In this document: in pieces, positions 1 to 64,000 of the stretch
Layout: every line of letters starts with the position of its first letter
Position numbering within the stretch: the stretch's first letter is position 1
NCBI RefSeq assembly: GCF_014486695.1
Contig: NZ_JACTAB010000001.1
Coordinates: 248,001 to 312,000, forward strand
DNA: 64,000 nucleotides
Direction: 5' to 3'
From: Flavobacterium buctense
GTDB lineage: Bacteria; Bacteroidota; Bacteroidia; Flavobacteriales; Flavobacteriaceae
Notes under the pieces: model-generated
Told to the model about the DNA's origin: nothing
Databases searched by the model: none
What the model saw: the letters and a program-made list of their open reading frames with translations, nothing else
Position numbers and translations under genes: made by a program

Positions 1-240
1 TTTTCTTTTTTTGATCTCTGTAATATCATTTATAGGAATTTGTTTTTCCTCAAAATCTTCTGAAACAAGTATAGTGTTGTCTTTGACATTATGAAAAACT
101 ACTTTGGAATACTTTTGATTTCGTTCAATCTTGTATGTTTTTCCGGTTTCCATCTTTGCTGGGTCGTTTTCCATGGCTTTGTAGCTAAAACAACTTTGGA
201 GTAAAATTAAAAGGGCAATTCCTAAAAATATTTTTCTCAT
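1..240 (-). CDS. Small lipoprotein, truncated by the window edge
   Basis: Eighty codons are visible from the ATG at 240; the 3' end lies outside the window. The N-terminus is a lipoprotein signal peptide: basic start, hydrophobic core and the lipobox LLQSC, with Cys near residue 17. The mature part begins SYKAMENDPAKMETGKTYKI and is polar and lysine-rich. I do not recognise a family. An export and lipid anchor is likely; the function is unknown. Confidence 0.6.
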   Translation of the reverse strand, partial: MRKIFLGIALLILLQSCFSYKAMENDPAKMETGKTYKIERNQKYSKVVFHNVKDNTILVSEDFEEKQIPINDITEIKKRK

Positions 241-313
241 ATCTATAAATTTAAGGAGTTAATACATCACGAATATAGGAAAATATTTTCATTTTATAAA
301 TTTTTGTAAAAAA

Positions 314-997
314 TTAGCTATGTGACATGGCCATGCAAATGATACTGATTTTGGCATTCGGAATTTTTAAGAGTTCTCGACTACAAGCTTCCAGTGTTGA
401 GCCGGTCGTAATCACATCATCTATCAACAAGAAATGCTTGCCATGATGATTTTCGGAAAAAGTAATGTCGAAAATTGTGTTGCTAATCTCTGCTCTGCCT
501 AAAAGTGACTTCTTGGTTTGGGTTTTGGTGTATAATTTTCGATACAAAATGCTTTCTTCATAGGGAATGGCTAAATTTTGTGCCAATGCTTTGCCGAACA
601 TTGTCACTTGATTATAACCTCGTTCTCGAAACCTTCTCTTATGCAACGGAACCGGAATGATGTAATCGATGTTTTTTAGTGGTTCCACATCTTTTAATTC
701 TGCTGCATACCAATCGCCCACAATGGTTCCGATTTCTTGATGCCCTTTGTACTTTAATTGGTGCATCATTTCCTGAACAATGCCTTTTTTGTGGAAATAA
801 AATAACGCGGCACCAAACTCTAACGGGATTCTCCCATAGAACTTTTGGAACATTTCGTTCTCTTGATTTTTGTGGAAATTAGTCAGCGGAATTTCATGCC
901 GGCAATGCGTACAAATCACCAATTCGTCACTCAATAAAAAGGAATGACAACCGGCGCACGATTTTGGAAAAAATAAATTCAGCAAGTGATTCCACAT
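314..997 (-). CDS. comF: ComF family phosphoribosyltransferase-like protein
   Basis: 227 residues, the usual ComF length. The N-terminus carries two CxxC pairs (CAGC near residue 14 and CTHC near 29), a zinc-ribbon-like start typical of the family. The conserved PVPLHKRRFRERGYNQ stretch lies mid-protein, and the type I PRTase PRPP-binding motif LLIDDVITTGSTLEA is at about residues 190-204. Family members are needed for DNA uptake in competent bacteria, but the biochemical substrate is not established and many non-competent bacteria keep the gene. It stands alone, divergent from glyS. Confidence 0.85.
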   Translation of the reverse strand: MWNHLLNLFFPKSCAGCHSFLLSDELVICTHCRHEIPLTNFHKNQENEMFQKFYGRIPLEFGAALFYFHKKGIVQEMMHQLKYKGHQEIGTIVGDWYAAELKDVEPLKNIDYIIPVPLHKRRFRERGYNQVTMFGKALAQNLAIPYEESILYRKLYTKTQTKKSLLGRAEISNTIFDITFSENHHGKHFLLIDDVITTGSTLEACSRELLKIPNAKISIICMAMSHS

Positions 998-1079
998 AAA
1001 AAAGTAATTTTCTTACATAAAATTATAAAAAAATTCTATTCTAATTGATTTTTAGGCCTTTTTTTATCATCACTTTTTA

Positions 1080-1087
1080 TATTTTTG
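1080..1087 (+). promoter_or_regulatory. Bacteroidota -7 element before glyS
   Basis: TATTTTTG matches TAnnTTTG and is followed by CAG. Only 7 bases separate it from the ATG at 1095, so the predicted leader is a few bases at most. No TTG lies at the ideal 17-20 bp upstream. Confidence 0.45.
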
Positions 1088-1094
1088 CAGCATT

Positions 1095-2636
1095 ATGGCA
1101 AAACAAGAAGATTTATTTAAGAATGTAGTTTCGCATGCAAAAGAGTACGGCTTTATTTTCCCGTCGAGCGAAATATATGATGGTTTGAGCGCAGTATATG
1201 ATTACGCGCAAAACGGCGTCGAATTAAAAAAGAACATAAGAGAATATTGGTGGAAAGCTATGGTGCAAATGCATGAAAATATTGTTGGTCTTGATGCCGC
1301 GATTTTGATGCATCCGACCACTTGGAAAGCTTCGGGTCACGTGGATGCGTTTAACGATCCGTTGATTGACAATAAGGATTCTAAAAAAAGATACAGAGCC
1401 GACGTTTTAATTGAGGATTATGCCGAAAAATTAAACCTGAAAGCCAAAAAAGAAATTGAAAAAGCCCGCGAGCGTTTTGGCGCTTCTTTTGACGAAGAGC
1501 AATACAAAACGACCAATCCGCGAGTGATGGAATATTTGGCCAAAGAGCGTGAAATTCTGGAAAGAATGGGTCGTTCGCTTGGTGCCGGAGATTTAGAAGA
1601 TGTAAAAGCCTTAATCGAAGAACTGGAAATTGCCGATCCGGAAACCGGATCGAGAAATTGGACGGATGTGAAGCAATTCAACTTGATGTTTGGCACCAAA
1701 CTCGGAGCTTCAGCTGAAAATGCTATGGATTTATACTTGCGTCCGGAAACCGCTCAAGGTATTTTCGTGAATTTCTTAAACGTGCAAAAAACCGGAAGAA
1801 TGAAGATTCCGTTTGGTATTGCGCAAACCGGGAAAGCTTTCCGTAACGAGATTGTAGCGCGTCAGTTTATTTTCCGTATGCGTGAGTTTGAACAAATGGA
1901 AATGCAGTTTTTTGTAAAACCGGGTGAAGAAATGAAATGGTACGAGTACTGGAAAGATACCCGTTTGAAATGGCATTTGTCCTTAGGTTTAGGCAAAGAA
2001 AATTATCGTTTCCACGACCACGAAAAATTAGCGCATTATGCCAATGCGGCTTCCGATATTGAATTTAATTTCCCTTTTGGTTTTAAAGAATTGGAAGGTA
2101 TTCACTCGAGAACCGATTTCGATTTGAAAGCACACGAACAATTTTCGGGTAAAAAACTGCAATATTTTGATAACGAGACCAATTCAAACTACGTTCCTTA
2201 TGTAGTAGAAACTTCCGTTGGTTTGGACAGAATGTTCTTGTCGGTTTTCGCTACTTCTTTAAAAGAAGAAACTTTAGAAGATGGTTCAACACGAACGGTT
2301 TTACGTTTGCCGTCTGTTTTGGCGCCGACCAAAGCTGCGGTTTTACCATTGGTGAAAAAGGATGGTTTACCGGAAGTCGCTCAAAAAATCATCGAAGATT
2401 TGAAATGGGATTTCAACGTAGCTTATGACGAAAAAGATGCGGTTGGTCGTCGTTACCGAAGACAAGATGCCTTGGGGACGCCTTTCTGTATTACGGTGGA
2501 TCACCAAACCTTAGAAGATGAAACGGTAACCATTCGCCACCGAGATACTATGGCGCAAGACCGCGTTAAGATATCGGCATTGAGAGACATTATCGGCAAT
2601 GAAGTTTCTATGAGAAATTGGTTGATGAAGATGTAA
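1095..2636 (+). CDS. glyS: Glycyl-tRNA synthetase, single-chain dimeric type
   Basis: 513 residues. Class II synthetase of the alpha2 (archaeal/eukaryotic-like) type used by Bacteroidota, not the bacterial alpha2beta2 enzyme. The class II motif 2 region is at RNEIVARQFIFRMREFEQ, followed by EGIHSRTDFDLKAH and a motif 3-like GLDRMF; the C-terminal anticodon-binding domain begins around VLAPTKAAVLPL. It charges tRNA-Gly in the cytoplasm. The start fits the promoter-like element just upstream. It is monocistronic, with a strong hairpin terminator right after the stop. Confidence 0.97.
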   Translation: MAKQEDLFKNVVSHAKEYGFIFPSSEIYDGLSAVYDYAQNGVELKKNIREYWWKAMVQMHENIVGLDAAILMHPTTWKASGHVDAFNDPLIDNKDSKKRYRADVLIEDYAEKLNLKAKKEIEKARERFGASFDEEQYKTTNPRVMEYLAKEREILERMGRSLGAGDLEDVKALIEELEIADPETGSRNWTDVKQFNLMFGTKLGASAENAMDLYLRPETAQGIFVNFLNVQKTGRMKIPFGIAQTGKAFRNEIVARQFIFRMREFEQMEMQFFVKPGEEMKWYEYWKDTRLKWHLSLGLGKENYRFHDHEKLAHYANAASDIEFNFPFGFKELEGIHSRTDFDLKAHEQFSGKKLQYFDNETNSNYVPYVVETSVGLDRMFLSVFATSLKEETLEDGSTRTVLRLPSVLAPTKAAVLPLVKKDGLPEVAQKIIEDLKWDFNVAYDEKDAVGRRYRRQDALGTPFCITVDHQTLEDETVTIRHRDTMAQDRVKISALRDIIGNEVSMRNWLMKM

Positions 2637-2671
2637 CATTATAGTATTCATTCCTGCAAAGGATAAAAACC

Positions 2672-2706
2672 AAAATCCCAAATTCTAATAAGAATTTGGG
2701 GTTTTC
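2672..2706 (+). terminator. Rho-independent terminator of glyS
   Basis: Stem CCCAAATTCT (2677-2686), loop AATA, complement AGAATTTGGG (2691-2700), flanked by AAAA on the left and GTTTTC on the right. Confidence 0.8.
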
Positions 2707-2950
2707 TATTTTTGTAAGTATTTATCCTGAATAAAATCCACATATCAACAGATTAGGCGTTTCTGTCAACAATTTGAAAAACAAAAAATTCGATGGTATA
2801 TTTTCGTTACAACGAAAATCGATTCGTTTGGTCGTTTTTATTTTTGTTTTTAATTTTTAATACTAATATTTAGTTTAACATAAAGTTTCCCCAAAACTAC
2901 CTGTTAATTTAATCAGAAAATGCTGTCCCTAAATCAACGGATAAGCGTTA
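2707..2950 (+). promoter_or_regulatory. Leader of the LytTR regulator gene, with a 20-bp dyad
   Basis: Intergenic and AT-rich. It contains a near-perfect dyad at 2800-2819 (ATTTTCGTT, AC, AACGAAAAT) that could be an operator. A TATTTTTG -7-like element follows at 2839-2846, inside GGTCGTTTTTATTTTTG, which resembles the shared motif at 51757. No convincing gene of more than about 30 codons is seen. Confidence 0.4.
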
Positions 2951-3835
2951 ATGAGCCACACTTATATAATTATTGATGACAATCAAGACGATGTCACGAA
3001 AACTCAGATTATAGCTGAGCGCTTTCGTAACTTGTCTTTCGTCGCTTCTGCCAATAGTTATGACGAAGGAGTGAATCTTATTTTAGAACACCAACCCCAT
3101 CTTGTTTTTCTCGAGATTGATCCTTCAGACAAAAAGAGTAATCTTGCTTTGTCACTAATAAACGAGTTGTATCGTTATTTAAGTGTTGTACCCAAAATCA
3201 TCATTACAACTTCTAAAAAAGACATGGCCTACGAAGCCTTGAAATATGAAGTGGTTGATTATTTGCTGAAACCATTAGACATTAATGATTTCAGAAAAGC
3301 AATTTTGAAATTTGACCGCGCTATTAAATCGGACTTACCACATATGGAACTGAAAAATCCGGTGGCAACTTTTGAAGTATTGGATGAGACGATGACCGAA
3401 GCACCGGAAACTGCTGAACATGATGTTGAATTGAAAAGCATTCCGGTATCAGCTGAAATGCCGATTGTCGAACAAAAACAACAATCACTTATAATATGTA
3501 TTAAGTCGTACGGCGATTACCGATACATTGACTCAAATGATGTATTGTACTTTGAAGCCGATAACAATTCGACTGATATTCACCTTAATAATGGTGAAAT
3601 GATAACTGCTTTTAAAACTTTGAAGCATTTCGAAACCGTTTTACCGCAAACCCAATTTCTTCGTATTCATAACAGTTACATTATTAATGTGGACCAAGTT
3701 TCGAGGATTCATACCGGAAATACCGTTTGCTACATTAAAAACTCCACCACCAAATTACCGTTCTCAAAATCCTATAAAGACAATGTCGATTTGATTATTA
3801 CTCGCATCGCCGGCGGAAATTATTTGGAGATATAG
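2951..3835 (+). CDS. LytTR-family response regulator with Glu at the phospho-acceptor position
   Basis: 294 residues: receiver domain (about 1-125), acidic linker (about 130-170), and a C-terminal LytTR DNA-binding domain (about 178-290; FLRIHNSYIINVDQV is the typical core). The acidic pocket is IIDDNQDD, the Thr is in ITTSKK and the Lys in YLLKP, but where families have LDI the sequence is FLEIDP: Glu55 replaces the Asp. Glu may mimic the phosphorylated state, so the protein may act without a kinase, or Asp57 may be used instead. It opens the sensory cluster and lies 33 bp before a second regulator gene. DNA targets are unknown. Confidence 0.88.
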   Translation: MSHTYIIIDDNQDDVTKTQIIAERFRNLSFVASANSYDEGVNLILEHQPHLVFLEIDPSDKKSNLALSLINELYRYLSVVPKIIITTSKKDMAYEALKYEVVDYLLKPLDINDFRKAILKFDRAIKSDLPHMELKNPVATFEVLDETMTEAPETAEHDVELKSIPVSAEMPIVEQKQQSLIICIKSYGDYRYIDSNDVLYFEADNNSTDIHLNNGEMITAFKTLKHFETVLPQTQFLRIHNSYIINVDQVSRIHTGNTVCYIKNSTTKLPFSKSYKDNVDLIITRIAGGNYLEI

Positions 3836-3868
3836 AAGAAAAATAGTACGTTTACTAAAATTTAGAAT

Positions 3869-4525
3869 ATGGAAGTAAATGTATTAATGATTGATGATCA
3901 TCCTCCGATTATTGAAGGGTATAAATCCATACTGTCATACAATTCCCATGGTTATGTCCTTAATATTACTACAGCTTTAAGTTGTGAGTCAGCCTATGAG
4001 TTGATTTCAACTACAAAAAATTCATTTGAAATCGTTATGATAGATTACACAATGCCGCCTTATTTAGAGCGAAATATCGAATGTGGTACCGACTTAGTTC
4101 CAATCATTCGAAAATATTTAGGACAATCTAAAATCATGATATTGACTTCCCATTCGGAGTCATTTTTGCTCTTAAAGCTATTAAACGAATGCAATCCTGA
4201 AGGATTGTTGGTAAAAAGTGACATTATGGCTGAGGAATTTCTAGAGGCTTTCGATGCCGTTGTAAGAGGCGAAAACTATTATAGTAGTACCATTACTCGT
4301 CTCAAACAAGAGGTAAAAGAAACTGCCAAAGTTCTCGATAGTTATAACAGACAAATAATTATGTTATTGGCACAAGGAATTAAAACCAAAAACCTTCCCG
4401 ACTATCTATATCTTTCAAAAAGTGCAGTTGACAAAAGGAAAGCTTTTATCAAAGAATTTTTCTGCATTGAAAAAGGCAACGATGAAGACATCCTAAGAGA
4501 AGCTCGAAAAAAAGGATTAATATAG
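3869..4525 (+). CDS. Response regulator, receiver plus LuxR-type HTH
   Basis: 218 residues. Receiver: acidic pair at D9-D10, phospho-acceptor D59 in VMIDYTMP, Thr in ILTSHS, Lys in LVKSD. The C-terminal 65 residues (LLAQGIKTKNLPDYLYLSKS and on) align with a LuxR/NarL helix-turn-helix, with LP where most members have IA. It is a paralogue of the regulator at 10010, sharing the ending LREARKKGLI/LIREAKNKGVI. The likely partner is the TPR kinase at 5238, but pairing is inferred from position only. Confidence 0.88.
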   Translation: MEVNVLMIDDHPPIIEGYKSILSYNSHGYVLNITTALSCESAYELISTTKNSFEIVMIDYTMPPYLERNIECGTDLVPIIRKYLGQSKIMILTSHSESFLLLKLLNECNPEGLLVKSDIMAEEFLEAFDAVVRGENYYSSTITRLKQEVKETAKVLDSYNRQIIMLLAQGIKTKNLPDYLYLSKSAVDKRKAFIKEFFCIEKGNDEDILREARKKGLI

Positions 4526-4849
4526 CTGTTGCATTCTCTAAATCAACATTTTTATCGATTTTAGAAAAATGTACACTTTTAGTGTACCTAAAAGTCATTT
4601 TCATCCATTAATTTTACCTCAATAAAAAACTCAATTTTATTATGGGTAATAAAAGCAAGACTCACCATCTTGACATGTAGCTAAATCTGAGTGGTATCAT
4701 ATTTGGTGAAAATTAATTGAAATTTGTTCTGTTTATTTTGGGTTTGTTATTAAACAGGAGTATGCAAAAACCAACCTAAATGCAGCCTTGGCTTTGATGT
4801 TTGGACGACTTAAAGCTCGGGCTGTATTGTTTTAACCGATGACTGATTT
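4526..4849. other. 324-bp gap with overlapping hairpins
   Basis: No gene is apparent. At 4571-4595 two perfect hairpins overlap and exclude each other: GTACAC/GTGTAC (4571-4576 with 4582-4587) and ACTTTTAG/CTAAAAGT (4575-4582 with 4588-4595). The second is followed by CATTTTCATCC rather than a clean T run. Near 4782-4830, GCAGCC and GGCTGT could pair across about 33 bases, in a stretch of higher GC than its surroundings that might be part of a small RNA or leader. Confidence 0.35.
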
Positions 4850-5212
4850 ATGAGACCATTATTTATTATACTATTCTTTGTACTGTTTTCTTCTTTAGGT
4901 TTTGCCCAAGATAGCGACCAACAAGAATATGCTTATTTAAAAATAAAAACCGGTGAAGAAACCATTACCTATGAATTTGATTCTGTTATTGACTTTAATG
5001 AAAATACTGAGAAAATATTAAACGAAATCACAGTATCTCATCCTACTAATAAAAAAGAAAAAGAACCTTTACTTACCATTGAAATCTCATTCACCATTAC
5101 TTCTAAGAATGAGTCGAGTACCATAACGGGTTCTATTACCGCAGCTCATTCTTCAATAATCGCTTCTGCAAAAAAGCTTCAAACACAATTGCTGGCAATA
5201 GCAATAGGATAA
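4850..5212 (+). CDS. Small secreted protein of unknown function
   Basis: 120 residues with a clear signal peptide (MRPLFIILFFVLFSSLGFAQ, cleavage after FAQ). The mature ~100 residues are rich in Thr, Ser, Glu and Lys, with alternating hydrophobic residues (LLTIEISFTITSK) suggesting a beta-sandwich. No family recognised. It lies 25 bp ahead of the TPR kinase at 5238 on the same strand and is probably co-transcribed, so a periplasmic partner or ligand role is possible but unproven. Confidence 0.6.
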   Translation: MRPLFIILFFVLFSSLGFAQDSDQQEYAYLKIKTGEETITYEFDSVIDFNENTEKILNEITVSHPTNKKEKEPLLTIEISFTITSKNESSTITGSITAAHSSIIASAKKLQTQLLAIAIG

Positions 5213-5237
5213 TTATATTTTTAATTAAATTGGCTAC

Positions 5238-7265
5238 ATGAACAAAAGCGCTGGGTTTTTTATACTTATTTTAATCATCATTTTAGGTTGTAACTCTAAA
5301 TCAACCCATAAAACAAGCAACGCCACCAACGACTCTATTCAAAAATACCTTGACTTAGCCGGGAATGATACTTTAGATTTTGATAAAAGAATAAAGTACA
5401 ATGATAAAGCATTAGGGTTTTTGGATTTGGAGAGGAATGATAGTTTGAGTAGGGAATATTTGAGTAGAGTTAATTATTTATATTTAAAAGCAAATAATTT
5501 TCAAAGTTTTGAAAAAGTAATAAACCATTACAAAATCAAAGTTTTTGAAAAAAATGATAGTTTAGGAATTGCAAGATATTATAAATACAAAGGGCATTAT
5601 CATCATTTTAAGAACGCAAATGACTCTGCTTTTTACAATTACATTGAAGCTGAAAAGATTTTTCAATTTTTGGATAATAAATATGAGATTGCTCTAATAA
5701 ATCTCAACAAATCATTTATACAAAACAACATAAACGACTATTTAGGAGGTGAACTCTCTGCTAAAAAAGCACATAATTACTTTAAAGAAAAAAAATTTTA
5801 TAATAAAGAATTTAAAAGTTTAATTTCACTTGGTAATATTTATCAATCAATAGGTGTAAATGAGAATGCCATAAAATGCTATAAAGATGCAATGAATTTA
5901 ATTGATAAAATTGATGATTATGATTATGTTGAAAAAAACCCTAAAGTAACTTGTCTAAACAATATTGGAAATGTTTATAGAGAACAAAATAACTTTAAAA
6001 AAGCGATATTTTATTTTAACCTCGCCCTGAAAGAAAAAAAAATAACTGAAAAAGACCCTGTATTATATGGGTTATTGTTAAATAATTTGGGCTATTGTTA
6101 TTTAAAAACAAATCAAAAAGGGACAAAAAATTTATTTGTAAAGGCACAAAAAATTTTTGATAGTATCGGGTTAAAAGATGAGAATGCTATCTGTAATATT
6201 AATCTGTCTGAATATTTTTCCAAAAAAGGTGATTCGTTAAAAGCTAATTTTCATGCTGAACTAGCTTTAAAATTAGCTAAAGAATCAAAAGCTTCTTATT
6301 ACTACTTAACCGCCTTAAGTCATGCCGGAAGTATCAACTCAAAGAAAGCACCTAATTACATTAAAGAGTACCATCGGGTTAACGACAGTATGCTATTTGC
6401 GGAAAGAACCGCCAGAAATGAATATTATAAAATTCAGTTAGACACAGACGAAATAGCACAACAAAAAGACACTGCGGTTAAACAGAAATCAATTCTGATT
6501 TTAATCGCTGCTCTTCTTTTTTGTATTTGTTTCTTGATTTTTATTATTGCCCGCCAAAGATTAAAACAAAAAGAATTCCGGTTAAAACAAACCGAACAAA
6601 ATGCCAGTGAAGAAATATACCAACTCATGCTTGTCCAAGAGGATAAAGAAGAAAAAGTACGTCAATTAGAAAAAAAGCGAATCGGACTTGAATTGCATGA
6701 CGGGATTTTAAATAAGCTGGTCAGCACTCGGCTTAATCTTTCCATATTATCCATTAGTCATGATGAAGGGACGGTTAAAAAATGCTTAGACTACATCAAG
6801 AGCATTCAAAGTATAGAAAACGAGATTCGGAATGTTGCCCATGATTTAAACCAAGATTCCTTTTCAGACTCCAATAGCTTCAGCAAGCTGTTAAACAACT
6901 TAACGGAAGACCTGAACGCAACAACCAAGACATTGTTTAAACTTGAATTCAATGATGCCATGGATTGGAATAACGTTTCCAATAGCAAGAAGATGAATTT
7001 GTACCGTATTACACAAGAAGCTAGCCACAACATTATCAAACACGCCAAAGCGAAGAATGCCGAAATCAATATTGTAATGGATGACCATAAAATAAACCTC
7101 TCGATTATTGACAACGGAATTGGGTTAAAGCCATCCCGATCTGAAAATGGAATTGGGTTAGAAAATATGAAGCACCGCATAAAAAATTTAAATGGTAAAT
7201 TTAAAATTACTTCACAGCCCAACCTAGGAACTTCTATCCATATCACAATTCCCAAAATTGACTAA
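5238..7265 (+). CDS. Lipoprotein-type TPR sensor histidine kinase (HisKA_3)
   Basis: 675 residues. The N-terminus has the lipobox LIIILGCN (Cys18), then about 370 residues of helical tetratricopeptide-like repeats (ALINLNKSFIQ, LISLGNIYQSIG, TCLNNIGNVYRE), one transmembrane helix at about 417-440, a coiled-coil linker, a HisKA_3 dimerisation domain with His487 in ELHDGI, and an HATPase_c domain (N-box in TQEASHNIIKHAKA, DNGIGL, NGIGLENM). The topology puts the TPR array in the periplasm and the kinase in the cytoplasm. The TPR half is visibly more AT-rich than the kinase half. Paralogue of 7962-10013. Confidence 0.9.
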   Translation: MNKSAGFFILILIIILGCNSKSTHKTSNATNDSIQKYLDLAGNDTLDFDKRIKYNDKALGFLDLERNDSLSREYLSRVNYLYLKANNFQSFEKVINHYKIKVFEKNDSLGIARYYKYKGHYHHFKNANDSAFYNYIEAEKIFQFLDNKYEIALINLNKSFIQNNINDYLGGELSAKKAHNYFKEKKFYNKEFKSLISLGNIYQSIGVNENAIKCYKDAMNLIDKIDDYDYVEKNPKVTCLNNIGNVYREQNNFKKAIFYFNLALKEKKITEKDPVLYGLLLNNLGYCYLKTNQKGTKNLFVKAQKIFDSIGLKDENAICNINLSEYFSKKGDSLKANFHAELALKLAKESKASYYYLTALSHAGSINSKKAPNYIKEYHRVNDSMLFAERTARNEYYKIQLDTDEIAQQKDTAVKQKSILILIAALLFCICFLIFIIARQRLKQKEFRLKQTEQNASEEIYQLMLVQEDKEEKVRQLEKKRIGLELHDGILNKLVSTRLNLSILSISHDEGTVKKCLDYIKSIQSIENEIRNVAHDLNQDSFSDSNSFSKLLNNLTEDLNATTKTLFKLEFNDAMDWNNVSNSKKMNLYRITQEASHNIIKHAKAKNAEINIVMDDHKINLSIIDNGIGLKPSRSENGIGLENMKHRIKNLNGKFKITSQPNLGTSIHITIPKID

Positions 7266-7439
7266 TTGAATAGTCGAGATATATTCTTTTACTCCCAAGA
7301 GAATAATATTGCTGTTTGCAACTTTAAAATATGCCTCAATCGCAACTTCTTTAAACAACGTTGTTAACATATCCTGAAAATTATCAACATTTTTAGGAAA
7401 ATTGCCAAAATCATCCACCCGAATTTGACTATCATTCAC
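7224..7439 (-). pseudogene. Possible LytTR-domain remnant
   Basis: A 71-codon frame with only a GTG start, preceded directly by a stop and overlapping the end of the kinase gene by 42 bp. Its middle, YFKVANSNIILLGVKEYIST, resembles the LytTR core seen in the regulator at 2951 (FLRIHNSYIINVDQVSRI). It could be a decayed end of a LytTR gene left between the kinase and the peptide gene. Chance similarity is a real alternative. Confidence 0.22.
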
Positions 7440-7600
7440 TCACAAACGAGGTCATTCTACCATAAACACCAATATATATAGGGATTCCCAGAGACATCCT
7501 TTTTAGTTTTACATCGTGAAAGTGTGAAAGCCCTCAAATCATTTAAAGCCCACACTCATTAAAACGAAACAAAAACATTAACAATAAAAAGTCTCAAATT
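7266..7600. other. 335-bp gap before the repeat-peptide gene
   Basis: Apart from the possible LytTR remnant, no gene is visible. TAGTTTTA at 7504-7511 could be a -7 element for the repeat-peptide gene, giving a leader of roughly 85 bases; no TTG lies at the proper distance. The last 60 bases are A-rich, as expected for a translated leader in this group. Confidence 0.3.
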
Positions 7601-7873
7601 ATGAAAAAATTAGCAACAACTTTCGGACTATTGGCTTTAATGCTTGTAGTTACTTCATTTACCACTCCAGTAGATACAGGTGGTAGAACTCCAGGTGGTA
7701 TGGGTTACACTCTTGAAACAGGTGGTAGAACTCCAGGAGGTATGGGTTACACTCTTGAAACAGGTGGTAGAACTCCAGGAGGTATGGGTTACACTCTTGA
7801 AACAGGTGGTAGAACTCCAGGAGGTATGGGATTCAATTTAGAAAGAGGATCTGTTATGCCAAGCGTAAACTAA
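7601..7873 (+). CDS. Secreted tandem-repeat peptide precursor-like protein
   Basis: 90 residues. Residues 1-22 form a signal peptide (hydrophobic FGLLALMLVVTSF). After PVD the protein is four direct repeats of TGGRTPGGMGYTLE (residues 26-81; the last reads GFNLE), then a short tail RGSVMPSVN. There are no Cys residues. The design of signal peptide plus identical Gly-rich units resembles multi-copy peptide precursors such as yeast mating pheromones, or a small repetitive surface protein. It lies between two TPR sensor kinases and is followed by its own strong terminator, which suggests abundant separate expression. I do not recognise a family. Confidence 0.75.
   Translation: MKKLATTFGLLALMLVVTSFTTPVDTGGRTPGGMGYTLETGGRTPGGMGYTLETGGRTPGGMGYTLETGGRTPGGMGFNLERGSVMPSVN
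7676..7843 (+). repeat. Four in-frame 42-bp tandem repeats
   Basis: Units at 7676-7717, 7718-7759, 7760-7801 and 7802-7843. The first three are almost identical at DNA level (a GGT/GGA difference in unit 1); the fourth diverges in its last third. Silent sites are nearly unchanged, pointing to recent duplication or repeat homogenisation. Confidence 0.95.
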
Positions 7874-7894
7874 AAAATTAAAAAAATATTATTT

Positions 7895-7926
7895 AAGCTA
7901 TCAAGATTTCTTGGTAGCTTTTTTTT
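7895..7926 (+). terminator. Strong terminator after the repeat-peptide gene
   Basis: Stem AAGCTATCAAG (7895-7905), loop ATTT, complement CTTGGTAGCTT (7910-7920) with one G-T pair, then a T run to 7926. Confidence 0.88.
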
Positions 7927-7940
7927 ATTGTATATATTTA
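7911..7940 (+). promoter_or_regulatory. Promoter of the second TPR kinase, embedded in the terminator
   Basis: TTG at 7911-7913, 19 bp, then TATATTTA at 7933-7940 (TAnnTTTG with a final A). The TTG lies in the descending arm of the terminator hairpin. Predicted transcription starts near 7946, just before the TTG start codon at 7962. Confidence 0.5.
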
Positions 7941-7961
7941 CCTTTTATAAAAAAGACAACT

Positions 7962-10013
7962 TTGAAAAAAGGATTATTTATAATTATAATGCTGTTTTTT
8001 TTGGGATGTAAACAAAAAAAAACAACTAACCTTGGTTTAAATAAAACTAAAGACAGTTTATCTTATTTTAGTAAAGAGTTATCAGATGACAGAAAAAATC
8101 TTGAACAAAAAAAACAAGTTGTAAAAAAAACTTTGTCATACATTGAAGACAAAGAAAATTCACTTGAAAAAAGGGAAGTTCTCCTTTCAATAATATCCTT
8201 TCAAGTATTAAATCAGGAATATTATAAGTTTGATTATGTTTATAAATCTTTACTTGAAAATTCAATTCTCTCAAATGACTCTCTCAACATTGCTAATGCC
8301 TACCGTTTTAAAGCAAGTTATTTAAAAAATAATATTGTTTTTGATAGTGCTTTTTATTTTTATGGTAAGTCTGAAAAAATTTATAGTAAAATTAATGATC
8401 AAGAAAATTTAGGTAATGTTCTACTAAACAAAAGTGTTACGCAATATTTTGCAAATGATTTTCTCAAAGCTGACTTAACAGCAATAAAAGCATATAATAT
8501 TCTCAAGAAACAAGACGATAAATATAAAATCTATTTGAATTTAACAGTTCTTGGAAACATAAACAATGAATTAAATGAGTATGAAAAAGCGCTTAATTAC
8601 CACAAAAATGCTCTTGAGATAATTGAAAAATATAAAATAGATAATAATCAACATCCAAAAGCAACTTGTTTGAATAATATAGGTCATACCTATAAACTAC
8701 AAAAAAAATATAATGAAGCTATAACTTATTTCAATTTAGCATTATCAAATAAAAATTTATTAGTCGACACACCTGATTTATATGTTTTATTACTCGACAA
8801 TTTAGCTTATTGCAAACTAAAAATTAAGGACAATAGGGATTTACCTAAAATGTTTTTAGAATCATTGAATATAAGTGATAGTTTAAAACTTTACTCAAGT
8901 TCTATTTATAGCTTAAATCATCTTTCTGAATTTTACGCAGAAAAAAAAGATTATCAAAAAGCAAGAATTTACTCTACGAGAGCTGTAAATCTATCAAAAT
9001 TGACGAAGTTGCCAGTTGATATTCTTAGCTCTTTAAAACAAAGTTCTTTAGTCTTCCCTCCAGAAGAAGCTAAGAAACTCTCGTTAAATTACATCAGGAT
9101 TAATGATAGTCTTCAACAAGTTGAAAGAAAATCACAAGAAAAATTCGCACGGATCCAACTCGAAACCGACGAAATCATTCAAGAAAACGAAGGTTTAGCC
9201 GAGAGTAACAGAAACCTTCTCTATGTATTTGTGGTTTCATTCATCTTGGTAGTCCTATTGTTTGTCGTTAGAGCACAAAGAGCGAGAACTAGGGAGTTAT
9301 TGTACAAACAAGCCCAACAAAAAGCCAACGAAGACATTTACAACCTCATGATGTCACAACAAGCTATTATTGATGAAAGTCGAAATAAGGAGAAAAAGCG
9401 TTTGGCTCAAGATTTACACGATGGTGTTCTGGGCAGAATGTTTGGTTTGCGCTTAAACTTAGACAGCTTAAATTCCAGTACTGAAGAAGATGCGGTTCGA
9501 AAACGTTTCGAATTATTAAACGAACTCAAAACCATCGAACAAGACATCCGCGAAATATCCCACGACTTAAATAGAGAAAAACAAGTTTTAATTAATAACT
9601 TTGTTTCTATCGTTCACAATTTATTAGAAGAACAAAAAACGGCATTTGAAGTGAATGTCAACTATACTATTGATGAAAATGTAGTTTGGGATAAAATAGG
9701 TAACGCCATCAAAATCAATTTATACCGTATCCTACAAGAAGGTTTGCAAAATATTAATAAGTATGCCAATGCTAAAAACATCTTGGTAGAGATAAAAGGC
9801 GATGAAGAAAATGTATATTTGAAAATCCAAGACGATGGCGTTGGATTCGATGTCAATAAGAAAAGTAAAGGAATCGGCATGCAAAACATGATATCCCGAA
9901 CCAATGATTGCAAAGGAATCATCGACATCAATTCTAAAAAAGACAACGGAACCAAAATTGTAATTACTATTCCAATCGAAACAAAACAACCTATAATTGT
10001 AGAACAAGAATGA
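7962..10013 (+). CDS. Second lipoprotein-type TPR sensor histidine kinase
   Basis: 683 residues from a TTG start at 7962. An open frame extends to 7911 but would begin inside the terminator and put 17 extra residues before a canonical lipoprotein signal (MKKGLFIIIMLFFLGC). From 7962 the catalytic His is residue 486, almost the same as His487 in the paralogue at 5238. Layout: lipobox Cys16, periplasmic TPR-like array to about 400, one transmembrane helix at about 417-438, coiled coil, HisKA_3 (DLHDGV), HATPase_c (QDDGVGF, KGIGMQNM). The stop overlaps the next regulator's ATG by 4 bp, so the two are translationally coupled. Confidence 0.9.
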   Translation: MKKGLFIIIMLFFLGCKQKKTTNLGLNKTKDSLSYFSKELSDDRKNLEQKKQVVKKTLSYIEDKENSLEKREVLLSIISFQVLNQEYYKFDYVYKSLLENSILSNDSLNIANAYRFKASYLKNNIVFDSAFYFYGKSEKIYSKINDQENLGNVLLNKSVTQYFANDFLKADLTAIKAYNILKKQDDKYKIYLNLTVLGNINNELNEYEKALNYHKNALEIIEKYKIDNNQHPKATCLNNIGHTYKLQKKYNEAITYFNLALSNKNLLVDTPDLYVLLLDNLAYCKLKIKDNRDLPKMFLESLNISDSLKLYSSSIYSLNHLSEFYAEKKDYQKARIYSTRAVNLSKLTKLPVDILSSLKQSSLVFPPEEAKKLSLNYIRINDSLQQVERKSQEKFARIQLETDEIIQENEGLAESNRNLLYVFVVSFILVVLLFVVRAQRARTRELLYKQAQQKANEDIYNLMMSQQAIIDESRNKEKKRLAQDLHDGVLGRMFGLRLNLDSLNSSTEEDAVRKRFELLNELKTIEQDIREISHDLNREKQVLINNFVSIVHNLLEEQKTAFEVNVNYTIDENVVWDKIGNAIKINLYRILQEGLQNINKYANAKNILVEIKGDEENVYLKIQDDGVGFDVNKKSKGIGMQNMISRTNDCKGIIDINSKKDNGTKIVITIPIETKQPIIVEQE

Positions 10014-10675
10014 AAAGCCCTATCCAAATTTTAATCGTAGACGACCATCCCTTTATTATCGAAGCCTACAAAAATGCCATTAATAAATATGGCCAAAAAG
10101 GCTTTGATTTTGTGGTAACCCAAGCCAACAACTGTAAATCGGGCTACGAGAATATTATTGATGCAACTAAAAAATTTGATATTGCTTTTTTTGACATCAG
10201 TATGCCGGAATATGCCGAAAAAGGAATCTACTCCGGAGAAGATTTAGCCATGTTGATGAAAACCGAAATGCCGGAATGCAAAGTGATTTTGTTGACCATG
10301 CACACCGAATTACTTAAGATAAATAACATCATCAAAAACATCAATCCAAGTGGCTTAATCATTAAAAACGACTTGACTTTTGACGAGTTGCTTTTTGCTT
10401 TTGATAAAATCATTAACGACGAAAGTTATTACAGCCAAACCGTAATTAAATTAGTCGGTCAAGCCCAATACAATAATATCGAATTAGACGTTTTTGACAA
10501 ACAAATCCTATTCCACTTATCAAAAGGGGTAAAAACTAAAGATTTACCAACCTATATACCGCTTTCCTTAAGCGCTATCGAAAAAAGAAAACTAAATATT
10601 CGCGAAATATTGGAAGTTGCAGGCGGAACAGATGTTGATTTAATCAGAGAAGCCAAGAATAAAGGTGTCATTTAA
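10010..10675 (+). CDS. Response regulator paired with the second TPR kinase
   Basis: 221 residues. Receiver with D11-D12, phospho-acceptor D62 in FFDISMP, Thr in LLTMHT and Lys in IIKND; C-terminal LuxR-like HTH (LSKGVKTKDLPTYIPLSLSA). The ATGA overlap with the kinase gene makes it the almost certain phosphorylation partner of that kinase. It is a close paralogue of the regulator at 3869, implying duplication of a kinase-regulator pair. Confidence 0.92.
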   Translation: MKSPIQILIVDDHPFIIEAYKNAINKYGQKGFDFVVTQANNCKSGYENIIDATKKFDIAFFDISMPEYAEKGIYSGEDLAMLMKTEMPECKVILLTMHTELLKINNIIKNINPSGLIIKNDLTFDELLFAFDKIINDESYYSQTVIKLVGQAQYNNIELDVFDKQILFHLSKGVKTKDLPTYIPLSLSAIEKRKLNIREILEVAGGTDVDLIREAKNKGVI

Positions 10676-10680
10676 CGATA

Positions 10681-10717
10681 TTACGGGAAACCGTAACAAA
10701 TATGCGGGAAACCGTAA
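10681..10717 (+). repeat. Tandem GAAA-tetraloop hairpins
   Basis: Two copies of CGGGAAACCGTAA, 21 bp apart (10684-10696 and 10705-10717). The first sits in a perfect TTACGG-GAAA-CCGTAA hairpin; the second pairs with one G-T and fewer outer pairs. They begin 5 bp after the stop codon of the regulator gene and lack a T run. Confidence 0.7.
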
Positions 10718-10834
10718 TTAAACGCTTAGCTACAATGACTAACTTAGCTGAATGATTTCAGGGTTAGTATTTGTAGAATTAATCCAGTAGTTATAAAACT
10801 TAAAACTACTACTTAATTTACAAGACTTAGGGGG

Positions 10835-10863
10835 AAGCGATACTTTCGGGTATCGCTTTTTTT
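10835..10863. terminator. Bidirectional terminator between the regulator gene and thiL
   Basis: AAGCGATAC (10835-10843), loop TTTCGG, GTATCGCTT (10850-10858), then T's. It overlaps the thiL stop codon on the other strand; on that strand the stem is followed by only a mixed sequence, so it works best for the plus strand. Confidence 0.8.
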
Positions 10864-11908
10864 ATGCTTCCATAGCGTCCCAACCACGGGCTTTCAAAGG
10901 AATTTTGGTATTAGCTCTGGTAATTAAGTGTATGCCTTCGCTTTCTTGTGTTAAATGACCAATAACCGTAAAATTAGGATTGGCTTTGATTTTATCAAAA
11001 TCTTCTATGGCAATTGTAAACAACAATTCATAATCTTCACCACCATTAATCGCAACAGTTGTCGAATCAATATTGAACTCTTCACAAACATTAATAAACT
11101 GTGGGTCAACCGGAATTTTCTCTTCGTATAAATTACAGCCGACTTTACTTTGCTTACAGATATGAATAATCTCCGAAGACAATCCATCCGAAATATCAAT
11201 CATCGAAGTCGGTTTAACTTCTAGTTTTTCCAATAAAATTCTTATGTCATGACGCGCTTCCGGTCTTAATTGGCGCTCAATTAAATAAGTATACGCATCC
11301 AAATCGGGTTGGTTGTTTGGGTTTACCTGAAAGACTTGTTTCTCGCGTTCCAAAACCTGTAATCCCATGTAAGCTGAACCTAAATCACCTGTTACCACCA
11401 GTAAATCGCCCTCTTTCGCACCATCTCTGTAAACAAGTTCGTTTTCATTCGCTTCCCCAATGGCAGTAATCGAAATAATTAATCCTTTTTGAGAAGAAGT
11501 TGTATCGCCTCCAATAACATCCACATTATAAAATTTCGCCGCCAAAGCAATCCCATCAAACAGTTCTTCCAAGGCTTCCAGCGGAAAACGATTTGAAACC
11601 GCTACTGAAACGGTTATCTGAGATGGTTTTGCATTCATAGCGCAGATGTCGGAAACATTCACTACAACCGCCTTATAACCTAAATGACGCAATGGCATAT
11701 AAGACAAATCAAAATGCACTCCTTCAATCAACAAATCAGTGGAAACGACTGCTTTTTTATCTTTAAAATCTAAAACAGCGGCATCATCGCCTATACTTTT
11801 CAAGGTCGAAGGTTGCTTTACATCAAAATTTTTAGTCAAATGGTCTATCAAACCAAATTCACCCAATTGTGATAATGAGGTACGTTGCGGTGTTTTATCT
11901 TCTAACAT
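10862..11908 (-). CDS. thiL: Thiamine-monophosphate kinase
   Basis: 348 residues of the AIR-synthase-like fold. The ATP/metal motif is IGDDAAVLDF near residue 40, followed by STDLLIEGVHF, the substrate-loop region VIGGDTTSS and the late motif INGGEDYELLFTI. It phosphorylates thiamine monophosphate to the diphosphate cofactor. It stands alone; no other thi genes are in the window. A -7 element lies 20 bp upstream of the ATG. Confidence 0.95.
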   Translation of the reverse strand: MLEDKTPQRTSLSQLGEFGLIDHLTKNFDVKQPSTLKSIGDDAAVLDFKDKKAVVSTDLLIEGVHFDLSYMPLRHLGYKAVVVNVSDICAMNAKPSQITVSVAVSNRFPLEALEELFDGIALAAKFYNVDVIGGDTTSSQKGLIISITAIGEANENELVYRDGAKEGDLLVVTGDLGSAYMGLQVLEREKQVFQVNPNNQPDLDAYTYLIERQLRPEARHDIRILLEKLEVKPTSMIDISDGLSSEIIHICKQSKVGCNLYEEKIPVDPQFINVCEEFNIDSTTVAINGGEDYELLFTIAIEDFDKIKANPNFTVIGHLTQESEGIHLITRANTKIPLKARGWDAMEA

Positions 11909-11928
11909 AGTTACTCGATTTTAGGTTG

Positions 11929-11936
11929 CAAAGTTA
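11929..11936 (-). promoter_or_regulatory. -7 element before thiL
   Basis: CAAAGTTA on the plus strand reads TAACTTTG on the minus strand, a full match to TAnnTTTG, 20 bases before the start codon. No TTG at the expected distance. Confidence 0.45.
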
Positions 11937-12008
11937 CAAAGTTTTTTAGCCATAGTTTGCACAGATTCTCGTTGATTATTTGCAACTTTATAGGAATAAA
12001 TTTTTACC

Positions 12009-12935
12009 ATGAAATCACACCAAATTATAACGCTAACCCTCAATCCTTCATTAGACAAAAGCACTCATTTTTCCGGATTAGTGGCTGAACAAAAAATCCG
12101 TTGTGACAAACCAAGATACGATGCCGGCGGTGGCGGAATAAATGTTTCCAAAGCGATTGCCAAACTTGGCGGAAATTCTCTTTGTATCCATACTTCGGGC
12201 GGTTCGTCTGGCAAAATGTTAGAAGAATTAGTAAACAACGAAGGCATTGAAAGCCAAGTTATTCCAACACAAAATTGGACCCGCGAAAATTTCATCGCTT
12301 TTGAAAACCAAACTAAAGCACAATACCGATTTGGGTTTCCCGGAAATGAACTGACAGAAGCCGAAAAAGAAACCGTAATCGAAACCATCAAAGAAATAAA
12401 AACCAATTATTTAGTCCTCAGCGGAAGTTTAAATGAAGGTTTACCAACCCATTTTTATCAAATAATCGCTGAAACGGCAAAAGCTTCCGGAATAAAAGTA
12501 ATTGTAGATACTTCAGGCGAAGCATTGCAGAAAGTGCTGGACAAAGGCGTTTATCTAATTAAACCCAACATTGGTGAATTGGCCAAATTAATCAGAGCAG
12601 AAAGATTAGCATTACCCGAAGTAGAAAAAGCAGCCAAAACCTTAATCAAAAAAGGAAGTGCTGAAATTGTAGTGGTGTCACTTGGAGCAGAAGGCGCCAT
12701 TTTAGTCTCAAAAAACCAAACCGAATTTGTGGCTGCGCCAAAAGTTATAAAGAAAAGTACGGTAGGCGCCGGAGACAGCATGGTCGGTGGAATGGTTTGG
12801 GCTTTGTCACAAAATAAAACCTTAAAAGAAGTCCTGCAATGGGGTGTTTCCTGCGGAACAGCAGCTACTATGAACGAAGGCACTCAGCTTTTCAAAAAAG
12901 AAGACGCCGTGAAATTATTTGAAGGTATTCAGTAA
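12009..12935 (+). CDS. pfkB: 6-phosphofructokinase, PfkB (Pfk-2) type
   Basis: 308 residues, the size of E. coli Pfk-2. Ribokinase/PfkB-family signatures: TLNPSLDK at the start, GGGGINVSKAIAKLGG near residues 38-53, VDTSGEAL, and the second signature STVGAGDSMVGGMVW with the catalytic Asp near residue 254. Sequence matches E. coli Pfk-2 along its whole length, including the QYRFGFPG region. It phosphorylates fructose 6-phosphate, or possibly a related sugar phosphate such as tagatose 6-phosphate. Divergent from thiL. Confidence 0.9.
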   Translation: MKSHQIITLTLNPSLDKSTHFSGLVAEQKIRCDKPRYDAGGGGINVSKAIAKLGGNSLCIHTSGGSSGKMLEELVNNEGIESQVIPTQNWTRENFIAFENQTKAQYRFGFPGNELTEAEKETVIETIKEIKTNYLVLSGSLNEGLPTHFYQIIAETAKASGIKVIVDTSGEALQKVLDKGVYLIKPNIGELAKLIRAERLALPEVEKAAKTLIKKGSAEIVVVSLGAEGAILVSKNQTEFVAAPKVIKKSTVGAGDSMVGGMVWALSQNKTLKEVLQWGVSCGTAATMNEGTQLFKKEDAVKLFEGIQ

Positions 12936-12939
12936 CAAA

Positions 12940-12967
12940 AAACCCAGCAACTTTCGCCATTGGGTTT
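12940..12967 (+). terminator. Weak hairpin after pfkB
   Basis: AAACCCA (12940-12946) and TGGGTTT (12961-12967) with a 14-base loop, followed by CTTCT. It may serve pfkB. Confidence 0.4.
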
Positions 12968-12977
12968 CTTCTATATT

Positions 12978-13009
12978 CTCAGCTACTTAGTTACTCAGCA
13001 ACTCAGTCA
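12978..13009. repeat. Intergenic word array, ACTCAG type
   Basis: Imperfect tandem CAGCTACTTAGTTACTCAGC followed by AACTCAGTCA between the convergent pfkB and lepA. The same words return in inverted form at 17611-17636 and in the same form at 17758-17796. Confidence 0.6.
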
Positions 13010-13014
13010 ATTAT

Positions 13015-14811
13015 TTAATCATTCAATTTTAAAACGGCCATAAACGCTTCTTGTGGAATTTCAACATTGCCTACTAAACGCATTCTTTTCTTTCCTTTTT
13101 TCTGTTTTTCCAACAGTTTACGCTTACGCGAAATATCACCACCATAACACTTGGCGGTAACGTCTTTACGCAACGCTTTGATTGTTTCACGAGCAATAAT
13201 TTTTGCCCCAATCGCAGCTTGAATCGGAATGTCAAATTGTTGTCTTGGGATTAATTCACGCAACTTCTCGCACATTTTTTTACCAATATTGTAAGCATTA
13301 CTTTCATGAATCAAAGCCGAAAGCGCATCAACCGATTGTCCGTTTAACAACACGTCTAATTTAACCAGTTTGGATTCTTTCATACCAATTGGCGTATAGT
13401 CAAACGACGCATAGCCTTTGGAAACTGTTTTCAATCTATCATAAAAATCGAATACAATCTCCGCCAATGGCATGTCAAAATTCAATTCTACTCTTTCTGT
13501 CGTTAAATAAGTTTGATTGGTAATCACACCACGCTTTTCAATACACAAACTCATTACGTTTCCAACATAATCAGATTTGGTAATGATAGTAGCTTTTATA
13601 AATGGTTCTTCCACTCTATCTAAACGAGAAGGTTCAGGTAAATCAGAAGGATTATTCACTACAAAAGGCGTAGTAGGTTCTTTTTTGGTGTAAGCCATAT
13701 ACGAAACGTTGGGAACCGTAGTAATTACGGTCATATCGTATTCGCGTTCCAAACGTTCTTGAATGATTTCTAAATGCAGCATTCCTAAGAATCCACAACG
13801 GAAACCAAACCCTAAAGCGGCTGAACTTTCCGGAGTAAACACCAAGGAAGCATCATTCAATTGCAATTTCTCCATCGAAGCACGTAAATCTTCGTAATCT
13901 TCAGTATCTACAGGATAAATTCCGGCGAAAACCATTGGTTTAACATCTTCGAATCCTGTAATCATATTGGTAGTTGGCGTTTTAGCATCGGTTAAAGTAT
14001 CACCAACCTTTACTTCTTTCGCTTCCTTAATTCCTGATATTAAATAGCCAACATCTCCTGTAGAAATGACATTCTTAGGAACTTGATTTAACTTCAAAGT
14101 ACCTACTTCATCGGCAAAATACTCATTGCCGGTCGCCATGAATTTGATTTTTTGACCTTTTTTTATTTCTCCGTTTTTGACACGGAAAATAACCTCGATT
14201 CCTCGGAAAGGATTGTAATGCGAATCAAAAATTAAGGCTTGTAAAGGCTCGTCTTTGTTTCCTTTTGGTGCCGGAATTTTTTCAATAATGGCAGCTAAAA
14301 TATTTTCCACGCCAAAACCGGTTTTACCCGAAGCATGAATAATATCTTCCAATTTACAACCTAATAAATCGATAATATCATCGCTAACTTCTTCCGGATT
14401 AGCGCTTGGCAAATCCACTTTATTTAAGACCGGAATAATTTCCAAGTCGTTTTCTAAAGCTAAATACAAGTTAGAAATGGTTTGTGCCTGAATACTTTGC
14501 GCAGCATCAACAATCAAAAGCGCACCTTCACATGCGGCAATGGAACGAGAAACTTCATAGGAGAAATCAACGTGTCCGGGAGTATCAATAAGGTTCAGAA
14601 TATAATCTTCGCCTTTGTACTTATATTCCATCTGAATGGCGTGACTCTTAATGGTAATGCCACGCTCGCGTTCTAAGTCCATGTTGTCCAACAACTGGGC
14701 TTTCTCTTCACGAGCAGTAACGGTTTGTGTAGCACCAAGCAATCGGTCCGCAAGCGTACTTTTTCCGTGGTCAATGTGTGCAATAATGCAAAAATTTCTA
14801 ATATGCTTCAT
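13015..14811 (-). CDS. lepA: Elongation factor 4 (LepA), ribosomal back-translocase GTPase
   Basis: 598 residues from the ATG at 14811 ([18 protein letters not shown]), the normal LepA start; an open frame reaches 14922 but a full promoter lies inside that extension. GTPase motifs: G1 AHIDHGKS, G3 DTPGH, G4 NKVDL. The LepA-specific C-terminal domain ends in the basic stretch [20 protein letters not shown]. It binds stalled ribosomes. Core gene with no irregularity; it is convergent with pfkB and divergent from dusB. Confidence 0.97.
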
Positions 14812-14893
14812 CTTCGTAAATCTGTCATTTTTTAGCTGCGCTCTGTTCGGCTTATGGCCTCGGGTGGGCAAAAACACGTTTGCGTTTAATCGG

Positions 14894-14922
14894 CAAATAT
14901 AGGCTAAATTCATCAGTTTCAA
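14894..14922 (-). promoter_or_regulatory. Complete promoter of lepA
   Basis: On the minus strand: TTG (14922-14920), 18 bp, TATATTTG (14901-14894). Predicted start near 14888, giving a leader of about 77 bases. It rules out the longer lepA frame. Confidence 0.65.
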
Positions 14923-14975
14923 AACGCAAAAAAAGTCTTTGTTCGTTTGTCTTTCTTCTATTCTCTTAAAAATCG

Positions 14976-14983
14976 TATTTTTG
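14976..14983 (+). promoter_or_regulatory. -7 element before dusB
   Basis: TATTTTTG followed by CC, 17 bases before the ATG at 15001. Full match to TAnnTTTG; no TTG at the usual distance. Confidence 0.45.
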
Positions 14984-15000
14984 CCAAAAAAAATTAAAGC

Positions 15001-15993
15001 ATGCCCAAAATCGGCAACATTTTATTACCTGATTTCCCTTTGCTACTTGCGCCTATGGAAGATGTGAGCGATCCTCCATTCCGCAGACTTTGTAAGTTAC
15101 ACGGTGCTGATTTGATGTACTCAGAATTCATCTCTTCCGAAGGCCTGATTCGCGATGCGATGAAAAGCCGAATGAAATTGGATATTTTCGATTACGAACG
15201 TCCTGTTGGCATTCAGATTTTTGGTGGTGATGAAGAAGCGATGGAGATGTCTTCAAGAATTGTTGATGCAGTACAACCTGATTTAGTGGATATTAATTTT
15301 GGCTGTCCGGTTAAAAAAGTAGTTTGCAAAGGCGCCGGTGCCGGAGTTTTAAAAGATGTCGATTTGATGGTGCGTTTGACCAAAGCTGTTATCAAAGGAA
15401 CTTCGCTTCCGGTTACGGTAAAAACGCGTTTGGGTTGGGATGAAAATTCCATCAATATTGATGAAGTTGCCGAACGTTTACAAGATATTGGGGTACAAGC
15501 TTTGACGGTTCATGCCCGAACCCGTGCCCAAATGTACAAAGGTCATTCAGATTGGTCGCACATTCAAAGAATCAAAGAAAACCCAAGAATTACCATGCCT
15601 ATTTTCGGAAACGGAGATATTGATTCGCCCGAAAAAGCATTGGAATACAAAAACAAATACGGTTTAGACGGGATGATGATTGGTCGCGCTGCGATTGGTT
15701 ATCCGTGGATTTTTAACGAAATCAAACACTACTTCAAAACCGGAGAACATTTGGCACAACCCACAATGACCGATAGAGTCGAAGCCGCCAGAAATCATTT
15801 AACTTGGTCAATGGATTGGAAAGGAGAACGCGTTGGGATTGTAGAAATGCGCCGTCATTACACCAATTATTTTAAAGGAATTCCCAACTTCAAGGAACAC
15901 CGTTTAAAATTGGTTACCCTAGAATCCGCTGAAGCATTATTCAAAGCTTTGGACGAAATTCAAGATGTATATTCGGGTTTTCAGTTTGTTTAA
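15001..15993 (+). CDS. dusB: tRNA-dihydrouridine synthase (DusB type)
   Basis: 330 residues, FMN-dependent TIM barrel. The start contains [18 protein letters not shown]; the signature [20 protein letters not shown] near residues 97-116 includes the catalytic Cys; [13 protein letters not shown] is the phosphate-binding loop. It reduces uridine in the tRNA D-loop. The stop overlaps the convergent LolC/E-like gene by 4 bp. Confidence 0.95.
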
Positions 15994-17189
15994 TCCAACA
16001 ACTTTTTGCTTACTCTACTACTCGCAATCCAACTGGAAATAAAACCCAAAGAGATGATTGTCAAGAAAACAATCAACACATTTTGAACACTAAAAACCAC
16101 CGGATAAGCCAAGGTTTCAGTGATCATAACCAAACTAAACTGTTGCTGAATCACCACAATAATTATTCCCAAAAGCAATCCGATAATACCGCCAAAAACA
16201 CTCAGTAAACTGCCTTGCAACAAGAAAATTCTCTTCAAATCTTTAATTTCTGAACCCAAATTGTAGAGTGTTTTCAAGTTAGATTTTTTATCCAAAACCA
16301 TCATAATTAGCGCTCCTATTAAGTTAAAAAGCGCAATAATGATTACCAAAGTAAAGATCAAATACACCGCTATATTCTCGGTGTTCAACATTTTGTATAG
16401 AGTCGCGTTTTGCTGCGCTCTGTTTTTGATGTCGACTTTATTTTGAAAAAGTGTATTCAGTTTTTCAATGACATTCGCTTCATCAACATTGGGTTTCAGC
16501 TTAATCTCCACACCCGAAATCTGATTCGGTTTTAATTCTAATAAATATTGCGCCAAAATCAAATCACAAAACACATATTTACTATCTAAATCTTCACTAA
16601 TGGCATAAATTCCTATCGGAATCAACTTGGCTTTGTTGAACGCTTCGGCTTCACTTTCAATAACGCCTTTGCCCTTTCTCGGGACATAAACCTCAAACGG
16701 ATTATTAAAATCAAAAAGGCCTAAAGACAATTTCTCTGAAATTCCATAACCAATAACAACCTGAACCGTATTGGGCTCTAACCATTTTCCATTAATCAAA
16801 TTTTGATCTACCACATTGGTTTTGGTAAAATTGGCATCGACACCTTTTAAATAAGTCACTTGTTCTTTGCCGTCAAAAAAGAAAAGCACTCGTTCTTCCA
16901 CAACTTTACTGAAAGAAGCAACGCCTTCCATGCTTTTGAGTTGGGATTCTTGTTCGGGTGAAATAACAAAAGATTTTCCTGAAATGGGATTGACTTTTAA
17001 ATCGGGATCAAAGTCATTGGAAAAAGACAAACTAAAAACCCGCAATCCGCTAAAAACAGAAAGCACCACAAACAAAGCCATGGCGCCAACAATAATTCCT
17101 ACCGAAGCGATACCCGTAATAATATTAATAGCATTGTTTTTACTTTTGCTAAAAAGGTATCGTTTGGCTATGTATAGCGAAAAGTTCAA
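15990..17189 (-). CDS. LolC/LolE-like ABC transporter permease
   Basis: 399 residues. The N-terminus is FSLYIAKRYLFSKSKNNAIN then a transmembrane helix (IGIIVGAMALFVVLSVFSG type), a large periplasmic domain (about 45-270), and three C-terminal helices (FTLVIIIALFNLIGALIMMV; LLSVFGGIIGLLLGIIIVVI; final helix). This MacB-FtsX architecture with the AKRY start marks the lipoprotein-release permeases that move lipoproteins out of the inner membrane. It follows rbfA by a single base, so they are co-transcribed. The ATPase partner is elsewhere. Confidence 0.85.
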   Translation of the reverse strand: MNFSLYIAKRYLFSKSKNNAINIITGIASVGIIVGAMALFVVLSVFSGLRVFSLSFSNDFDPDLKVNPISGKSFVISPEQESQLKSMEGVASFSKVVEERVLFFFDGKEQVTYLKGVDANFTKTNVVDQNLINGKWLEPNTVQVVIGYGISEKLSLGLFDFNNPFEVYVPRKGKGVIESEAEAFNKAKLIPIGIYAISEDLDSKYVFCDLILAQYLLELKPNQISGVEIKLKPNVDEANVIEKLNTLFQNKVDIKNRAQQNATLYKMLNTENIAVYLIFTLVIIIALFNLIGALIMMVLDKKSNLKTLYNLGSEIKDLKRIFLLQGSLLSVFGGIIGLLLGIIIVVIQQQFSLVMITETLAYPVVFSVQNVLIVFLTIISLGFISSWIASSRVSKKLLD

Positions 17190-17190
17190 A

Positions 17191-17583
17191 TTAGAATTTC
17201 TTGCGTTTGTCTAAAAGGTCGCGGTTTTCAATCGGATTTTCTTTTCCGGCCAAAGCATTGTCAATTTTTTCAATGTAATCCAACGAATCGTCGATATAAA
17301 AAGCTAAATTCGGCACTTTGCGCAATTGTAGTTTTACTCTTTGCGATAAATCATGCTTAATCAAAGGCGCATTGGTTTTAATGGCTTCCAATAAATCTTT
17401 AGCCTTATCTTGTGGAAAAACGCTCAAATACACTTTGGCAATCGACAAATCGGTAGTCACGCTTACTTTTGAAACTGAAATCACCAAGTTAGAAATACCG
17501 TTTTTACGCACTTCTCCTTGAAGAATATCTACCAAATCCTTTTGCAATACACTGCCAATTTTTTTCTGTCTGTTCGTTTCCAT
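17191..17583 (-). CDS. rbfA: Ribosome-binding factor A
   Basis: 130 residues from the ATG at 17583 (METNRQKKIGSVLQKDL). A further in-frame ATG at 17598 lies upstream of the -7 element and would not be transcribed from it. KH-like fold; VSVTTDLSIAKVYLSVFP is the conserved RbfA core and LRKVPNLAFYIDDSLDY the C-terminal signature. It matures the 5' end of 16S rRNA in the small subunit. First gene of an rbfA-LolC/E pair. Confidence 0.93.
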   Translation of the reverse strand: METNRQKKIGSVLQKDLVDILQGEVRKNGISNLVISVSKVSVTTDLSIAKVYLSVFPQDKAKDLLEAIKTNAPLIKHDLSQRVKLQLRKVPNLAFYIDDSLDYIEKIDNALAGKENPIENRDLLDKRKKF

Positions 17584-17587
17584 GGGG

Positions 17588-17595
17588 CAAAAATA
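17588..17595 (-). promoter_or_regulatory. -7 element nearly touching the rbfA start
   Basis: TATTTTTG on the minus strand, only 4 bases before the ATG. The predicted transcript would be leaderless or nearly so. No TTG at the proper distance. Confidence 0.45.
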
Positions 17596-17610
17596 CAACT
17601 TTTAAGTTAG

Positions 17611-17640
17611 AAAGTAACTGAGCAACTGAGTAACTGAGTT
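17611..17640. repeat. Intergenic word array, ACTGAG arm
   Basis: AAGTAACTGAGCAACTGAGT followed by AACTGAG. Inverted partner of the array at 17758-17796, with an interspersed repeat between them. Confidence 0.7.
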
Positions 17641-17647
17641 TTTTTCA

Positions 17648-17725
17648 GGAGCTATTCCTGCTGTCCGTTATATCTTTTTCCGGCTAAAAATCCGTAAAAA
17701 GGATGCCACTTCCATCAGGGCTAAT
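17648..17725 (+). repeat. Interspersed AGGAGC/GGGCTA repeat, copy A
   Basis: Starts AGGAGCTATTCCTGCTGTCC and ends CATCAGGGCTAA, with TTATATCTTTT and AAAAAGGAT in the middle. Matches copy B at 33327-33406 along its length and copy C (inverted) at 24572-24652 at its ends. Confidence 0.8.
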
Positions 17726-17757
17726 TTGTGAAATCCTTATCTTTGAATTTTTAATCT

Positions 17758-17796
17758 GCTCAGCGACTCAGTCCCTCAGCAACTCAGTAACTCCAT
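17758..17796. repeat. Intergenic word array, ACTCAG arm
   Basis: CTGCTCAGCGACTCAGTCCC followed by TCAGCAACTCAGTAACTCC; inverted with respect to 17611-17640. It ends 4 bases before the mce start codon. Confidence 0.7.
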
Positions 17797-17799
17797 AAA

Positions 17800-18201
17800 A
17801 TGAGAAAAATAGAACATATCGGCATCGCCGTAAAAAGCCTGGAAACTTCCAACCTGCTTTTCGAAAAACTCTTCGGAAATCCGCCTTATAAAGAAGAAGA
17901 AGTCGCCAGTGAAGGCGTAAAAACTTCTTTTTTCCTGAACGGGCCAAACAAAATTGAACTCCTCGAAGCCACCAATCCAGAAAGCCCAATTGCTAAATTT
18001 CTAGAAAAAAAAGGCGAAGGCATTCACCACATCGCTTTTGATGTAGAAGACATCCTTTCTGAAATGGAACGCTTAAAAAATGAAGGCTTCACCATCTTAA
18101 ATGAAACGCCTAAAAAAGGTGCTGATAATAAGCTGGTTGCATTCTTACATCCAAAAGGCACTAACGGCGTTTTGATTGAACTTTGTCAAGAAATCCGCTA
18201 A
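17800..18201 (+). CDS. mce: Methylmalonyl-CoA epimerase
   Basis: 133 residues, two glyoxalase/VOC betaalpha-beta-beta-beta modules. Metal ligands typical of the family are visible: His in KIEHIGIAV, His in GIHHIAFDV and Glu in VLIELC. It interconverts the (R)- and (S)-forms of methylmalonyl-CoA in propionate metabolism. No mutase gene is nearby. The start codon follows a word array directly, so the leader must be made of that array. Confidence 0.93.
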   Translation: MRKIEHIGIAVKSLETSNLLFEKLFGNPPYKEEEVASEGVKTSFFLNGPNKIELLEATNPESPIAKFLEKKGEGIHHIAFDVEDILSEMERLKNEGFTILNETPKKGADNKLVAFLHPKGTNGVLIELCQEIR

Positions 18202-18207
18202 AAATAG

Positions 18208-18238
18208 TTGCAACGAAACAAAAATAGTAGTAATATTG
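18208..18238 (+). promoter_or_regulatory. Promoter of the tRNA gene
   Basis: TTG (18208-18210), 20 bp, TAATATTG (18231-18238), one mismatch from TAnnTTTG. Predicted start near 18244, just before the palindrome at 18248. Confidence 0.5.
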
Positions 18239-18247
18239 CAACCTCTA

Positions 18248-18298
18248 AATAAAGCCATGGCTTTATTCACTGAACTCCAAAACCAATAAAAGTCAGTG
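18248..18298 (+). promoter_or_regulatory. Hairpins in the tRNA leader
   Basis: A perfect 20-bp palindrome AATAAAGCCATGGCTTTATT (18248-18267) is followed at once by CACTGA (18268-18273), which can pair with TCAGTG at 18293-18298. Both lie in the predicted precursor 5' of the tRNA. Confidence 0.5.
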
Positions 18299-18307
18299 AA
18301 GTAAACC

Positions 18308-18381
18308 GGTCCTATAGCTCAGTTGGTTAGAGCACCTGACTCATAATCAGGTGGTCCTTGGTTCGAGCCCAAGTGGGACCA
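18308..18381 (+). tRNA. tRNA with CAT anticodon, probably tRNA-Ile2 (lysidine-modified)
   Basis: 74 bases with a full cloverleaf: acceptor GGTCCTA/TGGGACC, D-arm GCTC/GAGC, anticodon stem CCTGA/TCAGG with loop CTCATAA, T-stem CTTGG/CCAAG with loop TTCGAGC, discriminator A. CCA is not encoded. CAT can mean elongator Met, initiator Met or Ile2. It is not an initiator type (the first acceptor pair is formed). The acceptor has C4-G69 and C5-G68, the pairs that TilS uses to recognise tRNA-Ile2 in E. coli, so Ile2 is favoured. Confidence 0.85.
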
Positions 18382-18385
18382 CAGT

Positions 18386-18415
18386 AAAAAAGACCTCCTT
18401 TTGAGGTCTTTTTTA
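18386..18415 (+). terminator. Terminator after the tRNA
   Basis: AAAAAAGACCTC, loop CTTTT, GAGGTCTTTTTT. Perfect stem and T run. Confidence 0.88.
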
Positions 18416-18566
18416 TCTAATTTAAAATCCCATAAAGGGAAATTTTCGTTAATTAGAAATAGGATTATGTCATAATTTTTAGAAATAAAATACTAATTCA
18501 CTTTAGAATCAGTACTTTTGGACATTAAATTTCTATTAACATAATGGATTAAATATTTAATTTATT

Positions 18567-18595
18567 TTGGAGATTAGATTTTTTTTATACTTTTA
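18567..18595 (+). promoter_or_regulatory. Promoter of the small sorting-signal gene
   Basis: TTG (18567-18569), 18 bp, TACTTTTA (18588-18595). Six bases to the ATG at 18602, so the leader is almost absent. Confidence 0.5.
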
Positions 18596-18601
18596 CGCAC
18601 T

Positions 18602-18817
18602 ATGAAAATTGTCCCGAATAGAATAATTACCATTCTGGTTTTGCTTTTGTGGAGTTTCGCAAGCCATGCTGCGCCTGCTGAACCACCGCAACCATCACTG
18701 CCGCCACCCCCGCCTGGCTTGCCTTTGGACGGAGGTGTATTGATATTGATGGCCATTTCATTAGCCTTCGGATTATACAAAATTTACCAATTGAACATAA
18801 AAAAAGCATCCCGTTAA
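18602..18817 (+). CDS. Small secreted protein with a PID-CTERM-like sorting tail
   Basis: 71 residues: signal peptide (MKIVPNRIITILVLLLWSFA, cleavage near SHA-A), a proline-rich stretch (PPQPSLPPPPP), then GLPLDGG directly before a transmembrane helix and a basic end (NIKKASR). Pro-rich, P-[IL]-D-G-G, helix, basic tail is the layout of the PID-CTERM sorting signals of Flavobacteria. The mature extracytoplasmic part is almost nothing but the signal, so it may be a minimal substrate or a cell-surface stub. The stop codon sits in the loop of the terminator. Confidence 0.65.
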   Translation: MKIVPNRIITILVLLLWSFASHAAPAEPPQPSLPPPPPGLPLDGGVLILMAISLAFGLYKIYQLNIKKASR

Positions 18818-18832
18818 AAGGATGCTTTTTTC
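18801..18832 (+). terminator. Terminator overlapping the end of the small gene
   Basis: GCATCC (18806-18811) and GGATGC (18820-18825), flanked by A and T runs. The loop contains the stop codon. Confidence 0.8.
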
Positions 18833-18857
18833 TTTATAAATGCACGAATTTTAAAAA

Positions 18858-19448
18858 TTAGTGCCTCAAAGAAGACAATCGTGCCACGTATTTTCCCACA
18901 ACATCAAATTCTAAATTTATTTTTGTGCCTATTTTGAACGATTTAAAATTAGTGTGTTCATAAGTGTAAGGAATAATTGCTACACTAAATTCATTTTCTT
19001 TAGAATTCACAACAGTCAAACTAACTCCATTTACCGTGATTGATCCTTTTTCAATGGTAATATTGTTTAATTGTTTATCGTATTCAAAAGTAAAATACCA
19101 ACTCCCATTCGCTTCTTCAATTGATTTACAAATTCCGGTTTGGTCCACATGCCCTTGAACTATATGTCCGTCTAGCCTATCTCCTAATTTCATGGCGCGT
19201 TCTAAATTGAGCAAATCACCAACTAGCCAATCCGCAAGATTGGTTTTTTCAATAGTTTCTCTAATGGCCGTTACAGTGTATTCGTCATTATTGATGGCTA
19301 CTACAGTGAGACAAACACCATTGTGAGCTACACTTTGGTCAATTTTTAACTCATGAGTTATGGCAGAAGAAACCGTTATATGAACATTATCCTGGTCTTT
19401 TTTAATTTCTTTGACTATTCCAAGGGTTTCAATTATTCCTGTAAACAT
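18858..19448 (-). CDS. ribE: Riboflavin synthase, alpha chain
   Basis: 196 residues with two lumazine-binding repeats, the first starting MFTGIIETLG, the second around LDGHIVQGHVDQTG. VCLTVVAI and VSLTVVNS are the matched strands of the two halves. It converts two 6,7-dimethyl-8-ribityllumazine molecules to riboflavin. Divergent from pdxA across 60 bp. Confidence 0.96.
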   Translation of the reverse strand: MFTGIIETLGIVKEIKKDQDNVHITVSSAITHELKIDQSVAHNGVCLTVVAINNDEYTVTAIRETIEKTNLADWLVGDLLNLERAMKLGDRLDGHIVQGHVDQTGICKSIEEANGSWYFTFEYDKQLNNITIEKGSITVNGVSLTVVNSKENEFSVAIIPYTYEHTNFKSFKIGTKINLEFDVVGKYVARLSSLRH

Positions 19449-19464
19449 TATGGTTTTATTTTAC

Positions 19465-19485
19465 TAAATTTGCACTTCAAAATTA
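19465..19485. promoter_or_regulatory. Divergent -7 elements for ribE and pdxA
   Basis: Plus strand TAAATTTG (19465-19472) for pdxA; minus strand TAATTTTG (19485-19478) for ribE. They point away from the same 5-bp space, so the two start sites should fall inside each other's promoter and may compete. Confidence 0.5.
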
Positions 19486-19508
19486 GCAATAAATAACTAG
19501 TCCTTCTT

Positions 19509-20555
19509 ATGAAAAAAGCAGAAAATATCATCGTTGGGATTTCAATTGGAGATTTAAACGGTATTGGAAGCGAAGTAATCCTTAAGACTTTTGAAGATTC
19601 CAGGATGCTGGAGCTTTGCACACCGGTTATTTTTGCCAATGTAAAAGTGCTTTCGTTTATCAAAAAAACTTTGGAACTCACTGCTCCGTTGCACGGTATT
19701 GATAAGATTGAGCAATTGGTTGTTGGTAAAATCAATGTGTTGAATATTTGGCGAGAAGGTGTTGATTTGAATTTTGGGCAAAATGATGAAAACATCGGAA
19801 AGTATGCCATAAAATCATTTGTCGCTGCTACCAAAGCTTTAAAAGAAAATCATATTGACGTTTTAGTTACAGCGCCTATTAATAAATATAATATACAATC
19901 CGAAGAATTTAAATTTCCGGGACATACTGATTATTTAGACCAAGAATTAGAAGGAAATGCTTTGATGTTAATGGTTCAGGACAACTTAAGAGTAGGTTTA
20001 TTGACTGACCATATTCCTGTAAACGAGGTAGCCAAACATTTGACTGAAAAATTAATCATTCAAAAAGTAGAAACCATCAAACAATCTTTGATTCAAGATT
20101 TTGGTATTAACAAACCTAAAATTGCAGTTTTAGCTTTGAATCCACATGCAGGAGACAATGGCGTGATTGGCAAAGAAGATGACGAAATTTTGAAACCATC
20201 ATTAAAAAAATTATTTGAAAAAGGCACTTTGGTTTTTGGCCCATTTGCTGCCGATGGTTTTTTTGGGAGCAACCAATATGATAAATACGATGCAGTAATT
20301 GCTACTTATCACGACCAAGGATTGATTCCGTTTAAAACTTTGTCTTTTGGGAATGGTGTAAATTACACCGCCGGTTTAAATAAAATCAGGACATCTCCCG
20401 ATCATGGAACGGCCTATGAAATCGCCGGAAAAGGAATTGCCGATTACAATTCATTTAAGGAAGCGGTTTACACAGCGATTGATATCTATAATTCTAGATT
20501 TCAACACTTGGAAATCAGCAAGAACCCCTTGAAAACAAAAGAAAAACAGTTATAA
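19509..20555 (+). CDS. pdxA: 4-hydroxythreonine-4-phosphate dehydrogenase
   Basis: 348 residues. GISIGDLNGIGSEVILK at the start is the family's N-terminal motif; FPGHTDYL holds a metal-binding His, and ATYHDQGLIPFK and TSPDHGTAYEIAGKG are conserved active-site segments. It oxidises 4-phosphohydroxy-threonine in pyridoxal phosphate synthesis by the DXP-dependent route. The next genes have their own promoter. Confidence 0.95.
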   Translation: MKKAENIIVGISIGDLNGIGSEVILKTFEDSRMLELCTPVIFANVKVLSFIKKTLELTAPLHGIDKIEQLVVGKINVLNIWREGVDLNFGQNDENIGKYAIKSFVAATKALKENHIDVLVTAPINKYNIQSEEFKFPGHTDYLDQELEGNALMLMVQDNLRVGLLTDHIPVNEVAKHLTEKLIIQKVETIKQSLIQDFGINKPKIAVLALNPHAGDNGVIGKEDDEILKPSLKKLFEKGTLVFGPFAADGFFGSNQYDKYDAVIATYHDQGLIPFKTLSFGNGVNYTAGLNKIRTSPDHGTAYEIAGKGIADYNSFKEAVYTAIDIYNSRFQHLEISKNPLKTKEKQL

Positions 20556-20578
20556 ACAAAAAAATGTTCATAAGGTTA

Positions 20579-20624
20579 TTGGAATTCCAATAATTTTATA
20601 TCTTTGCACTCCCGAAATGTCGGG
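20579..20624 (+). promoter_or_regulatory. Promoter and leader hairpin of the DUF177-rpmF genes
   Basis: TTG (20579-20581), 17 bp, TATCTTTG (20599-20606): a full consensus match. The leader starts with a hairpin CCCGA-AATG-TCGGG (20611-20624), then 16 bases to the ATG. A hairpin at the very 5' end could stabilise the mRNA or be a regulatory site. Confidence 0.7.
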
Positions 20625-20640
20625 TCAAATTGTTGTTTAG

Positions 20641-21180
20641 ATGAAAAGTACAAATGAATATTTAATTCCTTTTGTAGGGTTAAAATTAGGAAAGCATCAG
20701 TTTGAGTTTAAAATAAACAAAAAGTTCTTTGACGAATTTAGTTTTGATGAATTCGAAAGTTGTGATATTGACGTAGAGGTTGTCTTAGACAAAAAATCAA
20801 CTATGTTGGAAATCAGCTTTAAACACAAAGGAACTGTAAACGTTCCCTGTGACTTAACCGGAGAACCATTTGATTTACCTATCAAAGGAAAAATTAAATT
20901 GGTAGTACAGTTTGGTGAAGAATTCAACAATGATAATGATGAATTATTGATATTGCCTCATGGCGAACATCAAATAGATTTATCGCAATACATTTATGAA
21001 ATGATTGTATTGTCTGTGCCTCTCAAAAGAGTTCATCCCGGTGTAAAAGACGGCACATTACAAACAGAAGCATTGAAAAAACTAAACGAATTACAAGTTA
21101 AAGAAGTAAAAGAAGTAAAAAAAGAAGATGATATTGACCCGCGTTGGGACAAATTAAAACAACTATTAACGGATAAATAA
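20641..21180 (+). CDS. DUF177 (YceD-like) protein
   Basis: 179 residues. The gene is typically next to rpmF, as here (9 bp away), and family members are linked to 23S rRNA accumulation. The pair CDI (near residue 41) and VPCDLTGEPFDLP (near 75) matches the family core; the C-terminus (DPRWDKLKQLL) is the characteristic end. Precise function is not settled. Confidence 0.9.
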   Translation: MKSTNEYLIPFVGLKLGKHQFEFKINKKFFDEFSFDEFESCDIDVEVVLDKKSTMLEISFKHKGTVNVPCDLTGEPFDLPIKGKIKLVVQFGEEFNNDNDELLILPHGEHQIDLSQYIYEMIVLSVPLKRVHPGVKDGTLQTEALKKLNELQVKEVKEVKKEDDIDPRWDKLKQLLTDK

Positions 21181-21189
21181 TATAGTACA

Positions 21190-21384
21190 ATGGCACATCC
21201 TAAGAGAAAAATCTCGAAAACTAGAAGAGACAAAAGAAGAACTCATTATAAAGCAACTGTTGCTCAAATCGCTACTTGCCCGGTAACCGGTGAAGCGCAT
21301 TTATACCACAGAGCATACTGGCATGAAGGAAAAATGTATTACAGAGGACAAGTTGTTATTGATAAATCAGTAGCTGTTGCTTAA
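21190..21384 (+). CDS. rpmF: 50S ribosomal protein L32
   Basis: 64 residues. [20 protein letters not shown] is the invariant basic start. The zinc-ribbon region shows a single Cys ([15 protein letters not shown]), so this is a copy without the four-Cys ribbon. Followed by its own terminator before fabH. Confidence 0.97.
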
Positions 21385-21404
21385 TTAAGGTTTTTTTACA
21401 AAAC

Positions 21405-21430
21405 AAACTCCCACTTTATGGGAGTTTTTT
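21405..21430 (+). terminator. Terminator after rpmF
   Basis: AAACTCCCA, loop CTTTA, TGGGAGTTT and T's. Confidence 0.85.
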
Positions 21431-21542
21431 GTTTTCATTAATTTTAGCAAATATCCAATCCTAATCAGCTTAGGTATAAAATTTTTTTGTAATTTCCACA
21501 ACTTTACGATTTAACAAAATCGACTGGAAAAATACCATTTTT

Positions 21543-22544
21543 ATGACTAAAATTACAGCCGCAATAACCGCAGTTGGAGCTTATGTTCCGGAATTTGTAC
21601 TCTCAAATCAAGTACTGGAAACTATGGTTGATACCAATGACGAATGGATTACCACTCGCACCGGAATCAACGAAAGAAGGCTTTTAAAAGAAAAAGGTAA
21701 AGGCACTTCACATATGGCCATCAAAGCCGCTCAAGATTTAATTTCCAAAGCCAATATCAATCCTGAAGAAATCGACCTGGTTATTATGGCTACGGCAACT
21801 CCGGATATGCCGGTCGCAGCCACAGGTGTTTACGTAGCTAGTCAAATTGGTGCGGTAAACGCTTTTGCCTATGATTTACAAGCGGCTTGTTCGAGTTTCT
21901 TATTTGGCATGTCGAATGCTGCAGCTTACATAGAATCAGGAAGATACAAAAAAGTACTGTTAATTGGTGCCGATAAAATGTCTTCCATCATTGATTATAC
22001 TGATAGAGCTACTTGTATCATCTTTGGTGATGGTGCAGGTGCGGTTTTATTTGAACCAAACTATGAAGGTTTAGGTCTTCAAGACGAATTTTTAAGAAGC
22101 GACGGAATCGGTAGAGAATACCTAAAAATTGATGCCGGTGGTTCAATCCTTCCTCCAACAGCCGAAACGGTTGCCAACGGACAGCACTTTGTTTTTCAAG
22201 ACGGAAAAACCGTTTTCAAATACGCCGTTTCAGGCATGGCAGATGTTAGTGAAAAAATAATGGAGCGCAACAACTTAACCAAAGACGATGTCAATTGGTT
22301 AATTGCACACCAAGCTAACAAAAGAATTATAGATGCGACTGCAAACCGAATGGGCTTGGATGAAGAAAAAGTCTTAGTAAATATTCAAAAATACGGCAAT
22401 ACAACCTCAGCTACATTACCTTTGCTGTTGAGTGATTTTGAAAATCAATTTAAAAAAGGCGATAATTTAATTTTTGCCGCATTTGGTGGTGGATTCACTT
22501 GGGGTTCTATCTACTTAAAATGGGCATACAACAAACAACAATAA
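21543..22544 (+). CDS. fabH: 3-oxoacyl-ACP synthase III
   Basis: 333 residues. Catalytic triad: Cys116 in LQAACSSFLFG, His in LIAHQANKRII and Asn in YGNTTSAT. TRTGINERR near residue 40 is typical. It condenses acetyl-CoA (or a branched starter) with malonyl-ACP to begin fatty-acid synthesis. Followed at 24 bp by accB, as in other Bacteroidota. Confidence 0.96.
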   Translation: MTKITAAITAVGAYVPEFVLSNQVLETMVDTNDEWITTRTGINERRLLKEKGKGTSHMAIKAAQDLISKANINPEEIDLVIMATATPDMPVAATGVYVASQIGAVNAFAYDLQAACSSFLFGMSNAAAYIESGRYKKVLLIGADKMSSIIDYTDRATCIIFGDGAGAVLFEPNYEGLGLQDEFLRSDGIGREYLKIDAGGSILPPTAETVANGQHFVFQDGKTVFKYAVSGMADVSEKIMERNNLTKDDVNWLIAHQANKRIIDATANRMGLDEEKVLVNIQKYGNTTSATLPLLLSDFENQFKKGDNLIFAAFGGGFTWGSIYLKWAYNKQQ

Positions 22545-22568
22545 AACTAATTCTAAAACTAACTAATT

Positions 22569-23048
22569 ATGGATTTAAAAGAAATTCAAAACCTAATCAA
22601 ATTTGTATCCAATTCCGGGGTTGCTGAAGTAAAGTTAGAGACAGGTGACATTAAAATTACAATCCGAACTACCTTAGAAGGCAATTCACCTGATATCACT
22701 TATGTGCAACAAGCGCCAATGCAACAAGCCATTGCTGCTCCTGCTGCTGTTGCTCCAGTTGCTGCTGCACCGGTTGCCGCTGCTCCTGCTGCTGATGACA
22801 ACTCAAAATATGTTACTATAAAATCACCAATGATTGGAACATTCTACCGCAAACCATCTCCGGACAAACCGGTATTTGTGGAAGTTGGTAGTACTATCCA
22901 AAAAGGTGACGTACTTTGTGTAGTTGAAGCGATGAAGTTGTTCAACGAAATCGAAGCAGAAATCACCGGTAAAATCGTTAAGATTTTAGTAGACGATATG
23001 TCTCCGGTAGAATTTGACCAACCGTTATTCTTGGTAGATCCATCTTAA
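22569..23048 (+). CDS. accB: Biotin carboxyl carrier protein of acetyl-CoA carboxylase
   Basis: 159 residues: N-terminal helix pair, an Ala/Pro-rich flexible linker (about 55-80, APAAVAPVAAAPVAA), and a biotinyl domain with Lys123 in VEAMKLFNEIE. It carries carboxybiotin between AccC and the carboxyltransferase. Confidence 0.96.
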   Translation: MDLKEIQNLIKFVSNSGVAEVKLETGDIKITIRTTLEGNSPDITYVQQAPMQQAIAAPAAVAPVAAAPVAAAPAADDNSKYVTIKSPMIGTFYRKPSPDKPVFVEVGSTIQKGDVLCVVEAMKLFNEIEAEITGKIVKILVDDMSPVEFDQPLFLVDPS

Positions 23049-23051
23049 ACT

Positions 23052-23143
23052 ATTTTAAATTATGAATTATAAATTATAAATGATGGCAAGCTGTCAATTA
23101 TAATAATTTAAAATTTAAAATTTCTAATTTAAAATTCTTAAAA
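23052..23143. repeat. Intergenic word array, AATTATAAAT type, between accB and accC
   Basis: TTATGAATTATAAATTATAA, a short GC island GGCAAGCTGTC, then ATAATTTAAAATTTAAAATT and CTAATTTAAAATTC. The two AT arms are roughly inverted around the island. Confidence 0.55.
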
Positions 23144-23145
23144 AG

Positions 23146-24492
23146 ATGTTTAAAAAAATATTAATTGCCAATAGAGGGGAAATTGCGCTTCGCGTCATCA
23201 GAACCTGTAAAGAAATGGGCATCAAGACTGTGGCGGTTTACTCTACGGCCGATGCGGAAAGTTTACACGTAAAGTTTGCAGACGAAGCCGTTTGTATTGG
23301 ACCACCGCCAAGTAATTTATCTTACTTGAAAATGTCGAATATCATTGCGGCTGCCGAAATCACTAATGCCGATGCCATTCATCCGGGTTATGGTTTCTTG
23401 TCTGAAAATGCGAAATTCTCTAAGATTTGTCAGGAACACGGCATCAAGTTTATTGGTGCTTCGCCTGAAATGATTGACCGTATGGGTGACAAAGCTTCGG
23501 CTAAAGCGACCATGAAAGCGGCCGGAGTTCCTTGTGTTCCCGGTTCTGACGGTTTATTAGAATCTTACGAGCAAGCTTTAGAATTGTCTAAAGGTATGGG
23601 CTTCCCGGTAATGTTGAAAGCTACTGCCGGTGGTGGTGGAAAAGGAATGCGTGCCGTTTGGAAAGAAGATGAATTATTAAAAGCGTGGGAAAGTGCGCGT
23701 CAGGAATCAGCGGCAGCGTTTGGGAATGACGGGATGTATTTGGAGAAATTAATCGAAGAGCCACGCCATATTGAAATACAAGTAGTAGGTGATTCTTATG
23801 GAAAAGCCTGTCACTTATCAGAAAGAGATTGTTCGGTGCAACGTCGTCACCAAAAATTGACTGAGGAAACGCCGTCTCCGTTTATGACGGACGAATTGAG
23901 AACTAAAATGGGTGAAGCCGCTGTAAAAGCCGCAGAATTCATTAAATATGAAGGTGCCGGAACAGTAGAATTCTTGGTGGACAAACACCGAAATTTTTAC
24001 TTTATGGAGATGAACACTCGTATCCAAGTAGAACACCCAATTACGGAACAAGTTATTGATTACGATTTGATTCGTGAGCAGATATTAGTTGCGGCCGGTG
24101 TGCCAATTTCGGGTAAAAATTATTTACCGCAATTGCACTCTATAGAATGTCGTATTAACGCTGAAGATCCGTACAATGACTTCCGTCCTTCACCGGGTAA
24201 AATTACCGTTTTACATGCGCCGGGTGGACACGGAGTGCGTTTAGATACTCACGTTTACGCTGGTTATACTATTCCGCCGAATTATGACTCGATGATTGCC
24301 AAGTTGATTACAACTGCGCAAACCAGAGAAGAAGCCATCAACAAAATGAAGCGTGCTTTGGATGAGTTTTACATTGAAGGGATTAAAACAACCATTCCAT
24401 TCCACAGACAATTGATGGAAGAGCCGGATTATGTAGCCGGAAATTACACTACGAAGTTTATGGAAAGTTTTAAAATGAACGATCCGGAATAG
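23146..24492 (+). CDS. accC: Biotin carboxylase subunit of acetyl-CoA carboxylase
   Basis: 448 residues, normal size. ATP-grasp enzyme: the glycine-rich loop [11 protein letters not shown] near residues 160-170, [13 protein letters not shown] and [15 protein letters not shown]. It carboxylates biotin on AccB. The third gene of fabH-accB-accC, followed by a strong terminator. Confidence 0.97.
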
Positions 24493-24503
24493 ATAGAAAA
24501 TAG

Positions 24504-24532
24504 AAACCCAACTTGAGAGAGTTGGGTTTTTT
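24504..24532 (+). terminator. Terminator of accC
   Basis: AAACCCAACT, loop TGAGAG, AGTTGGGTTT and T's. The stem sequence is nearly the same as the one at 24664-24692. Confidence 0.88.
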
Positions 24533-24571
24533 GTTGGGCTAAGTTTCCAAAAATTAAAACGGCTTTCCCTT

Positions 24572-24652
24572 TAGCCCCGATTGTAGCTAGCTACCGTGTA
24601 GCGCGGAAAGCGGGAATATGGATGGCAAGAATGCTCAAACCAATCGCTCCTG
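24572..24652 (-). repeat. Interspersed AGGAGC/GGGCTA repeat, copy C (inverted, diverged)
   Basis: On the minus strand it begins AGGAGCGATTGG, contains TATTCCCGCTTTCCGCGC and ends CAATCGGGGCTAA. A perfect 12-bp palindrome GTAGCTAGCTAC lies at 24583-24594. It is wedged between two terminators of like sequence. Confidence 0.6.
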
Positions 24653-24663
24653 ATTAAAAAAAC

Positions 24664-24692
24664 AAAACCCAACTTTTTCAAGTTGGGTTTTT
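24664..24692. terminator. Bidirectional terminator for the S9 peptidase gene
   Basis: AAAACCCAACTT, loop TTTC, AAGTTGGGTTTT; on the minus strand it is followed by GTTTTTTT. Confidence 0.85.
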
Positions 24693-24697
24693 CATTA

Positions 24698-26602
24698 TTA
24701 TAGCGTTTCTTTTAGCCATTTGTAAAACTCACGTTGCCATACTAAAGCATTTTGTGGTTTTAAAACCCAGTGGTTTTCTTCGGGGAAGAGCATGAAACGG
24801 CTTTTGATGCCTCGTAATTGAGCCGCTTGGAAAGCTTCTTGTCCTTGCCCGATAGGCACTCGGTAATCTTTTCCACCTTGGATGATTAAGATAGGTGTGT
24901 TCCATTTGTCGACCATTTTTATTGGATTGAATTTGGTATAGGCTTTTTGGGCATCAGCATTGTCTTTTTCCCAATAAGCGCCGCCGTGGTCCCAGTTGTT
25001 GAAGAAGACTTCTTCGGTGGTGCCGTACATACTCTCTAAATTGAAAACTCCGCAATGCGAAATAAACGTTTTAAAACGGTTGTTATGAATGCCGGCGAGG
25101 TAGAATACTGAATAACCGCCATAGCTCGCTCCAACAGCACCTAAACGCGTTTTATCGACATAACTTTCTTTGGCCACATCATCAATCGCTGAGAGATAGT
25201 CATCCATTACTTGTCCGCCCCAATCTTTAGAGATTTGTTCGTTCCAAGCTTGTCCGTGACCGTACATGCCGCGGCGGTTTGGCGCTACGATTACATAGCC
25301 TTGAGATGCCATTAAGGAGAAGTTCCAACGGAAAGAATACGTTTGGGTTAACGGTGATTGCGGTCCGCCTTGGCAGTATAAAAGCGTTGGGTATTTTTTG
25401 GTTTTGTCAAAATTCGGAGGAAGAATTACCCAAACCAACATTTTCTTACCATCAGTGGTGGTTACATAACGTCTTTCGTATTTGGGTAAGGCCAATTTGG
25501 CGTAAGTCTCGTCGTTGGTTTTGGTGAGTTGTAGCCAAGTTTTTTTCTTGAAGTTGTACGAATAGATTTCGCTGGCGTGGTTCATGTCGGTGCGCGTTAC
25601 GATGATGTTATCGCCTGAGAAACCTACCAAGTCATTCACGTCAAAATCGCCTGAAGTGATTTGTCTCACGGTAACTGCAATTCTAGTTAAACCCGGGAAA
25701 TTGACTTCGAATAAATGTTTGGCTCCGTCAACCGCTGCGGTGAAATATACTTTTTTACCATCGACACTCCAAAGGAAATTATCGACACTGCCGTCCCAAT
25801 TGGCGGTAAGATTCATGTCGATTCCTTTGAAACGAACGATTAAATCGTTTTTATCGGCTTCGTAACCGTCACGTTTCATTTGCAACCATGTTAGGTTTCC
25901 GGTTGGGGAAAACACCGGATTCATATCATAACCTGGATTGTTTTCGGTTAGGTTTTTGGTGGTTTTGGTTTCGAGGTTGTATTCGTATAAATCGGTGTTG
26001 GTAGAAACGGCATAATCGGTTCCCGCTTTCTTTTTGCAAACGTAGATGATGCTTTTGCTATCAGGAGACCAAATGTAATCTTCATCGCCACCGAAAGGTT
26101 TTTGTGGACTATCATAGGGTTCGTTAGGCATAATGTCGATTGGCCTTGCTTTGGTTCCTTTGTTTAAAGCATAAAAAACGTGGTTATGGGTACCGTTGTT
26201 CCAGGTATCCCAATGGCGGTAATCTAAACCATTGTAGACTTGTGCATCGGATTTGCTTAAATCGGAGTGAATGTCTTTTCCTAATACGTTTTCGGTTTTT
26301 ACTTCTTGACTCGAAAGAATATACAAACCATCCGGGGAAACATTTTTGTCTGTCATTATTTCTTTGGTGTCAGCTACTTCCGTTGGTGTTCCGTCGGTTA
26401 CCGGAATGGTGTAGAACTTAGTAGTTGACTTGTTGTCGGCCACTGATGGTGTGGCTACTTTGTAAACGATAGTTTTTCCATCGGTTGAAATTCCTAAAGC
26501 GGTTACTCTTCCTAATTTCCATAGGGTTTCCGGACTAAGGACTTCTTGGGCTGTGGATTGTAAGGCCATAAAACTAATGAGGGTAATAAAAATATTTTTC
26601 AT
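24698..26602 (-). CDS. Secreted S9-family serine peptidase (prolyl oligopeptidase/DPP type)
   Basis: 634 residues with signal peptide (start MKNIFITLISFMALQSTAQ). The N-terminal two-thirds is a WD/Kelch-like beta-propeller (repeated SPDG, SPDSKSIIY, SPTGNLTW). C-terminal alpha/beta-hydrolase: nucleophile Ser in GASYGGYSVF, Asp in GGKDYRVP, His in PEENHWV, in the correct order. It should cleave short peptides in the periplasm or outside. Start codon: three ATGs 11 bp apart occur here; this one follows two overlapping four-codon frames (see findings). Confidence 0.92.
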   Translation of the reverse strand: MKNIFITLISFMALQSTAQEVLSPETLWKLGRVTALGISTDGKTIVYKVATPSVADNKSTTKFYTIPVTDGTPTEVADTKEIMTDKNVSPDGLYILSSQEVKTENVLGKDIHSDLSKSDAQVYNGLDYRHWDTWNNGTHNHVFYALNKGTKARPIDIMPNEPYDSPQKPFGGDEDYIWSPDSKSIIYVCKKKAGTDYAVSTNTDLYEYNLETKTTKNLTENNPGYDMNPVFSPTGNLTWLQMKRDGYEADKNDLIVRFKGIDMNLTANWDGSVDNFLWSVDGKKVYFTAAVDGAKHLFEVNFPGLTRIAVTVRQITSGDFDVNDLVGFSGDNIIVTRTDMNHASEIYSYNFKKKTWLQLTKTNDETYAKLALPKYERRYVTTTDGKKMLVWVILPPNFDKTKKYPTLLYCQGGPQSPLTQTYSFRWNFSLMASQGYVIVAPNRRGMYGHGQAWNEQISKDWGGQVMDDYLSAIDDVAKESYVDKTRLGAVGASYGGYSVFYLAGIHNNRFKTFISHCGVFNLESMYGTTEEVFFNNWDHGGAYWEKDNADAQKAYTKFNPIKMVDKWNTPILIIQGGKDYRVPIGQGQEAFQAAQLRGIKSRFMLFPEENHWVLKPQNALVWQREFYKWLKETL

Positions 26603-26628
26603 TTTGATTTCATTTTGATTTCATTTTG
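26600..26628 (-). repeat. 11-bp tandem repeat making overlapping micro-ORFs before the S9 peptidase
   Basis: Unit (plus strand) CATTTTGATTT, 2.7 copies at 26600-26610, 26611-26621 and 26622-26628. On the minus strand each gives ATGAAATCAAAATGA, a four-codon frame whose stop overlaps the next ATG; the last ATG is the gene's start. Confidence 0.75.
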
Positions 26629-26635
26629 AAGTACG

Positions 26636-26643
26636 TAAAAGTA
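26636..26643 (-). promoter_or_regulatory. -7 element of the S9 peptidase gene
   Basis: TACTTTTA on the minus strand. The predicted start would be close to the first of the three ATGs. Confidence 0.4.
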
Positions 26644-26661
26644 ATGAATTTATAAAATAAA

Positions 26662-26687
26662 AAAAGTCCCGATTACTCGAGACTTTT
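26662..26687 (-). terminator. Terminator of the TonB receptor operon
   Basis: AAAAGTCCCGA, loop TTAC, TCGAGACTTTT (one mismatch); on the minus strand a T run follows. Shares its stem with the terminators at 32729 and 35028. Confidence 0.75.
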
Positions 26688-26708
26688 ATAATTGTATTTT
26701 GGTACTAC

Positions 26709-28013
26709 TTATTGCACTTTTACATTGTCAACTTTCCATTGGGAAGCGCCGGCAGTCGTTGATACATATTTGAAAGCTATGCGTACGTTTGGTTGTCCGA
26801 TGAATGCCGCTAACGATACGTTGCCTGAATCTCTCCAAGTGGTACCGGATGTAGCTAAATTAAACCCGGACAGAGTTGTCCAGGTTGCCGCTGTTGGCGT
26901 ACCCGAACCTGAATAGTTGGTCGATACCAATACTGCAAGAGCTGTTCCGGAGAATGGTCTTACTGTTTGGAAAGTCAAGTTGGCTGATGGCACACTTGTC
27001 AAGTCAATTGATGGTGAAATCAACCAGTCTTCATTGTTTTGAGCACCACTTGAAAAACCATTCATGTTGGCACAATTCCCTGGGTTACCTGCTGAATCTA
27101 ATGACCAAACTTGGTTGCCAATTACACTGAATTTTGTCCAGTTAGGAAAATTGGTTGTGAATGTTTCTTCGAACAATGGTTGCACTCTTGGTCCGTTTAG
27201 CTGAACATCATCCAAAGATCTGATCATGAACTGGAAAGTACTTCCGAATTTAGTTAAAACACCTCTTAGTTTTCCGTTCCCTGAAGGAATAGCTGCGGAA
27301 GCAAAAGTGGCATATTCACTTACTCTAACGATAAGTGTATTTCCTGCAGCATCAACCACATTGTGATTAGTTCCACCACCAATCGTGAATACATCTTCAT
27401 CAAAATAATTTTGGTTTAAAGAAGCGTCCGTAAATTGAACGTTATCTAACTCAATTAACTTATTAATGTTATTGTTATTCAATGTTTGAGCGATGGTTAA
27501 ATGGTTCACCAATTCGTCTTCATTTACTTTAGTACAAGAACGGGTTAAAACACTTTGGTATTCTACCGGAGAAATTCTACCTACTTCATCGTCTGAAGTA
27601 TCCTCTAGTGTGTTACCATTGTACAAAGACCCGATAACTGTTGAATTGTTTTCTTTAACGAAATACCTGTCTTTCATATTTACAAATACTTTTCTTCCCG
27701 GTTCGTATTTTGTATAAAGATTGTAATCATCTACTGAAACACTGAATCCAACGGTTCCATCTACTGAAACAAAAGAAATGGATTTGTAAAAGTTTCCTCC
27801 AACATCACTTGAAGTAACATAAGCTTCAATAATGTCATCGCCTGTATGTTGGGCATAAGACGTTGCCGCTAAATTAGTGAAGTAGCTCACATCTTTGGTG
27901 GCTGTTAAATCTGTACATTCGCCGCTTAAATCAGGATTGTCGTACGATTCATCTACACAACTTGCAAAGGTTGCAAAAAGTGCAATGGTCAAAAGTTTTA
28001 ATAAATTTTTCAT
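26709..28013 (-). CDS. DUF5689 surface lipoprotein with a choice-of-anchor J domain
   Basis: 434 residues. Lipoprotein signal ending ATFASC. Residues about 40-270 match DUF5689 (ATKDVSYFTNLAATS, VTSSDVGGNFYKSI, RKVFVNMKDRY), an OB-like domain seen in Bacteroidota surface proteins. About 275-434 is a jelly-roll of the choice-of-anchor J type (FEETFTTNFPNWTKF, EDWLISPSIDL). Third gene of the TonB receptor operon, 5 bp after the previous gene. Probably a surface-bound partner that captures the receptor's substrate. Confidence 0.82.
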   Translation of the reverse strand: MKNLLKLLTIALFATFASCVDESYDNPDLSGECTDLTATKDVSYFTNLAATSYAQHTGDDIIEAYVTSSDVGGNFYKSISFVSVDGTVGFSVSVDDYNLYTKYEPGRKVFVNMKDRYFVKENNSTVIGSLYNGNTLEDTSDDEVGRISPVEYQSVLTRSCTKVNEDELVNHLTIAQTLNNNNINKLIELDNVQFTDASLNQNYFDEDVFTIGGGTNHNVVDAAGNTLIVRVSEYATFASAAIPSGNGKLRGVLTKFGSTFQFMIRSLDDVQLNGPRVQPLFEETFTTNFPNWTKFSVIGNQVWSLDSAGNPGNCANMNGFSSGAQNNEDWLISPSIDLTSVPSANLTFQTVRPFSGTALAVLVSTNYSGSGTPTAATWTTLSGFNLATSGTTWRDSGNVSLAAFIGQPNVRIAFKYVSTTAGASQWKVDNVKVQ

Positions 28014-28018
28014 AGCTA

Positions 28019-28630
28019 TTAATTGTTTTCGTAAACTTTTACTTTGTCAACTTGGAAAAGACCGTCAAGTGTAGTTCCGTTTCCGGTTACTCTGAAGGCA
28101 ATGTGAATGATTCCGCTGTACGAAGATAAATCAATTTCTCCGGATGGAATATATACGTAACCGTTTGTTGTTTCGTTTGCTACTGTTGCGTCTAAGGCAG
28201 TCCAAGTAGCACCTAATACGTTTGTTCCGTCAAAATCTGTAGAGATCAATACTTCTAATTTATTGGCTGGATTGTCTACAAAGTTTGTTGCTGATGAAAA
28301 TGAAAATACTACATTTTCAGCATTGCCTAAGTCAATGGCAGGTGTGATAGCCCATCCGATATTTGAGGCTTGTCCACTTCCGAAAGTACTAAACTGGATA
28401 TAGCCATCGTCGTTGAATTCTCTTTCTGTCCAAAGTCGCGTTCCGGTTTCTGCATAATTGGTCCAACCCGGGAAGTTGAAATTTCCGTTGAAATTAAAGA
28501 AAGGACTATCAGAAGAAAACCCTTCTGAAAAAATCAACGCTTTAAAAGGGGCAATTTCTGCCTCTTCGGAACAACTCCAAAACATAGTCGAAGCCACTAG
28601 TGTTAAGCATAATTTATATATATTTTTCAT
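28019..28630 (-). CDS. Choice-of-anchor J lipoprotein
   Basis: 203 residues. Lipobox MFWSCS. The mature protein is one jelly-roll domain (FSEGFSSDSPFFNFNGNFN, IGWAITPAIDLGN, ending VDKVKVYEN), the same type as the C-terminal half of the protein encoded next. Second gene of the receptor operon; likely exposed on the outer membrane. Confidence 0.8.
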   Translation of the reverse strand: MKNIYKLCLTLVASTMFWSCSEEAEIAPFKALIFSEGFSSDSPFFNFNGNFNFPGWTNYAETGTRLWTEREFNDDGYIQFSTFGSGQASNIGWAITPAIDLGNAENVVFSFSSATNFVDNPANKLEVLISTDFDGTNVLGATWTALDATVANETTNGYVYIPSGEIDLSSYSGIIHIAFRVTGNGTTLDGLFQVDKVKVYENN

Positions 28631-28641
28631 AGTATATTTTA

Positions 28642-31485
28642 TTAGAAATTAATGTAAAAATTAACAAAATATGTTCTGCCGTAACCGTAGAAATATTTTG
28701 GCCCGAATGATGGCGTTCCGTTTGCATTATCTTCTTGAAACTCTGCAAATGTTGCTTTTCTTGATTGCTCAAAACCACCTGTTTTGTAGATTACATCAAA
28801 TACATTGTTGATTGATGCGAAGAAACCAAAAGTAGAACTGTTCACTCTCCATGATTTTCCTCCTACTAAGTTTACCAAAGTAATTGGGTCAAATTTCTCT
28901 TGTTTCAAAGCAGCGCGAACTGCTTCGTTTGTACCTCCGTCAAACCCTGTACCTGTTGTAGGATCTTCGACCACAAAGTTAGTAGTTCTTAAAATACTTG
29001 AAACATCAATATAAGTGTCTGCTAAATAGTTGACATTAGCTCCAATCCACCAAAATTTAGGATCGCGGTATTCTAGACCAAGAGAGTAAGCTTGTTGCGG
29101 AATTCCCGGCTGTTTGTACCCTTTTAAGTAAGCTCTGCCAAAATCAGTAATTGGATTCGCGTTCGTTTCAGAGGCTTGTCCGTCGTCATTTACTTTTAAG
29201 TTTGGATTTTCATCGTAGGTGTATTGACCGTAAGAAGCCGCACCGTTTACTTTAATCGTAGAAGTCAATTGGTATTCAAAACCAAACTCTCCACCGATGT
29301 TTTTCTTGCTGATTCCGGTTACAATTTCACTAATGAATGAATCGGTATCGGTGTCACCGTCTTCACCTGCATCAAAAAGGCCTTCTCCGTAGTAGAACGA
29401 TATTTCAGTAGCATCTTTTACTTTAGCAAAGAAACCTGTTAATCTTGCTTTGAATTTAGGTGCTTTGATGATATAACTTGCATCTGCACTCATGATGGCT
29501 TCACTTCTTAAATCAGGCGTAATGTTGTTGTTAAGTCTGGCATTTGAAAACGAGTTTCTTAAGTTAGGCGCTTTGGTCATGTAAACTCCGTTGAAGTCTA
29601 ACATTTGGCGACCGGTAAGTTTATAAGTTAAACCTCCTTTGAAACCAAAGTTTTCGAAGATAACTTTTTCACTTTTTCCAAATGAATTGTTGGCATAAAT
29701 ACCATTTCTGTATAATCCTTCTCTCTGGTATTCCGATCTTGCGAAAGATTGAGCCATATAGAAATCGATTGTTTTGTAAGTGAATTTAAACTGTGTAAAT
29801 CCTTCAAAAGTTGTCGCTAACAATTTATAGTTGTAACCATAAGTATCACCTACTCTTACTTGTCTGTTAGGATTGTTCAAATCAGTCTGTGAAGCAGCAC
29901 CTGTAAAGAAAGGATCTATATCTTCAAAATAAGTTCCTCCCAACAAATCCAATAATTTTTGGTAGTTTCTTGAGCTTAGTTTTTTGAAGTTAACTCCCGC
30001 ATTTAAAGTAATGTTGTCGGCAATTTGCGAATTGATGTAAGAGTTTGCACTCCATAATTTATCGGCTGTTCTGTCTTCGTATAAAACGTAGGCACTTTTA
30101 CCGGCTCTATCTTCATCTGTATTAACGCGATAAATATCAGTCCAATCAACTTGCCCATCGTTAACAAAATTATTTCTGGCAATATCGGCACTTGGGTTGT
30201 TATAAGTTGGATTCCCGTTTTCATCTAAAATCGGATTCCCGGAACCATCAAGAGCCGGCACATAATAACTAGGTGAGTTTAAATAGTAACTTGGTAAGTT
30301 TTTATAGTAAGTTGGATCAGGATTGTTGGCCAATTGAAAATCAAGTCTACTGTTTCCAATATGTCCAATTTGATAAGCTACGTTAGTGTTTAAGTTAGTC
30401 TTATCAGATATTTTCCAATAATGACTTAACATATTGATTGGTTCTTCAATCTCTTTTACTCTTGAATTTCTCTTTTCACCGTCTTGCCATCCCCAATATG
30501 AGTTGTATTTAAAATCTTTTAATCGGGTAACCTCATCCGTGTTTGGTGACGTTTTAGCTCTGCTGTTTTGTGCAAAGATGGAAGTAAAGTTTAAACTGTG
30601 TTTGTCATTAAATTTTTTCTCAACACTGGCAAATAAAGAGTTGGCACTATAATTAGTTCCATCAAAGAATCCTTCTTGAGCCCATCGTCTTGAAGCAGAA
30701 ACCACAAAAGCCCATCCTTTGTTGTTCATCCCTGAAGCATGTGTTCCCATGGTTCTCCAACTGTAATTGGTGTTGGTTCCTGAGAAAGATATTCTTGATC
30801 CTTTTCTATAAATTGAAGCTCTGGTGTTAATTTCTTGTGTTCCAAGAATTCCTCCAAAAGTATAATCTGACGGTCCGGAACCCATAGTAAACTCTTGGTT
30901 TCTGGTGGCATCGTTTAATCCACCCCAATTACTCCATTGTGGTCTTCCGTCATAAATTTTATTCATTACAATACCATTAATCATGGTAGTCCCATACTCG
31001 TTATCTAAACCTCTGATTCTGAAACGGGCTTGACCCCAATTAAAAGCTGCAGCTTGTTGAAAAACATCTCTGGAAGCTTGTAATAATCCCGAAGTACTTT
31101 CAGAACCACTGTTGTCATCCCCTAAATCATTTTCGGTAATGGTAACCAAACTCAGCTGTTGTTCTGAGGTAATGTCTTCTTCAAAAACAATAACCCCTAA
31201 ATCAACTACTTTCCCGGTTTCTACTTCAACTACTAATAATTGATCTTTGTAACCGAAACTTTTAATTTGCAGTAATTGACTGCCTTTTTCAACTTCCGTA
31301 AAAACAAAAACACCCGCTCCGTTAGTTAAAGCAGTCAAAGTAGTGTTTTGAATAGAAGCAACGACATTTTGTAATGGTTTCTGTGTTTTAGAATCTACAA
31401 CTTTTCCTGTAATTCCGGTCGTGGTTTGTGCAAAACCAAAAAACACTTGCATCACAAATAAAGTACTAATAACAAGTTTTTTCAT
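28642..31485 (-). CDS. TonB-dependent outer-membrane receptor
   Basis: 947 residues. Signal peptide, then a CarboxypepD_reg-like domain (ITGKVVDSKTQKPLQNVVAS, about 25-105), a plug with FRIRGLDNEYGTTMINGIVM, and a large beta-barrel ending YFVNFYINF, with the terminal Phe needed for outer-membrane insertion. The neighbours are two surface lipoproteins and, divergently, a secreted endonuclease/phosphatase-fold enzyme, so uptake of nucleic acid fragments or another phosphate ester is a reasonable guess. The substrate is not shown by sequence. Confidence 0.9.
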   Translation of the reverse strand: MKKLVISTLFVMQVFFGFAQTTTGITGKVVDSKTQKPLQNVVASIQNTTLTALTNGAGVFVFTEVEKGSQLLQIKSFGYKDQLLVVEVETGKVVDLGVIVFEEDITSEQQLSLVTITENDLGDDNSGSESTSGLLQASRDVFQQAAAFNWGQARFRIRGLDNEYGTTMINGIVMNKIYDGRPQWSNWGGLNDATRNQEFTMGSGPSDYTFGGILGTQEINTRASIYRKGSRISFSGTNTNYSWRTMGTHASGMNNKGWAFVVSASRRWAQEGFFDGTNYSANSLFASVEKKFNDKHSLNFTSIFAQNSRAKTSPNTDEVTRLKDFKYNSYWGWQDGEKRNSRVKEIEEPINMLSHYWKISDKTNLNTNVAYQIGHIGNSRLDFQLANNPDPTYYKNLPSYYLNSPSYYVPALDGSGNPILDENGNPTYNNPSADIARNNFVNDGQVDWTDIYRVNTDEDRAGKSAYVLYEDRTADKLWSANSYINSQIADNITLNAGVNFKKLSSRNYQKLLDLLGGTYFEDIDPFFTGAASQTDLNNPNRQVRVGDTYGYNYKLLATTFEGFTQFKFTYKTIDFYMAQSFARSEYQREGLYRNGIYANNSFGKSEKVIFENFGFKGGLTYKLTGRQMLDFNGVYMTKAPNLRNSFSNARLNNNITPDLRSEAIMSADASYIIKAPKFKARLTGFFAKVKDATEISFYYGEGLFDAGEDGDTDTDSFISEIVTGISKKNIGGEFGFEYQLTSTIKVNGAASYGQYTYDENPNLKVNDDGQASETNANPITDFGRAYLKGYKQPGIPQQAYSLGLEYRDPKFWWIGANVNYLADTYIDVSSILRTTNFVVEDPTTGTGFDGGTNEAVRAALKQEKFDPITLVNLVGGKSWRVNSSTFGFFASINNVFDVIYKTGGFEQSRKATFAEFQEDNANGTPSFGPKYFYGYGRTYFVNFYINF

Positions 31486-31543
31486 AAATAAAAATAAAAT
31501 TAATTTTTCTATAGTTAAGTGTTAATGAAAACTTAACAGCCGA

Positions 31544-31551
31544 CAAATGTA
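31544..31551 (-). promoter_or_regulatory. -7 element of the TonB receptor operon
   Basis: TACATTTG on the minus strand. Predicted start near 31538, leader of about 53 bases. Confidence 0.45.
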
Positions 31552-31571
31552 CATCTTTTAATAATATTATC

Positions 31572-31579
31572 TACTTTTG
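31572..31579 (+). promoter_or_regulatory. -7 element of the secreted endonuclease-like gene
   Basis: TACTTTTG followed by GC, 45 bases before the ATG. It lies 20 bp from the divergent element at 31544, so both genes could share one regulator. Confidence 0.45.
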
Positions 31580-31624
31580 GCCCGAAGTTTGTAAAAAACT
31601 TGATATTAAATTAATATACATTTT

Positions 31625-32725
31625 ATGAGAATTAGAAAACTGATAGCTCTTTTCTTTGTTTTATTCGCAGTTTCTGCGGCAAATGCCCAGACAAAAAAGT
31701 ATAATATACATACGGTTGCGTTTTACAATTTAGAAAATTTATTTGACACCATTAACCAGTCGAATAACGACGAAGAATGGTTGCCTAACGGAGCTCAAAA
31801 CTGGACTTCCAGTAAATACAAGCAAAAACTACACAATTTAGCCCGAGTACTTTCTGAAATCGGAACCGGTGAAAACCCTAATAATGCTCCCACGTTAATT
31901 GGTGGTTGCGAGATTGAAAACAGAGGCGTTTTAGAAGATTTGGTAAAAGAACCACTCCTTATTAATAAAGACTATGGTATTGTACATTTTGATTCTCCTG
32001 ATAAAAGAGGAATTGATGTAGCATTATTGTACCAAAAGAAACACTTTAAACCGACAAGTTTTAAAAATATTCCGTTATTAATTTATCGCAATCAAGAAGG
32101 CAAAGCTGACAAAAAAGACAATGAAGAAGTAACTGACGATAAAGCAGAAGCGGGCAAAGACGACAGAGTTTATACTCGTGACCAACTTTTAGTAACCGGT
32201 TTCCTTGATGGTGAAGAAGTAAGCATCATAGTGAATCACTGGCCATCCCGTTCCGGTGGTGAAAAGAAAAGTTCCCCTTTTCGTGAAGCTGCCGGTAGAT
32301 TGAACCGACAAATTATGGATTCCATTTTCAAAATCAACCCAAATGCAAAAATCATTACCATGGGTGATTTAAACGACGGAACCTACAATAAAAGTGTTAA
32401 AGAAGGTATTGGTGCCAAACGCAAAAAAGAAGAAGTAAAACAATCCGGTATTTACAATCCGTTTGAAGAAATGTTCTACAAAGGAAACTCTTCATTATTT
32501 TACCGCGATGCCGGAGATATTTTTGACCAAATCATGATTTCCGAAGCGTTCATTCAAAAAGACTATTCGTCATACCGTTACTGGAAAGCCGGTATTTATA
32601 ACAAGCCTTATATGATTACCAAAACCGGACAATACAAAGGATATCCGCTCAGACATAGTTTAACCGAAATTGGTTATAGCGACCACTTTCCCGTCTATAT
32701 CTATTTGATTAAAGAAATCAAATAA
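31625..32725 (+). CDS. Secreted endonuclease/exonuclease/phosphatase-fold protein
   Basis: 366 residues. Signal peptide ends SAANAQ. EEP-fold landmarks: VAFYNLENLFDT near 30 (metal-binding Asn/Glu), GCEIENRGVLEDL, VNHWPSRSGG, ITMGDLNDGT and the final SDHFPVYI. This is the DNase I/sphingomyelinase superfamily, hydrolysing phosphodiesters outside the cytoplasm. It is divergent from the TonB receptor operon and probably works with it. Confidence 0.88.
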   Translation: MRIRKLIALFFVLFAVSAANAQTKKYNIHTVAFYNLENLFDTINQSNNDEEWLPNGAQNWTSSKYKQKLHNLARVLSEIGTGENPNNAPTLIGGCEIENRGVLEDLVKEPLLINKDYGIVHFDSPDKRGIDVALLYQKKHFKPTSFKNIPLLIYRNQEGKADKKDNEEVTDDKAEAGKDDRVYTRDQLLVTGFLDGEEVSIIVNHWPSRSGGEKKSSPFREAAGRLNRQIMDSIFKINPNAKIITMGDLNDGTYNKSVKEGIGAKRKKEEVKQSGIYNPFEEMFYKGNSSLFYRDAGDIFDQIMISEAFIQKDYSSYRYWKAGIYNKPYMITKTGQYKGYPLRHSLTEIGYSDHFPVYIYLIKEIK

Positions 32726-32728
32726 TTT

Positions 32729-32757
32729 AAAAGTCCCGATAGTTCGGGACTTTTTTA
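32729..32757 (+). terminator. Terminator after the endonuclease-like gene
   Basis: AAAAGTCCCGA, loop TAGT, TCGGGACTTTTTT. Confidence 0.88.
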
Positions 32758-32785
32758 TTTTATAACTTTACCTAAAATTTAAACC

Positions 32786-33322
32786 ATGACTGTAGCCAAA
32801 CCCTTTAACCTCAACCAATGGATAAACGACAACCGTCATTTGTTAAAACCACCCGTTGGCAACAAAAATTTATACGTTGATTCAGGAGATTATATTGTCA
32901 TGATTGTCGCCGGTCCAAACGCCCGAAAAGACTACCACTACAACGAAACCGAAGAACTATTTTATCAACTCGAAGGCGAAATCACCGTTTACATCCAAGA
33001 AGACGGCGAAAAAAAAGCCATGAAACTCTCCGCAGGCGATATGTTTCTGCTTCCAGCCAAAGTGCCGCACTCACCGTCACGTTCGGAAAATTCTATAGGA
33101 TTAGTCGTGGAAAGAAAAAGAAACGGAAAAGACATCCCAGATGGTTTGCTTTGGTTTTGTGATCACTGCAACCATAAATTGTATGAGGTTTACTTCGAGT
33201 TAAACGATATCGAAAAAGACTTTTTACAACATTTCAATCATTTTTACAATTCCGAAAAGCTGAGAACCTGCGACAAATGTGGTACTGTAATGGACACCGA
33301 CCCCAGATTTACTTCAAAGTAA
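32786..33322 (+). CDS. haaO: 3-hydroxyanthranilate 3,4-dioxygenase
   Basis: 178 residues. Cupin with the iron ligands in YHYNETEELFYQLEGE (His, Glu) and LPAKVPHSP (His). The C-terminus has two Cys pairs, CDHC and CDKC, the rubredoxin-like iron site of the bacterial enzyme. It opens the ring of 3-hydroxyanthranilate in the kynurenine pathway, toward quinolinate/NAD or tryptophan breakdown. The dehydrogenase gene downstream is separated by an interspersed repeat and has its own -7 element. No other kynurenine-pathway gene is in the window. Confidence 0.95.
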   Translation: MTVAKPFNLNQWINDNRHLLKPPVGNKNLYVDSGDYIVMIVAGPNARKDYHYNETEELFYQLEGEITVYIQEDGEKKAMKLSAGDMFLLPAKVPHSPSRSENSIGLVVERKRNGKDIPDGLLWFCDHCNHKLYEVYFELNDIEKDFLQHFNHFYNSEKLRTCDKCGTVMDTDPRFTSK

Positions 33323-33326
33323 TTTT

Positions 33327-33406
33327 TAGGAGCTAATCCGGCTATCCATTATATCTTTTCATGATTAAAAAAATCATAAAAAGGATACCATTCCTATCCG
33401 GGCTAA
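33327..33406 (+). repeat. Interspersed AGGAGC/GGGCTA repeat, copy B
   Basis: AGGAGCTAATCCGGCTATCC at the start, TTATATCTTTTC and AAAAAGGATACC in the middle, CTATCCGGGCTAA at the end. Between haaO and the dehydrogenase gene. Confidence 0.8.
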
Positions 33407-33423
33407 AATTCAAAATAAACGAT

Positions 33424-33431
33424 TACTTTTG
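33424..33431 (+). promoter_or_regulatory. -7 element of the ALDH7-type gene
   Basis: TACTTTTG followed by CAA, 26 bases before the ATG. Confidence 0.45.
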
Positions 33432-33457
33432 CAATCACTAAAACAAATAAACTTATA

Positions 33458-35011
33458 ATGTCAACAATTGCACAACAATTCGGCATGACCGAAGCCTTAG
33501 AAATATTAGGCATAAAAGCCATCAACGAAGGAACTTCTACCGGGAATAACCATTTTTCAAACGGTGAAATTTTAGAAAGTTATTCTCCCGTAGACGGACA
33601 ATTAATCGGAAAAGTAAAAACCACTACGCCTGCAGATTACGAAAAAGTAATGCAAACCGCCAGCGAAGCTTTCAAAACTTTTCGCTTAATGCCGGCGCCA
33701 AAACGTGGCGAAATCGTAAGACAGTTTGGTGAAAAATTAAGACTATACAAAGAACCTCTTGGAAAATTAGTTTCCTACGAAATGGGGAAATCTTTACAAG
33801 AAGGTTACGGAGAAGTTCAGGAAATGATAGACATTTGTGATTTTGCAGTAGGTTTATCGCGCCAATTACACGGATTAACGATGCACTCAGAACGTCCGGG
33901 TCACCGCATGTACGAACAATACCATCCGCTTGGAATCGTCGGAATTATTTCGGCTTTTAATTTTCCGGTTGCTGTTTGGGCTTGGAACACCGCTTTAGCC
34001 TGGATTTGCGGAGACGTTTGCGTTTGGAAACCCTCTGAAAAAACGCCTTTATGCGGAATCGCTTGTCAAAATATCATCGCCGAAGTATTGAAAGAAAACA
34101 ACCTTCCGGAAGGAATTTCTTGTTTAATCAACGGGGATTATAAAGTAGGTGAATTAATGACACATGATAAAAGAGTGCCTTTAGTTTCAGCTACCGGTTC
34201 AACTCGTATGGGTAAAATCGTAGCGCAAGCTTGTGCGGCTCGTTTAGGCAATTCCCTTTTAGAATTAGGCGGAAACAATGCCATCATCGTAACTCCGGAT
34301 GCGGATATCAAAATGACGGTTATCGGCGCAGTTTTCGGTGCTGTTGGAACCGCAGGACAACGTTGTACTTCAACTCGCAGATTAATCATCCACGAGAGTA
34401 TTTATGACAAAGTAAGAGATGCGATTGTTGGTGCTTATGGCCAATTGCGAATCGGAAATCCTTTAGACCAAAACAACCACGTTGGACCACTAATCGATAC
34501 GCATGCGGTTGAAATGTACAGCAAAGCCTTAGAAAAAGTTATTGCCGAAGGCGGAAAAATATTAGTGGAAGGCGGTGTTCTTTCTGGCGAAGGTTACGAA
34601 AGCGGTTGTTACGTAAAACCGGCTATTGCCGAAGCTGACAATTCATTTGAAATTGTACAACACGAGACTTTTGCTCCGGTTTTATACTTATTAAAATATT
34701 CGGGCGATGTGCATGATGCTATTGCGATTCAAAACGGCGTTGCACAAGGTTTATCTTCTGCGATTATGACCAACAACTTGCGTGAGGCAGAAGCTTTCTT
34801 GTCGGTTGCCGGTTCAGATTGTGGTATTGCCAATGTAAACATCGGAACTTCCGGTGCTGAAATCGGAGGTGCTTTTGGTGGTGAAAAAGAAACCGGTGGC
34901 GGCCGTGAATCAGGTTCTGACGCCTGGAAAGTCTATATGAGAAGACAAACGAATACGATTAATTATACTACTAGTTTGCCATTGGCACAAGGGATTAAAT
35001 TTGATTTATAG
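33458..35011 (+). CDS. ALDH7 (antiquitin-like) aldehyde dehydrogenase
   Basis: 517 residues. Sequence along GIVGIISAFNFPVAVWAWNT, WKPSEKTPL and the catalytic Cys in GTAGQRCTSTRR is that of the ALDH7 group, whose members oxidise aminoadipate semialdehyde/piperideine-6-carboxylate in lysine breakdown; GLSSAIMTNNLREAE and FGGEKETGGGRESG are late NAD-binding and oligomer segments. The position after haaO suggests aminomuconate semialdehyde as an alternative substrate, but that activity belongs to the ALDH8 group, so the lysine route is preferred. Confidence 0.85.
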   Translation: MSTIAQQFGMTEALEILGIKAINEGTSTGNNHFSNGEILESYSPVDGQLIGKVKTTTPADYEKVMQTASEAFKTFRLMPAPKRGEIVRQFGEKLRLYKEPLGKLVSYEMGKSLQEGYGEVQEMIDICDFAVGLSRQLHGLTMHSERPGHRMYEQYHPLGIVGIISAFNFPVAVWAWNTALAWICGDVCVWKPSEKTPLCGIACQNIIAEVLKENNLPEGISCLINGDYKVGELMTHDKRVPLVSATGSTRMGKIVAQACAARLGNSLLELGGNNAIIVTPDADIKMTVIGAVFGAVGTAGQRCTSTRRLIIHESIYDKVRDAIVGAYGQLRIGNPLDQNNHVGPLIDTHAVEMYSKALEKVIAEGGKILVEGGVLSGEGYESGCYVKPAIAEADNSFEIVQHETFAPVLYLLKYSGDVHDAIAIQNGVAQGLSSAIMTNNLREAEAFLSVAGSDCGIANVNIGTSGAEIGGAFGGEKETGGGRESGSDAWKVYMRRQTNTINYTTSLPLAQGIKFDL

Positions 35012-35027
35012 CCGAAATAAATCGATA

Positions 35028-35057
35028 AAAAAAGTCCCGAATTATCGGGACTTTTTT
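35028..35057. terminator. Bidirectional terminator between the ALDH7 and phnA genes
   Basis: AAAAAAGTCCCGA, loop ATTA, TCGGGACTTTTTT; T runs on both strands. Confidence 0.85.
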
Positions 35058-35075
35058 ATTGGTATAAACTTAAAG

Positions 35076-35651
35076 TTATTTAGTTTTCTTAACGTATTGC
35101 GTCAAAATCACTATATGTTGTCCTTCAACTCTGCCTTCAATTTGTTCGGCGTTGTCCCAAACTACTTTAATATTGTGAACCGCTGCGCCGCGTTTTGCAG
35201 TGAAATTCGCGCCTTTCACATCCAAATCTTTAATTAACACCACTGAATCTCCGTCGAATAAAAGATTGCCATTAGAATCTTTGTGTACAATTTTGCCTTC
35301 TTCATCTTCTCCTTCTCCTGTGGCTTTCGCCCATTCTAATGCCTCTTCATCCAAGTACATCATGTCGAGTAAATCGTGGTTTTTTAATCGCGCTAACATG
35401 CGCCAAGAAACAATTTGCACCGGAAGATTTTCATTCCACATGCTATCGCTCAAACCACGCCAATCATTGGCATTAGTGGTGTCAGAATTTTCGATTTGGT
35501 CTTTTAAAGATTTTGTAATTAAAATACAATTTTCAGGAATGTCTTCGGTTTTTGGCTCAACTAAATAGACAACTAAATTCTCTTCGCTTCCGCTGATTTC
35601 ACATTTGGAATCGCTTCTGTCTTTTAATCTTTTCTCGGTAACAATACTCAT
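35076..35651 (-). CDS. phnA: PhnA (YjdM-like) protein
   Basis: 191 residues. The C-terminal 70 residues (KDSNGNLLFDGDSVVLIKDL, then KRGAAVHNI and EGQHIVILTQYVKK) are the PhnA domain. The N-terminus has one Cys (CEISGSEENLVVY), like the zinc-ribbon remnant in longer family members. Despite its name the protein is not clearly involved in phosphonate use. Transcribed 18 bp after the small beta-barrel gene on the same strand. Confidence 0.88.
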   Translation of the reverse strand: MSIVTEKRLKDRSDSKCEISGSEENLVVYLVEPKTEDIPENCILITKSLKDQIENSDTTNANDWRGLSDSMWNENLPVQIVSWRMLARLKNHDLLDMMYLDEEALEWAKATGEGEDEEGKIVHKDSNGNLLFDGDSVVLIKDLDVKGANFTAKRGAAVHNIKVVWDNAEQIEGRVEGQHIVILTQYVKKTK

Positions 35652-35669
35652 TAGGTTTGGCTTAAATTA

Positions 35670-36164
35670 TTATAGGTTGAACGAAGCACCAATAGTAAAC
35701 ACGAATTGGTTATTATAGTTTTCAAATCCGTTTACATCGGTATCATATCTGGCTAATGGCACATTGGCTTCGGCAAACATTCCGAATCCATTAGTGAAAA
35801 AATATCTCGCACCAAGATGTCCGCCAAAATTTCGCAACCCTAAATTCAATCCCGGATAAACATCAATATTATCACTCAATTTTAAAACGTTTCCGATATT
35901 GGCATTGAAACGCACTTTCAAATCGGCTCTATCTTCAAAACGAGGCTTAAAGCCTGCTATTTCATTGGCATTGAGCATATAACCTGCCACGATTCCGAAA
36001 GACATGTTTTCGCCCACTCCGAAATCAGCGGAAACACCTATTCCGGTTCCGCCATCTTGCATAGTCATACCTACTTGTCCTTTAATGTCTCCTTTTCCTT
36101 TAAACGCTTGTGCATTGGCAAAACTTACCACAGCCAAAGCTACCATAGTGATTATTTTTCTCAT
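35670..36164 (-). CDS. Small outer-membrane beta-barrel-like protein
   Basis: 164 residues. Signal peptide MRKIITMVALAVVSFANAQ. The mature part alternates glycine- and aromatic-rich strands (IGVSADFGVGENMSFGIVAG, LGARYFFTNGFGMFAEA) and ends FTIGASFNL with a hydrophobic last residue, the pattern of an eight-strand barrel. No family name or function can be given. Confidence 0.72.
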   Translation of the reverse strand: MRKIITMVALAVVSFANAQAFKGKGDIKGQVGMTMQDGGTGIGVSADFGVGENMSFGIVAGYMLNANEIAGFKPRFEDRADLKVRFNANIGNVLKLSDNIDVYPGLNLGLRNFGGHLGARYFFTNGFGMFAEANVPLARYDTDVNGFENYNNQFVFTIGASFNL

Positions 36165-36183
36165 AATTATTTAAATTAAAGCA

Positions 36184-36191
36184 CAAATATA
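36184..36191 (-). promoter_or_regulatory. -7 element of the barrel gene
   Basis: TATATTTG on the minus strand, 19 bases before the ATG. Confidence 0.45.
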
Positions 36192-36230
36192 AGGTATTAG
36201 AAAATAGTAATTTGCAGAATTATTTTGAAA

Positions 36231-36968
36231 TCAATTCCTGCCTTTTTCGTTAAAATACAATTCGTTTAAAGGTTCACTTTGCCAAAATTCTTTAGTGTGG
36301 ACATCCATAATCGTCAATGGTCCTTTAAAAGCGGCTCCGGTATCCACATTCCAAACACAAGCTTTTTGCACCGGAATGGTTTCTCCTATTCGCGTGACCG
36401 GAGTGTGACCAATGTAAATCTCGTCATACAAAGTGAGCCTTCTTGGATACAACCAACTGTCTTTAGCAATAGTGGAATCTAAAGCCAATGCCGATTCCCA
36501 CAGCGTTCTGTCCCAATAAAATAATTTAGGGAAATATTCATAATGAATGCCATTCATATTCGTAAATCCGGCGTGAATAAACAACCGGTTTTCCTCATCG
36601 AGAAAATAATTGTCCAATCCAATTAGAAAATCAATATGCAGTTTCTTCGTCGCTTCCGATATTTTTTCATAAGCCAAAACCGTAGCTTCACCGCCGTGTT
36701 TGTACCACATTTTTTCGTCAAAATTCTTTGTATTGCCTTCTAACCAATCTAACAATAACTCATCATGATTGCCTCGAAGAAAAATGCAATGCTGTTTTTT
36801 ACCCAAATCGATTAAATAATTAATGACTTGTGGCGATTCGCTCCAACCATCGACATAATCACCCAGAAAAATAAGTGTGTCATTCGTGGTTACCTTAGCC
36901 CTTTCCATGACTTGGTGAAGTGCTCTTAATCCGCCATGAATATCGCCGATTACTAATATTCTATCCAT
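36231..36968 (-). CDS. Calcineurin-like (PPP-type) phosphoesterase
   Basis: 245 residues. Metal-binding motifs in order: GDIHGGLRAL (residues 8-17), GDYVDGWSES, GNHDELLLDW and late IGHTPVTRIG. Similar to bacterial serine/threonine protein phosphatases of the PrpA type. Its start overlaps the end of the AlbA_2 gene by 8 bp, so the two are translationally coupled. The natural substrate is unknown. Confidence 0.88.
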   Translation of the reverse strand: MDRILVIGDIHGGLRALHQVMERAKVTTNDTLIFLGDYVDGWSESPQVINYLIDLGKKQHCIFLRGNHDELLLDWLEGNTKNFDEKMWYKHGGEATVLAYEKISEATKKLHIDFLIGLDNYFLDEENRLFIHAGFTNMNGIHYEYFPKLFYWDRTLWESALALDSTIAKDSWLYPRRLTLYDEIYIGHTPVTRIGETIPVQKACVWNVDTGAAFKGPLTIMDVHTKEFWQSEPLNELYFNEKGRN

Positions 36969-38112
36969 TAATTTCGTTGTATTTCATTTTTCTTAAAATG
37001 CGCATCGCCTCTTTAAAACTCAAATAAACATTGGCTTTCTTTTGGGCTTTCAAGAATGGCTTGGCTTCAATTAATTTTTGCTTGGCTTCTTCAAAACCGT
37101 TCAAATAACAAATCATCAAAGTGGAAGACAAATTCTCTAAGTCTTTTTCTTCGCGTTCGGAAATCGTGATTCCTTTTTGCAATTTATTAATTAAAGCCAA
37201 ATTAGAATTATAAATGTGATGCAGCATTTTTTTATTGTAAGCCGGTGGTTCAAACAGCATTTTGGTTTCCATTTTGTAATACCCATTGTCAAAAAAATGT
37301 ATCGTCAATTGTTCCAATGGATAAAAACTGGTTTTGTCATTCAACCCAAGCGGAACATGTTCTACAATCGTAAAACTATGGTCGTCATACTGAATAGAAA
37401 CCACATCGAGTGCCGAATAAAAAAGCTTTACTTGTTCGTTAATCAATTCAATATCGACTCGGGAAAGATAAGTCGTATCGCGGATTTTTTTCGGAATTCC
37501 GGCCCAACAAATCACAAATAACTCTTTGAAAACTTTATATTTCGAAGGCATATCACCGTGTCGTACATTCATGAAATCCATCACACCATCGAGCGTGTAA
37601 GCTATGCTGTTTCGCGAATTGTTTTCAATGCTAATCACCGTTTCGATATTCTGCTTCGAATACGGAATTTTATCTTCTGTTGGCATCGAATTACTGCCCA
37701 CTCTCACAAAAACGGTATTCGCCAAAATCGTGTGAATGTTTTTCTTGAAAAAAGACGTTTTGTGTTTCGGTTTAATCGTTACCAAGCCAACAACTCTGTC
37801 TTTGGGCAAATTGGGGAAAGGCACATTTTCGTATTGAATTTTAGGCGGATTCTCCAAGTAAGCGTTGACCAAATTCTGTATCCGACTGTCGTCAAAAAAA
37901 TCGTCGCCCAAAATTTCGTTTTCCTGATCTTCAACACCAACAACAATATAAGAATTATTCGAAGGATTAGAATTAGACAACGCGCAAATATGTTTTAAAA
38001 ACTTGGCTTTTCCTTCTTTGGTATGCAAATTCAACTGACGCTTCTTATCATAAAAACTGCACTCATCGTTGTGAGCTAGGAGGTTTTTTATGAGAAGACG
38101 CTTGTTTATCAT
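36961..38112 (-). CDS. AlbA_2 (Schlafen-like) domain protein
   Basis: 383 residues. The N-terminal AlbA_2 domain (about 30-160: ALSNSNPSNNSYIVVGVEDQ is its core; KTSFFKKNIHTI and FVRVGSNSMPT follow) is found in nucleic-acid-binding and Schlafen-type proteins. The C-terminal 200 residues have no recognisable domain; IYNSNLALINKL and LKAQKKANVYLSFKEAMRIL suggest helices. Coupled to a phosphatase gene. Possibly regulatory or stress-related; the role is open. Confidence 0.75.
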   Translation of the reverse strand: MINKRLLIKNLLAHNDECSFYDKKRQLNLHTKEGKAKFLKHICALSNSNPSNNSYIVVGVEDQENEILGDDFFDDSRIQNLVNAYLENPPKIQYENVPFPNLPKDRVVGLVTIKPKHKTSFFKKNIHTILANTVFVRVGSNSMPTEDKIPYSKQNIETVISIENNSRNSIAYTLDGVMDFMNVRHGDMPSKYKVFKELFVICWAGIPKKIRDTTYLSRVDIELINEQVKLFYSALDVVSIQYDDHSFTIVEHVPLGLNDKTSFYPLEQLTIHFFDNGYYKMETKMLFEPPAYNKKMLHHIYNSNLALINKLQKGITISEREEKDLENLSSTLMICYLNGFEEAKQKLIEAKPFLKAQKKANVYLSFKEAMRILRKMKYNEING

Positions 38113-38115
38113 ATA

Positions 38116-38186
38116 GTGGTCAGTGTTCAGTAATCAGTGTTCAGCACTCAGTCACTGCCAACTGAATACTGAACACTGAATACTAA
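38116..38186. repeat. Intergenic word array, CAGTGTTCAGT type
   Basis: Left arm GGTCAGTGTTCAGTAATCAG with TGTTCAG; right arm CTGAATACTGAACACTGAAT with ACT (38162-38184), roughly inverted. Lies between the aldo/keto reductase and AlbA_2 genes. Confidence 0.75.
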
Positions 38187-38187
38187 T

Positions 38188-39054
38188 TTACGGTACTTCA
38201 TTCCCCATACTTTCCGTCCAAATGGCAAACCAATCTTCTTGTTCCAATTGCAATTCTGTCGCTTTCATTAAGGATTGAATTCGGGCGACATTAACCGTTC
38301 CGGCGACCGGAAGCACTTTGGCCGGATGTTTTAAAATCCAAGCCAATAAAATCGTATCCGAACCAAAATGGTATTTTTTTACCAATTCTGCCAATAGTTT
38401 TTTTAGTCTTCTGGTTTGTTCAATGTCTTCTCTAAATACGGTTCCCAATGGATTCCAACTCATCGGACGAATGTTATGCAGTTGCATATAATCAAAACTG
38501 CCGTCTAACATCGCTTCATGATGTGTTGCCGAAAATTGCACTTGGTTGTAACTGATTTCGGTTTTTTGACGAATCAATTCGGTTTGCCACGCGGTAAAAT
38601 TGGACAAACCAAAATCTATAATCTTGCCTTCTTTTTTGAGTTTTTCAACGGCTTCCACAATTTCATCAGCTTCCATCAACGGACTTGGGCGATGCAAAAG
38701 GAAAACATCCAAATAATCGGTTTGGAGATTTTTTAGGGATTGCTCTGCCGACCAAATAATATAGTCTTTGGAATAATTATAGTGTTTGATTTTATTGTCT
38801 CTACCATGAGTAAGTTGTATGCCGCATTTTGAAATCAATTGCATGTCTTTTCTATCTATTTTACTTTGGGCGAAAGCCTTTCCAAAATCGGCTTCGGTAG
38901 TGTAACCTCCGTAAATATCGGCATGGTCGAAAGTGGTGATTTGGTTTTCAATACAAAGCTGTATGAGATGCGCCATTTCGGAAGTATTAAGCTTTTTATC
39001 CCAAATGCCCCAATTCATAGTTCCGGCAATTATGGGCGATAGTTTTGTTTGCAT
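38188..39054 (-). CDS. Aldo/keto reductase
   Basis: 288 residues, TIM barrel. FDHADIYGGYTTEADFGKAF carries the catalytic Asp/Tyr; SKCGIQL has the Lys; LLHRPSPLM the His; the NADPH-binding end is VLPVAGTVNVARIQS. Close to the E. coli YdhF group. Substrate unknown; NADPH-dependent carbonyl reduction is likely. Confidence 0.9.
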   Translation of the reverse strand: MQTKLSPIIAGTMNWGIWDKKLNTSEMAHLIQLCIENQITTFDHADIYGGYTTEADFGKAFAQSKIDRKDMQLISKCGIQLTHGRDNKIKHYNYSKDYIIWSAEQSLKNLQTDYLDVFLLHRPSPLMEADEIVEAVEKLKKEGKIIDFGLSNFTAWQTELIRQKTEISYNQVQFSATHHEAMLDGSFDYMQLHNIRPMSWNPLGTVFREDIEQTRRLKKLLAELVKKYHFGSDTILLAWILKHPAKVLPVAGTVNVARIQSLMKATELQLEQEDWFAIWTESMGNEVP

Positions 39055-39256
39055 TTTTATGATTTTTAAGAAATGTATTGTAATTGTTTTTGTTTTTTGC
39101 GCTTTGGAAAAATTTCTTATTTTGCCGACGAAAAATAAGAAAACAGTTTAGGTCTTAAAATTATAAAAAGAAAATCATAAATCGTCCTTAAAATTGGGAT
39201 GTTTTGCAAAGTTTTAACGCATTATTAACATCGCGTAACCTAATAAATTTTCACTT

Positions 39257-39286
39257 TTGAAATGTTAAAATTATAATGTACATATA
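39257..39286 (+). promoter_or_regulatory. Possible promoter of the moxR-bat operon
   Basis: TTG (39257-39259), 19 bp, TACATATA (39279-39286), a weak fit to TAnnTTTG. The ATG is 19 bases farther on. Confidence 0.35.
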
Positions 39287-39305
39287 GTAGAACAAATAGA
39301 ACACT

Positions 39306-40310
39306 ATGGAAGAAAATGGTACTGCTTTAGATATCAGAGCAATTAATGCAAAAATAGAACATGAAAGTGCTTTTATCGACTTGTTGACGATGGAAATGAA
39401 CAAAGTCATCGTAGGTCAAAAGCACATGGTTGAGCGATTGTTAATTGGACTTTTAGGACAAGGGCATATCCTTTTGGAAGGTGTTCCGGGTTTGGCAAAA
39501 ACCTTAGCCATTAACACCTTATCACAAGCTGTTCACGGGAGTTTCAGCCGTATTCAGTTCACACCCGATTTATTACCGGCAGACGTTATCGGAACGATGA
39601 TTTACAATATCAAAGCTAATGAGTTTTCGATAAAAAAAGGACCCATCTTCGCCAATTTCGTTTTAGCCGATGAGATCAATCGTGCGCCGGCCAAAGTACA
39701 ATCGGCTTTATTGGAAGCCATGCAGGAAAAACAAGTGACGATTGGCGATACGACTTTCAAATTAGACAAACCGTTTTTGGTATTGGCTACGCAAAATCCA
39801 ATCGAGCAAGAAGGAACTTATCCTTTACCGGAAGCTCAAGTTGACCGTTTTATGCTAAAAACCGTTATCGATTATCCAAAAATGGAAGAAGAGCGAATGG
39901 TAGTTCGTCAAAACTTAAAAGGTGCTTTTGAAAAAGTAAATCCGGTAGTTACTGTTGAGCAAATTCTTCGCGCCCAAGAAGCCGTTCGTGAAGTTTATAT
40001 GGACGAGAAGATTGAAAAATACATCTTAGACATCATTTTTGCCACTAGAACTCCTGAAAAATACAAATTAGAAAGTTTAAAACCATTGATCAGTTTCGGA
40101 GCTTCTCCTCGTGGAAGCATCAACTTGGCTACTGCAGCCAAATGTTATGCTTTTATCAAACGTCGCGGTTATGTAATTCCGGAAGACGTTCGTGCTGTGG
40201 TTCATGATGTGTTACGTCATAGAATCGGAGTAACTTACGAAGCCGAAGCCGAAAACATTACCTCAGTTGACATCATCAACAAAATCGTAAACGAAATTGA
40301 AGTACCTTAA
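39306..40310 (+). CDS. MoxR-family AAA+ ATPase
   Basis: 334 residues. Walker A GVPGLAKT, Walker B LADEINRAP, sensor 1 in ATQNPIEQEGTYPLPEAQ, a late ASPRGS arginine-finger region. It is a putative chaperone that acts on the VWA proteins encoded downstream; first gene of the Bat operon. Confidence 0.95.
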   Translation: MEENGTALDIRAINAKIEHESAFIDLLTMEMNKVIVGQKHMVERLLIGLLGQGHILLEGVPGLAKTLAINTLSQAVHGSFSRIQFTPDLLPADVIGTMIYNIKANEFSIKKGPIFANFVLADEINRAPAKVQSALLEAMQEKQVTIGDTTFKLDKPFLVLATQNPIEQEGTYPLPEAQVDRFMLKTVIDYPKMEEERMVVRQNLKGAFEKVNPVVTVEQILRAQEAVREVYMDEKIEKYILDIIFATRTPEKYKLESLKPLISFGASPRGSINLATAAKCYAFIKRRGYVIPEDVRAVVHDVLRHRIGVTYEAEAENITSVDIINKIVNEIEVP

Positions 40311-40321
40311 TTTAGTTGGCA

Positions 40322-40376
40322 TTGCTCAGTAATCAGTTGGCAGACTGAACACTGAACACTGAATACTGAACACTAA
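40322..40376. repeat. Intergenic word array, ACTGAACACTGA type
   Basis: Left: TTGCTCAGTAATCAGTTGGC; right: AGACTGAACACTGAACACTG followed by AATACTGAACACT. Same words as at 38116, in the gap between moxR and the DUF58 gene of one operon. Confidence 0.75.
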
Positions 40377-40379
40377 AAT

Positions 40380-41246
40380 ATGGAGACCAAAGACCTTCTC
40401 AAAAAAGTTCGTAAAATCGAAATCAAAACCCGAAGATTGAGTGATCACATCTTTTCGGGCGAGTACCACACGTCATTCAAAGGCCGCGGTATGACGTTTT
40501 CGGAAGTGCGTCAGTACCAGTTTGGCGATGATATTCGTGCCATCGATTGGAATGTGACCGCACGCTACAACGAACCGTATGTAAAGGTTTTTGAAGAAGA
40601 GCGCGAATTGACCATGATGTTAATGGTAGATATTTCGGGTTCGGAAAGTTTTGGAACCAAAAACCAACTGAAAAGCGAAATCGTAACCGAAATTGCAGCC
40701 ACGATGGCTTTTTCAGCGACACAAAACAATGATAAAATAGGTTTGATTTTATTCTCAGACCAAATCGAATTGTACATTCCGCCCAAAAAAGGAAAATCGC
40801 ATGTATTGCGCATCATCCGTGAACTAATCGAATTCCAGCCAAAAAGTAAACGAACCGATTTGTCTCAAGCATTGAAATTCCTATCAGGAACCCAAAAAAA
40901 GAAAGCGATTGTATTCGTGATTTCAGATTTCATGGTCGAAGACGATTACGAGAAAACCTTGAAAATAGCCGGAAAGAAACATGATATCACCGGTGTCAGA
41001 GTGTATGACATTCGGGAAGAAAAAATGCCAAACATTGGGATGGTAGAAATGGAAGATGCCGAAACCGGAGAAGTTTTAGTTGTCAATACCGGGGCTAAAA
41101 AAACGCGTTTGAACTACGAAAAACAATACCAAGACAAAGTGAATTATTTTAAAGATATTTTCTCCAAATGTGGTTCAGGTACTGTAAACACTCGCGTGGA
41201 TGAAAGTTATGTTACCAAATTATTGGGTTATTTTAAATCGAGATAA
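40380..41246 (+). CDS. DUF58 protein with a VWA-like core
   Basis: 288 residues. KGRGMTFSEVRQYQFGDDIR and AIDWNVTARYNEPYVK are the DUF58 signature; MVDISGS is a degenerate metal-adhesion site. Works with the MoxR ATPase in all known arrangements of this operon; cytoplasmic and membrane-linked. Five bp before the next gene. Confidence 0.93.
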   Translation: METKDLLKKVRKIEIKTRRLSDHIFSGEYHTSFKGRGMTFSEVRQYQFGDDIRAIDWNVTARYNEPYVKVFEEERELTMMLMVDISGSESFGTKNQLKSEIVTEIAATMAFSATQNNDKIGLILFSDQIELYIPPKKGKSHVLRIIRELIEFQPKSKRTDLSQALKFLSGTQKKKAIVFVISDFMVEDDYEKTLKIAGKKHDITGVRVYDIREEKMPNIGMVEMEDAETGEVLVVNTGAKKTRLNYEKQYQDKVNYFKDIFSKCGSGTVNTRVDESYVTKLLGYFKSR

Positions 41247-41251
41247 GCAAC

Positions 41252-42886
41252 ATGAAAAGTAAATTAGTTCTGTTTTTATGCCTGCTATCAATTACTGTTT
41301 GGGCCCAACCCAAAAAAGTAACAACCTCTATTGACACCACCAAAAACAAAATCGGCGCCGAGTTCCAACTGACTTTAAAAACCGATGTCGATACCTTATC
41401 CAAAGTAAAATTTCCGGAAAGCAAGTTTTTTGGTGCTTTGGAAGTGATTCAATCTTATAAAATTGACACGGTTAGAAAGGGCGAGCGTTACGAATTGATC
41501 AAAAAATACGGCTTAACGCAATTCGATTCCGGAAAATATACCATTCCAAGAATTCCGGTTATGATAAACGGAAAGGTGTCATTTTCAGACAGTCTTAAAG
41601 TCGAAGTCAATGATGTAAAAGTCGATACATTAAAACAAAAAATGTACGACATCAAAGACATCGTTAAGGTAGAAAGTCCAATGGGAACCTGGTGGATTTA
41701 TGTATTGATTGCTTTGTTAATTGCCATTGCCGGATTCTTTATCTACAAATTCATCAAAAAGATTCAGACCAAAGAGAAAGGCGAAGTTATTGTTTTCAAA
41801 ACACCCATAGAAAAAGCAACGACTTTACTCCAACAATTGGAAGGCAAAGAGCTTTGGCAAAAGGGCGAAATCAAAAGTTATTATTCAGAACTGACTGATA
41901 TTGCCCGTAATTACATTGAAGAAGAAATTCACATTCCGGCCATGGAAAGCACCACTTCGGAACTCATCGAAGGACTGCGAAGAGCCGCAAAACAAAAAAA
42001 ATTAAAGCTTTCCAATGAAACCGTTGAAAACTTAGAAAAAGTCTTAAAACAAGCCGATTTGGTGAAATTCGCCAAAGTAAAACCGCTCGACTTTGAAATC
42101 GAAGAAGACAAAAAACGCATCTCAAATTCAATCGTAACCATTCACAAATCGATTCCGGAAATGGTGGAAGAGGACGATGAATTGGCGCTTTGGAACGAAC
42201 AACAAAAAGAGTTGGCCCGATTGCAAAAACTCAAAAAACAAAAACGCATCAGAATCATTACTACCATAGGAATCGTATTGGGAATGATCGTGATTGCTCT
42301 CGGTAGCTTGATTTATTTCAAAGGTTTTGATTATGTCAAAGACAATCTGATTGGTCATCCGACTAAAGATTTGGTGGAAGGCGAATGGGTTTACAGCGAA
42401 TACGGAAATCCGGGTGTAAAGGTGGAAACGCCAAAAGTCTTAAAAAGAATTGATGCCGAAAAAGCGCTTCCAAAAGAAACCATCGCATTGCTCAAAGAGA
42501 TGCAAATCTTTATTTACGGCAGTATGATTGATAATTTCTACCTTGGCGTGTCAACAGCAACTTTCAAACAAGAAACCCAAATCAATTTAGAACAAGCCGC
42601 AGAAGGTAGTTTGAAAGTATTTGAAGTCCAAGGCGCGAGAAATATTATTGTGAAAACTGAAGATTTCGATACACAAAAGGGAATCAGCGGGAAAAAAGCT
42701 TACGGAACCTTGGTTATGATTGATAAAAATAACGGCAAATCGACCAAGTTGTATTACGAAATTCTGGTTTTTGCACAAAGCAATGGCTTGCAACAAATCA
42801 CCATTATGCATGAAGAAAGCGATAAATATGGTAAACAAATTGCTGAAAGAGTGTTGAATTCGGTGGAATTAAAAATAGCAGACTGA
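41252..42886 (+). CDS. Extra Bat-operon membrane protein
   Basis: 544 residues. Signal peptide (ends VWAQ), BatD-like periplasmic beta domain (about 20-130), transmembrane helix at about 147-167 (WWIYVLIALLIAIAGFFIYK), cytoplasmic helical region (about 170-330), second helix (RIITTIGIVLGMIVIALGSL), then a periplasmic domain of about 190 residues that I do not recognise. Many Bat operons have a short protein here; the extended C-terminal domain is unusual. The stop shares its A with the BatA ATG. Confidence 0.8.
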   Translation: MKSKLVLFLCLLSITVWAQPKKVTTSIDTTKNKIGAEFQLTLKTDVDTLSKVKFPESKFFGALEVIQSYKIDTVRKGERYELIKKYGLTQFDSGKYTIPRIPVMINGKVSFSDSLKVEVNDVKVDTLKQKMYDIKDIVKVESPMGTWWIYVLIALLIAIAGFFIYKFIKKIQTKEKGEVIVFKTPIEKATTLLQQLEGKELWQKGEIKSYYSELTDIARNYIEEEIHIPAMESTTSELIEGLRRAAKQKKLKLSNETVENLEKVLKQADLVKFAKVKPLDFEIEEDKKRISNSIVTIHKSIPEMVEEDDELALWNEQQKELARLQKLKKQKRIRIITTIGIVLGMIVIALGSLIYFKGFDYVKDNLIGHPTKDLVEGEWVYSEYGNPGVKVETPKVLKRIDAEKALPKETIALLKEMQIFIYGSMIDNFYLGVSTATFKQETQINLEQAAEGSLKVFEVQGARNIIVKTEDFDTQKGISGKKAYGTLVMIDKNNGKSTKLYYEILVFAQSNGLQQITIMHEESDKYGKQIAERVLNSVELKIAD

Positions 42887-43887
42887 TGATGAAAGAAGTG
42901 AGTTTTTTAAATCCTGAATTTTTCTGGTTGTTTTTATTGCTTCCGGCGGCTCTAGCATGGCAGTTTTGGAAAAGAAAACAATCGGCGACTTTAATAATAA
43001 GTTCCGTTAGAGGTTTTAAAACCGAAAAATCATTGGCAGCCCAATTAAAACCATATTTGTTTGTACTGCGATTATTGGCGTTAAGTGCATTAATTATTGC
43101 AATGGCGCGACCGCGAAAAGTTGACATCAGTAGCCAAACTAAATCGACTAAAGGAGTTGATATTGTCATGGCAATCGACGTTTCCGGCAGTATGTTGGCC
43201 AAAGATTTAAAGCCTAATCGTATGGAAGCTTTAAAAAAAGTGGCCGAAAACTTTGTCTCCGGCAGACCCAATGACCGAATCGGAATTGTGGTTTACGCTT
43301 CTGAAGCTTATACCAAAACACCGGTTACCAGTGATAAAGCCATTGTTCAAGACGCCATTAGAAGCATTAAATACGACAACGTTTTACAAGACGGAACCGG
43401 AATCGGAATGGGATTAACCACAGCGGTGAATCGTTTGAAAGACAGCAAAGCGAAAAGCAAAGTAATCATTCTTTTAACCGACGGGGTAAACAATGCCGGA
43501 TTTATAGAACCCGAAACCGCTTCGCAAATTGCCAAAGAATACGGAATTAAAGTGTATACGATAGGAATTGGAACCAATGGCGACGCGATGTTTCCCTATG
43601 CCTATGCACCCAACGGTGGCTTTTTATTCCGAATGATGCCGGTGGAAATCGATGTGGCTTTGTTAAAAACCATAGCCAGAAATACCGGTGGAAAATATTT
43701 CAGAGCCAATAACAATAGTAAACTGGAAGCCATTTATAACGAAATCAACAAACTGGAAACCACCGAAATTCAAGAACTGAAATTCTATGATTATGATGAA
43801 AAATTCAGGCCCTTTGTTTGGATTGCCGGCCTCTTGCTCTTGTTAGAATTCGGATTGCGAAATACAGTTTACAGAAGTTTTATTTAA
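42886..43887 (+). CDS. batA: BatA, VWA-domain membrane protein
   Basis: 333 residues. Two N-terminal transmembrane helices, a von Willebrand A domain with MIDAS site IDVSGSM near residue 98 and VVYASEAYTKTPVTSD, and a C-terminal helix (FVWIAGLLLLLEFGL). Two ATGs lie in a row at 42886 and 42889. Part of the Bat aerotolerance group, which supports the cell envelope under stress; mechanism unsettled. Confidence 0.93.
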   Translation: MMKEVSFLNPEFFWLFLLLPAALAWQFWKRKQSATLIISSVRGFKTEKSLAAQLKPYLFVLRLLALSALIIAMARPRKVDISSQTKSTKGVDIVMAIDVSGSMLAKDLKPNRMEALKKVAENFVSGRPNDRIGIVVYASEAYTKTPVTSDKAIVQDAIRSIKYDNVLQDGTGIGMGLTTAVNRLKDSKAKSKVIILLTDGVNNAGFIEPETASQIAKEYGIKVYTIGIGTNGDAMFPYAYAPNGGFLFRMMPVEIDVALLKTIARNTGGKYFRANNNSKLEAIYNEINKLETTEIQELKFYDYDEKFRPFVWIAGLLLLLEFGLRNTVYRSFI

Positions 43888-43909
43888 TTACGAGTTAAAA
43901 GAATATCAT

Positions 43910-43952
43910 GTCAAAAGATTTAATTCATAATTTAAAATTTTTAATTCATAAT
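43910..43952. repeat. Intergenic word array, ATTCATAATTT type
   Basis: TTTAATTCATAATTTAAAAT followed by TTTTAATTCATAATTGAA: two direct copies of TTTAATTCATAAT in the gap between batA and batB. Confidence 0.55.
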
Positions 43953-44995
43953 TGAATATGTACGAGTTAGAAGAAAAAGGGTATTTGTATTTCTTGATTG
44001 CCATTCCGGTATTGGCGATGCTTTTCTTGTACGTACAATACTGGAAAAGGAAAAAACAACGAGAATTTGGCGATTTGGATTTATTGAAAAAATTAAGTCC
44101 CGAAAAATCTATTTTTAAACCCGTTTTGAAGTTGATTGTATTTCTTTTGGCTTTGACTTGTTTAATTATTGGTTTAGTCAATCCAAAAATGGGAACCAAA
44201 ATAGAAACCGTAAAACGAGAAGGAATCGATATTGTTTTTGCCATTGATGTTTCGAAAAGTATGTTGGCCGAAGACGTAGCGCCAAGTCGATTAGAAAAAA
44301 GTAAACAATTGGTCTCTCAAATCATTAATAATCTGGGCAGCGACCGAATCGGAATTGTAGCCTATTCCGGAAGTGCTTTTCCGGTTTTACCGATAACTAC
44401 CGATTATAGCGTAGCCAAAATGTTTTTGCAAAGCATGAATCCGGGCATGATTTCCTCGCAAGGAACTTCGATAGACCAAGCGATAAACTTGGCTACGACA
44501 TTTATTGACAAAAAAGACAAAACCAATAAGTTATTAATTATAATCAGCGACGGCGAAGATCATTCTGAAAGTTCCCTTAATGCTGCAGAAGAAGCTAAAA
44601 AATTAGGCTTGAAAATCATCACAATTGGTGTTGGAAGTGAAAAAGGCGGTCCCATTCCTTTAAAGAGAAATGGGGTTGTAGAAACTTTCCAAAGAGATCA
44701 AAATGACGAAGTAGTTATAACCAAAAGGAATCCGGATGTTTTAAAAGAAATTGCAAAAGCTACCGGTGGTGGTTATGTCGATGGCAATTCCACTAAAACT
44801 GTTTTAGATTATGTAAAAAATGCTTTAGACAATATTCAAAGAACCGAATTTGAAAGCACACAAATGGCCGATTTCAAATCGCAATTCCAATGGTTTTTAG
44901 GGTTTGGGTTTTTCCTTTTGTTTTTAGATATTTTCTTATTGGAGAAAAAAACCAAATGGGTAGAAAAGATGAATTTATTTAATGAAAAAGAATAA
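43952..44995 (+). CDS. batB: BatB, VWA-domain membrane protein
   Basis: 347 residues. Same layout as BatA: two helices, VWA domain (MIDAS FAIDVSKSM; VAYSGSAFPVLPITTD), C-terminal helix (FLGFGFFLLFLDIFLLE). The annotated start at 43952 reads MNMYELEEKG; the second ATG at 43958 is as likely. The stop codon directly precedes the BatC ATG. Confidence 0.93.
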   Translation: MNMYELEEKGYLYFLIAIPVLAMLFLYVQYWKRKKQREFGDLDLLKKLSPEKSIFKPVLKLIVFLLALTCLIIGLVNPKMGTKIETVKREGIDIVFAIDVSKSMLAEDVAPSRLEKSKQLVSQIINNLGSDRIGIVAYSGSAFPVLPITTDYSVAKMFLQSMNPGMISSQGTSIDQAINLATTFIDKKDKTNKLLIIISDGEDHSESSLNAAEEAKKLGLKIITIGVGSEKGGPIPLKRNGVVETFQRDQNDEVVITKRNPDVLKEIAKATGGGYVDGNSTKTVLDYVKNALDNIQRTEFESTQMADFKSQFQWFLGFGFFLLFLDIFLLEKKTKWVEKMNLFNEKE

Positions 44996-45721
44996 ATGAA
45001 GAAGTTATTGATTTATAGTTTACTGCTAATTTCCTTTTTGGCGAAAGCCCAAGAAAAAGGAAAAGATAAAAATTTGCCCAGAGGAAACGAATCTTTTGTA
45101 GAGAAAAAATATGCTGATGCTGAAGCAGAATACCGAATTTCCGAATCCAAAAACCCCAAAAAATCGATCGCGCCTTATAACTTAGGGAATGCTGTTTACC
45201 GTCAGAATCAGAATAATGAAGCCAAATACCATTATGCCAAAGCGTTGAAAAATGCCAAAACGAAAACTGAAAAACACCAAGCGTTTCATAATATCGGAAA
45301 CACTTTGATGAAAAATAAAGATTATTCCGGCGCCGTGGAAGCTTATAAAAACGCTTTGCGCAATAATCCGGCAGATGATCAAACCCGCTACAATTATGCT
45401 TTGGCTAAAAAAATGCTAAAAGACAATCCGCCCAAAAAGAACGACGATAAAAGCAAAGACAAAAAGAACCAAAAGGAAGACGAAAAGAAAAAGAAAGACA
45501 ATAAAGACAAAGACAAGGACAAAAAAGGGCAAAACGATAAAGACAAAAAAGAAGACAAAGAAAAAAATCAAGGAAAACCTCAACCACAACCGGGCGGAAT
45601 TTCCAAACAGCGCTTAGAGAATTTATTAGATGCTGTAAACAACGAAGAGAAAAAAGTGCAGGATAAAGTCAACAAACAAAAAGTGCAAGCCAATCCGAAA
45701 AAAGCGGAAAAAGATTGGTAA
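44996..45721 (+). CDS. batC: BatC, TPR protein
   Basis: 241 residues. Signal peptide ending AKAQ, three TPR units (about 30-140), then a very charged Lys/Asp stretch (about 145-200; KDKDKDKKGQNDKDKK) and a PQPQPGG turn before a helix. It probably bridges BatA/B in the periplasm. The low-complexity Lys/Asp stretch is rich in AAA/GAC codons and could vary in length between strains. Confidence 0.9.
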   Translation: MKKLLIYSLLLISFLAKAQEKGKDKNLPRGNESFVEKKYADAEAEYRISESKNPKKSIAPYNLGNAVYRQNQNNEAKYHYAKALKNAKTKTEKHQAFHNIGNTLMKNKDYSGAVEAYKNALRNNPADDQTRYNYALAKKMLKDNPPKKNDDKSKDKKNQKEDEKKKKDNKDKDKDKKGQNDKDKKEDKEKNQGKPQPQPGGISKQRLENLLDAVNNEEKKVQDKVNKQKVQANPKKAEKDW

Positions 45722-45815
45722 TATTTAGGAGCGAATTTTAAAATTTCGTTAAATAACAACCTAGAAAACAAAGACTTTACCAACTTTGTGGGTCGAAATA
45801 AATGATAAAAGGAAA

Positions 45816-47582
45816 ATGAAAAAGGGAATTGTTTTATTACTCTTATTGTTCGCAAGTTCGCTTGTGGCACAAGTTCAATTTGAGGCCAAAGTGAGCAAAA
45901 ATTCATTGGGTATCAACGAAAGATTGCGCATTGAATTCAATATGAATGCCGACGGCGATAATTTTGTAGCACCGGCTTTTGAAAGTTCAGGTTTTAGGAT
46001 TGTTGGCGGACCAAGTCAATCGGTAAGTCAATCCTGGATTAACGGTAAAAGTACCTTCCAAAAATCTTACATCTACATTTTATTGCCTACTCAAAAAGGA
46101 CAATTGACCATCAAACAAGCGTCAATTGAAATCAACGGACAGATTTATAAAACTTCTCCGGTAAAGATCAATGTAACCAATGCTGTAGAATTACCCAAAG
46201 ACCCAAACGAAGCACCGTCTATTTCAGCAGATGACAATATCTACTTAGTGGCTGACATATCGAAAGCCAATCCCTATTTAAATGAACCAATTACTGTGGT
46301 TTACAAATTGTATTTCAGTTACAACATTGGAATTTCTAATTGGCGTGAATTGAACAAACCTAAATACAATGATTTTTGGAGTCAAAATATCGATATCAAA
46401 CAACTCAAAGCCGAAGACGGTATGTTTAAAGGCGAGCGTTATCGTTATGTGATTTTAAGAAAAACCGTTTTATACCCACAGAAATCGGGTAAATTAGAAA
46501 TCGAACCGCTCTCTTTAGATATCGATTGTCAAGTACCAACCAACCGAAGAAATTTTTGGGGCCAACCTCTGATGGTTGATGACAGCAAACGTGTTTCAGC
46601 CGGTAGCAAAGTCATCAATGTAAAACCATTACCTGAGTCCGGAAAACCGGAAGATTTCAGCGGTGCTGTAGGTCGATTTGACTTTCAAGTAAAACCTTCT
46701 AAAACCGTGCTGAAAAATGGTGAATCTTTTGATTTGAACATAAGTGTAGTTGGAACCGGAAACCTAAAATTGTTCACTTTACCGAAACCTATTTTGCCTT
46801 CCGCATTAGAAATGTATGATCCGGTACACGATGAAAATGTCAATACACCATTAACTGGAATGTCGGGAAGAATTTCAGACAAATACACCATTATACCACA
46901 ATATAAGGGCAATTATCAAATCAAGCCCATGAGTTTTACTTATTTCGATTTGCCTTCCGGTAGGTATAAAACCATTACTTCAAAACCAATAACAATCAAT
47001 GTTATGGACGGTCCAAGTATAGCATCCACCGAAAAAACAAACCCAAATGAAGTAGCCAAAACCAAAGTTGAAGTGACTAAATCATTTGCCTATAACAAAC
47101 AAAAAACGGCTTTGAAATCGATGGAGAAAGAAGATTTCTTGGGTTCAGGATTGTTCTATTCTTTGGTATTTTTACCGTTTTTAGCCATACCTTTATTGAT
47201 TGTCGGAAAACGAAGAAAAGAAGCTTCTGATAATGATGTGGTTGGTAATAAAATCAAAAAATCGAATGCATTGGCGAAGAAATATTTGGGTGATGCCAAA
47301 AAACATTTGGGTCACAAAGAGCCTTTTTATATCGCTTTAGAAAAAGCTATGCACAATTTCCTGAAAGCCAAATTAAACATTGAAACTTCAGAAATGAGTA
47401 AAGAAAAAATATCCGAAATTTTACAATCAAGAAGCGCAAATGCAGAGACGATATCTGAATTTATAGCTTTAACCGAAAACTGTGAATTTGCCCGATATGC
47501 GCCTTCTTCAGAAACCGCGATTCAATTAGATTATGACAAAGCGGTGAGTATTATTTCTGCCTTGGAAAAACAAATTAAATAA
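45816..47582 (+). CDS. batD: BatD, oxygen-tolerance family membrane protein
   Basis: 588 residues from the ATG at 45816, which begins a good signal peptide (MKKGIVLLLLLFASSLVAQ); an open frame begins at 45786 but adds ten residues before it. Several Ig-like beta domains (about 20-440) are followed by a transmembrane helix (FYSLVFLPFLAIPLLIVG) and a cytoplasmic tail. Typical of the BatD/oxygen tolerance family. Eight bp before batE. Confidence 0.9.
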   Translation: MKKGIVLLLLLFASSLVAQVQFEAKVSKNSLGINERLRIEFNMNADGDNFVAPAFESSGFRIVGGPSQSVSQSWINGKSTFQKSYIYILLPTQKGQLTIKQASIEINGQIYKTSPVKINVTNAVELPKDPNEAPSISADDNIYLVADISKANPYLNEPITVVYKLYFSYNIGISNWRELNKPKYNDFWSQNIDIKQLKAEDGMFKGERYRYVILRKTVLYPQKSGKLEIEPLSLDIDCQVPTNRRNFWGQPLMVDDSKRVSAGSKVINVKPLPESGKPEDFSGAVGRFDFQVKPSKTVLKNGESFDLNISVVGTGNLKLFTLPKPILPSALEMYDPVHDENVNTPLTGMSGRISDKYTIIPQYKGNYQIKPMSFTYFDLPSGRYKTITSKPITINVMDGPSIASTEKTNPNEVAKTKVEVTKSFAYNKQKTALKSMEKEDFLGSGLFYSLVFLPFLAIPLLIVGKRRKEASDNDVVGNKIKKSNALAKKYLGDAKKHLGHKEPFYIALEKAMHNFLKAKLNIETSEMSKEKISEILQSRSANAETISEFIALTENCEFARYAPSSETAIQLDYDKAVSIISALEKQIK

Positions 47583-47590
47583 GTAGCAAC

Positions 47591-48334
47591 ATGAACAAAT
47601 TACTCTTTATTTTGCTATTCGTTTCCCAAATCATTTGGGCACAAACGCCTTTTGAACAAGGCAATCAATACTACCAAAAAGAAAATTACCAAGCTGCAAT
47701 TAACAGTTTTGAAAGTATTGTCAATGCGGGAAAAGAATCAGCAGAAGTGTATTTTAATTTGGGTAATGCTTACTACAAATTGCATAAAGTTGCTCCGGCT
47801 ATTTACAATTATGAAAAAGCATTATTACTTAGTCCGAATGACGAAGAAATTAAAACCAATTTAGATTTCGCCCGAAAAATGACCATTGACGACATCAAAG
47901 TCATTCCGAAAGTTGGGTTTCAAAAACTGATTTCCGATTTTACTTCGAAATATTATTATGATACTTGGGCATGGATTGCCGTGGCTTTTGCTTTCTTGTT
48001 TTTGGCTTTTTTTGCCGGATATTATTTTTCAAAAAAAACCATTCTAAAACGCATTTTCTTTTTTGGAATGTTTGGTTGGTTGGCCGGGATTGGCCTTAGC
48101 GCAGCATCGGGATTTTATGAAAAAAACAGAATAAACAATGAAAAGCCTGCCATCATTTTTGCCGAATCTACTGCTTTAAAAAACGAGCCAAAAGTGAATA
48201 GCCAAGAGGCAACCGTATTACACGAAGGCACAAAAGTCTACATCTTAGAAAGCATAGCCAACTGGAAAAAAGTGGAACTCACCGACGAAACTACCGGTTG
48301 GATTGAAGACAGTGCGATTAAGGAGATTAAATAG
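47591..48334 (+). CDS. batE: BatE, TPR and SH3-like protein
   Basis: 247 residues. Signal peptide ending IIWAQ, TPR units (about 20-95), two transmembrane helices (WIAVAFAFLFLAFFAGYYF; FFFGMFGWLAGIGLSAASG) and a C-terminal SH3-like domain (AIIFAESTALKNEP, TKVYILESIANWKKVEL, TGWIEDSAI). Last gene of the Bat operon. Confidence 0.9.
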   Translation: MNKLLFILLFVSQIIWAQTPFEQGNQYYQKENYQAAINSFESIVNAGKESAEVYFNLGNAYYKLHKVAPAIYNYEKALLLSPNDEEIKTNLDFARKMTIDDIKVIPKVGFQKLISDFTSKYYYDTWAWIAVAFAFLFLAFFAGYYFSKKTILKRIFFFGMFGWLAGIGLSAASGFYEKNRINNEKPAIIFAESTALKNEPKVNSQEATVLHEGTKVYILESIANWKKVELTDETTGWIEDSAIKEIK

Positions 48335-48336
48335 TT

Positions 48337-48440
48337 TTCAGTCGCAGTCACAGTTTTCAGTTTACATTGGTTTTCAATAACTATCTTTGCCGACTGACGT
48401 TATGAACTTATAATTCATAACTCATAATTCATAACTCAAA
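48337..48440. repeat. Two intergenic word arrays after batE
   Basis: First CAGTCGCAGTCACAGTTTTC with AG (48340-48361), then after a plain stretch TATAATTCATAACTCATAAT with TCATAACTC (48410-48438). Two unlike words in one gap. Confidence 0.65.
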
Positions 48441-48442
48441 AA

Positions 48443-48799
48443 ATGTCAAGAGACGAACAATTAAAACAACGCTGGGATAAAGTCGTTACCATTCTTTCCA
48501 ATCAATTTGCGGAAGGAGATTTACTCGACTTAGACGCTATTATATACCTAATCGGAGTGCAAGAACTCGGGAAAGTGCACCAAACTTTCAAAAAAGACGA
48601 AAAACTCAACCTGATGCACATCGCCATCTGTCGTTTGCTCGAGCCTTATGGTTACTACGAATTTGACTATGTTGACAAAGAAGGTTGGCCGCATTACAAT
48701 GTCAAAGAAGCATTACCGCCGTTAAAAGCCGGAGAACAATCGGTTTTGATGAAAGAAGCGATTGTGAATTACTTTTTAGAACGAGAAGTAATAGAATAG
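48443..48799 (+). CDS. Conserved small protein of unknown function
   Basis: 118 residues, soluble and mixed alpha/beta, no signal peptide. Features: DEQLKQRWDKVVTILSNQFA at the start, then AIIYLIGVQELGKVH and EPYGYYEFDYVDKEGWPHYN. I have seen no named domain. The start codon directly follows a word array. Lies between the Bat operon and pheS. Confidence 0.7.
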   Translation: MSRDEQLKQRWDKVVTILSNQFAEGDLLDLDAIIYLIGVQELGKVHQTFKKDEKLNLMHIAICRLLEPYGYYEFDYVDKEGWPHYNVKEALPPLKAGEQSVLMKEAIVNYFLEREVIE

Positions 48800-48821
48800 C
48801 ATTTGGTCTAGGTTTTTCATT

Positions 48822-48862
48822 AAAAACTTCCAACTTCCAACTCCTAACTTCCAACTTTTCCC
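48822..48862. repeat. Intergenic word array, ACTTCCA type
   Basis: AAAACTTCCAACTTCCAACT followed by CCTAACTTCCAACTTTTCCC: four to five direct copies of AACTTCC, directly before the pheS -7 element. Confidence 0.7.
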
Positions 48863-48870
48863 TAAATTTG
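48863..48870 (+). promoter_or_regulatory. -7 element of pheS
   Basis: TAAATTTG followed by CAC, 19 bases before the ATG. The array at 48822-48862 occupies the place of the -33 element. Confidence 0.5.
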
Positions 48871-48889
48871 CACCTTCAAAGTACGACCG

Positions 48890-49909
48890 ATGATAGATAA
48901 GATTAAAGAACACATAGAAGAAGCTAAAGCCTTCAATACCAAAAATAAAGAAGCTTTAGAAAATTTCCGTATCAAATATTTGGGCAGCAAAGGCTTGTTG
49001 AAAGAGCTTTTCACCGAATTCAAAAATATCCCGAACGACCAGAAAAAAGACTTCGGACAAGTAATCAATACCCTGAAAACCGTTGCGGAAGAAAAAGTAA
49101 AAGCGATTCAGGAAGAATTGGAAAGCAAAGAAGAAGTCAAAGGTTTCTATGGCGATTTAACGCGTCCGGCGGAACCGGCGATTATTGGTTCGCGTCATCC
49201 TATTTCCATAGTAAAAAACCAAATCATCGATATTTTCTCTACCATCGGATTCAATGTTTCTGAAGGTCCGGAAATCGAAGACGACTGGCATAACTTCACC
49301 GCTTTGAACTTACCCGAATACCATCCGGCAAGAGATATGCAAGACACATTTTTCATCCAAACCAATCCCGATGTATTGTTAAGAACGCATACCTCATCGG
49401 TTCAGGTTAGATACATGGAAAACAACAAACCACCCATTCGTACCATTTCACCGGGAAGAGTGTTCCGTAACGAAGCGGTTTCATCTCGCTCGCACTGTAT
49501 TTTCCACCAGGTTGAAGGTTTGTATATAGACAAAGACGTTTCATTTGCCGATTTAAAGCAAACGCTTTTATATTTCACCAAAGAAATGTTTGGCAAGTCC
49601 AAAATCCGTTTGAGACCAAGTTATTTCCCATTTACTGAACCAAGTGCTGAGGTTGATATTTATTGGGGATTAAAAACCGAAACCGATTACCGCATCACGA
49701 AAGGAACCGGTTGGTTAGAAATCATGGGTTGCGGAATGGTAGATCCCAATGTTTTGAAAAACTGTGGTATCAACCCCGAAGAATACAATGGTTTTGCCTT
49801 TGGAATGGGCATTGAGCGCATTGCCATGTTATTGTACCAAATCGGCGACATCAGAATGTTTTATGAAAACGATGTTCGTTTCTTGGAGCAGTTTAAGTCG
49901 AGTATATAA
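48890..49909 (+). CDS. pheS: Phenylalanyl-tRNA synthetase alpha chain
   Basis: 339 residues. N-terminal coiled coil (about 1-90), motif 1 near [11 protein letters not shown], motif 2 [21 protein letters not shown] and motif 3 [14 protein letters not shown]. It forms the alpha2beta2 enzyme with PheT, which is not in the window. Confidence 0.97.
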
Positions 49910-49913
49910 ATAA

Positions 49914-49985
49914 AAGTCAAAAGGGATAAGCGAAAAGACATAAGAACTTTTACTTATCCCTTATTACTAATCCCTTTTCCCTTAC
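49914..49985. repeat. Intergenic word array, GGGATAAG type
   Basis: AAGGGATAAG (49921-49930) and its exact inverse CTTATCCCTT (49953-49962) with weaker copies on both sides (ACTAATCCCTTTTCCC). The same word returns at 53981-54045. Confidence 0.75.
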
Positions 49986-49986
49986 A

Positions 49987-50394
49987 ATGAAAGCAGACAT
50001 CACCATTCCCAAAGTAGAAAACGTATTCCTGGCGGCCGTGCAGGAATGGAGTGATGATTTTATGGATAAGGTTTGGCATGTTTATTTGGTCAACGATTCT
50101 GACTACGATTTAGACAGCGTAATGGTCGTTTCCAAAGCTTTTGGCACCATTGATGGCGAAATGAAAAAAACGGCGCTCTTACGTCATGCCTTTATGCAAG
50201 TGCCTTCGGTTTCTGTGGCCAAAATAGAAATGATAGAAAACAACGTACTTCGTTTGAACAACGAGTTTATGGTCACATACTTTATTGGAAGTACTTTATA
50301 CGACAAGAAATTCATCTTCAAAGCGCAATCCATCACTCCGGATTATGTGGAAGAAGTGCCGATTTTATTTGTGGATGGTGTTATCGCAAGATAG
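49987..50394 (+). CDS. Conserved small protein of unknown function
   Basis: 135 residues, soluble, beta-rich (VWHVYLVNDSDYDLDSVMVV, FMVTYFIGSTLYDKKFIFKA). No domain recognised. It starts 77 bp after pheS, within the same word-array context, and is convergent with the small membrane protein gene next to it (end to end, no gap). Confidence 0.68.
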   Translation: MKADITIPKVENVFLAAVQEWSDDFMDKVWHVYLVNDSDYDLDSVMVVSKAFGTIDGEMKKTALLRHAFMQVPSVSVAKIEMIENNVLRLNNEFMVTYFIGSTLYDKKFIFKAQSITPDYVEEVPILFVDGVIAR

Positions 50395-50613
50395 CTATTG
50401 ATTGTTTTGTTGTTTTACTTTTTGTTTCCAGTTGACATAACCTAAAACAAAAACTCCAACCAAAATAAAAACCAAAGCCCTAAAATAAAAAGCGGGAGCA
50501 GAAAGTTGAACCATTAAAGGTTTCTCTTGAATTTCAAATAGTACATTAAAGACCGACATAAAAATTCCCCAAAAAGCACCGGTTTTGATTTGGTATTGCC
50601 ATCTTTCACTCAT
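50395..50613 (-). CDS. Small two-helix membrane protein
   Basis: 72 residues with two probable transmembrane helices (FWGIFMSVFNVLFEI and FRALVFILVGVFVLGYV) and a basic end (WKQKVKQQNNQ). Unknown function. Separated from gpsA by one base, so co-transcribed. Confidence 0.65.
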   Translation of the reverse strand: MSERWQYQIKTGAFWGIFMSVFNVLFEIQEKPLMVQLSAPAFYFRALVFILVGVFVLGYVNWKQKVKQQNNQ

Positions 50614-50614
50614 C

Positions 50615-51610
50615 TTAGTCTAGTTTATCGGTTAGTTTTTTGAATACTTTCTTAGCCTCTTTACCTTCATATAAAACTTCATATACTGCATCAATAATGG
50701 GTGTCTTCGCTTTGTATTCTTGGTTTAGTTTGTAGGCACTTTTTACGGCATAATAGCCTTCAGCCACCATACTCATTTCCATTTGAGCGGCTTGAACCGT
50801 ATACCCTTTTCCAATCATATTCCCGAACATTCGGTTTCTTGAAAACACGGAATAACCCGTTACCAATAAATCGCCTAAATAAGCCGAGTTGTTGATATTT
50901 CGTTTCATCTTGTGCACTTTTCGGATAAACTTTTTCATCTCGCGAATGGCATTGCTCATAATCACCGACTGGAAGTTATCGCCATAGCCTAAACCATGGG
51001 CAATTCCGGCAGCTATGGCATAAATATTTTTCAACATAGCGGCATATTCGGTTCCGATAATATCGTCTGAAATTTTGGTTTTAATGAAATGACAGCTCAA
51101 ATTATTAGCGACCACTTTGGCTTTTTTTGGATCAGCACAGGCAATAGTTAAATAAGATAATCTTTCTAAAGCCACTTCTTCCGCATGACACGGACCGGTT
51201 ATTACACCAATATTGTCGTATGGAATATCAAAATTTTTATGGAAATGTTCCCCTACAATTAAGAAAGTCTCAGGCACAATTCCCTTAATCGCAGAGAAGA
51301 TTACTTTGCCTTTCAAATCAACCGTTAACTTTTCTAATTCTTTGCTCAAAAAAGCTGACGGGATTGCAAAAATTAAATAATCGGCATAAGCCACAGCTTC
51401 ATTTATATCATTGGTCAGTTTTAATTTTTTGATATCGAACTCAACTGAACTTAAATAATTTGGATTATGTTTCTCGGTTTTTAAATGGTCTATAGCCGAT
51501 TGGCTTCTCATATACCAAGCAATTTCATCAAGGTTTACACAAAGCATTTTTGCAATAGCAGTAGCCCAACTTCCGCCACCGATTACTGCAAATTTTGGAG
51601 AATCATTCAT
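50615..51610 (-). CDS. gpsA: Glycerol-3-phosphate dehydrogenase [NAD(P)+]
   Basis: 331 residues. NAD site GGGSWATAIAKM, the GPCHAEEVA motif and the catalytic segment KNIYAIAAGIAHGLGYGDN. It makes sn-glycerol 3-phosphate for phospholipids. Confidence 0.96.
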   Translation of the reverse strand: MNDSPKFAVIGGGSWATAIAKMLCVNLDEIAWYMRSQSAIDHLKTEKHNPNYLSSVEFDIKKLKLTNDINEAVAYADYLIFAIPSAFLSKELEKLTVDLKGKVIFSAIKGIVPETFLIVGEHFHKNFDIPYDNIGVITGPCHAEEVALERLSYLTIACADPKKAKVVANNLSCHFIKTKISDDIIGTEYAAMLKNIYAIAAGIAHGLGYGDNFQSVIMSNAIREMKKFIRKVHKMKRNINNSAYLGDLLVTGYSVFSRNRMFGNMIGKGYTVQAAQMEMSMVAEGYYAVKSAYKLNQEYKAKTPIIDAVYEVLYEGKEAKKVFKKLTDKLD

Positions 51611-51632
51611 GAATAGTAACTTTAATTATGCC

Positions 51633-51640
51633 CAAAAATA
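51633..51640 (-). promoter_or_regulatory. -7 element of gpsA
   Basis: TATTTTTG followed by GGC on the minus strand, 22 bases before the ATG. Confidence 0.45.
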
Positions 51641-51690
51641 CTCAATTTTAAATGATTAAAGGGGAAGTTTTTAAAATAGCAATCAAGGAA

Positions 51691-51746
51691 AATCATTATT
51701 GACTATTGTTCTAAAAATAATCATTTTTACTATTATTCTTATTTAT
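51691..51746 (+). repeat. 28-bp imperfect direct repeat before a lipoprotein gene
   Basis: AATCATTATTGACTATTGTT (from 51691) and AATCATTTTTACTATTATTC (from 51719), two units in phase just before the shared motif at 51757. Confidence 0.5.
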
Positions 51747-51756
51747 TGACATTTTT

Positions 51757-51780
51757 TATGCATTTCGTCGTTTTTATTAT
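51757..51780 (+). promoter_or_regulatory. Shared upstream motif, copy 1
   Basis: TATGCATTTCGTCGTTTTTA preceded by TTTATTGAC. Matches copies at 52638 and 58728 over about 18-29 bases; upstream of a lipoprotein gene. Confidence 0.6.
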
Positions 51781-51828
51781 TCATTTTAAAGGCAATGTTA
51801 TAAATTAGTATTCCCAAATCTTTTAAAT

Positions 51829-52419
51829 ATGAAAACAAAATTACTTTATCTTTTTGTTGGCGTCATTGCGCTGACATTTGCCTCTTGTGAACAAGACAAT
51901 GTTTCTGAAACGAAACAACTTTCACAATCTAAAAACAACAACAACAATCTTGTGGTCAACACCGTTGGTTTGACGCCCTGTACAGTAGCTAATTTAATGG
52001 CCGGTCAAAATTACGATGCCGGAGACTTAAGCGTTTATTTCGATCTAAATAATGTTTATGTTGAATATACTACTACAGATAATTGGTACATTAGGAAAAC
52101 CCATTTATATGTTGGCAATTGTCAATTAATTCCAAGAAACAATAGTGGAAATCCTATTCCGGGACAATTCCCTATAAGTAATGCACTTTCTAATGGCACT
52201 CAAACAATAACGTATACCATTCCAAAATCTACATTGCCGGCTTGTTTTTGTATTGCCGCTCATGCGGAAGTATATCGTTTACAAAATGGAACTGTTTTTC
52301 AATCAGAAACTGCTTGGGCAGCCGGTGAAAGATTCACTCAAAAAAGTTGGGCAACGTTTTTCAGTGTATGTCAAGATGATTGTTTTGATATTGAAGATTA
52401 CTACTTTGGCAAACCGTAA
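51829..52419 (+). CDS. Secreted lipoprotein, paralogue 1
   Basis: 196 residues. Lipobox TFASCE. Mature domain: FDAGDLSVYFD-type strand (YDAGDLSVYFDLNNVYVEY), WYIRKTHLYVG, conserved Cys residues in LTPCTV and LPACFCIAAHAEVYR, and the end ETAWAAGERFTQKSWATFF. The same layout, down to the Cys positions, is found in the next gene; this ETAW-G-RF-W-FF ending is common in Bacteroidota secreted proteins. Function unknown. Confidence 0.8.
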   Translation: MKTKLLYLFVGVIALTFASCEQDNVSETKQLSQSKNNNNNLVVNTVGLTPCTVANLMAGQNYDAGDLSVYFDLNNVYVEYTTTDNWYIRKTHLYVGNCQLIPRNNSGNPIPGQFPISNALSNGTQTITYTIPKSTLPACFCIAAHAEVYRLQNGTVFQSETAWAAGERFTQKSWATFFSVCQDDCFDIEDYYFGKP

Positions 52420-52440
52420 AAAATAATTCACAGCATGCTA

Positions 52441-52470
52441 AAAACCAGCTTTAATCAAGTTGGTTTTTTT
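52441..52470 (+). terminator. Terminator after paralogue 1
   Basis: AAAACCAGCTT, loop TAATC, AAGTTGGTTTTTTT (one G-T pair). Confidence 0.82.
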
Positions 52471-52637
52471 TATGCTCATTTGTATCATACCTAAAATTTT
52501 CAAGTTTGAGTCACCTATTTTGCTGTTTTAAGCGAAAAACTGACGTTTTTTTAGTAAATCTAACCATGTTAATCTTACAATAAAAAATATTGAAAAATAT
52601 CATTACATTAATCTTTTTCTTATTTTTTATCTTAATT

Positions 52638-52676
52638 TATGCATTTCATCGATTATTTTGCGCACTTTGCAGATTA
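52638..52676 (+). promoter_or_regulatory. Shared upstream motif, copy 2, with a 21-bp direct repeat
   Basis: TATGCATTTCATCGATTATT at 52638; GATTA at 52651-52655 recurs at 52672-52676, exactly two helical turns away. Confidence 0.6.
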
Positions 52677-52725
52677 CTTTTATACTTTAGCAGTCCCAAA
52701 TCTACTAATTTAAGATCTACAAATT

Positions 52726-53295
52726 ATGAAAACAAAATTATTTTATCTGTGCTTAGGTGTAATCACCTTAACTATGGCTTCTTGCGAATCTGAAAACAAT
52801 TCTGATTCTAGTGTTAACAATCTTGCCGCTAAACAAAATGAAGTGGTCAATAGTACTAATGTAAATTTGCCCGACTTTTCACCTTGTGTGACAACAGATC
52901 TTCTAGCCGCGAGACGTTTTGATGCTGGAGAATTCAGAGTTTATTTTGACGCAGAAAAAGTCTACGTTGAATACGAAACAAACGAAGATTGGTATATTAG
53001 AGAAACCCATTTGTACATTGGTGATCAAGAATTAACCCCATTGAACCGAAGAGGTGAGCCGGTTCCGAATAATTTCCCATTTGGTGGAGTACACCCTGAT
53101 GGAGAACAAAATGTGGTTTATTCTGTTTCTAAAAGCACCCTGCCAAAGTGTTTTTCTATCTCTGCTAACGCAGAAGTATACTTTGTCCAAAATGGAGAAA
53201 TTGCTCTAGTTGAGACCGCTTGGGCAAGAGGCGAGCGCTTTACTCAGACTAGTTGGGGTATGTTTTTTGACGTGTGTCAATCAAGCTGTTGGTAA
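52726..53295 (+). CDS. Secreted lipoprotein, paralogue 2
   Basis: 189 residues. Lipobox TMASCE. Aligns with paralogue 1 throughout: FDAGEFRVYFDAEKVYVEY, WYIRETHLYIG, LPKCFSISANAEVY, ETAWARGERFTQTSWGMFF and a Cys pair near the end (CQSSCW). A tandem duplication that has kept its upstream motif. Confidence 0.8.
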   Translation: MKTKLFYLCLGVITLTMASCESENNSDSSVNNLAAKQNEVVNSTNVNLPDFSPCVTTDLLAARRFDAGEFRVYFDAEKVYVEYETNEDWYIRETHLYIGDQELTPLNRRGEPVPNNFPFGGVHPDGEQNVVYSVSKSTLPKCFSISANAEVYFVQNGEIALVETAWARGERFTQTSWGMFFDVCQSSCW

Positions 53296-53345
53296 TAAAG
53301 TCCGATTTTAATGAGTCCACAATATCTTTTGGATAAATCATAAAC

Positions 53346-53373
53346 AAACCTTCCTTTTGGGAGGTTTTTTTTT
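53346..53373 (+). terminator. Terminator after paralogue 2
   Basis: AAACCTTCC, loop TTTT, GGGAGGTTT and a run of T's. Confidence 0.85.
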
Positions 53374-53391
53374 GATAGCTCTCAAACAAAT

Positions 53392-53973
53392 CTATTTCTT
53401 ATAAAAATTATTGTGGTCTATATATTCCCAAACCTGGTGTGGTAATAATGGTCGAATGTTTTTTTTACTTTTAATATTGTCACGAATAAAAGTCGAGGAT
53501 ATTTCTACAATAGGCGCGTCGATTTTGCAAATACTAGCGTGATTTTTAAGTGCTATATTTTCCGGTTCATCCGAAATTCTGGGATAAATATAAATATCAT
53601 GATTTTGTAAAATATATTCATAGTTTTTCCATTTATGGAACGATTTTAAATTGTCTTCTCCCATGATTAACGAAAACTCATGTTGTGGATATTTGTCCAT
53701 CAAATGTGCTAAAGTATTCACCGTATAATTCGGTTGAGGTAATTTAAATTCGATGTCGGAAGGTTTGATTTTTGGATACTCTTCGGTAGCCAATCTGACC
53801 AAATGCAACCGTTGGTAATCATCCAACAAAGTGTTCTTTTGCTTCAACGGATTGTGTGGCGTTACAACCATCCAAATTTGCTCCAAATCAGAATGTTCAG
53901 CCATATGATTTGCAATAATCAAATGCCCAACATGAATAGGGTTAAAGGTGCCGAAATATAAACCAATTTTCAT
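53392..53973 (-). CDS. nadD: Nicotinate-nucleotide adenylyltransferase
   Basis: 193 residues from the ATG at 53973 (MKIGLYFGTFNPIHVGHL); the frame runs on to 54006 but into a word array. GTFNPIHVGH is the nucleotidyltransferase motif, SSTFIRDNI the late one. It makes deamido-NAD in NAD synthesis. Next in the chain after gmk. Confidence 0.95.
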   Translation of the reverse strand: MKIGLYFGTFNPIHVGHLIIANHMAEHSDLEQIWMVVTPHNPLKQKNTLLDDYQRLHLVRLATEEYPKIKPSDIEFKLPQPNYTVNTLAHLMDKYPQHEFSLIMGEDNLKSFHKWKNYEYILQNHDIYIYPRISDEPENIALKNHASICKIDAPIVEISSTFIRDNIKSKKNIRPLLPHQVWEYIDHNNFYKK

Positions 53974-53980
53974 CTTTACA

Positions 53981-54045
53981 GAGATAAGGGATAAGGCATA
54001 AGGCATAAGGCATAAGAAACTTACTTATCCCTAATCCCTTGTTGC
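53981..54045. repeat. Intergenic word array, GGGATAAGGCATAAGG type
   Basis: AAGGGATAAGGCATAAGGCA followed by TAAGGCATAAG; then the inverse CTTATCCCTAATCCCTTG (54024-54041). Confidence 0.75.
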
Positions 54046-54615
54046 TTATTTTACAAATTCTTTCACCAACTCATACGCTTCCGCTTTAGCCACATCCAAA
54101 TCATAATTCTTGATAATGGTATCAAATTGTGGCGCAGTGGCCAATTCTACGTGGGCTTTAGCAATGCGCATGTTGATTTTCTCATCGCTTTCGGTGGAAC
54201 GTTCTTTTAAGCGGCGTTTTAATTCATCGACGCTTGGTGGTTTTACGAAAACGGCTAACGTTTCTTGCGGAAATTTATGTTTGATACGCAATCCACCGGC
54301 CACATCGATGTCGAATATCACGTTTTTGCCTTTGGCCCAAATGCGTTCTACTTCGCTTTTTAAAGTTCCGTAAAAATTATCGCGATACACTTCTTCCCAT
54401 TCGATAAAATCCTCGGCTTTGATGTGTTTTTTGAACTCTTCAATGGTGATGAAATAGTAATCTTGACCATGCACTTCTTCGCCACGTGGTTCACGAGTTG
54501 CAGCCGAAATAGAGAACTCTAAATTCAACTCCGGTTGCGCTAATAAATGCCTTACTATGGTGGTTTTCCCCGAACCAGATGGCGCTGAGAATACTAATAA
54601 TTTTCCTTTGTTCAT
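54046..54615 (-). CDS. gmk: Guanylate kinase
   Basis: 189 residues. P-loop SAPSGSGKTTIVRHL; SAATREPRGEEVHGQDYYF and YGTLKSEVERI are GMP-binding segments. It phosphorylates GMP to GDP. Between yicC and nadD in one transcription unit. Confidence 0.96.
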   Translation of the reverse strand: MNKGKLLVFSAPSGSGKTTIVRHLLAQPELNLEFSISAATREPRGEEVHGQDYYFITIEEFKKHIKAEDFIEWEEVYRDNFYGTLKSEVERIWAKGKNVIFDIDVAGGLRIKHKFPQETLAVFVKPPSVDELKRRLKERSTESDEKINMRIAKAHVELATAPQFDTIIKNYDLDVAKAEAYELVKEFVK

Positions 54616-54616
54616 T

Positions 54617-54682
54617 TCTTTCTTGTGATTAGTGACTAGTGATTAGTAATTAGCTATTCACTAATCACTAATTACCAATTAC
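54617..54682. repeat. Intergenic word array, GATTAGTGACTAGT type
   Basis: GTGATTAGTGACTAGTGATT with AGTAATTAG (54625-54653); inverse CACTAATCACTAATTACCAA with TTAC (54659-54682). The array forms the yicC-gmk gap. Confidence 0.78.
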
Positions 54683-55543
54683 TTATAAAACATTAAGCAC
54701 TTGTTCCTTAATTTTCTCCAACTCATCCTTCATCATCACGACCAATTTCTGCATTTCGGAATGGTTTGATTTTGAACCCATGGTGTTGATTTCTCTACCC
54801 ATTTCCTGAGTGATGAAGCCTAATTTTCTTCCATTGGCTTCCGTTCCGGCTAAAGTTTCTATGAAATAGTTTAAATGGTTTTCCAAACGCACTTTTTCTT
54901 CGGTGATGTCGTATTTTTCGAGGTAAAAAATCAATTCTTGTTCGAAACGATTTTCATCTACGTTTTCTTTTAATTCGTCTAAAGCCGTTCTCAATCTTGT
55001 TTTAACCGTTTCCACTCTTTCGGCATCATAAGCCACGGCATTGTTCATCAACGTCATGATATTGGCAATACGGTGTAGAAATTCTTTTTCCAATGAAACA
55101 CCTTCGTCTTTTCTGAACTGAACGATGTTTTCCAAAGCTTCATCTGTAACGGTTTGTATTTTCTTCCATTCGTTTTCGTCAATTTCATCGCGCTCGGTTT
55201 TTAACGCATCAGGCATTCTGACGGCCATTTTCATCAATTCGGTTTCATCCGCATTGGGAATCACGGCTTTCATTTGGTTGATATATCCTTTGACAATCGG
55301 CACATTGATTTTAGAAGAAGTTTCTTCGCCGGTTACCTCAACATACAACGAAAAATCAATTTTTCCGCGCTCTAATCTTTGCGAAAGTTGGTTGCGCAAT
55401 CCCAATTCCATTTCTCTGAAAACAGAAGGCATGCGCGTGTTTAAATCCAAACCTTTGCTGTTAAGCGATTTGATTTCTACTGTAATTTTTTTGGTTGGTA
55501 ATTGCAAACTTGCTTTCCCGAAACCGGTCATCGATTGTATCAT
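54683..55543 (-). CDS. yicC: YicC/YloC-family endoribonuclease-like protein
   Basis: 286 residues. IQSMTGFGKASLQLPTKKI at the start and the end GSKSNHSEMQKLVVMMKDEL mark the YicC family, recently linked to RNA cleavage. First gene of the yicC-gmk-nadD unit, as in many Bacteroidota. Confidence 0.92.
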   Translation of the reverse strand: MIQSMTGFGKASLQLPTKKITVEIKSLNSKGLDLNTRMPSVFREMELGLRNQLSQRLERGKIDFSLYVEVTGEETSSKINVPIVKGYINQMKAVIPNADETELMKMAVRMPDALKTERDEIDENEWKKIQTVTDEALENIVQFRKDEGVSLEKEFLHRIANIMTLMNNAVAYDAERVETVKTRLRTALDELKENVDENRFEQELIFYLEKYDITEEKVRLENHLNYFIETLAGTEANGRKLGFITQEMGREINTMGSKSNHSEMQKLVVMMKDELEKIKEQVLNVL

Positions 55544-55565
55544 TCGTGTGTATTTCTAATATTTA

Positions 55566-55573
55566 CAAATATA
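55566..55573 (-). promoter_or_regulatory. -7 element of yicC
   Basis: TATATTTG on the minus strand, 22 bases before the ATG. Confidence 0.45.
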
Positions 55574-55580
55574 ATTAAAA

Positions 55581-55642
55581 GTTTACAGTCGCAGACGCAG
55601 TTTGCGGTTTTTGCTGTGACTGATTACTGAGACTGAGACTTT
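55581..55642. repeat. Intergenic word array, CAGTCGCAG type, running into a gene end
   Basis: TTTACAGTCGCAGACGCAGT and GTGACTGATTACTGAGACTG with AGACT. The right arm covers the last codons of the EamA gene (SQSQ). Confidence 0.7.
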
Positions 55643-56514
55643 TTTTGGAGCACTAAATAAACCCCAACAAATATCAAAACAGCCGAAAGAATCTTAACCC
55701 AAGTCAGTTGGTCTTTGCCCAAACTCATGGCGAAAACGGTTGCAAAAAGTGGTTGCAAATAAATAAAAACCGCCACGGTTGTCGGCTTCAATTCGCGCAT
55801 GGAAACCAAATTGAACAAGTAAGTGAAGAATGTGGTGAAAACCACCACAAAAACAATTTCCCACATAATTACTGACGGAATGGTTTGCCATTGAATTTCC
55901 TGGTATTCACTCCAACCAAAAGGAATGACCATCAGCAAACCAAAAGTATAAATCCATTTGACGAAAGTGAAAGCGTTGTATTTGTCCATTAATTTCTTAA
56001 CCACAATCAGGTAAAAACCATAGGAAACCGCATTGATAAAAACGAGGAAATTACCCAACATTGCATTGGTGGCATTACCCATCGATTTGCCATACAAAAT
56101 CAAAAATCCGGTACCGAAAAGCCCGAGTAGGATACCAAAAATCTTTCGGGTTTCCATGCGCTCTTTCATGATTATGGCAGATAAAATCAAGACAATAATT
56201 GGCGTCGTTACCATAATTACCGCAGAAGAAATGGGCGAGGTGTAGCTCAATCCTTTGAAGAAAGTCAGCATGTTTAATGCCACACCAAAGAAAGCGGCGA
56301 CTATAATTCGCGGAAAGTCATTGCGTTGGATTTTTTCTTTTGGCCCAAAAAAAGAAACCAGCCAAAACAAAATCGTAGCGCCTAAAACCCGAAGCAAAAT
56401 AAATCCAAATGGTTTGATGTAAGTTGGCATCACATCTTTGGCAATCGTAAACGAAACGCCGTAAATCAATGATACCATTGTCGCTGCCAATAATGCCCAT
56501 GCTCTTTTTGACAT
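55624..56514 (-). CDS. EamA/DMT-family transporter
   Basis: 296 residues with ten predicted helices as two EamA repeats (LLAATMVSLIYGVSFTIAKD; GNFLVFINAVSYGFYLIVVK). Metabolite exporters of this kind cannot be assigned a substrate from sequence. Its start shares one base with the arsC-like stop (TAATG), so the two are translationally coupled. The C-terminal SQSQ derives from an intergenic word array. Confidence 0.88.
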   Translation of the reverse strand: MSKRAWALLAATMVSLIYGVSFTIAKDVMPTYIKPFGFILLRVLGATILFWLVSFFGPKEKIQRNDFPRIIVAAFFGVALNMLTFFKGLSYTSPISSAVIMVTTPIIVLILSAIIMKERMETRKIFGILLGLFGTGFLILYGKSMGNATNAMLGNFLVFINAVSYGFYLIVVKKLMDKYNAFTFVKWIYTFGLLMVIPFGWSEYQEIQWQTIPSVIMWEIVFVVVFTTFFTYLFNLVSMRELKPTTVAVFIYLQPLFATVFAMSLGKDQLTWVKILSAVLIFVGVYLVLQKKSQSQ

Positions 56515-56867
56515 TAGCTCAAGACTTTTATAACTTCAATGATGTTTTTTTGGCCGTTGCCAATGTAAATTTTGTCATCAATGATAAAAACCGGACGGCT
56601 CAAAAAAGTATAATGTTGTAATAAATATTGTTTATAATCGGCTTCCGTCAAAGATTTGTTTTTCAAATCCATCGACTTGTACAACTGAGCTTTCTTACTG
56701 AACAACGCTTCATAACTGCCCGAAAGTTGGTGCATTTCTTCCAATTCCTGTTCGGTTATCGGGTTTTGACGAATGTCGTGAAACTGCAATCTATCAGCGT
56801 TGGGAAGTGATTTTATGATTTTACGGCAAGTGTCACAAGAAGCTAAATAATATATTTTATCGGTCAT
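56514..56867 (-). CDS. ArsC/Spx-family reductase-like protein
   Basis: 117 residues, thioredoxin-like. Cys residues in ASCDTCRK sit at the active site; HDIRQNPITEQELEEM and RPVFIIDDKIYIGN follow the ArsC fold. The neighbourhood (EamA transporter) does not prove arsenate reduction; several relatives are of unknown function. Confidence 0.85.
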   Translation of the reverse strand: MTDKIYYLASCDTCRKIIKSLPNADRLQFHDIRQNPITEQELEEMHQLSGSYEALFSKKAQLYKSMDLKNKSLTEADYKQYLLQHYTFLSRPVFIIDDKIYIGNGQKNIIEVIKVLS

Positions 56868-56938
56868 AAAAATTCTTTTTGCAAAGGAAATTCATTTCCA
56901 CTTATAATCTGTAATTTTATCGAAAATTTAAAAAAATT

Positions 56939-57394
56939 ATGGACGCTACCTTCAAAATTTGGGAAACCAACAGAAAGCATTTTGCCCAACTGATTGACCG
57001 CTATACTTTGGAACAACTGAACAAAATTCCGGAGGGTTTTAGTAATAATTTGGTTTGGAATTTAGGTCATATCATTGTGGCGCAACAAGGTTTGGTGTAT
57101 CGCCTTTCGGGATTGCCAATCAATGTTACGGACGAAATGAATGAAAAGTACAGAAACGGTTCTAAACCAACCGGAACCACAACACAAGCCGAGTTAGACG
57201 AGCTAAAAGCGCTTCTTTTTTCACTTTTGAAACAAACCAAAGAAGATTATGCGGCTGGAAAATTTGTTACTTACAATGAATACACAACCGGAACCGGATT
57301 TCATTTGGCCAATATAAAAGATGCGATGGAATTCAATAATTATCACGAAGGATTGCATTTTGGTTTTATGATGAATATTCGAAAATTTGTGTAG
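56939..57394 (+). CDS. DinB-family protein
   Basis: 151 residues, four-helix bundle. Metal-binding His residues in LGHIIVAQQG and NYHEGLHFGFM; NNLVWNLGHI is the DinB_2 hallmark. Could be a bacillithiol- or other thiol-dependent transferase; not assigned. Confidence 0.85.
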   Translation: MDATFKIWETNRKHFAQLIDRYTLEQLNKIPEGFSNNLVWNLGHIIVAQQGLVYRLSGLPINVTDEMNEKYRNGSKPTGTTTQAELDELKALLFSLLKQTKEDYAAGKFVTYNEYTTGTGFHLANIKDAMEFNNYHEGLHFGFMMNIRKFV

Positions 57395-57439
57395 CGTTAA
57401 TAAAATCGAAAAGAGTCTTTTCAACCGAATAATAAAAAG

Positions 57440-57447
57440 TAAATTTG
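57440..57447 (+). promoter_or_regulatory. -7 element of the Cys/Met PLP enzyme gene
   Basis: TAAATTTG followed by CGC, 20 bases before the ATG. Confidence 0.45.
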
Positions 57448-57467
57448 CGCTTTAATACAATACCAAA

Positions 57468-58610
57468 ATGAAATTCAACACCAAAGTTATACATGGTAAC
57501 CAACACCATGAAGAAGTAACCGGAGCGGTTATGCCACCGGTATTTCAAACCTCAACGTATGCACAAACATCACCCGGAAAACCCGTTGGTGATTACGAAT
57601 ATTCTCGTGCTGCCAATCCAACCCGACAAGCTTTAGAAGATGCTTTGGCAAGTATTGAAAACGGTGCTCGTGGTTTGGCTTTTGCCTCAGGATTAGCCGC
57701 AACCGATTGTTTGTTGCGTATGTTCAAAGCCGGTGACGAAATCATCGCGATGGACGATTTATATGGCGGAACTTACCGTTTGTTTACCCGTTTGTACAAA
57801 GATAGCGGCATCAAATTCCATTTTGTGGATATGAATGATTTCGATACATTCCAATCGTTGATTAATGAAAACACGAAGTTGGTTTGGGTAGAAACGCCTA
57901 CGAATCCGTTGATGAAATTGGCAGACATTGCCGAGATTGCTAAAATCACTAAAAAGCACAACATCCTATTTGCGGTTGACAATACTTTTGCTACGCCTTA
58001 TTTGCAAAAACCTTTGGATTTAGGCGCTGATATTGTGATGCATTCGGCCACGAAATATTTAGGCGGACACTCTGATGTAATTGCTGGTGCTTTAATTATC
58101 AAAGACAAAGATTTAGGGGATGAATTGCATTTCAAACAATTTGCCACCGGCGGAACCTTAGGTCCAATGGACAGTTTCTTGGTTTTACGTGGTATCAAAA
58201 CTTTGCATTTGCGTGTACAAAGACATTGTGAAAACGGAGAAAAAGTAGCGAACTTTTTAGCCAATCATCCTGAAGTAGCAACAGTTTATTATCCGGGATT
58301 GCCTGATCATCCTTTTCATGAGATTGCCAAAAAGCAAATGAGTGGTTTTGGCGGTATGGTTTCTTTCACCTTCAAATCAGGGAAAAAAGAAGACGCAATT
58401 TCATTTTTGGAAAAACTAAAAGTATTCACTTTGGCCGAATCACTTGGCGGAGTGGAATCTTTGGCTAATCATCCTACTTTGATGACGCATGCTTCGATTC
58501 CGGAAGACAAACGAAAAGAAATTGGAATTACTGATGACTTAGTGAGATTAAGCGTTGGAGTAGAAGATATCACTGATTTATTAGCTGATTTAGAGCAAGC
58601 TTTTCGATAG
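57468..58610 (+). CDS. metB: Cystathionine gamma-synthase / gamma-lyase-type PLP enzyme
   Basis: 380 residues. PLP-Lys in HSATKYLGGHSDVIAGAL near residue 199; YEYSRAANPTRQALE and ESLGGVESLANHPTLMTHA are family motifs. The Cys/Met PLP family includes cystathionine synthase, cystathionine lyase and homocysteine synthase, and sequence alone does not separate them; gamma-synthase or gamma-lyase is most likely. Own promoter and own terminator. Confidence 0.85.
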   Translation: MKFNTKVIHGNQHHEEVTGAVMPPVFQTSTYAQTSPGKPVGDYEYSRAANPTRQALEDALASIENGARGLAFASGLAATDCLLRMFKAGDEIIAMDDLYGGTYRLFTRLYKDSGIKFHFVDMNDFDTFQSLINENTKLVWVETPTNPLMKLADIAEIAKITKKHNILFAVDNTFATPYLQKPLDLGADIVMHSATKYLGGHSDVIAGALIIKDKDLGDELHFKQFATGGTLGPMDSFLVLRGIKTLHLRVQRHCENGEKVANFLANHPEVATVYYPGLPDHPFHEIAKKQMSGFGGMVSFTFKSGKKEDAISFLEKLKVFTLAESLGGVESLANHPTLMTHASIPEDKRKEIGITDDLVRLSVGVEDITDLLADLEQAFR

Positions 58611-58634
58611 CTAGACTTCTTTTAGCCAATACTT

Positions 58635-58667
58635 AAAGCCAGATTGTAATACTTCTGGCTTTTTTTG
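58635..58667 (+). terminator. Terminator after metB
   Basis: AAAGCCAGA (58635-58643), 10-base loop, TCTGGCTTT (58654-58662) and T's. Confidence 0.8.
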
Positions 58668-58727
58668 TAAATTCAATTAGGCTTATAAAAAATTGTATAA
58701 GAAAAATTGTCTTTTTATTGATTTTTT

Positions 58728-58766
58728 GTGTATTTCATCGATTATAATTGTTGTTTTGGCGATTAT
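58728..58766 (+). promoter_or_regulatory. Shared upstream motif, copy 3, with a 21-bp direct repeat
   Basis: GTGTATTTCATCGATTATAA at 58728; CGATTAT at 58739-58745 recurs exactly at 58760-58766, 21 bp later. Preceded by TTTATTGATTTTTT as in copy 1. Confidence 0.62.
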
Positions 58767-58816
58767 TTTATTTTAATTACTTAGGTTTATCTTGTATAAT
58801 TAAAAAATTTGACCCC

Positions 58817-59056
58817 ATGAAAACAATTAACCTAGAAAATACTTCTAAAGTATTACTTATGTTGTTCTTACTATTTAGCACAACTTCTTTTTCATTTACA
58901 AAATTTCCAACTGAAGCAAGTTCCAGTGGTCATGAATCCAGAACATGTTTTGTGAGTAAAGCGAAAAAAGCGCCTAAAACAACTGCCAAAACTTATGCTA
59001 AACCATCCAAAGCATTTGCCATGCAGTCTAAAAGTAAAAAATTCTTTAAGAAATAA
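58817..59056 (+). CDS. Small basic secreted protein
   Basis: 79 residues from the ATG at 58817; an open frame upstream to 58748 overlaps the regulatory motif. A polar start (MKTINLENTSK) precedes a hydrophobic stretch (VLLMLFLLFSTTSFSF, a probable signal peptide). The mature part is very basic and Ala/Lys/Thr-rich (KAKKAPKTTAKTYAKPSKAF) with one Cys. It may bind DNA, polysaccharide or membrane. Unknown family. Confidence 0.6.
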   Translation: MKTINLENTSKVLLMLFLLFSTTSFSFTKFPTEASSSGHESRTCFVSKAKKAPKTTAKTYAKPSKAFAMQSKSKKFFKK

Positions 59057-59122
59057 TTTTAACCCAAAAGTAACGCTAAGTATTGTTATTGATTAATAGT
59101 AATAAACCTCTTAGCTGCATAA

Positions 59123-59161
59123 AAGAGAGAGCCGATTTATCAAATAAATCGGCTCTCTCTT
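59123..59161. terminator. Long bidirectional terminator
   Basis: A perfect 18-bp stem AAGAGAGAGCCGATTTAT, loop CAA, then its inverse. It lies between two convergent genes. The stem is unusually long for this genome. Confidence 0.8.
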
Positions 59162-59178
59162 ATTAAAATAGATTAGAA

Positions 59179-60072
59179 TCAGAATCCATAATTGACACCA
59201 ATTCCAATAATCTGACGGGTTTGAAATCCTCGGTAAGCGTTGTCGTCATAAATAGTTTGAAAGGCAAAATTGGTGGTCAAATATTTATTCACTTTCATCA
59301 CAATATTTAACGTGTAATCTATATCTACGTTATAAACTTCTTCTAAATAGTTGGTATAAGAGTTAAAAATGTTTTCAGCACTAACATTTTCCATGATATT
59401 GAATTTGTAGTAAGCGTTTATCGCTGCTCCAAACTCATATCGAGAGTTATCCCCTTGCGCCACACCAAAAGCCGGTCCGAGATCTGTAAAGTGCTTGTGT
59501 ACCATAATTACTTTTGAAGTAGCAGGAGCAACGTTTATTTTTAGATTGTCACTCTTTTTCCACATCATACCAGGACCAAATTGGGTGAAAGTTGGGGATA
59601 AGAAATGAGATATTTTAATGGTGTTATCGGCAGGATCAAAACCGGAATCAAATTGGGTTTTAAAATTAAAGAAGAAAGAGTAAAACCATTCCCCGGATGC
59701 TTTTTTTCCTAATAGAGAATTAATCTCAAATCGGTCATCTGTTTTTTGCAATTCCTGACCATTGATTTTAGTCAAACCGTAATTTGCATTTATTTTGTTA
59801 TCCCAAGTCCAAGTGTCACTTTTATAATTGATATCATATTTTAATGCTGTATTCCCGGAGATACTGCTTTGACCACCGGCCAACCAATTATTAAAACTTG
59901 CCTGATTTAGCAATACAGTTGCAAGACCTTTTTTCTCCCATCCATTTGGTTTTTCTTCTTTGATCTTGGCTACTGTTTCTTCCGTTTTTTTCAATAGTTC
60001 TTTTTCACTGACTTGTGAAAACACTTTGTTTACTGATAAAAGAAATAATGTTGCCAATAAAACTCTTTTCAT
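59179..60072 (-). CDS. DUF3078 secreted protein
   Basis: 297 residues. Signal peptide ends NKVFSQ. SFNNWLAGGQSSISGNTALK and NYGLTKINGQELQKTDDRFE are DUF3078 hallmarks; alternating aromatic strands suggest an outer-membrane barrel (ends IGVNYGF). Function unknown. Own full promoter. Confidence 0.88.
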   Translation of the reverse strand: MKRVLLATLFLLSVNKVFSQVSEKELLKKTEETVAKIKEEKPNGWEKKGLATVLLNQASFNNWLAGGQSSISGNTALKYDINYKSDTWTWDNKINANYGLTKINGQELQKTDDRFEINSLLGKKASGEWFYSFFFNFKTQFDSGFDPADNTIKISHFLSPTFTQFGPGMMWKKSDNLKINVAPATSKVIMVHKHFTDLGPAFGVAQGDNSRYEFGAAINAYYKFNIMENVSAENIFNSYTNYLEEVYNVDIDYTLNIVMKVNKYLTTNFAFQTIYDDNAYRGFQTRQIIGIGVNYGF

Positions 60073-60096
60073 TTTTTACTTTTTTAAAATTCGATG

Positions 60097-60126
60097 CAAA
60101 GGTAAGAATAGATTCGATTAAAACAA
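60097..60126 (-). promoter_or_regulatory. Complete promoter of the DUF3078 gene
   Basis: Minus strand: TTG (60126-60124), 19 bp, TACCTTTG (60104-60097), 24 bases before the ATG. Confidence 0.65.
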
Positions 60127-60167
60127 ATCTAAAAGAAAAGGTAATTGTTTGATTATCAGATTAAAAT

Positions 60168-60674
60168 CTATTTTGATTTTTTAAATAATGGAACTGCAGA
60201 GCAGGCTTCGCCATACATTATGCTTTTGGCGATGGGTTGCAGTTTTTGAACTGCCATGATGTAGGCGCTTTCCGGAACAGGTTTTTTAGAACAACCTTTG
60301 ATGATGACCGGCTTGTCTTGGTAAGGAGTATAATCCAAAGTCGGAAGAATTTCTTGGTATAAAGCTGTTTCCAAATCGTTTAGATTTCCACTCACCACTT
60401 TTTGAGCAAAAGGCGTGACTTGGGTAGCCACTAAAATAGTAGCCCAAGCGGGAACTATAGCATCTGTTGAACAATGAATAGCCACGAAATGATTTTGGTA
60501 TTGCGCCCAATCGTGATTTTTTAAGGCTTCGCGGAAGTCTTTTTCTTTAAGAATAAAACCCTCCAACAACCATTGTGAAATGTCAATTTGCGTCCGAATG
60601 CCGTTTGGATAATAATCTTCCAAATCGAACACTTCTAACACGGAATTGGCTACTCTGTTAATGATTTCGTCCAT
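60168..60674 (-). CDS. DUF2480 family protein
   Basis: 168 residues. EIINRVANSVLEVFDLEDYY, DISQWLLEGFILKEKDFREA and IVPAWATILVATQV are DUF2480 features; the Cys near the end (KGCSKKPVPESAYI) is conserved. It is found next to suf genes in many Bacteroidota, as here, so a link to Fe-S assembly is plausible but not shown. Confidence 0.88.
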   Translation of the reverse strand: MDEIINRVANSVLEVFDLEDYYPNGIRTQIDISQWLLEGFILKEKDFREALKNHDWAQYQNHFVAIHCSTDAIVPAWATILVATQVTPFAQKVVSGNLNDLETALYQEILPTLDYTPYQDKPVIIKGCSKKPVPESAYIMAVQKLQPIAKSIMYGEACSAVPLFKKSK

Positions 60675-60680
60675 AGTTTT

Positions 60681-60733
60681 AGTTTGCAGTCGAAGTCTAA
60701 GTCGCAGTAACTGAAAACTGCGACTGAAGACTA
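60681..60733. repeat. Intergenic word array, AGTCGCAGT type
   Basis: AGTCGCAGT (60700-60708) and its exact inverse ACTGCGACT (60717-60725) with imperfect copies on both sides (TTTGCAGTCGAAGTCTAAG; GACTGAAGACTAA). Confidence 0.75.
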
Positions 60734-60736
60734 ATT

Positions 60737-61060
60737 TTACAACATTCCCAGTTCTAATTTAGCTTCTTCACTCATCAAATCTTTGCTCCATGGCGGATCA
60801 AAGGTGATTTCCACTTCACAATTCTTAACGGTGTCTATTTTTTTGATTTTTTCTTCTACTTCACGAGGTAAAGTTTCCGCCACCGGACAATTTGGTGAAG
60901 TTAGTGTCATTAAGACTTTTACTTCATTGTCTTCGTTAATCATCACGTCGTAAATTAAGCCTAATTCGTAGATATCTACAGGAATTTCCGGGTCATAAAT
61001 GCCTTTTAAGGTTTTCACCACATTTTCGCCTAAATTGATATCGTCTTTAAATTCTTCCAT
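60737..61060 (-). CDS. SufT-like (DUF59/MIP18) Fe-S assembly protein
   Basis: 107 residues. YDPEIPVDIYELGLIYDV and LTSPNCPVAETLP are the DUF59 core, with the conserved Cys; the family helps mature iron-sulfur proteins. It lies 6 bp downstream of sufE in the same unit. Confidence 0.9.
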   Translation of the reverse strand: MEEFKDDINLGENVVKTLKGIYDPEIPVDIYELGLIYDVMINEDNEVKVLMTLTSPNCPVAETLPREVEEKIKKIDTVKNCEVEITFDPPWSKDLMSEEAKLELGML

Positions 61061-61066
61061 AGTTTT

Positions 61067-61486
61067 TTAATTTTTAGCATTAAACGCCAAAGCATACATT
61101 TTAAGTTTTTTTATCATCGAAACCAATCCGTTAGCTCTTGTTGGCGACAAGTGCTCTTTTAAGCCAATTTCATCAATAAAATCGGTATTAGCCTCTAAAA
61201 TATCAGAAGCTTTTTGATTGGAAAAGGCACGAATCAGAATCGCAATAATCCCTTTGGTTAAAATCGCATCGCTATCGGCGGTAAAGATTACTTTATCTCC
61301 TAATTGCTCGGCATGAACCCAAACTTTCGATTGGCAACCGGTAATGATATTCTCTTCGGTTTTGTATTGCTCTTCAATTAATGGCAGCCCTTTTCCAAGG
61401 TCGATAATGTATTCGTAGCGTTGCATCCAATCGTCAAACATCGAGAACTCGTCTACGATTTCGTCTTGTATTTCTTTTATGCTCAT
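61067..61486 (-). CDS. sufE: SufE, sulfur acceptor for SufS
   Basis: 139 residues. The active Cys51 is in IITGCQSKVWV; same position as in E. coli SufE. It accepts persulfide from SufS and passes it to the scaffold. Its start overlaps the previous gene by 4 bp. Confidence 0.95.
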   Translation of the reverse strand: MSIKEIQDEIVDEFSMFDDWMQRYEYIIDLGKGLPLIEEQYKTEENIITGCQSKVWVHAEQLGDKVIFTADSDAILTKGIIAILIRAFSNQKASDILEANTDFIDEIGLKEHLSPTRANGLVSMIKKLKMYALAFNAKN

Positions 61487-61923
61487 TCTTCTTTTTCTTT
61501 GGCCAATGCCACAATTTTATTGACTAATTTCTCTATTTCCTTTGGTGGAAAACCATGATCAAAATCAGTGGTTTCATAATCTTTTTCTTGGTAACGGATT
61601 TTTAGATTGGCAATTGGCGCACCATCGTAAAATCGTTTTTGCGTTGGGTCTTTTAATTTGGGCACTTCTTCTAAATTGATTTTGGCAAAAGCCCCTACTA
61701 ATAAGGCCCAATCAGCATCAGAAATCGTAATTTCTTCCTTTGGCGCTTTTTCACTTCGGTCTCTTGAAATGGTTGCTTTTTGATTGACAATGACAATCTT
61801 TTGATAAAATCCTCGGGTATTAGCTGTGTATTGAATTACCGTATTGGTCAAATCGTTTTGCGCTTCATTGGTACAACTTTTTCCAAGAAAAATCGTTAGT
61901 AAAATCATAGTAATTGCTTTCAT
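61483..61923 (-). CDS. Small lipoprotein within the suf unit
   Basis: 146 residues. Lipobox LGKSCT. The mature protein is polar (NTVIQYTANTRGFYQKIVIV, YDGAPIANLKIRYQEKDYET) and may be a beta-sandwich. No family recognised. It overlaps sufE by 4 bp and lies 11 bp after sufS, so it is co-translated with sulfur-transfer genes, which is odd for an exported lipoprotein. Confidence 0.65.
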   Translation of the reverse strand: MKAITMILLTIFLGKSCTNEAQNDLTNTVIQYTANTRGFYQKIVIVNQKATISRDRSEKAPKEEITISDADWALLVGAFAKINLEEVPKLKDPTQKRFYDGAPIANLKIRYQEKDYETTDFDHGFPPKEIEKLVNKIVALAKEKEE

Positions 61924-61934
61924 CTGTCTTTGTT

Positions 61935-63149
61935 TTAAGATAACATCATTTGGGCTTTTTTTATCGCTTCAACCATAACATCTATTTCTTCTTTGGTGTT
62001 GTAAAAAGCAAAACTTGCTCTTATCGTTCCCGGAATTTGGTAGAAGTCCATGATCGGCTGTGCGCAATGATGTCCGGTGCGCACCGCTATTCCTAGCTTA
62101 TCTATAATTGTGCCAATGTCGTAAGGATGTATGCCGTCGATGTTAAACGAAATTACGGAAGTTTTTTGTTCTGCGGTGCCGAAAATTTTCAATCCTTCGA
62201 TTTCTGATAATTTCTCCGTGGCATATTCCAATAATTCGTGTTCGTATTTTGCGATGTTATCAAAGCCGATTTCGTTCAAATAATCTATCGCGGTACCGAG
62301 TACAATTCCGTCGGCTATATTGGGCGTTCCGGCTTCGAACTTGTGCGGCAAATCGGCGTAAGTCGTTTTTTCGAAAGTGACTGTGGCAATCATTTCGCCG
62401 CCGCCTTGATATGGTGGTAATTTGCGTAACCATTCCTCTTTTCCGTATAGAATTCCGATTCCGGTTGGGCCACAAATTTTATGTCCCGAAAAGACATAGA
62501 AATCACAATCCAAAGCCTGAACGTCTGGTTTTAAATGTGGTGTAGCTTGAGCGCCATCGATTAAAATAGCGGCTCCAACTTCATGCGCTTTGTCAATCAT
62601 ATACTGAATCGGGTTTATCGTTCCCAAAGCGTTTGAAATATGATTTACGGTTACGATTTTGGTTTTAGCCGAAAGTAATTTGTCGTATACCGACATGATT
62701 AATTCGCCATTTTCATTCATCGGAATGACTTTCAATGTTGCACCGGTTCTTTCGCAAAGCATTTGCCAAGGCACGATGTTGCTGTGGTGTTCCAATGCGG
62801 AAACCAAAACCTCATCGCCTGGTTTTAAAAAGTCCGCAAAACCATTAGCAATCGCATTAATTCCATGGGTTGTTCCCGAAGTAAAAATAACTTCATGGGC
62901 ATGTTTAGCGTTGAGGTGCTTTTGTATTTTACCTCTGGAAACTTCATACGCATCAGTGGCCAATTGGCTCAAAGTATGCACACCACGGTGTATATTGGCA
63001 TTGATTTCTTGGTAATATTTAGATATCGCATCGATAACCACTTGTGGTTTTTGCGAAGTTGCGCCGTTATCAAAATAGACGAGCGGTTTGCCATTAACTT
63101 TTTGGGAAAGTATCGGAAAATCGGCTCTGATTTTTTGGATGTCTAACAT
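61935..63149 (-). CDS. sufS: Cysteine desulfurase SufS
   Basis: 404 residues. PLP-Lys in FSGHKICGPTGIG near residue 223; active-site Cys in RTGHHCAQP near residue 361. GVHTLSQLATDAYE and FTSGTTHGINAIA are group II desulfurase features. It takes sulfur from cysteine for Fe-S cluster assembly; first gene of the sufS-lipoprotein-sufE-sufT unit. The scaffold genes sufBCD are not in the window. Confidence 0.96.
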   Translation of the reverse strand: MLDIQKIRADFPILSQKVNGKPLVYFDNGATSQKPQVVIDAISKYYQEINANIHRGVHTLSQLATDAYEVSRGKIQKHLNAKHAHEVIFTSGTTHGINAIANGFADFLKPGDEVLVSALEHHSNIVPWQMLCERTGATLKVIPMNENGELIMSVYDKLLSAKTKIVTVNHISNALGTINPIQYMIDKAHEVGAAILIDGAQATPHLKPDVQALDCDFYVFSGHKICGPTGIGILYGKEEWLRKLPPYQGGGEMIATVTFEKTTYADLPHKFEAGTPNIADGIVLGTAIDYLNEIGFDNIAKYEHELLEYATEKLSEIEGLKIFGTAEQKTSVISFNIDGIHPYDIGTIIDKLGIAVRTGHHCAQPIMDFYQIPGTIRASFAFYNTKEEIDVMVEAIKKAQMMLS

Positions 63150-63175
63150 GGTATTATTTAGAAAAATTCTAAATA

Positions 63176-63183
63176 CAAAAGTA
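63176..63183 (-). promoter_or_regulatory. -7 element of sufS
   Basis: TACTTTTG on the minus strand, 26 bases before the ATG. Confidence 0.45.
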
Positions 63184-63318
63184 GCTAAAATGGAATTGTT
63201 TTTTGCTAAACAAATATTAATATTTTGTGTTCATTAAACCCTATAGCTAATCTAAGAAATAGAGGCGTAAATAACTTATATGGTTGAAATTTTATAAATT
63301 GCTTCCAAATTAATTTCC

Positions 63319-64000
63319 ATGAAAAAATTCCTCAAAATATTCGTTGTTTTGTTGTTGATTGCCTTGGTTTATCTCCGCATTGAAAATTATCCGCAACTTG
63401 ATTTGATTTCAGGTTTTTCGGCTAAAAGCGTAGCTTCCGGTCATTTTATTGATGGCAGAAGTATAGAAACCATTCAGAAAGGGGACAATGATATTGACAA
63501 AGTCGATTGGGCCACCAATGAAATAGATGAAAACGGAAAATTGGCGGTTTCTAAAGTCTATGGTTTAAAAACCCGCAAAGCCATTTACCGTGAAGGATTG
63601 GGCGCAACATTAATTAATGATGATTTTGATGTCACCAAACCTTACAATACTCCGAAGCGAACTTTTTTAAAGAACAATTTGCCTTATCCTTATGGAAACA
63701 ATAATCCGGTAGACACTGTTTTTGCTAGTGTTGATTATTACAAATTGCAAAAAGCGGTAGAAGCTGCTTTTGATAAAGCAGGAGAAAAGAACAAACGAAC
63801 ACGTTCGGTGGTTGTATTGTATAAAGACCACTTGGTTGCCGAAAAATATGCGCCCGGTTTTACGGCTACTTCTAAAATTTTAGGTTGGTCGATGACTAAA
63901 AGTTTAACCGCCACTTATTTCGGAATTCTTCAAAAACAGGGCAAAATCGACATCATGAAACCGGCACCGATTGCTGAGTGGAAAAATGACTCACGCTCCA
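63319..64000 (+). CDS. Serine hydrolase (beta-lactamase family), truncated by the window edge
   Basis: 227 codons visible from the ATG at 63319, no stop. N-terminal hydrophobic segment (FLKIFVVLLLIALVYLRIE, signal anchor or signal peptide), then TRSVVVLYKDHLVAEKY and the SxxK motif SMTK near residue 195, typical of class C beta-lactamase-like peptidases and esterases. The second and third motifs are beyond the edge. Likely a secreted hydrolase or penicillin-binding-protein relative. Confidence 0.85.
   Translation, partial: MKKFLKIFVVLLLIALVYLRIENYPQLDLISGFSAKSVASGHFIDGRSIETIQKGDNDIDKVDWATNEIDENGKLAVSKVYGLKTRKAIYREGLGATLINDDFDVTKPYNTPKRTFLKNNLPYPYGNNNPVDTVFASVDYYKLQKAVEAAFDKAGEKNKRTRSVVVLYKDHLVAEKYAPGFTATSKILGWSMTKSLTATYFGILQKQGKIDIMKPAPIAEWKNDSRS

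Follow-up and report, generated by a model that had tools for sequence, protein, structure and literature searches.

A secreted repeat-peptide precursor and its adjacent TPR sensor kinase as a candidate pheromone system in Flavobacterium

The window, the whole 64-kb stretch of Flavobacterium DNA analyzed here, encodes a small tandem-repeat protein, REP, directly upstream of a histidine kinase with a TPR sensor, HK2. REP is quite probably the multi-copy precursor of a secreted peptide pheromone that would be cleaved, released, and used in signaling, with HK2 as its cognate receptor. HK2, and not the second TPR kinase of the locus (HK1), is assigned this role because REP co-varies with the HK2 sensor, the two are exchanged as a cassette, sensor and kinase trees conflict, and the sensor model is Rap/NprR-like.

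Organization of the REP locus

The seven genes claimed for one strand in the preliminary description were all found on the + strand. A LytTR response regulator (2951..3835; Pfam REC and LytTR), kept 5' of REP across the genus, is followed by an accessory block consisting of the receiver-domain regulator RR1 (3869..4525), the small secreted folded protein SSP (4850..5212; AF2 pLDDT 81.9), and HK1, a TPR-HisKA_3 kinase with its own hypervariable sensor (5238..7265). REP (7601..7873, 90 amino acids), HK2 (7962..10013), and the receiver-domain regulator RR2 (10010..10675) complete the series; RR2 overlaps the HK2 stop codon and, given its conserved order, is likely the phosphorylation partner of HK2. 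Comparison of gene order identified LytTR-REP-HK2-RR2 as the operon common to REP loci, between housekeeping genes that we take, from their protein sequences, to be glyS and thiL. Pfam searches placed receiver domains (REC, Response_reg) in 3869-4525 and 10010-10675, and TPR, HisKA_3, and HATPase_c domains in 5238-7265 and 7911-10013, with the HisKA_3 score of 5238-7265 slightly under the cut-off (22.7 versus 24). A LuxR-type helix-turn-helix in the two small regulators fell short of E 0.01 in the Pfam search, leaving that label plausible and unconfirmed. The products of 4850-5212 and 7601-7873 had no Pfam family match at E 0.01. By a simple pattern, the LytTR receiver carries Glu where Asp is expected in 90/104 proteins (12 unparsed, one N, one A), and a receiver apparently lacking the usual Asp counts against a clear link to the kinase.

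REP begins with a constant leader, MKKLATTFGLLALMLVVTSFTTP (7601..7669), identified by alignment and presumed to act as an export signal. The array that follows (7676..7830) is a genuine repeat, as had been claimed: TRF reported a 42-base unit in 3.7 copies with 99% matches and a score of 303. The fourth copy departs from the repeat after TGGRTPGGMG in translation, so the constant part is taken to be TGGRTPGGMG, with YTLE resembling a linker; the comparison with locus L032 was also used in delimiting the array. The 14-residue unit of the preliminary description is better read as a core of probably about 10 residues plus linker. Across the family, a constant promoter and leader precede a short core, in 2-7 copies, whose sequence is different in almost every species; the precursors are 56-161 amino acids long, often glycine-rich, and hold little besides repeats after the leader. 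Copy spacing was unequal in 16/117 precursors; differing linker length accounts for 15, and in the other (L036) a copy was missed through a point change. The core was defined as the best exactly repeated word, and arrays ended at it in 54/111 cases, partly by construction, since that word can extend no further than the last copy allows. The pN/pS ratio among copies was 0.28 (60 precursors; biased toward a low value because the period was picked by amino acid match), which suggests that the copies are held by selection. When 31 members were searched, no curated family emerged from NCBIfam (10 one-member matches, best E 0.019) or Pfam (one-member matches, best E 0.00044); the Pfam Sarcolamban family matched 20 REP members, with the window REP at 12.8 bits against a cut-off of 27.

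Three direct WTYYACY boxes at a 21-bp period (7413..7461, + strand) precede REP and form a candidate LytTR site. They are the only such triplet on either strand of the window, and the 71-base stretch that holds them has no second copy in its own genome besides short chance matches. Three boxes occurred in 75/122 REP upstream regions and two boxes in 106/122, these regions being related by descent; shuffles gave 0.000 and 0.06, respectively. A terminator-like hairpin with a T-run lies between REP and HK2 (7895..7926, + strand), and a hairpin follows REP in 118/120 distinct downstream regions, compared with 15.3 in mononucleotide shuffles and 6/125 in the upstream control.

The listed HK2 start, TTG 7911, falls within this hairpin (7895-7920), and TTG 7962 appears the likelier start. 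The latter makes the lipobox Cys residue 16 (C33 of the longer ORF); this Cys is aligned in 113/113 HK2 proteins of REP loci, and a simple pattern detected a lipobox-like motif in 106/113. HK2, including its kinase domains, comprises ~683 amino acids. Sequence and model agree on a hypervariable sensor (8010..9155) built as a TPR superhelix (Pfam TPR_12, E 4.7e-17) and then a long helix with one TM stretch, ahead of HisKA_3/HATPase_c. The sensor model (pLDDT 92.7) matched RapI (Z 27.4), NprR (27.0), and Rap-PhrC (26.8), and LGN peptide complexes with Z up to 29.5. The predicted fold thus resembles both the Rap/NprR pheromone receptors and LGN, a likeness that is not proof of peptide binding. 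Sensor positions that follow the peptide were enriched in inner helices (20 of the top 40 versus 8 outer; p=0.0055).

Distribution, co-diversification, and cassette exchange

The REP profile, built largely from kinase-selected loci, matched 231/398 Flavobacterium genomes and had no match at E 0.01 in the other 167. Among 40 REP-less genomes searched, 32 contained an HK2-like kinase (E 1e-20, some weak) and 8 had none. A single REP sequence searched against one genome per genus matched 1/199, itself only. The genome search proposed in the preliminary description, for repeat genes beside TPR kinases, was borne out, with a kinase directly 3' of REP in 96/96 REP-selected loci whose downstream sequence was long enough; 92 of these kinases were intact and 4 broken or cut. 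One hundred loci (L060-L159) represent the upper part of the profile match list and are not a random draw; loci already included were left out, as were some others without a fixed rule. At L081 and L109 the kinase beside REP is only 25-30% identical to the window kinases.

REP distances followed those of the HK2 TPR sensor after correction for the kinase domain (quadratic partial Mantel r=0.521, 0/2000 permutations, 113 loci; 113 of 116 intact HK2, three duplicate loci having been dropped). The rank-based statistic was weaker (r=0.235, 0/500) and fell to r=0.164 (0/200) after removal of kinase, RR2, thiL, and glyS. Once the sensor was removed, the rank-based correlation of REP was r=0.219 (0/200) for the kinase domain and r=0.202 (0/200) for thiL but small for RR2 (0.021, 55/200) and LytTR (0.081, 7/200), so shared ancestry was incompletely removed. 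Among pairs with kinase identity of at least 0.9, sensor identity was 0.84 when the peptide was the same (n=14) versus 0.45 when it differed (n=31). Sensor trees clustered by peptide and kinase trees by species, a conflict backed by AU tests on groups that follow peptide similarity but were named once the trees had been seen; a fourth AU test, placing the window and L032 in one clade on kinase data, gave no rejection (p 0.39).

HK1 provided an internal control: in 25 loci REP followed the HK2 sensor (r=0.592, 0/2000) but not the HK1 sensor (r=0.050, 362/2000). Full-length HK1 was also upstream in only 32/125 REP loci. HK1 was therefore ruled out as a second REP receptor, and the earlier proposal that it senses REP was abandoned. 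SSP was set aside as an HK1 ligand, as it showed no clear co-variation with the HK1 sensor (r=0.144, 158/2000; 16 loci); its value against the HK2 sensor was r=0.242 (49/2000). No other convincing short precursor was found around HK1 in 16 loci. The SSP model had no PDB match at E 0.001, the best being emfourin at a nonsignificant E 0.03.

DNA comparison of the window with L069, whose REP core is IGGSKTPGLGNG, gave 86-93% identity across promoter and leader, 43-68% across mature REP and sensor, and 81-95% beyond the sensor save for one block at 75%; the kinase domains are 95% identical. By these alignments, mature REP plus the HK2 sensor is a bounded exchange cassette between constant flanks. 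L049 and L061 share sensors at 97-100% identity against 80-91% downstream, and a recent transfer is therefore indicated.

Proposed mechanism and alternative readings

The preliminary description had REP exported, cut, and sensed by the TPR domains of both kinases. Adjacency, co-diversification, and the Rap/NprR-like model favor this for HK2, the HK1 part did not hold, and we infer the cutting and sensing steps. In the proposed mechanism, the leader would export REP and proteolysis would release short cores, here about TGGRTPGGMG. Outside the cytoplasm, these would bind in the groove on the inner side of the HK2 TPR superhelix. In response, HK2 would alter RR2 phosphorylation, and the operon's LytTR protein may act on the direct boxes before REP to give feedback. 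The terminator after REP would allow the precursor to be made in excess of the receptor, and HK1 would read something other than REP.

HK2-like kinases elsewhere in Flavobacteriaceae had their own short secreted precursor upstream in 64/70 loci, as judged by a crude, home-made export-signal score and in a set that takes in some weak kinases (e.g., L193, E 2.9e-27) and eight same-genus loci (L225-L232, of which L226-L231 have REP-like precursors). Two of the genome searches, including the one that brought L225-L232, scored only the best 8 or 6 first-look candidates per genome. Among the 64 positives, the wrong small ORF was scored at L189, L209, L218, L220, and L229, each of which nonetheless has a proper precursor; among the 6 negatives, L228 does have one. 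The score gave 15 matches among other genes, one of which (L067) is a real REP. Some of these precursors are single-copy and some are repeated as genes, as at L170, where six tandem genes encode products ending TDPIIIPKKD; L204 and L218, from other genera, have arrays within one protein. In L198 and L202, also from other genera, the kinase begins with an ordinary signal and has no lipobox.

These forms bear on a reading in which REP stays uncut in the periplasm as a multivalent ligand or co-sensor of HK2, sensing envelope state or proteolysis within one cell. It would explain adjacency and co-variation equally well, and no exporter or processing enzyme was recognised among the operon genes. 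We nonetheless regard it as unlikely: linker variation around constant cores, and single-copy and gene-repeated precursors, suggest that the core is the unit, and interspecies exchange of a private sensor-ligand code fits communication but is harder to square with a housekeeping sensor. It is highly improbable that REP is an antagonistic, bacteriocin-like self-recognition peptide with HK2 as a self-sensor controlling resistance; a peptide that is hypervariable and has its matched partner next to it would fit this reading, but the partner here is a full two-component kinase accompanied by its regulator, and the shared operon, within housekeeping flanks, has no recognised immunity, transporter, or modification gene. 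The alternative offered in the preliminary description, a surface or matrix protein under kinase control, suits a secreted, repetitive, often glycine-rich product but can practically be dismissed, as REP is 56-161 amino acids of almost nothing but repeats beyond its leader and would have no reason to track the sensor of HK2 and not that of HK1.

With REP read as a pheromone precursor, we lean toward a Flavobacteriaceae-wide class in which an extracytoplasmic Rap-like TPR receptor forms the histidine kinase sensor, each kinase has a private upstream precursor, copy number was raised independently (in-protein arrays or tandem genes), and specificity is traded by cassette exchange. If the REP-HK2 assignment is true, there is a large Gram-negative family with many species-private peptide signals, whose candidate sequences can be read from genomes beside their receptors, and ligand-receptor specificity, cassette exchange, and social behavior of Flavobacteriaceae become directly testable. 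The class-wide reading, if true, would mean that a Gram-negative group communicates in a peptide language.

Comparison with known signaling systems

Most descriptions of peptide quorum sensing come from Gram-positives, and to our knowledge none has been described in this Gram-negative group. A literature search, with most subscription journals and bioRxiv outside its coverage, returned no description of the REP-HK2 system. REP-HK2 resembles the RRNPP systems (Rap, Rgg, NprR, PlcR, PrgX) in its TPR receptor, short exported propeptide, and adjacent genes (96/96 REP-selected loci with room); TPRs are evident in HK2 by both Pfam (E 4.7e-17) and model (pLDDT 92.7), and the fold of the sensor model matches those of Rap and NprR. 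The RRNPP receptors defined in PMC10075063 are intracellular proteins of 250-500 amino acids, described in Firmicutes. HK2, in contrast, is a ~683-amino-acid sensor kinase, and its TPR domain is predicted to be extracytoplasmic, unlike an intracellular receptor of a re-imported peptide.

Yeast alpha-factor-type precursors have a leader, tandem copies with spacers, and species-specific cores. REP shares all three features, but it is bacterial, no Kex2-type site was identified, and a two-component kinase, in place of a GPCR, is its proposed receptor.

The agr and comQXPA systems of staphylococci and Bacillus combine a secreted peptide, a membrane histidine kinase, and a hypervariable cassette of peptide and sensor set between constant flanks; the agr system further includes a LytTR regulator, and its direct-repeat sites are spaced by about 21 bp. 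REP-HK2 has the same kind of cassette, and its operon likewise includes a LytTR regulator and candidate direct boxes at a 21-bp period. For staphylococcal agr, see PMC10482373 and PMC12312760. REP-HK2 differs in that no dedicated AgrB/ComQ-like membrane enzyme was recognised among the operon ORFs of the window, the sensor is a TPR superhelix with one TM stretch and not polytopic, the cores are linear-looking and Gly-rich (without Cys in the window), the precursor is multi-copy, and the host belongs to the Gram-negative Bacteroidota. REP-HK2 would join an RRNPP TPR groove to an agr-like kinase, a combination not found in the literature searched. It most likely works like agr/comQXP, but with an extracytoplasmic Rap-like receptor.

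The repeat precursor REP and its operon

All seven genes of the preliminary description were confirmed in the window by ORF listing and Pfam. Translation of REP (7601-7873), the tandem-repeat secreted peptide precursor, gives 90 aa. Its leader, MKKLATTFGLLALMLVVTSFTTP, precedes four TGGRTPGGMG+YTLE units, of which the final one ends GFNLERGSVMPSVN. The underlying DNA repeat is a 42-base unit in 3.7 copies (99% match). Other tandem repeats in the window lie at 22733-22794, 26597-26629, 40344-40374, 45433-45516, and 53984-54016, several being 7-base arrays. No family describing REP or any of 30 relatives was found in Pfam or NCBIfam; a profile (A1) built from 31 REP proteins matched 231/398 Flavobacterium genomes (profile search, E 0.01). 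The 125 REP loci examined comprised 100 selected by REP (L060-L159) and 25 others (the window and 24 of L032-L059), with three duplicates. The leader is nearly constant across them, and the repeats are distinct in almost each species. An exact word of at least five residues is present in at least two copies in 117 of 122 distinct precursors and in at least three copies in 111, with 113 distinct best words. Copy spacing is unequal in 16 of the 117, and 15 of these have linkers of different length around a constant core, as at L044 (core IGGRSQDP[ST]; linkers VALE, RT, LTIDSE, and RT). Between neighboring copies in 60 precursors with a constant period, pS was 0.313 and pN 0.087 (ratio 0.28); synonymous sites drift and the peptide hardly does, as expected of a core that is itself the functional product.

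The common gene order is glyS-LytTR-REP-HK2-RR2-thiL, where the flanking genes are what we take to be glyS and thiL. An additional RR1-(SSP)-HK1 block (RR1, 3869-4525; the small secreted protein SSP, 4850-5212; the kinase HK1, 5238-7265) sits between LytTR and REP in the window's clade and some others, and full-length HK1 lies upstream of REP at 32/125 loci. The kinase HK2 (7962-10013) consists of a Cys, TPRs, a single TM stretch, and HisKA_3/HATPase_c; a Cys aligned with C33 is present in 113/113 HK2 proteins. Its closest relatives include those of F. sedimenticola and Flavobacterium sp. FEMGT703F. Of the REP-selected loci, 92/100 have an intact ORF (600 aa or longer) immediately after REP, HK2 is broken or cut in 4 (L067, L086, L088, and L094), and a contig edge ends 4. 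The kinase after REP at L081 and L109 is just 25-30% identical to the window's kinases. The broken HK2 frames at L051:6971-9018 (a MAG) and in L067 may reflect assembly error or gene decay.

A terminator-like hairpin separates REP from HK2 (7895-7926 in the window, with a T-run). Such hairpins, whose stems vary in sequence, occur in 118/120 distinct REP downstream regions (15.3 expected from mononucleotide shuffles; upstream control, 6/125), so REP is probably made as a separate short transcript, in excess over HK2. Upstream of REP, three direct WTYYACY boxes with a 21-bp period (one such candidate site in the window, 7413-7461) were found in 75/122 regions and two boxes in 106/122 (shuffles, 0.000 and 0.06), counts that measure conservation and not independent origin because the regions are related by descent. 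LytTR regulators bind direct repeats with about this spacing, and by analogy the operon's LytTR protein (2951-3835) would control REP. Its receiver carries Glu at the expected Asp, as do 90/104 such proteins (12 unparsed). Given this replacement, the LytTR protein may work without phosphorylation and RR2 (10010-10675) may be the true kinase partner. Glu also occupies the phospho-acceptor position at L166, L167, and L172.

Co-variation and exchange of REP with the HK2 sensor

Compared with 24 relatives, the window's HK2 sensor (TPR domain, 8010-9155) is only 34-42% identical in 23, with the TM region up to 94% and the kinase up to 92% identical; the exception, L032, has a 76% identical sensor and nearly the same repeat. 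Across 113 loci, peptide similarity predicted how alike the HK2 sensors are once kinase identity is accounted for (r=0.521, 0/2000 permutations); a rank version was weaker (r=0.235, 0/500). At kinase identity 0.9-1.0, sensor identity was 0.84 for same-peptide pairs (n=14) versus 0.45 for different-peptide pairs (n=31), and at 0.5-0.6 it was 0.54 (n=9) versus 0.36 (n=2488). The window and L069, with different peptides, have identities of 0.95 in the kinase, 1.00 in TM, 0.97 in RR2, and 0.37 in the sensor. A contrary point is that the rank test with the sensor removed still correlates REP with the kinase domain (0.219) and thiL (0.202). The preliminary description had the repeat protein exported, cut into 14-residue units, and sensed in the periplasm by both TPR kinases. 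The core of this idea held for REP and HK2 and failed for HK1. The best control comes from within the operon: at the 25 loci with both kinases, REP tracked the HK2 sensor (r=0.592, 0/2000) but not the HK1 sensor (r=0.050, 362/2000). At L049 and L061, which have a peptide in common, HK2 sensors are 0.99 alike and HK1 sensors 0.28. On this reading, REP would be released, exported, and act as a signal.

Alignment of window and L069 DNA in 100-base blocks gave 86-93% identity over promoter and leader, 43-68% between the first repeat and the sensor end, and 81-95%, apart from a single block at 75%, from TM through kinase and RR2 to thiL. The opposite pattern is seen for L049 and L061, which are 97-100% identical in the sensor, 86-89% in REP, 80-91% downstream, and 45-77% in the upstream HK1 region; here the sensor part was transferred recently. 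Peptide groups were recovered in the sensor tree and species groups in the kinase tree (48/113 loci). In AU tests, two groupings by peptide, L064+L044+L036 (p 7e-31) and L060+L073+L074+L083+L038+L042+L039 (p 2e-48), were rejected by the kinase data, which did not reject window+L032 (p 0.39). The kinase clade L064+L073+L092+L097+L100 was rejected by the sensor data (p 1.6e-45). Mature REP and the HK2 sensor evidently form a bounded exchange cassette.

An AF2 model of HK2 34-470 (69 sequences; pLDDT 92.7, pTM 0.82) shows a TPR superhelix continuing into a single long TM-holding helix. Peptide complexes of LGN/Pins were its top PDB matches (Z up to 29.5), followed by RapI (27.4), NprR (27.0), and Rap with PhrC (26.8); since TPR superhelices resemble one another, these show fold and not function. 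By our own secondary structure-based helix assignment, peptide-following residues favor inner A over outer B helices (mean difference 0.29 vs. 0.22, p 0.0055), the top 40 including 20 in A and 8 in B helices.

The HK1 sensor is likewise hypervariable, in the window and other loci, and is common to less similar HK1 kinases (L044/L061: sensor 0.75, kinase 0.50), as though it read a ligand private to it. No precursor for such a ligand was found around HK1 in the loci examined. A second secreted family (..KGGELLLSGLS.., ~132 aa) lies beside SSP, between RR1 and HK1, at L034, L041, L042, L050, L054, L056, and L059.

HK2-like kinases beyond REP and their relation to known systems

An HK2-like kinase, sometimes weak, was present in 32/40 REP-less genus genomes (E 1e-20). 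Many of 30 loci from REP-less genomes carry another short secreted precursor upstream with a conspicuous C-terminus: ..TDPIIIPKKD (L170), ..TPIIIIKKD, ..NGDKDLPKPPMKP, or ..TGGTLNNAGAKKRD. Small lipoprotein-like precursors all ending TDPIIIPKKD are encoded by tandem genes upstream of the kinase, six at L170 and at least three at L225, where copy number appears to have been raised by gene duplication rather than by an array. One further precursor beside these genes ends NPILIIKND. With the HK2 profile (A2), scoring the best 8 first-look candidates per genome, 101/149 Flavobacteriaceae genomes matched at E 1e-60, 92 of the 101 beyond E 1e-100; across 198 genomes of the phylum (best 6 per genome), only Flavobacteriaceae gave matches beyond E 1e-100, and the best outside reached 1.9e-80. 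A small secreted ORF lay upstream at 64/70 HK2-search loci versus 2/13 weaker TPR kinases and 15/481 other genes, by a crude, home-made export-signal score for which some positives are the wrong small ORF, at loci that do each carry a proper precursor. Arrays appear to have arisen again in other genera, with TDGDDTPTDDRQS in five copies, one changed (L204), and CDDCAHDSDDRET.. in six (L218). HK2-like kinases also cluster, with five neighbors at G059:C1:3337578-3347748 and four at G270:C1:711541-722610.

No description of the REP-HK2 system was found in the literature searched, the consulted portion of PMC10075063 included. By membership tests, REP-HK2 belongs to neither agr/comQXP nor RRNPP; the pair resembles agr/comQXP in logic, and HK2 resembles RRNPP in receptor fold.
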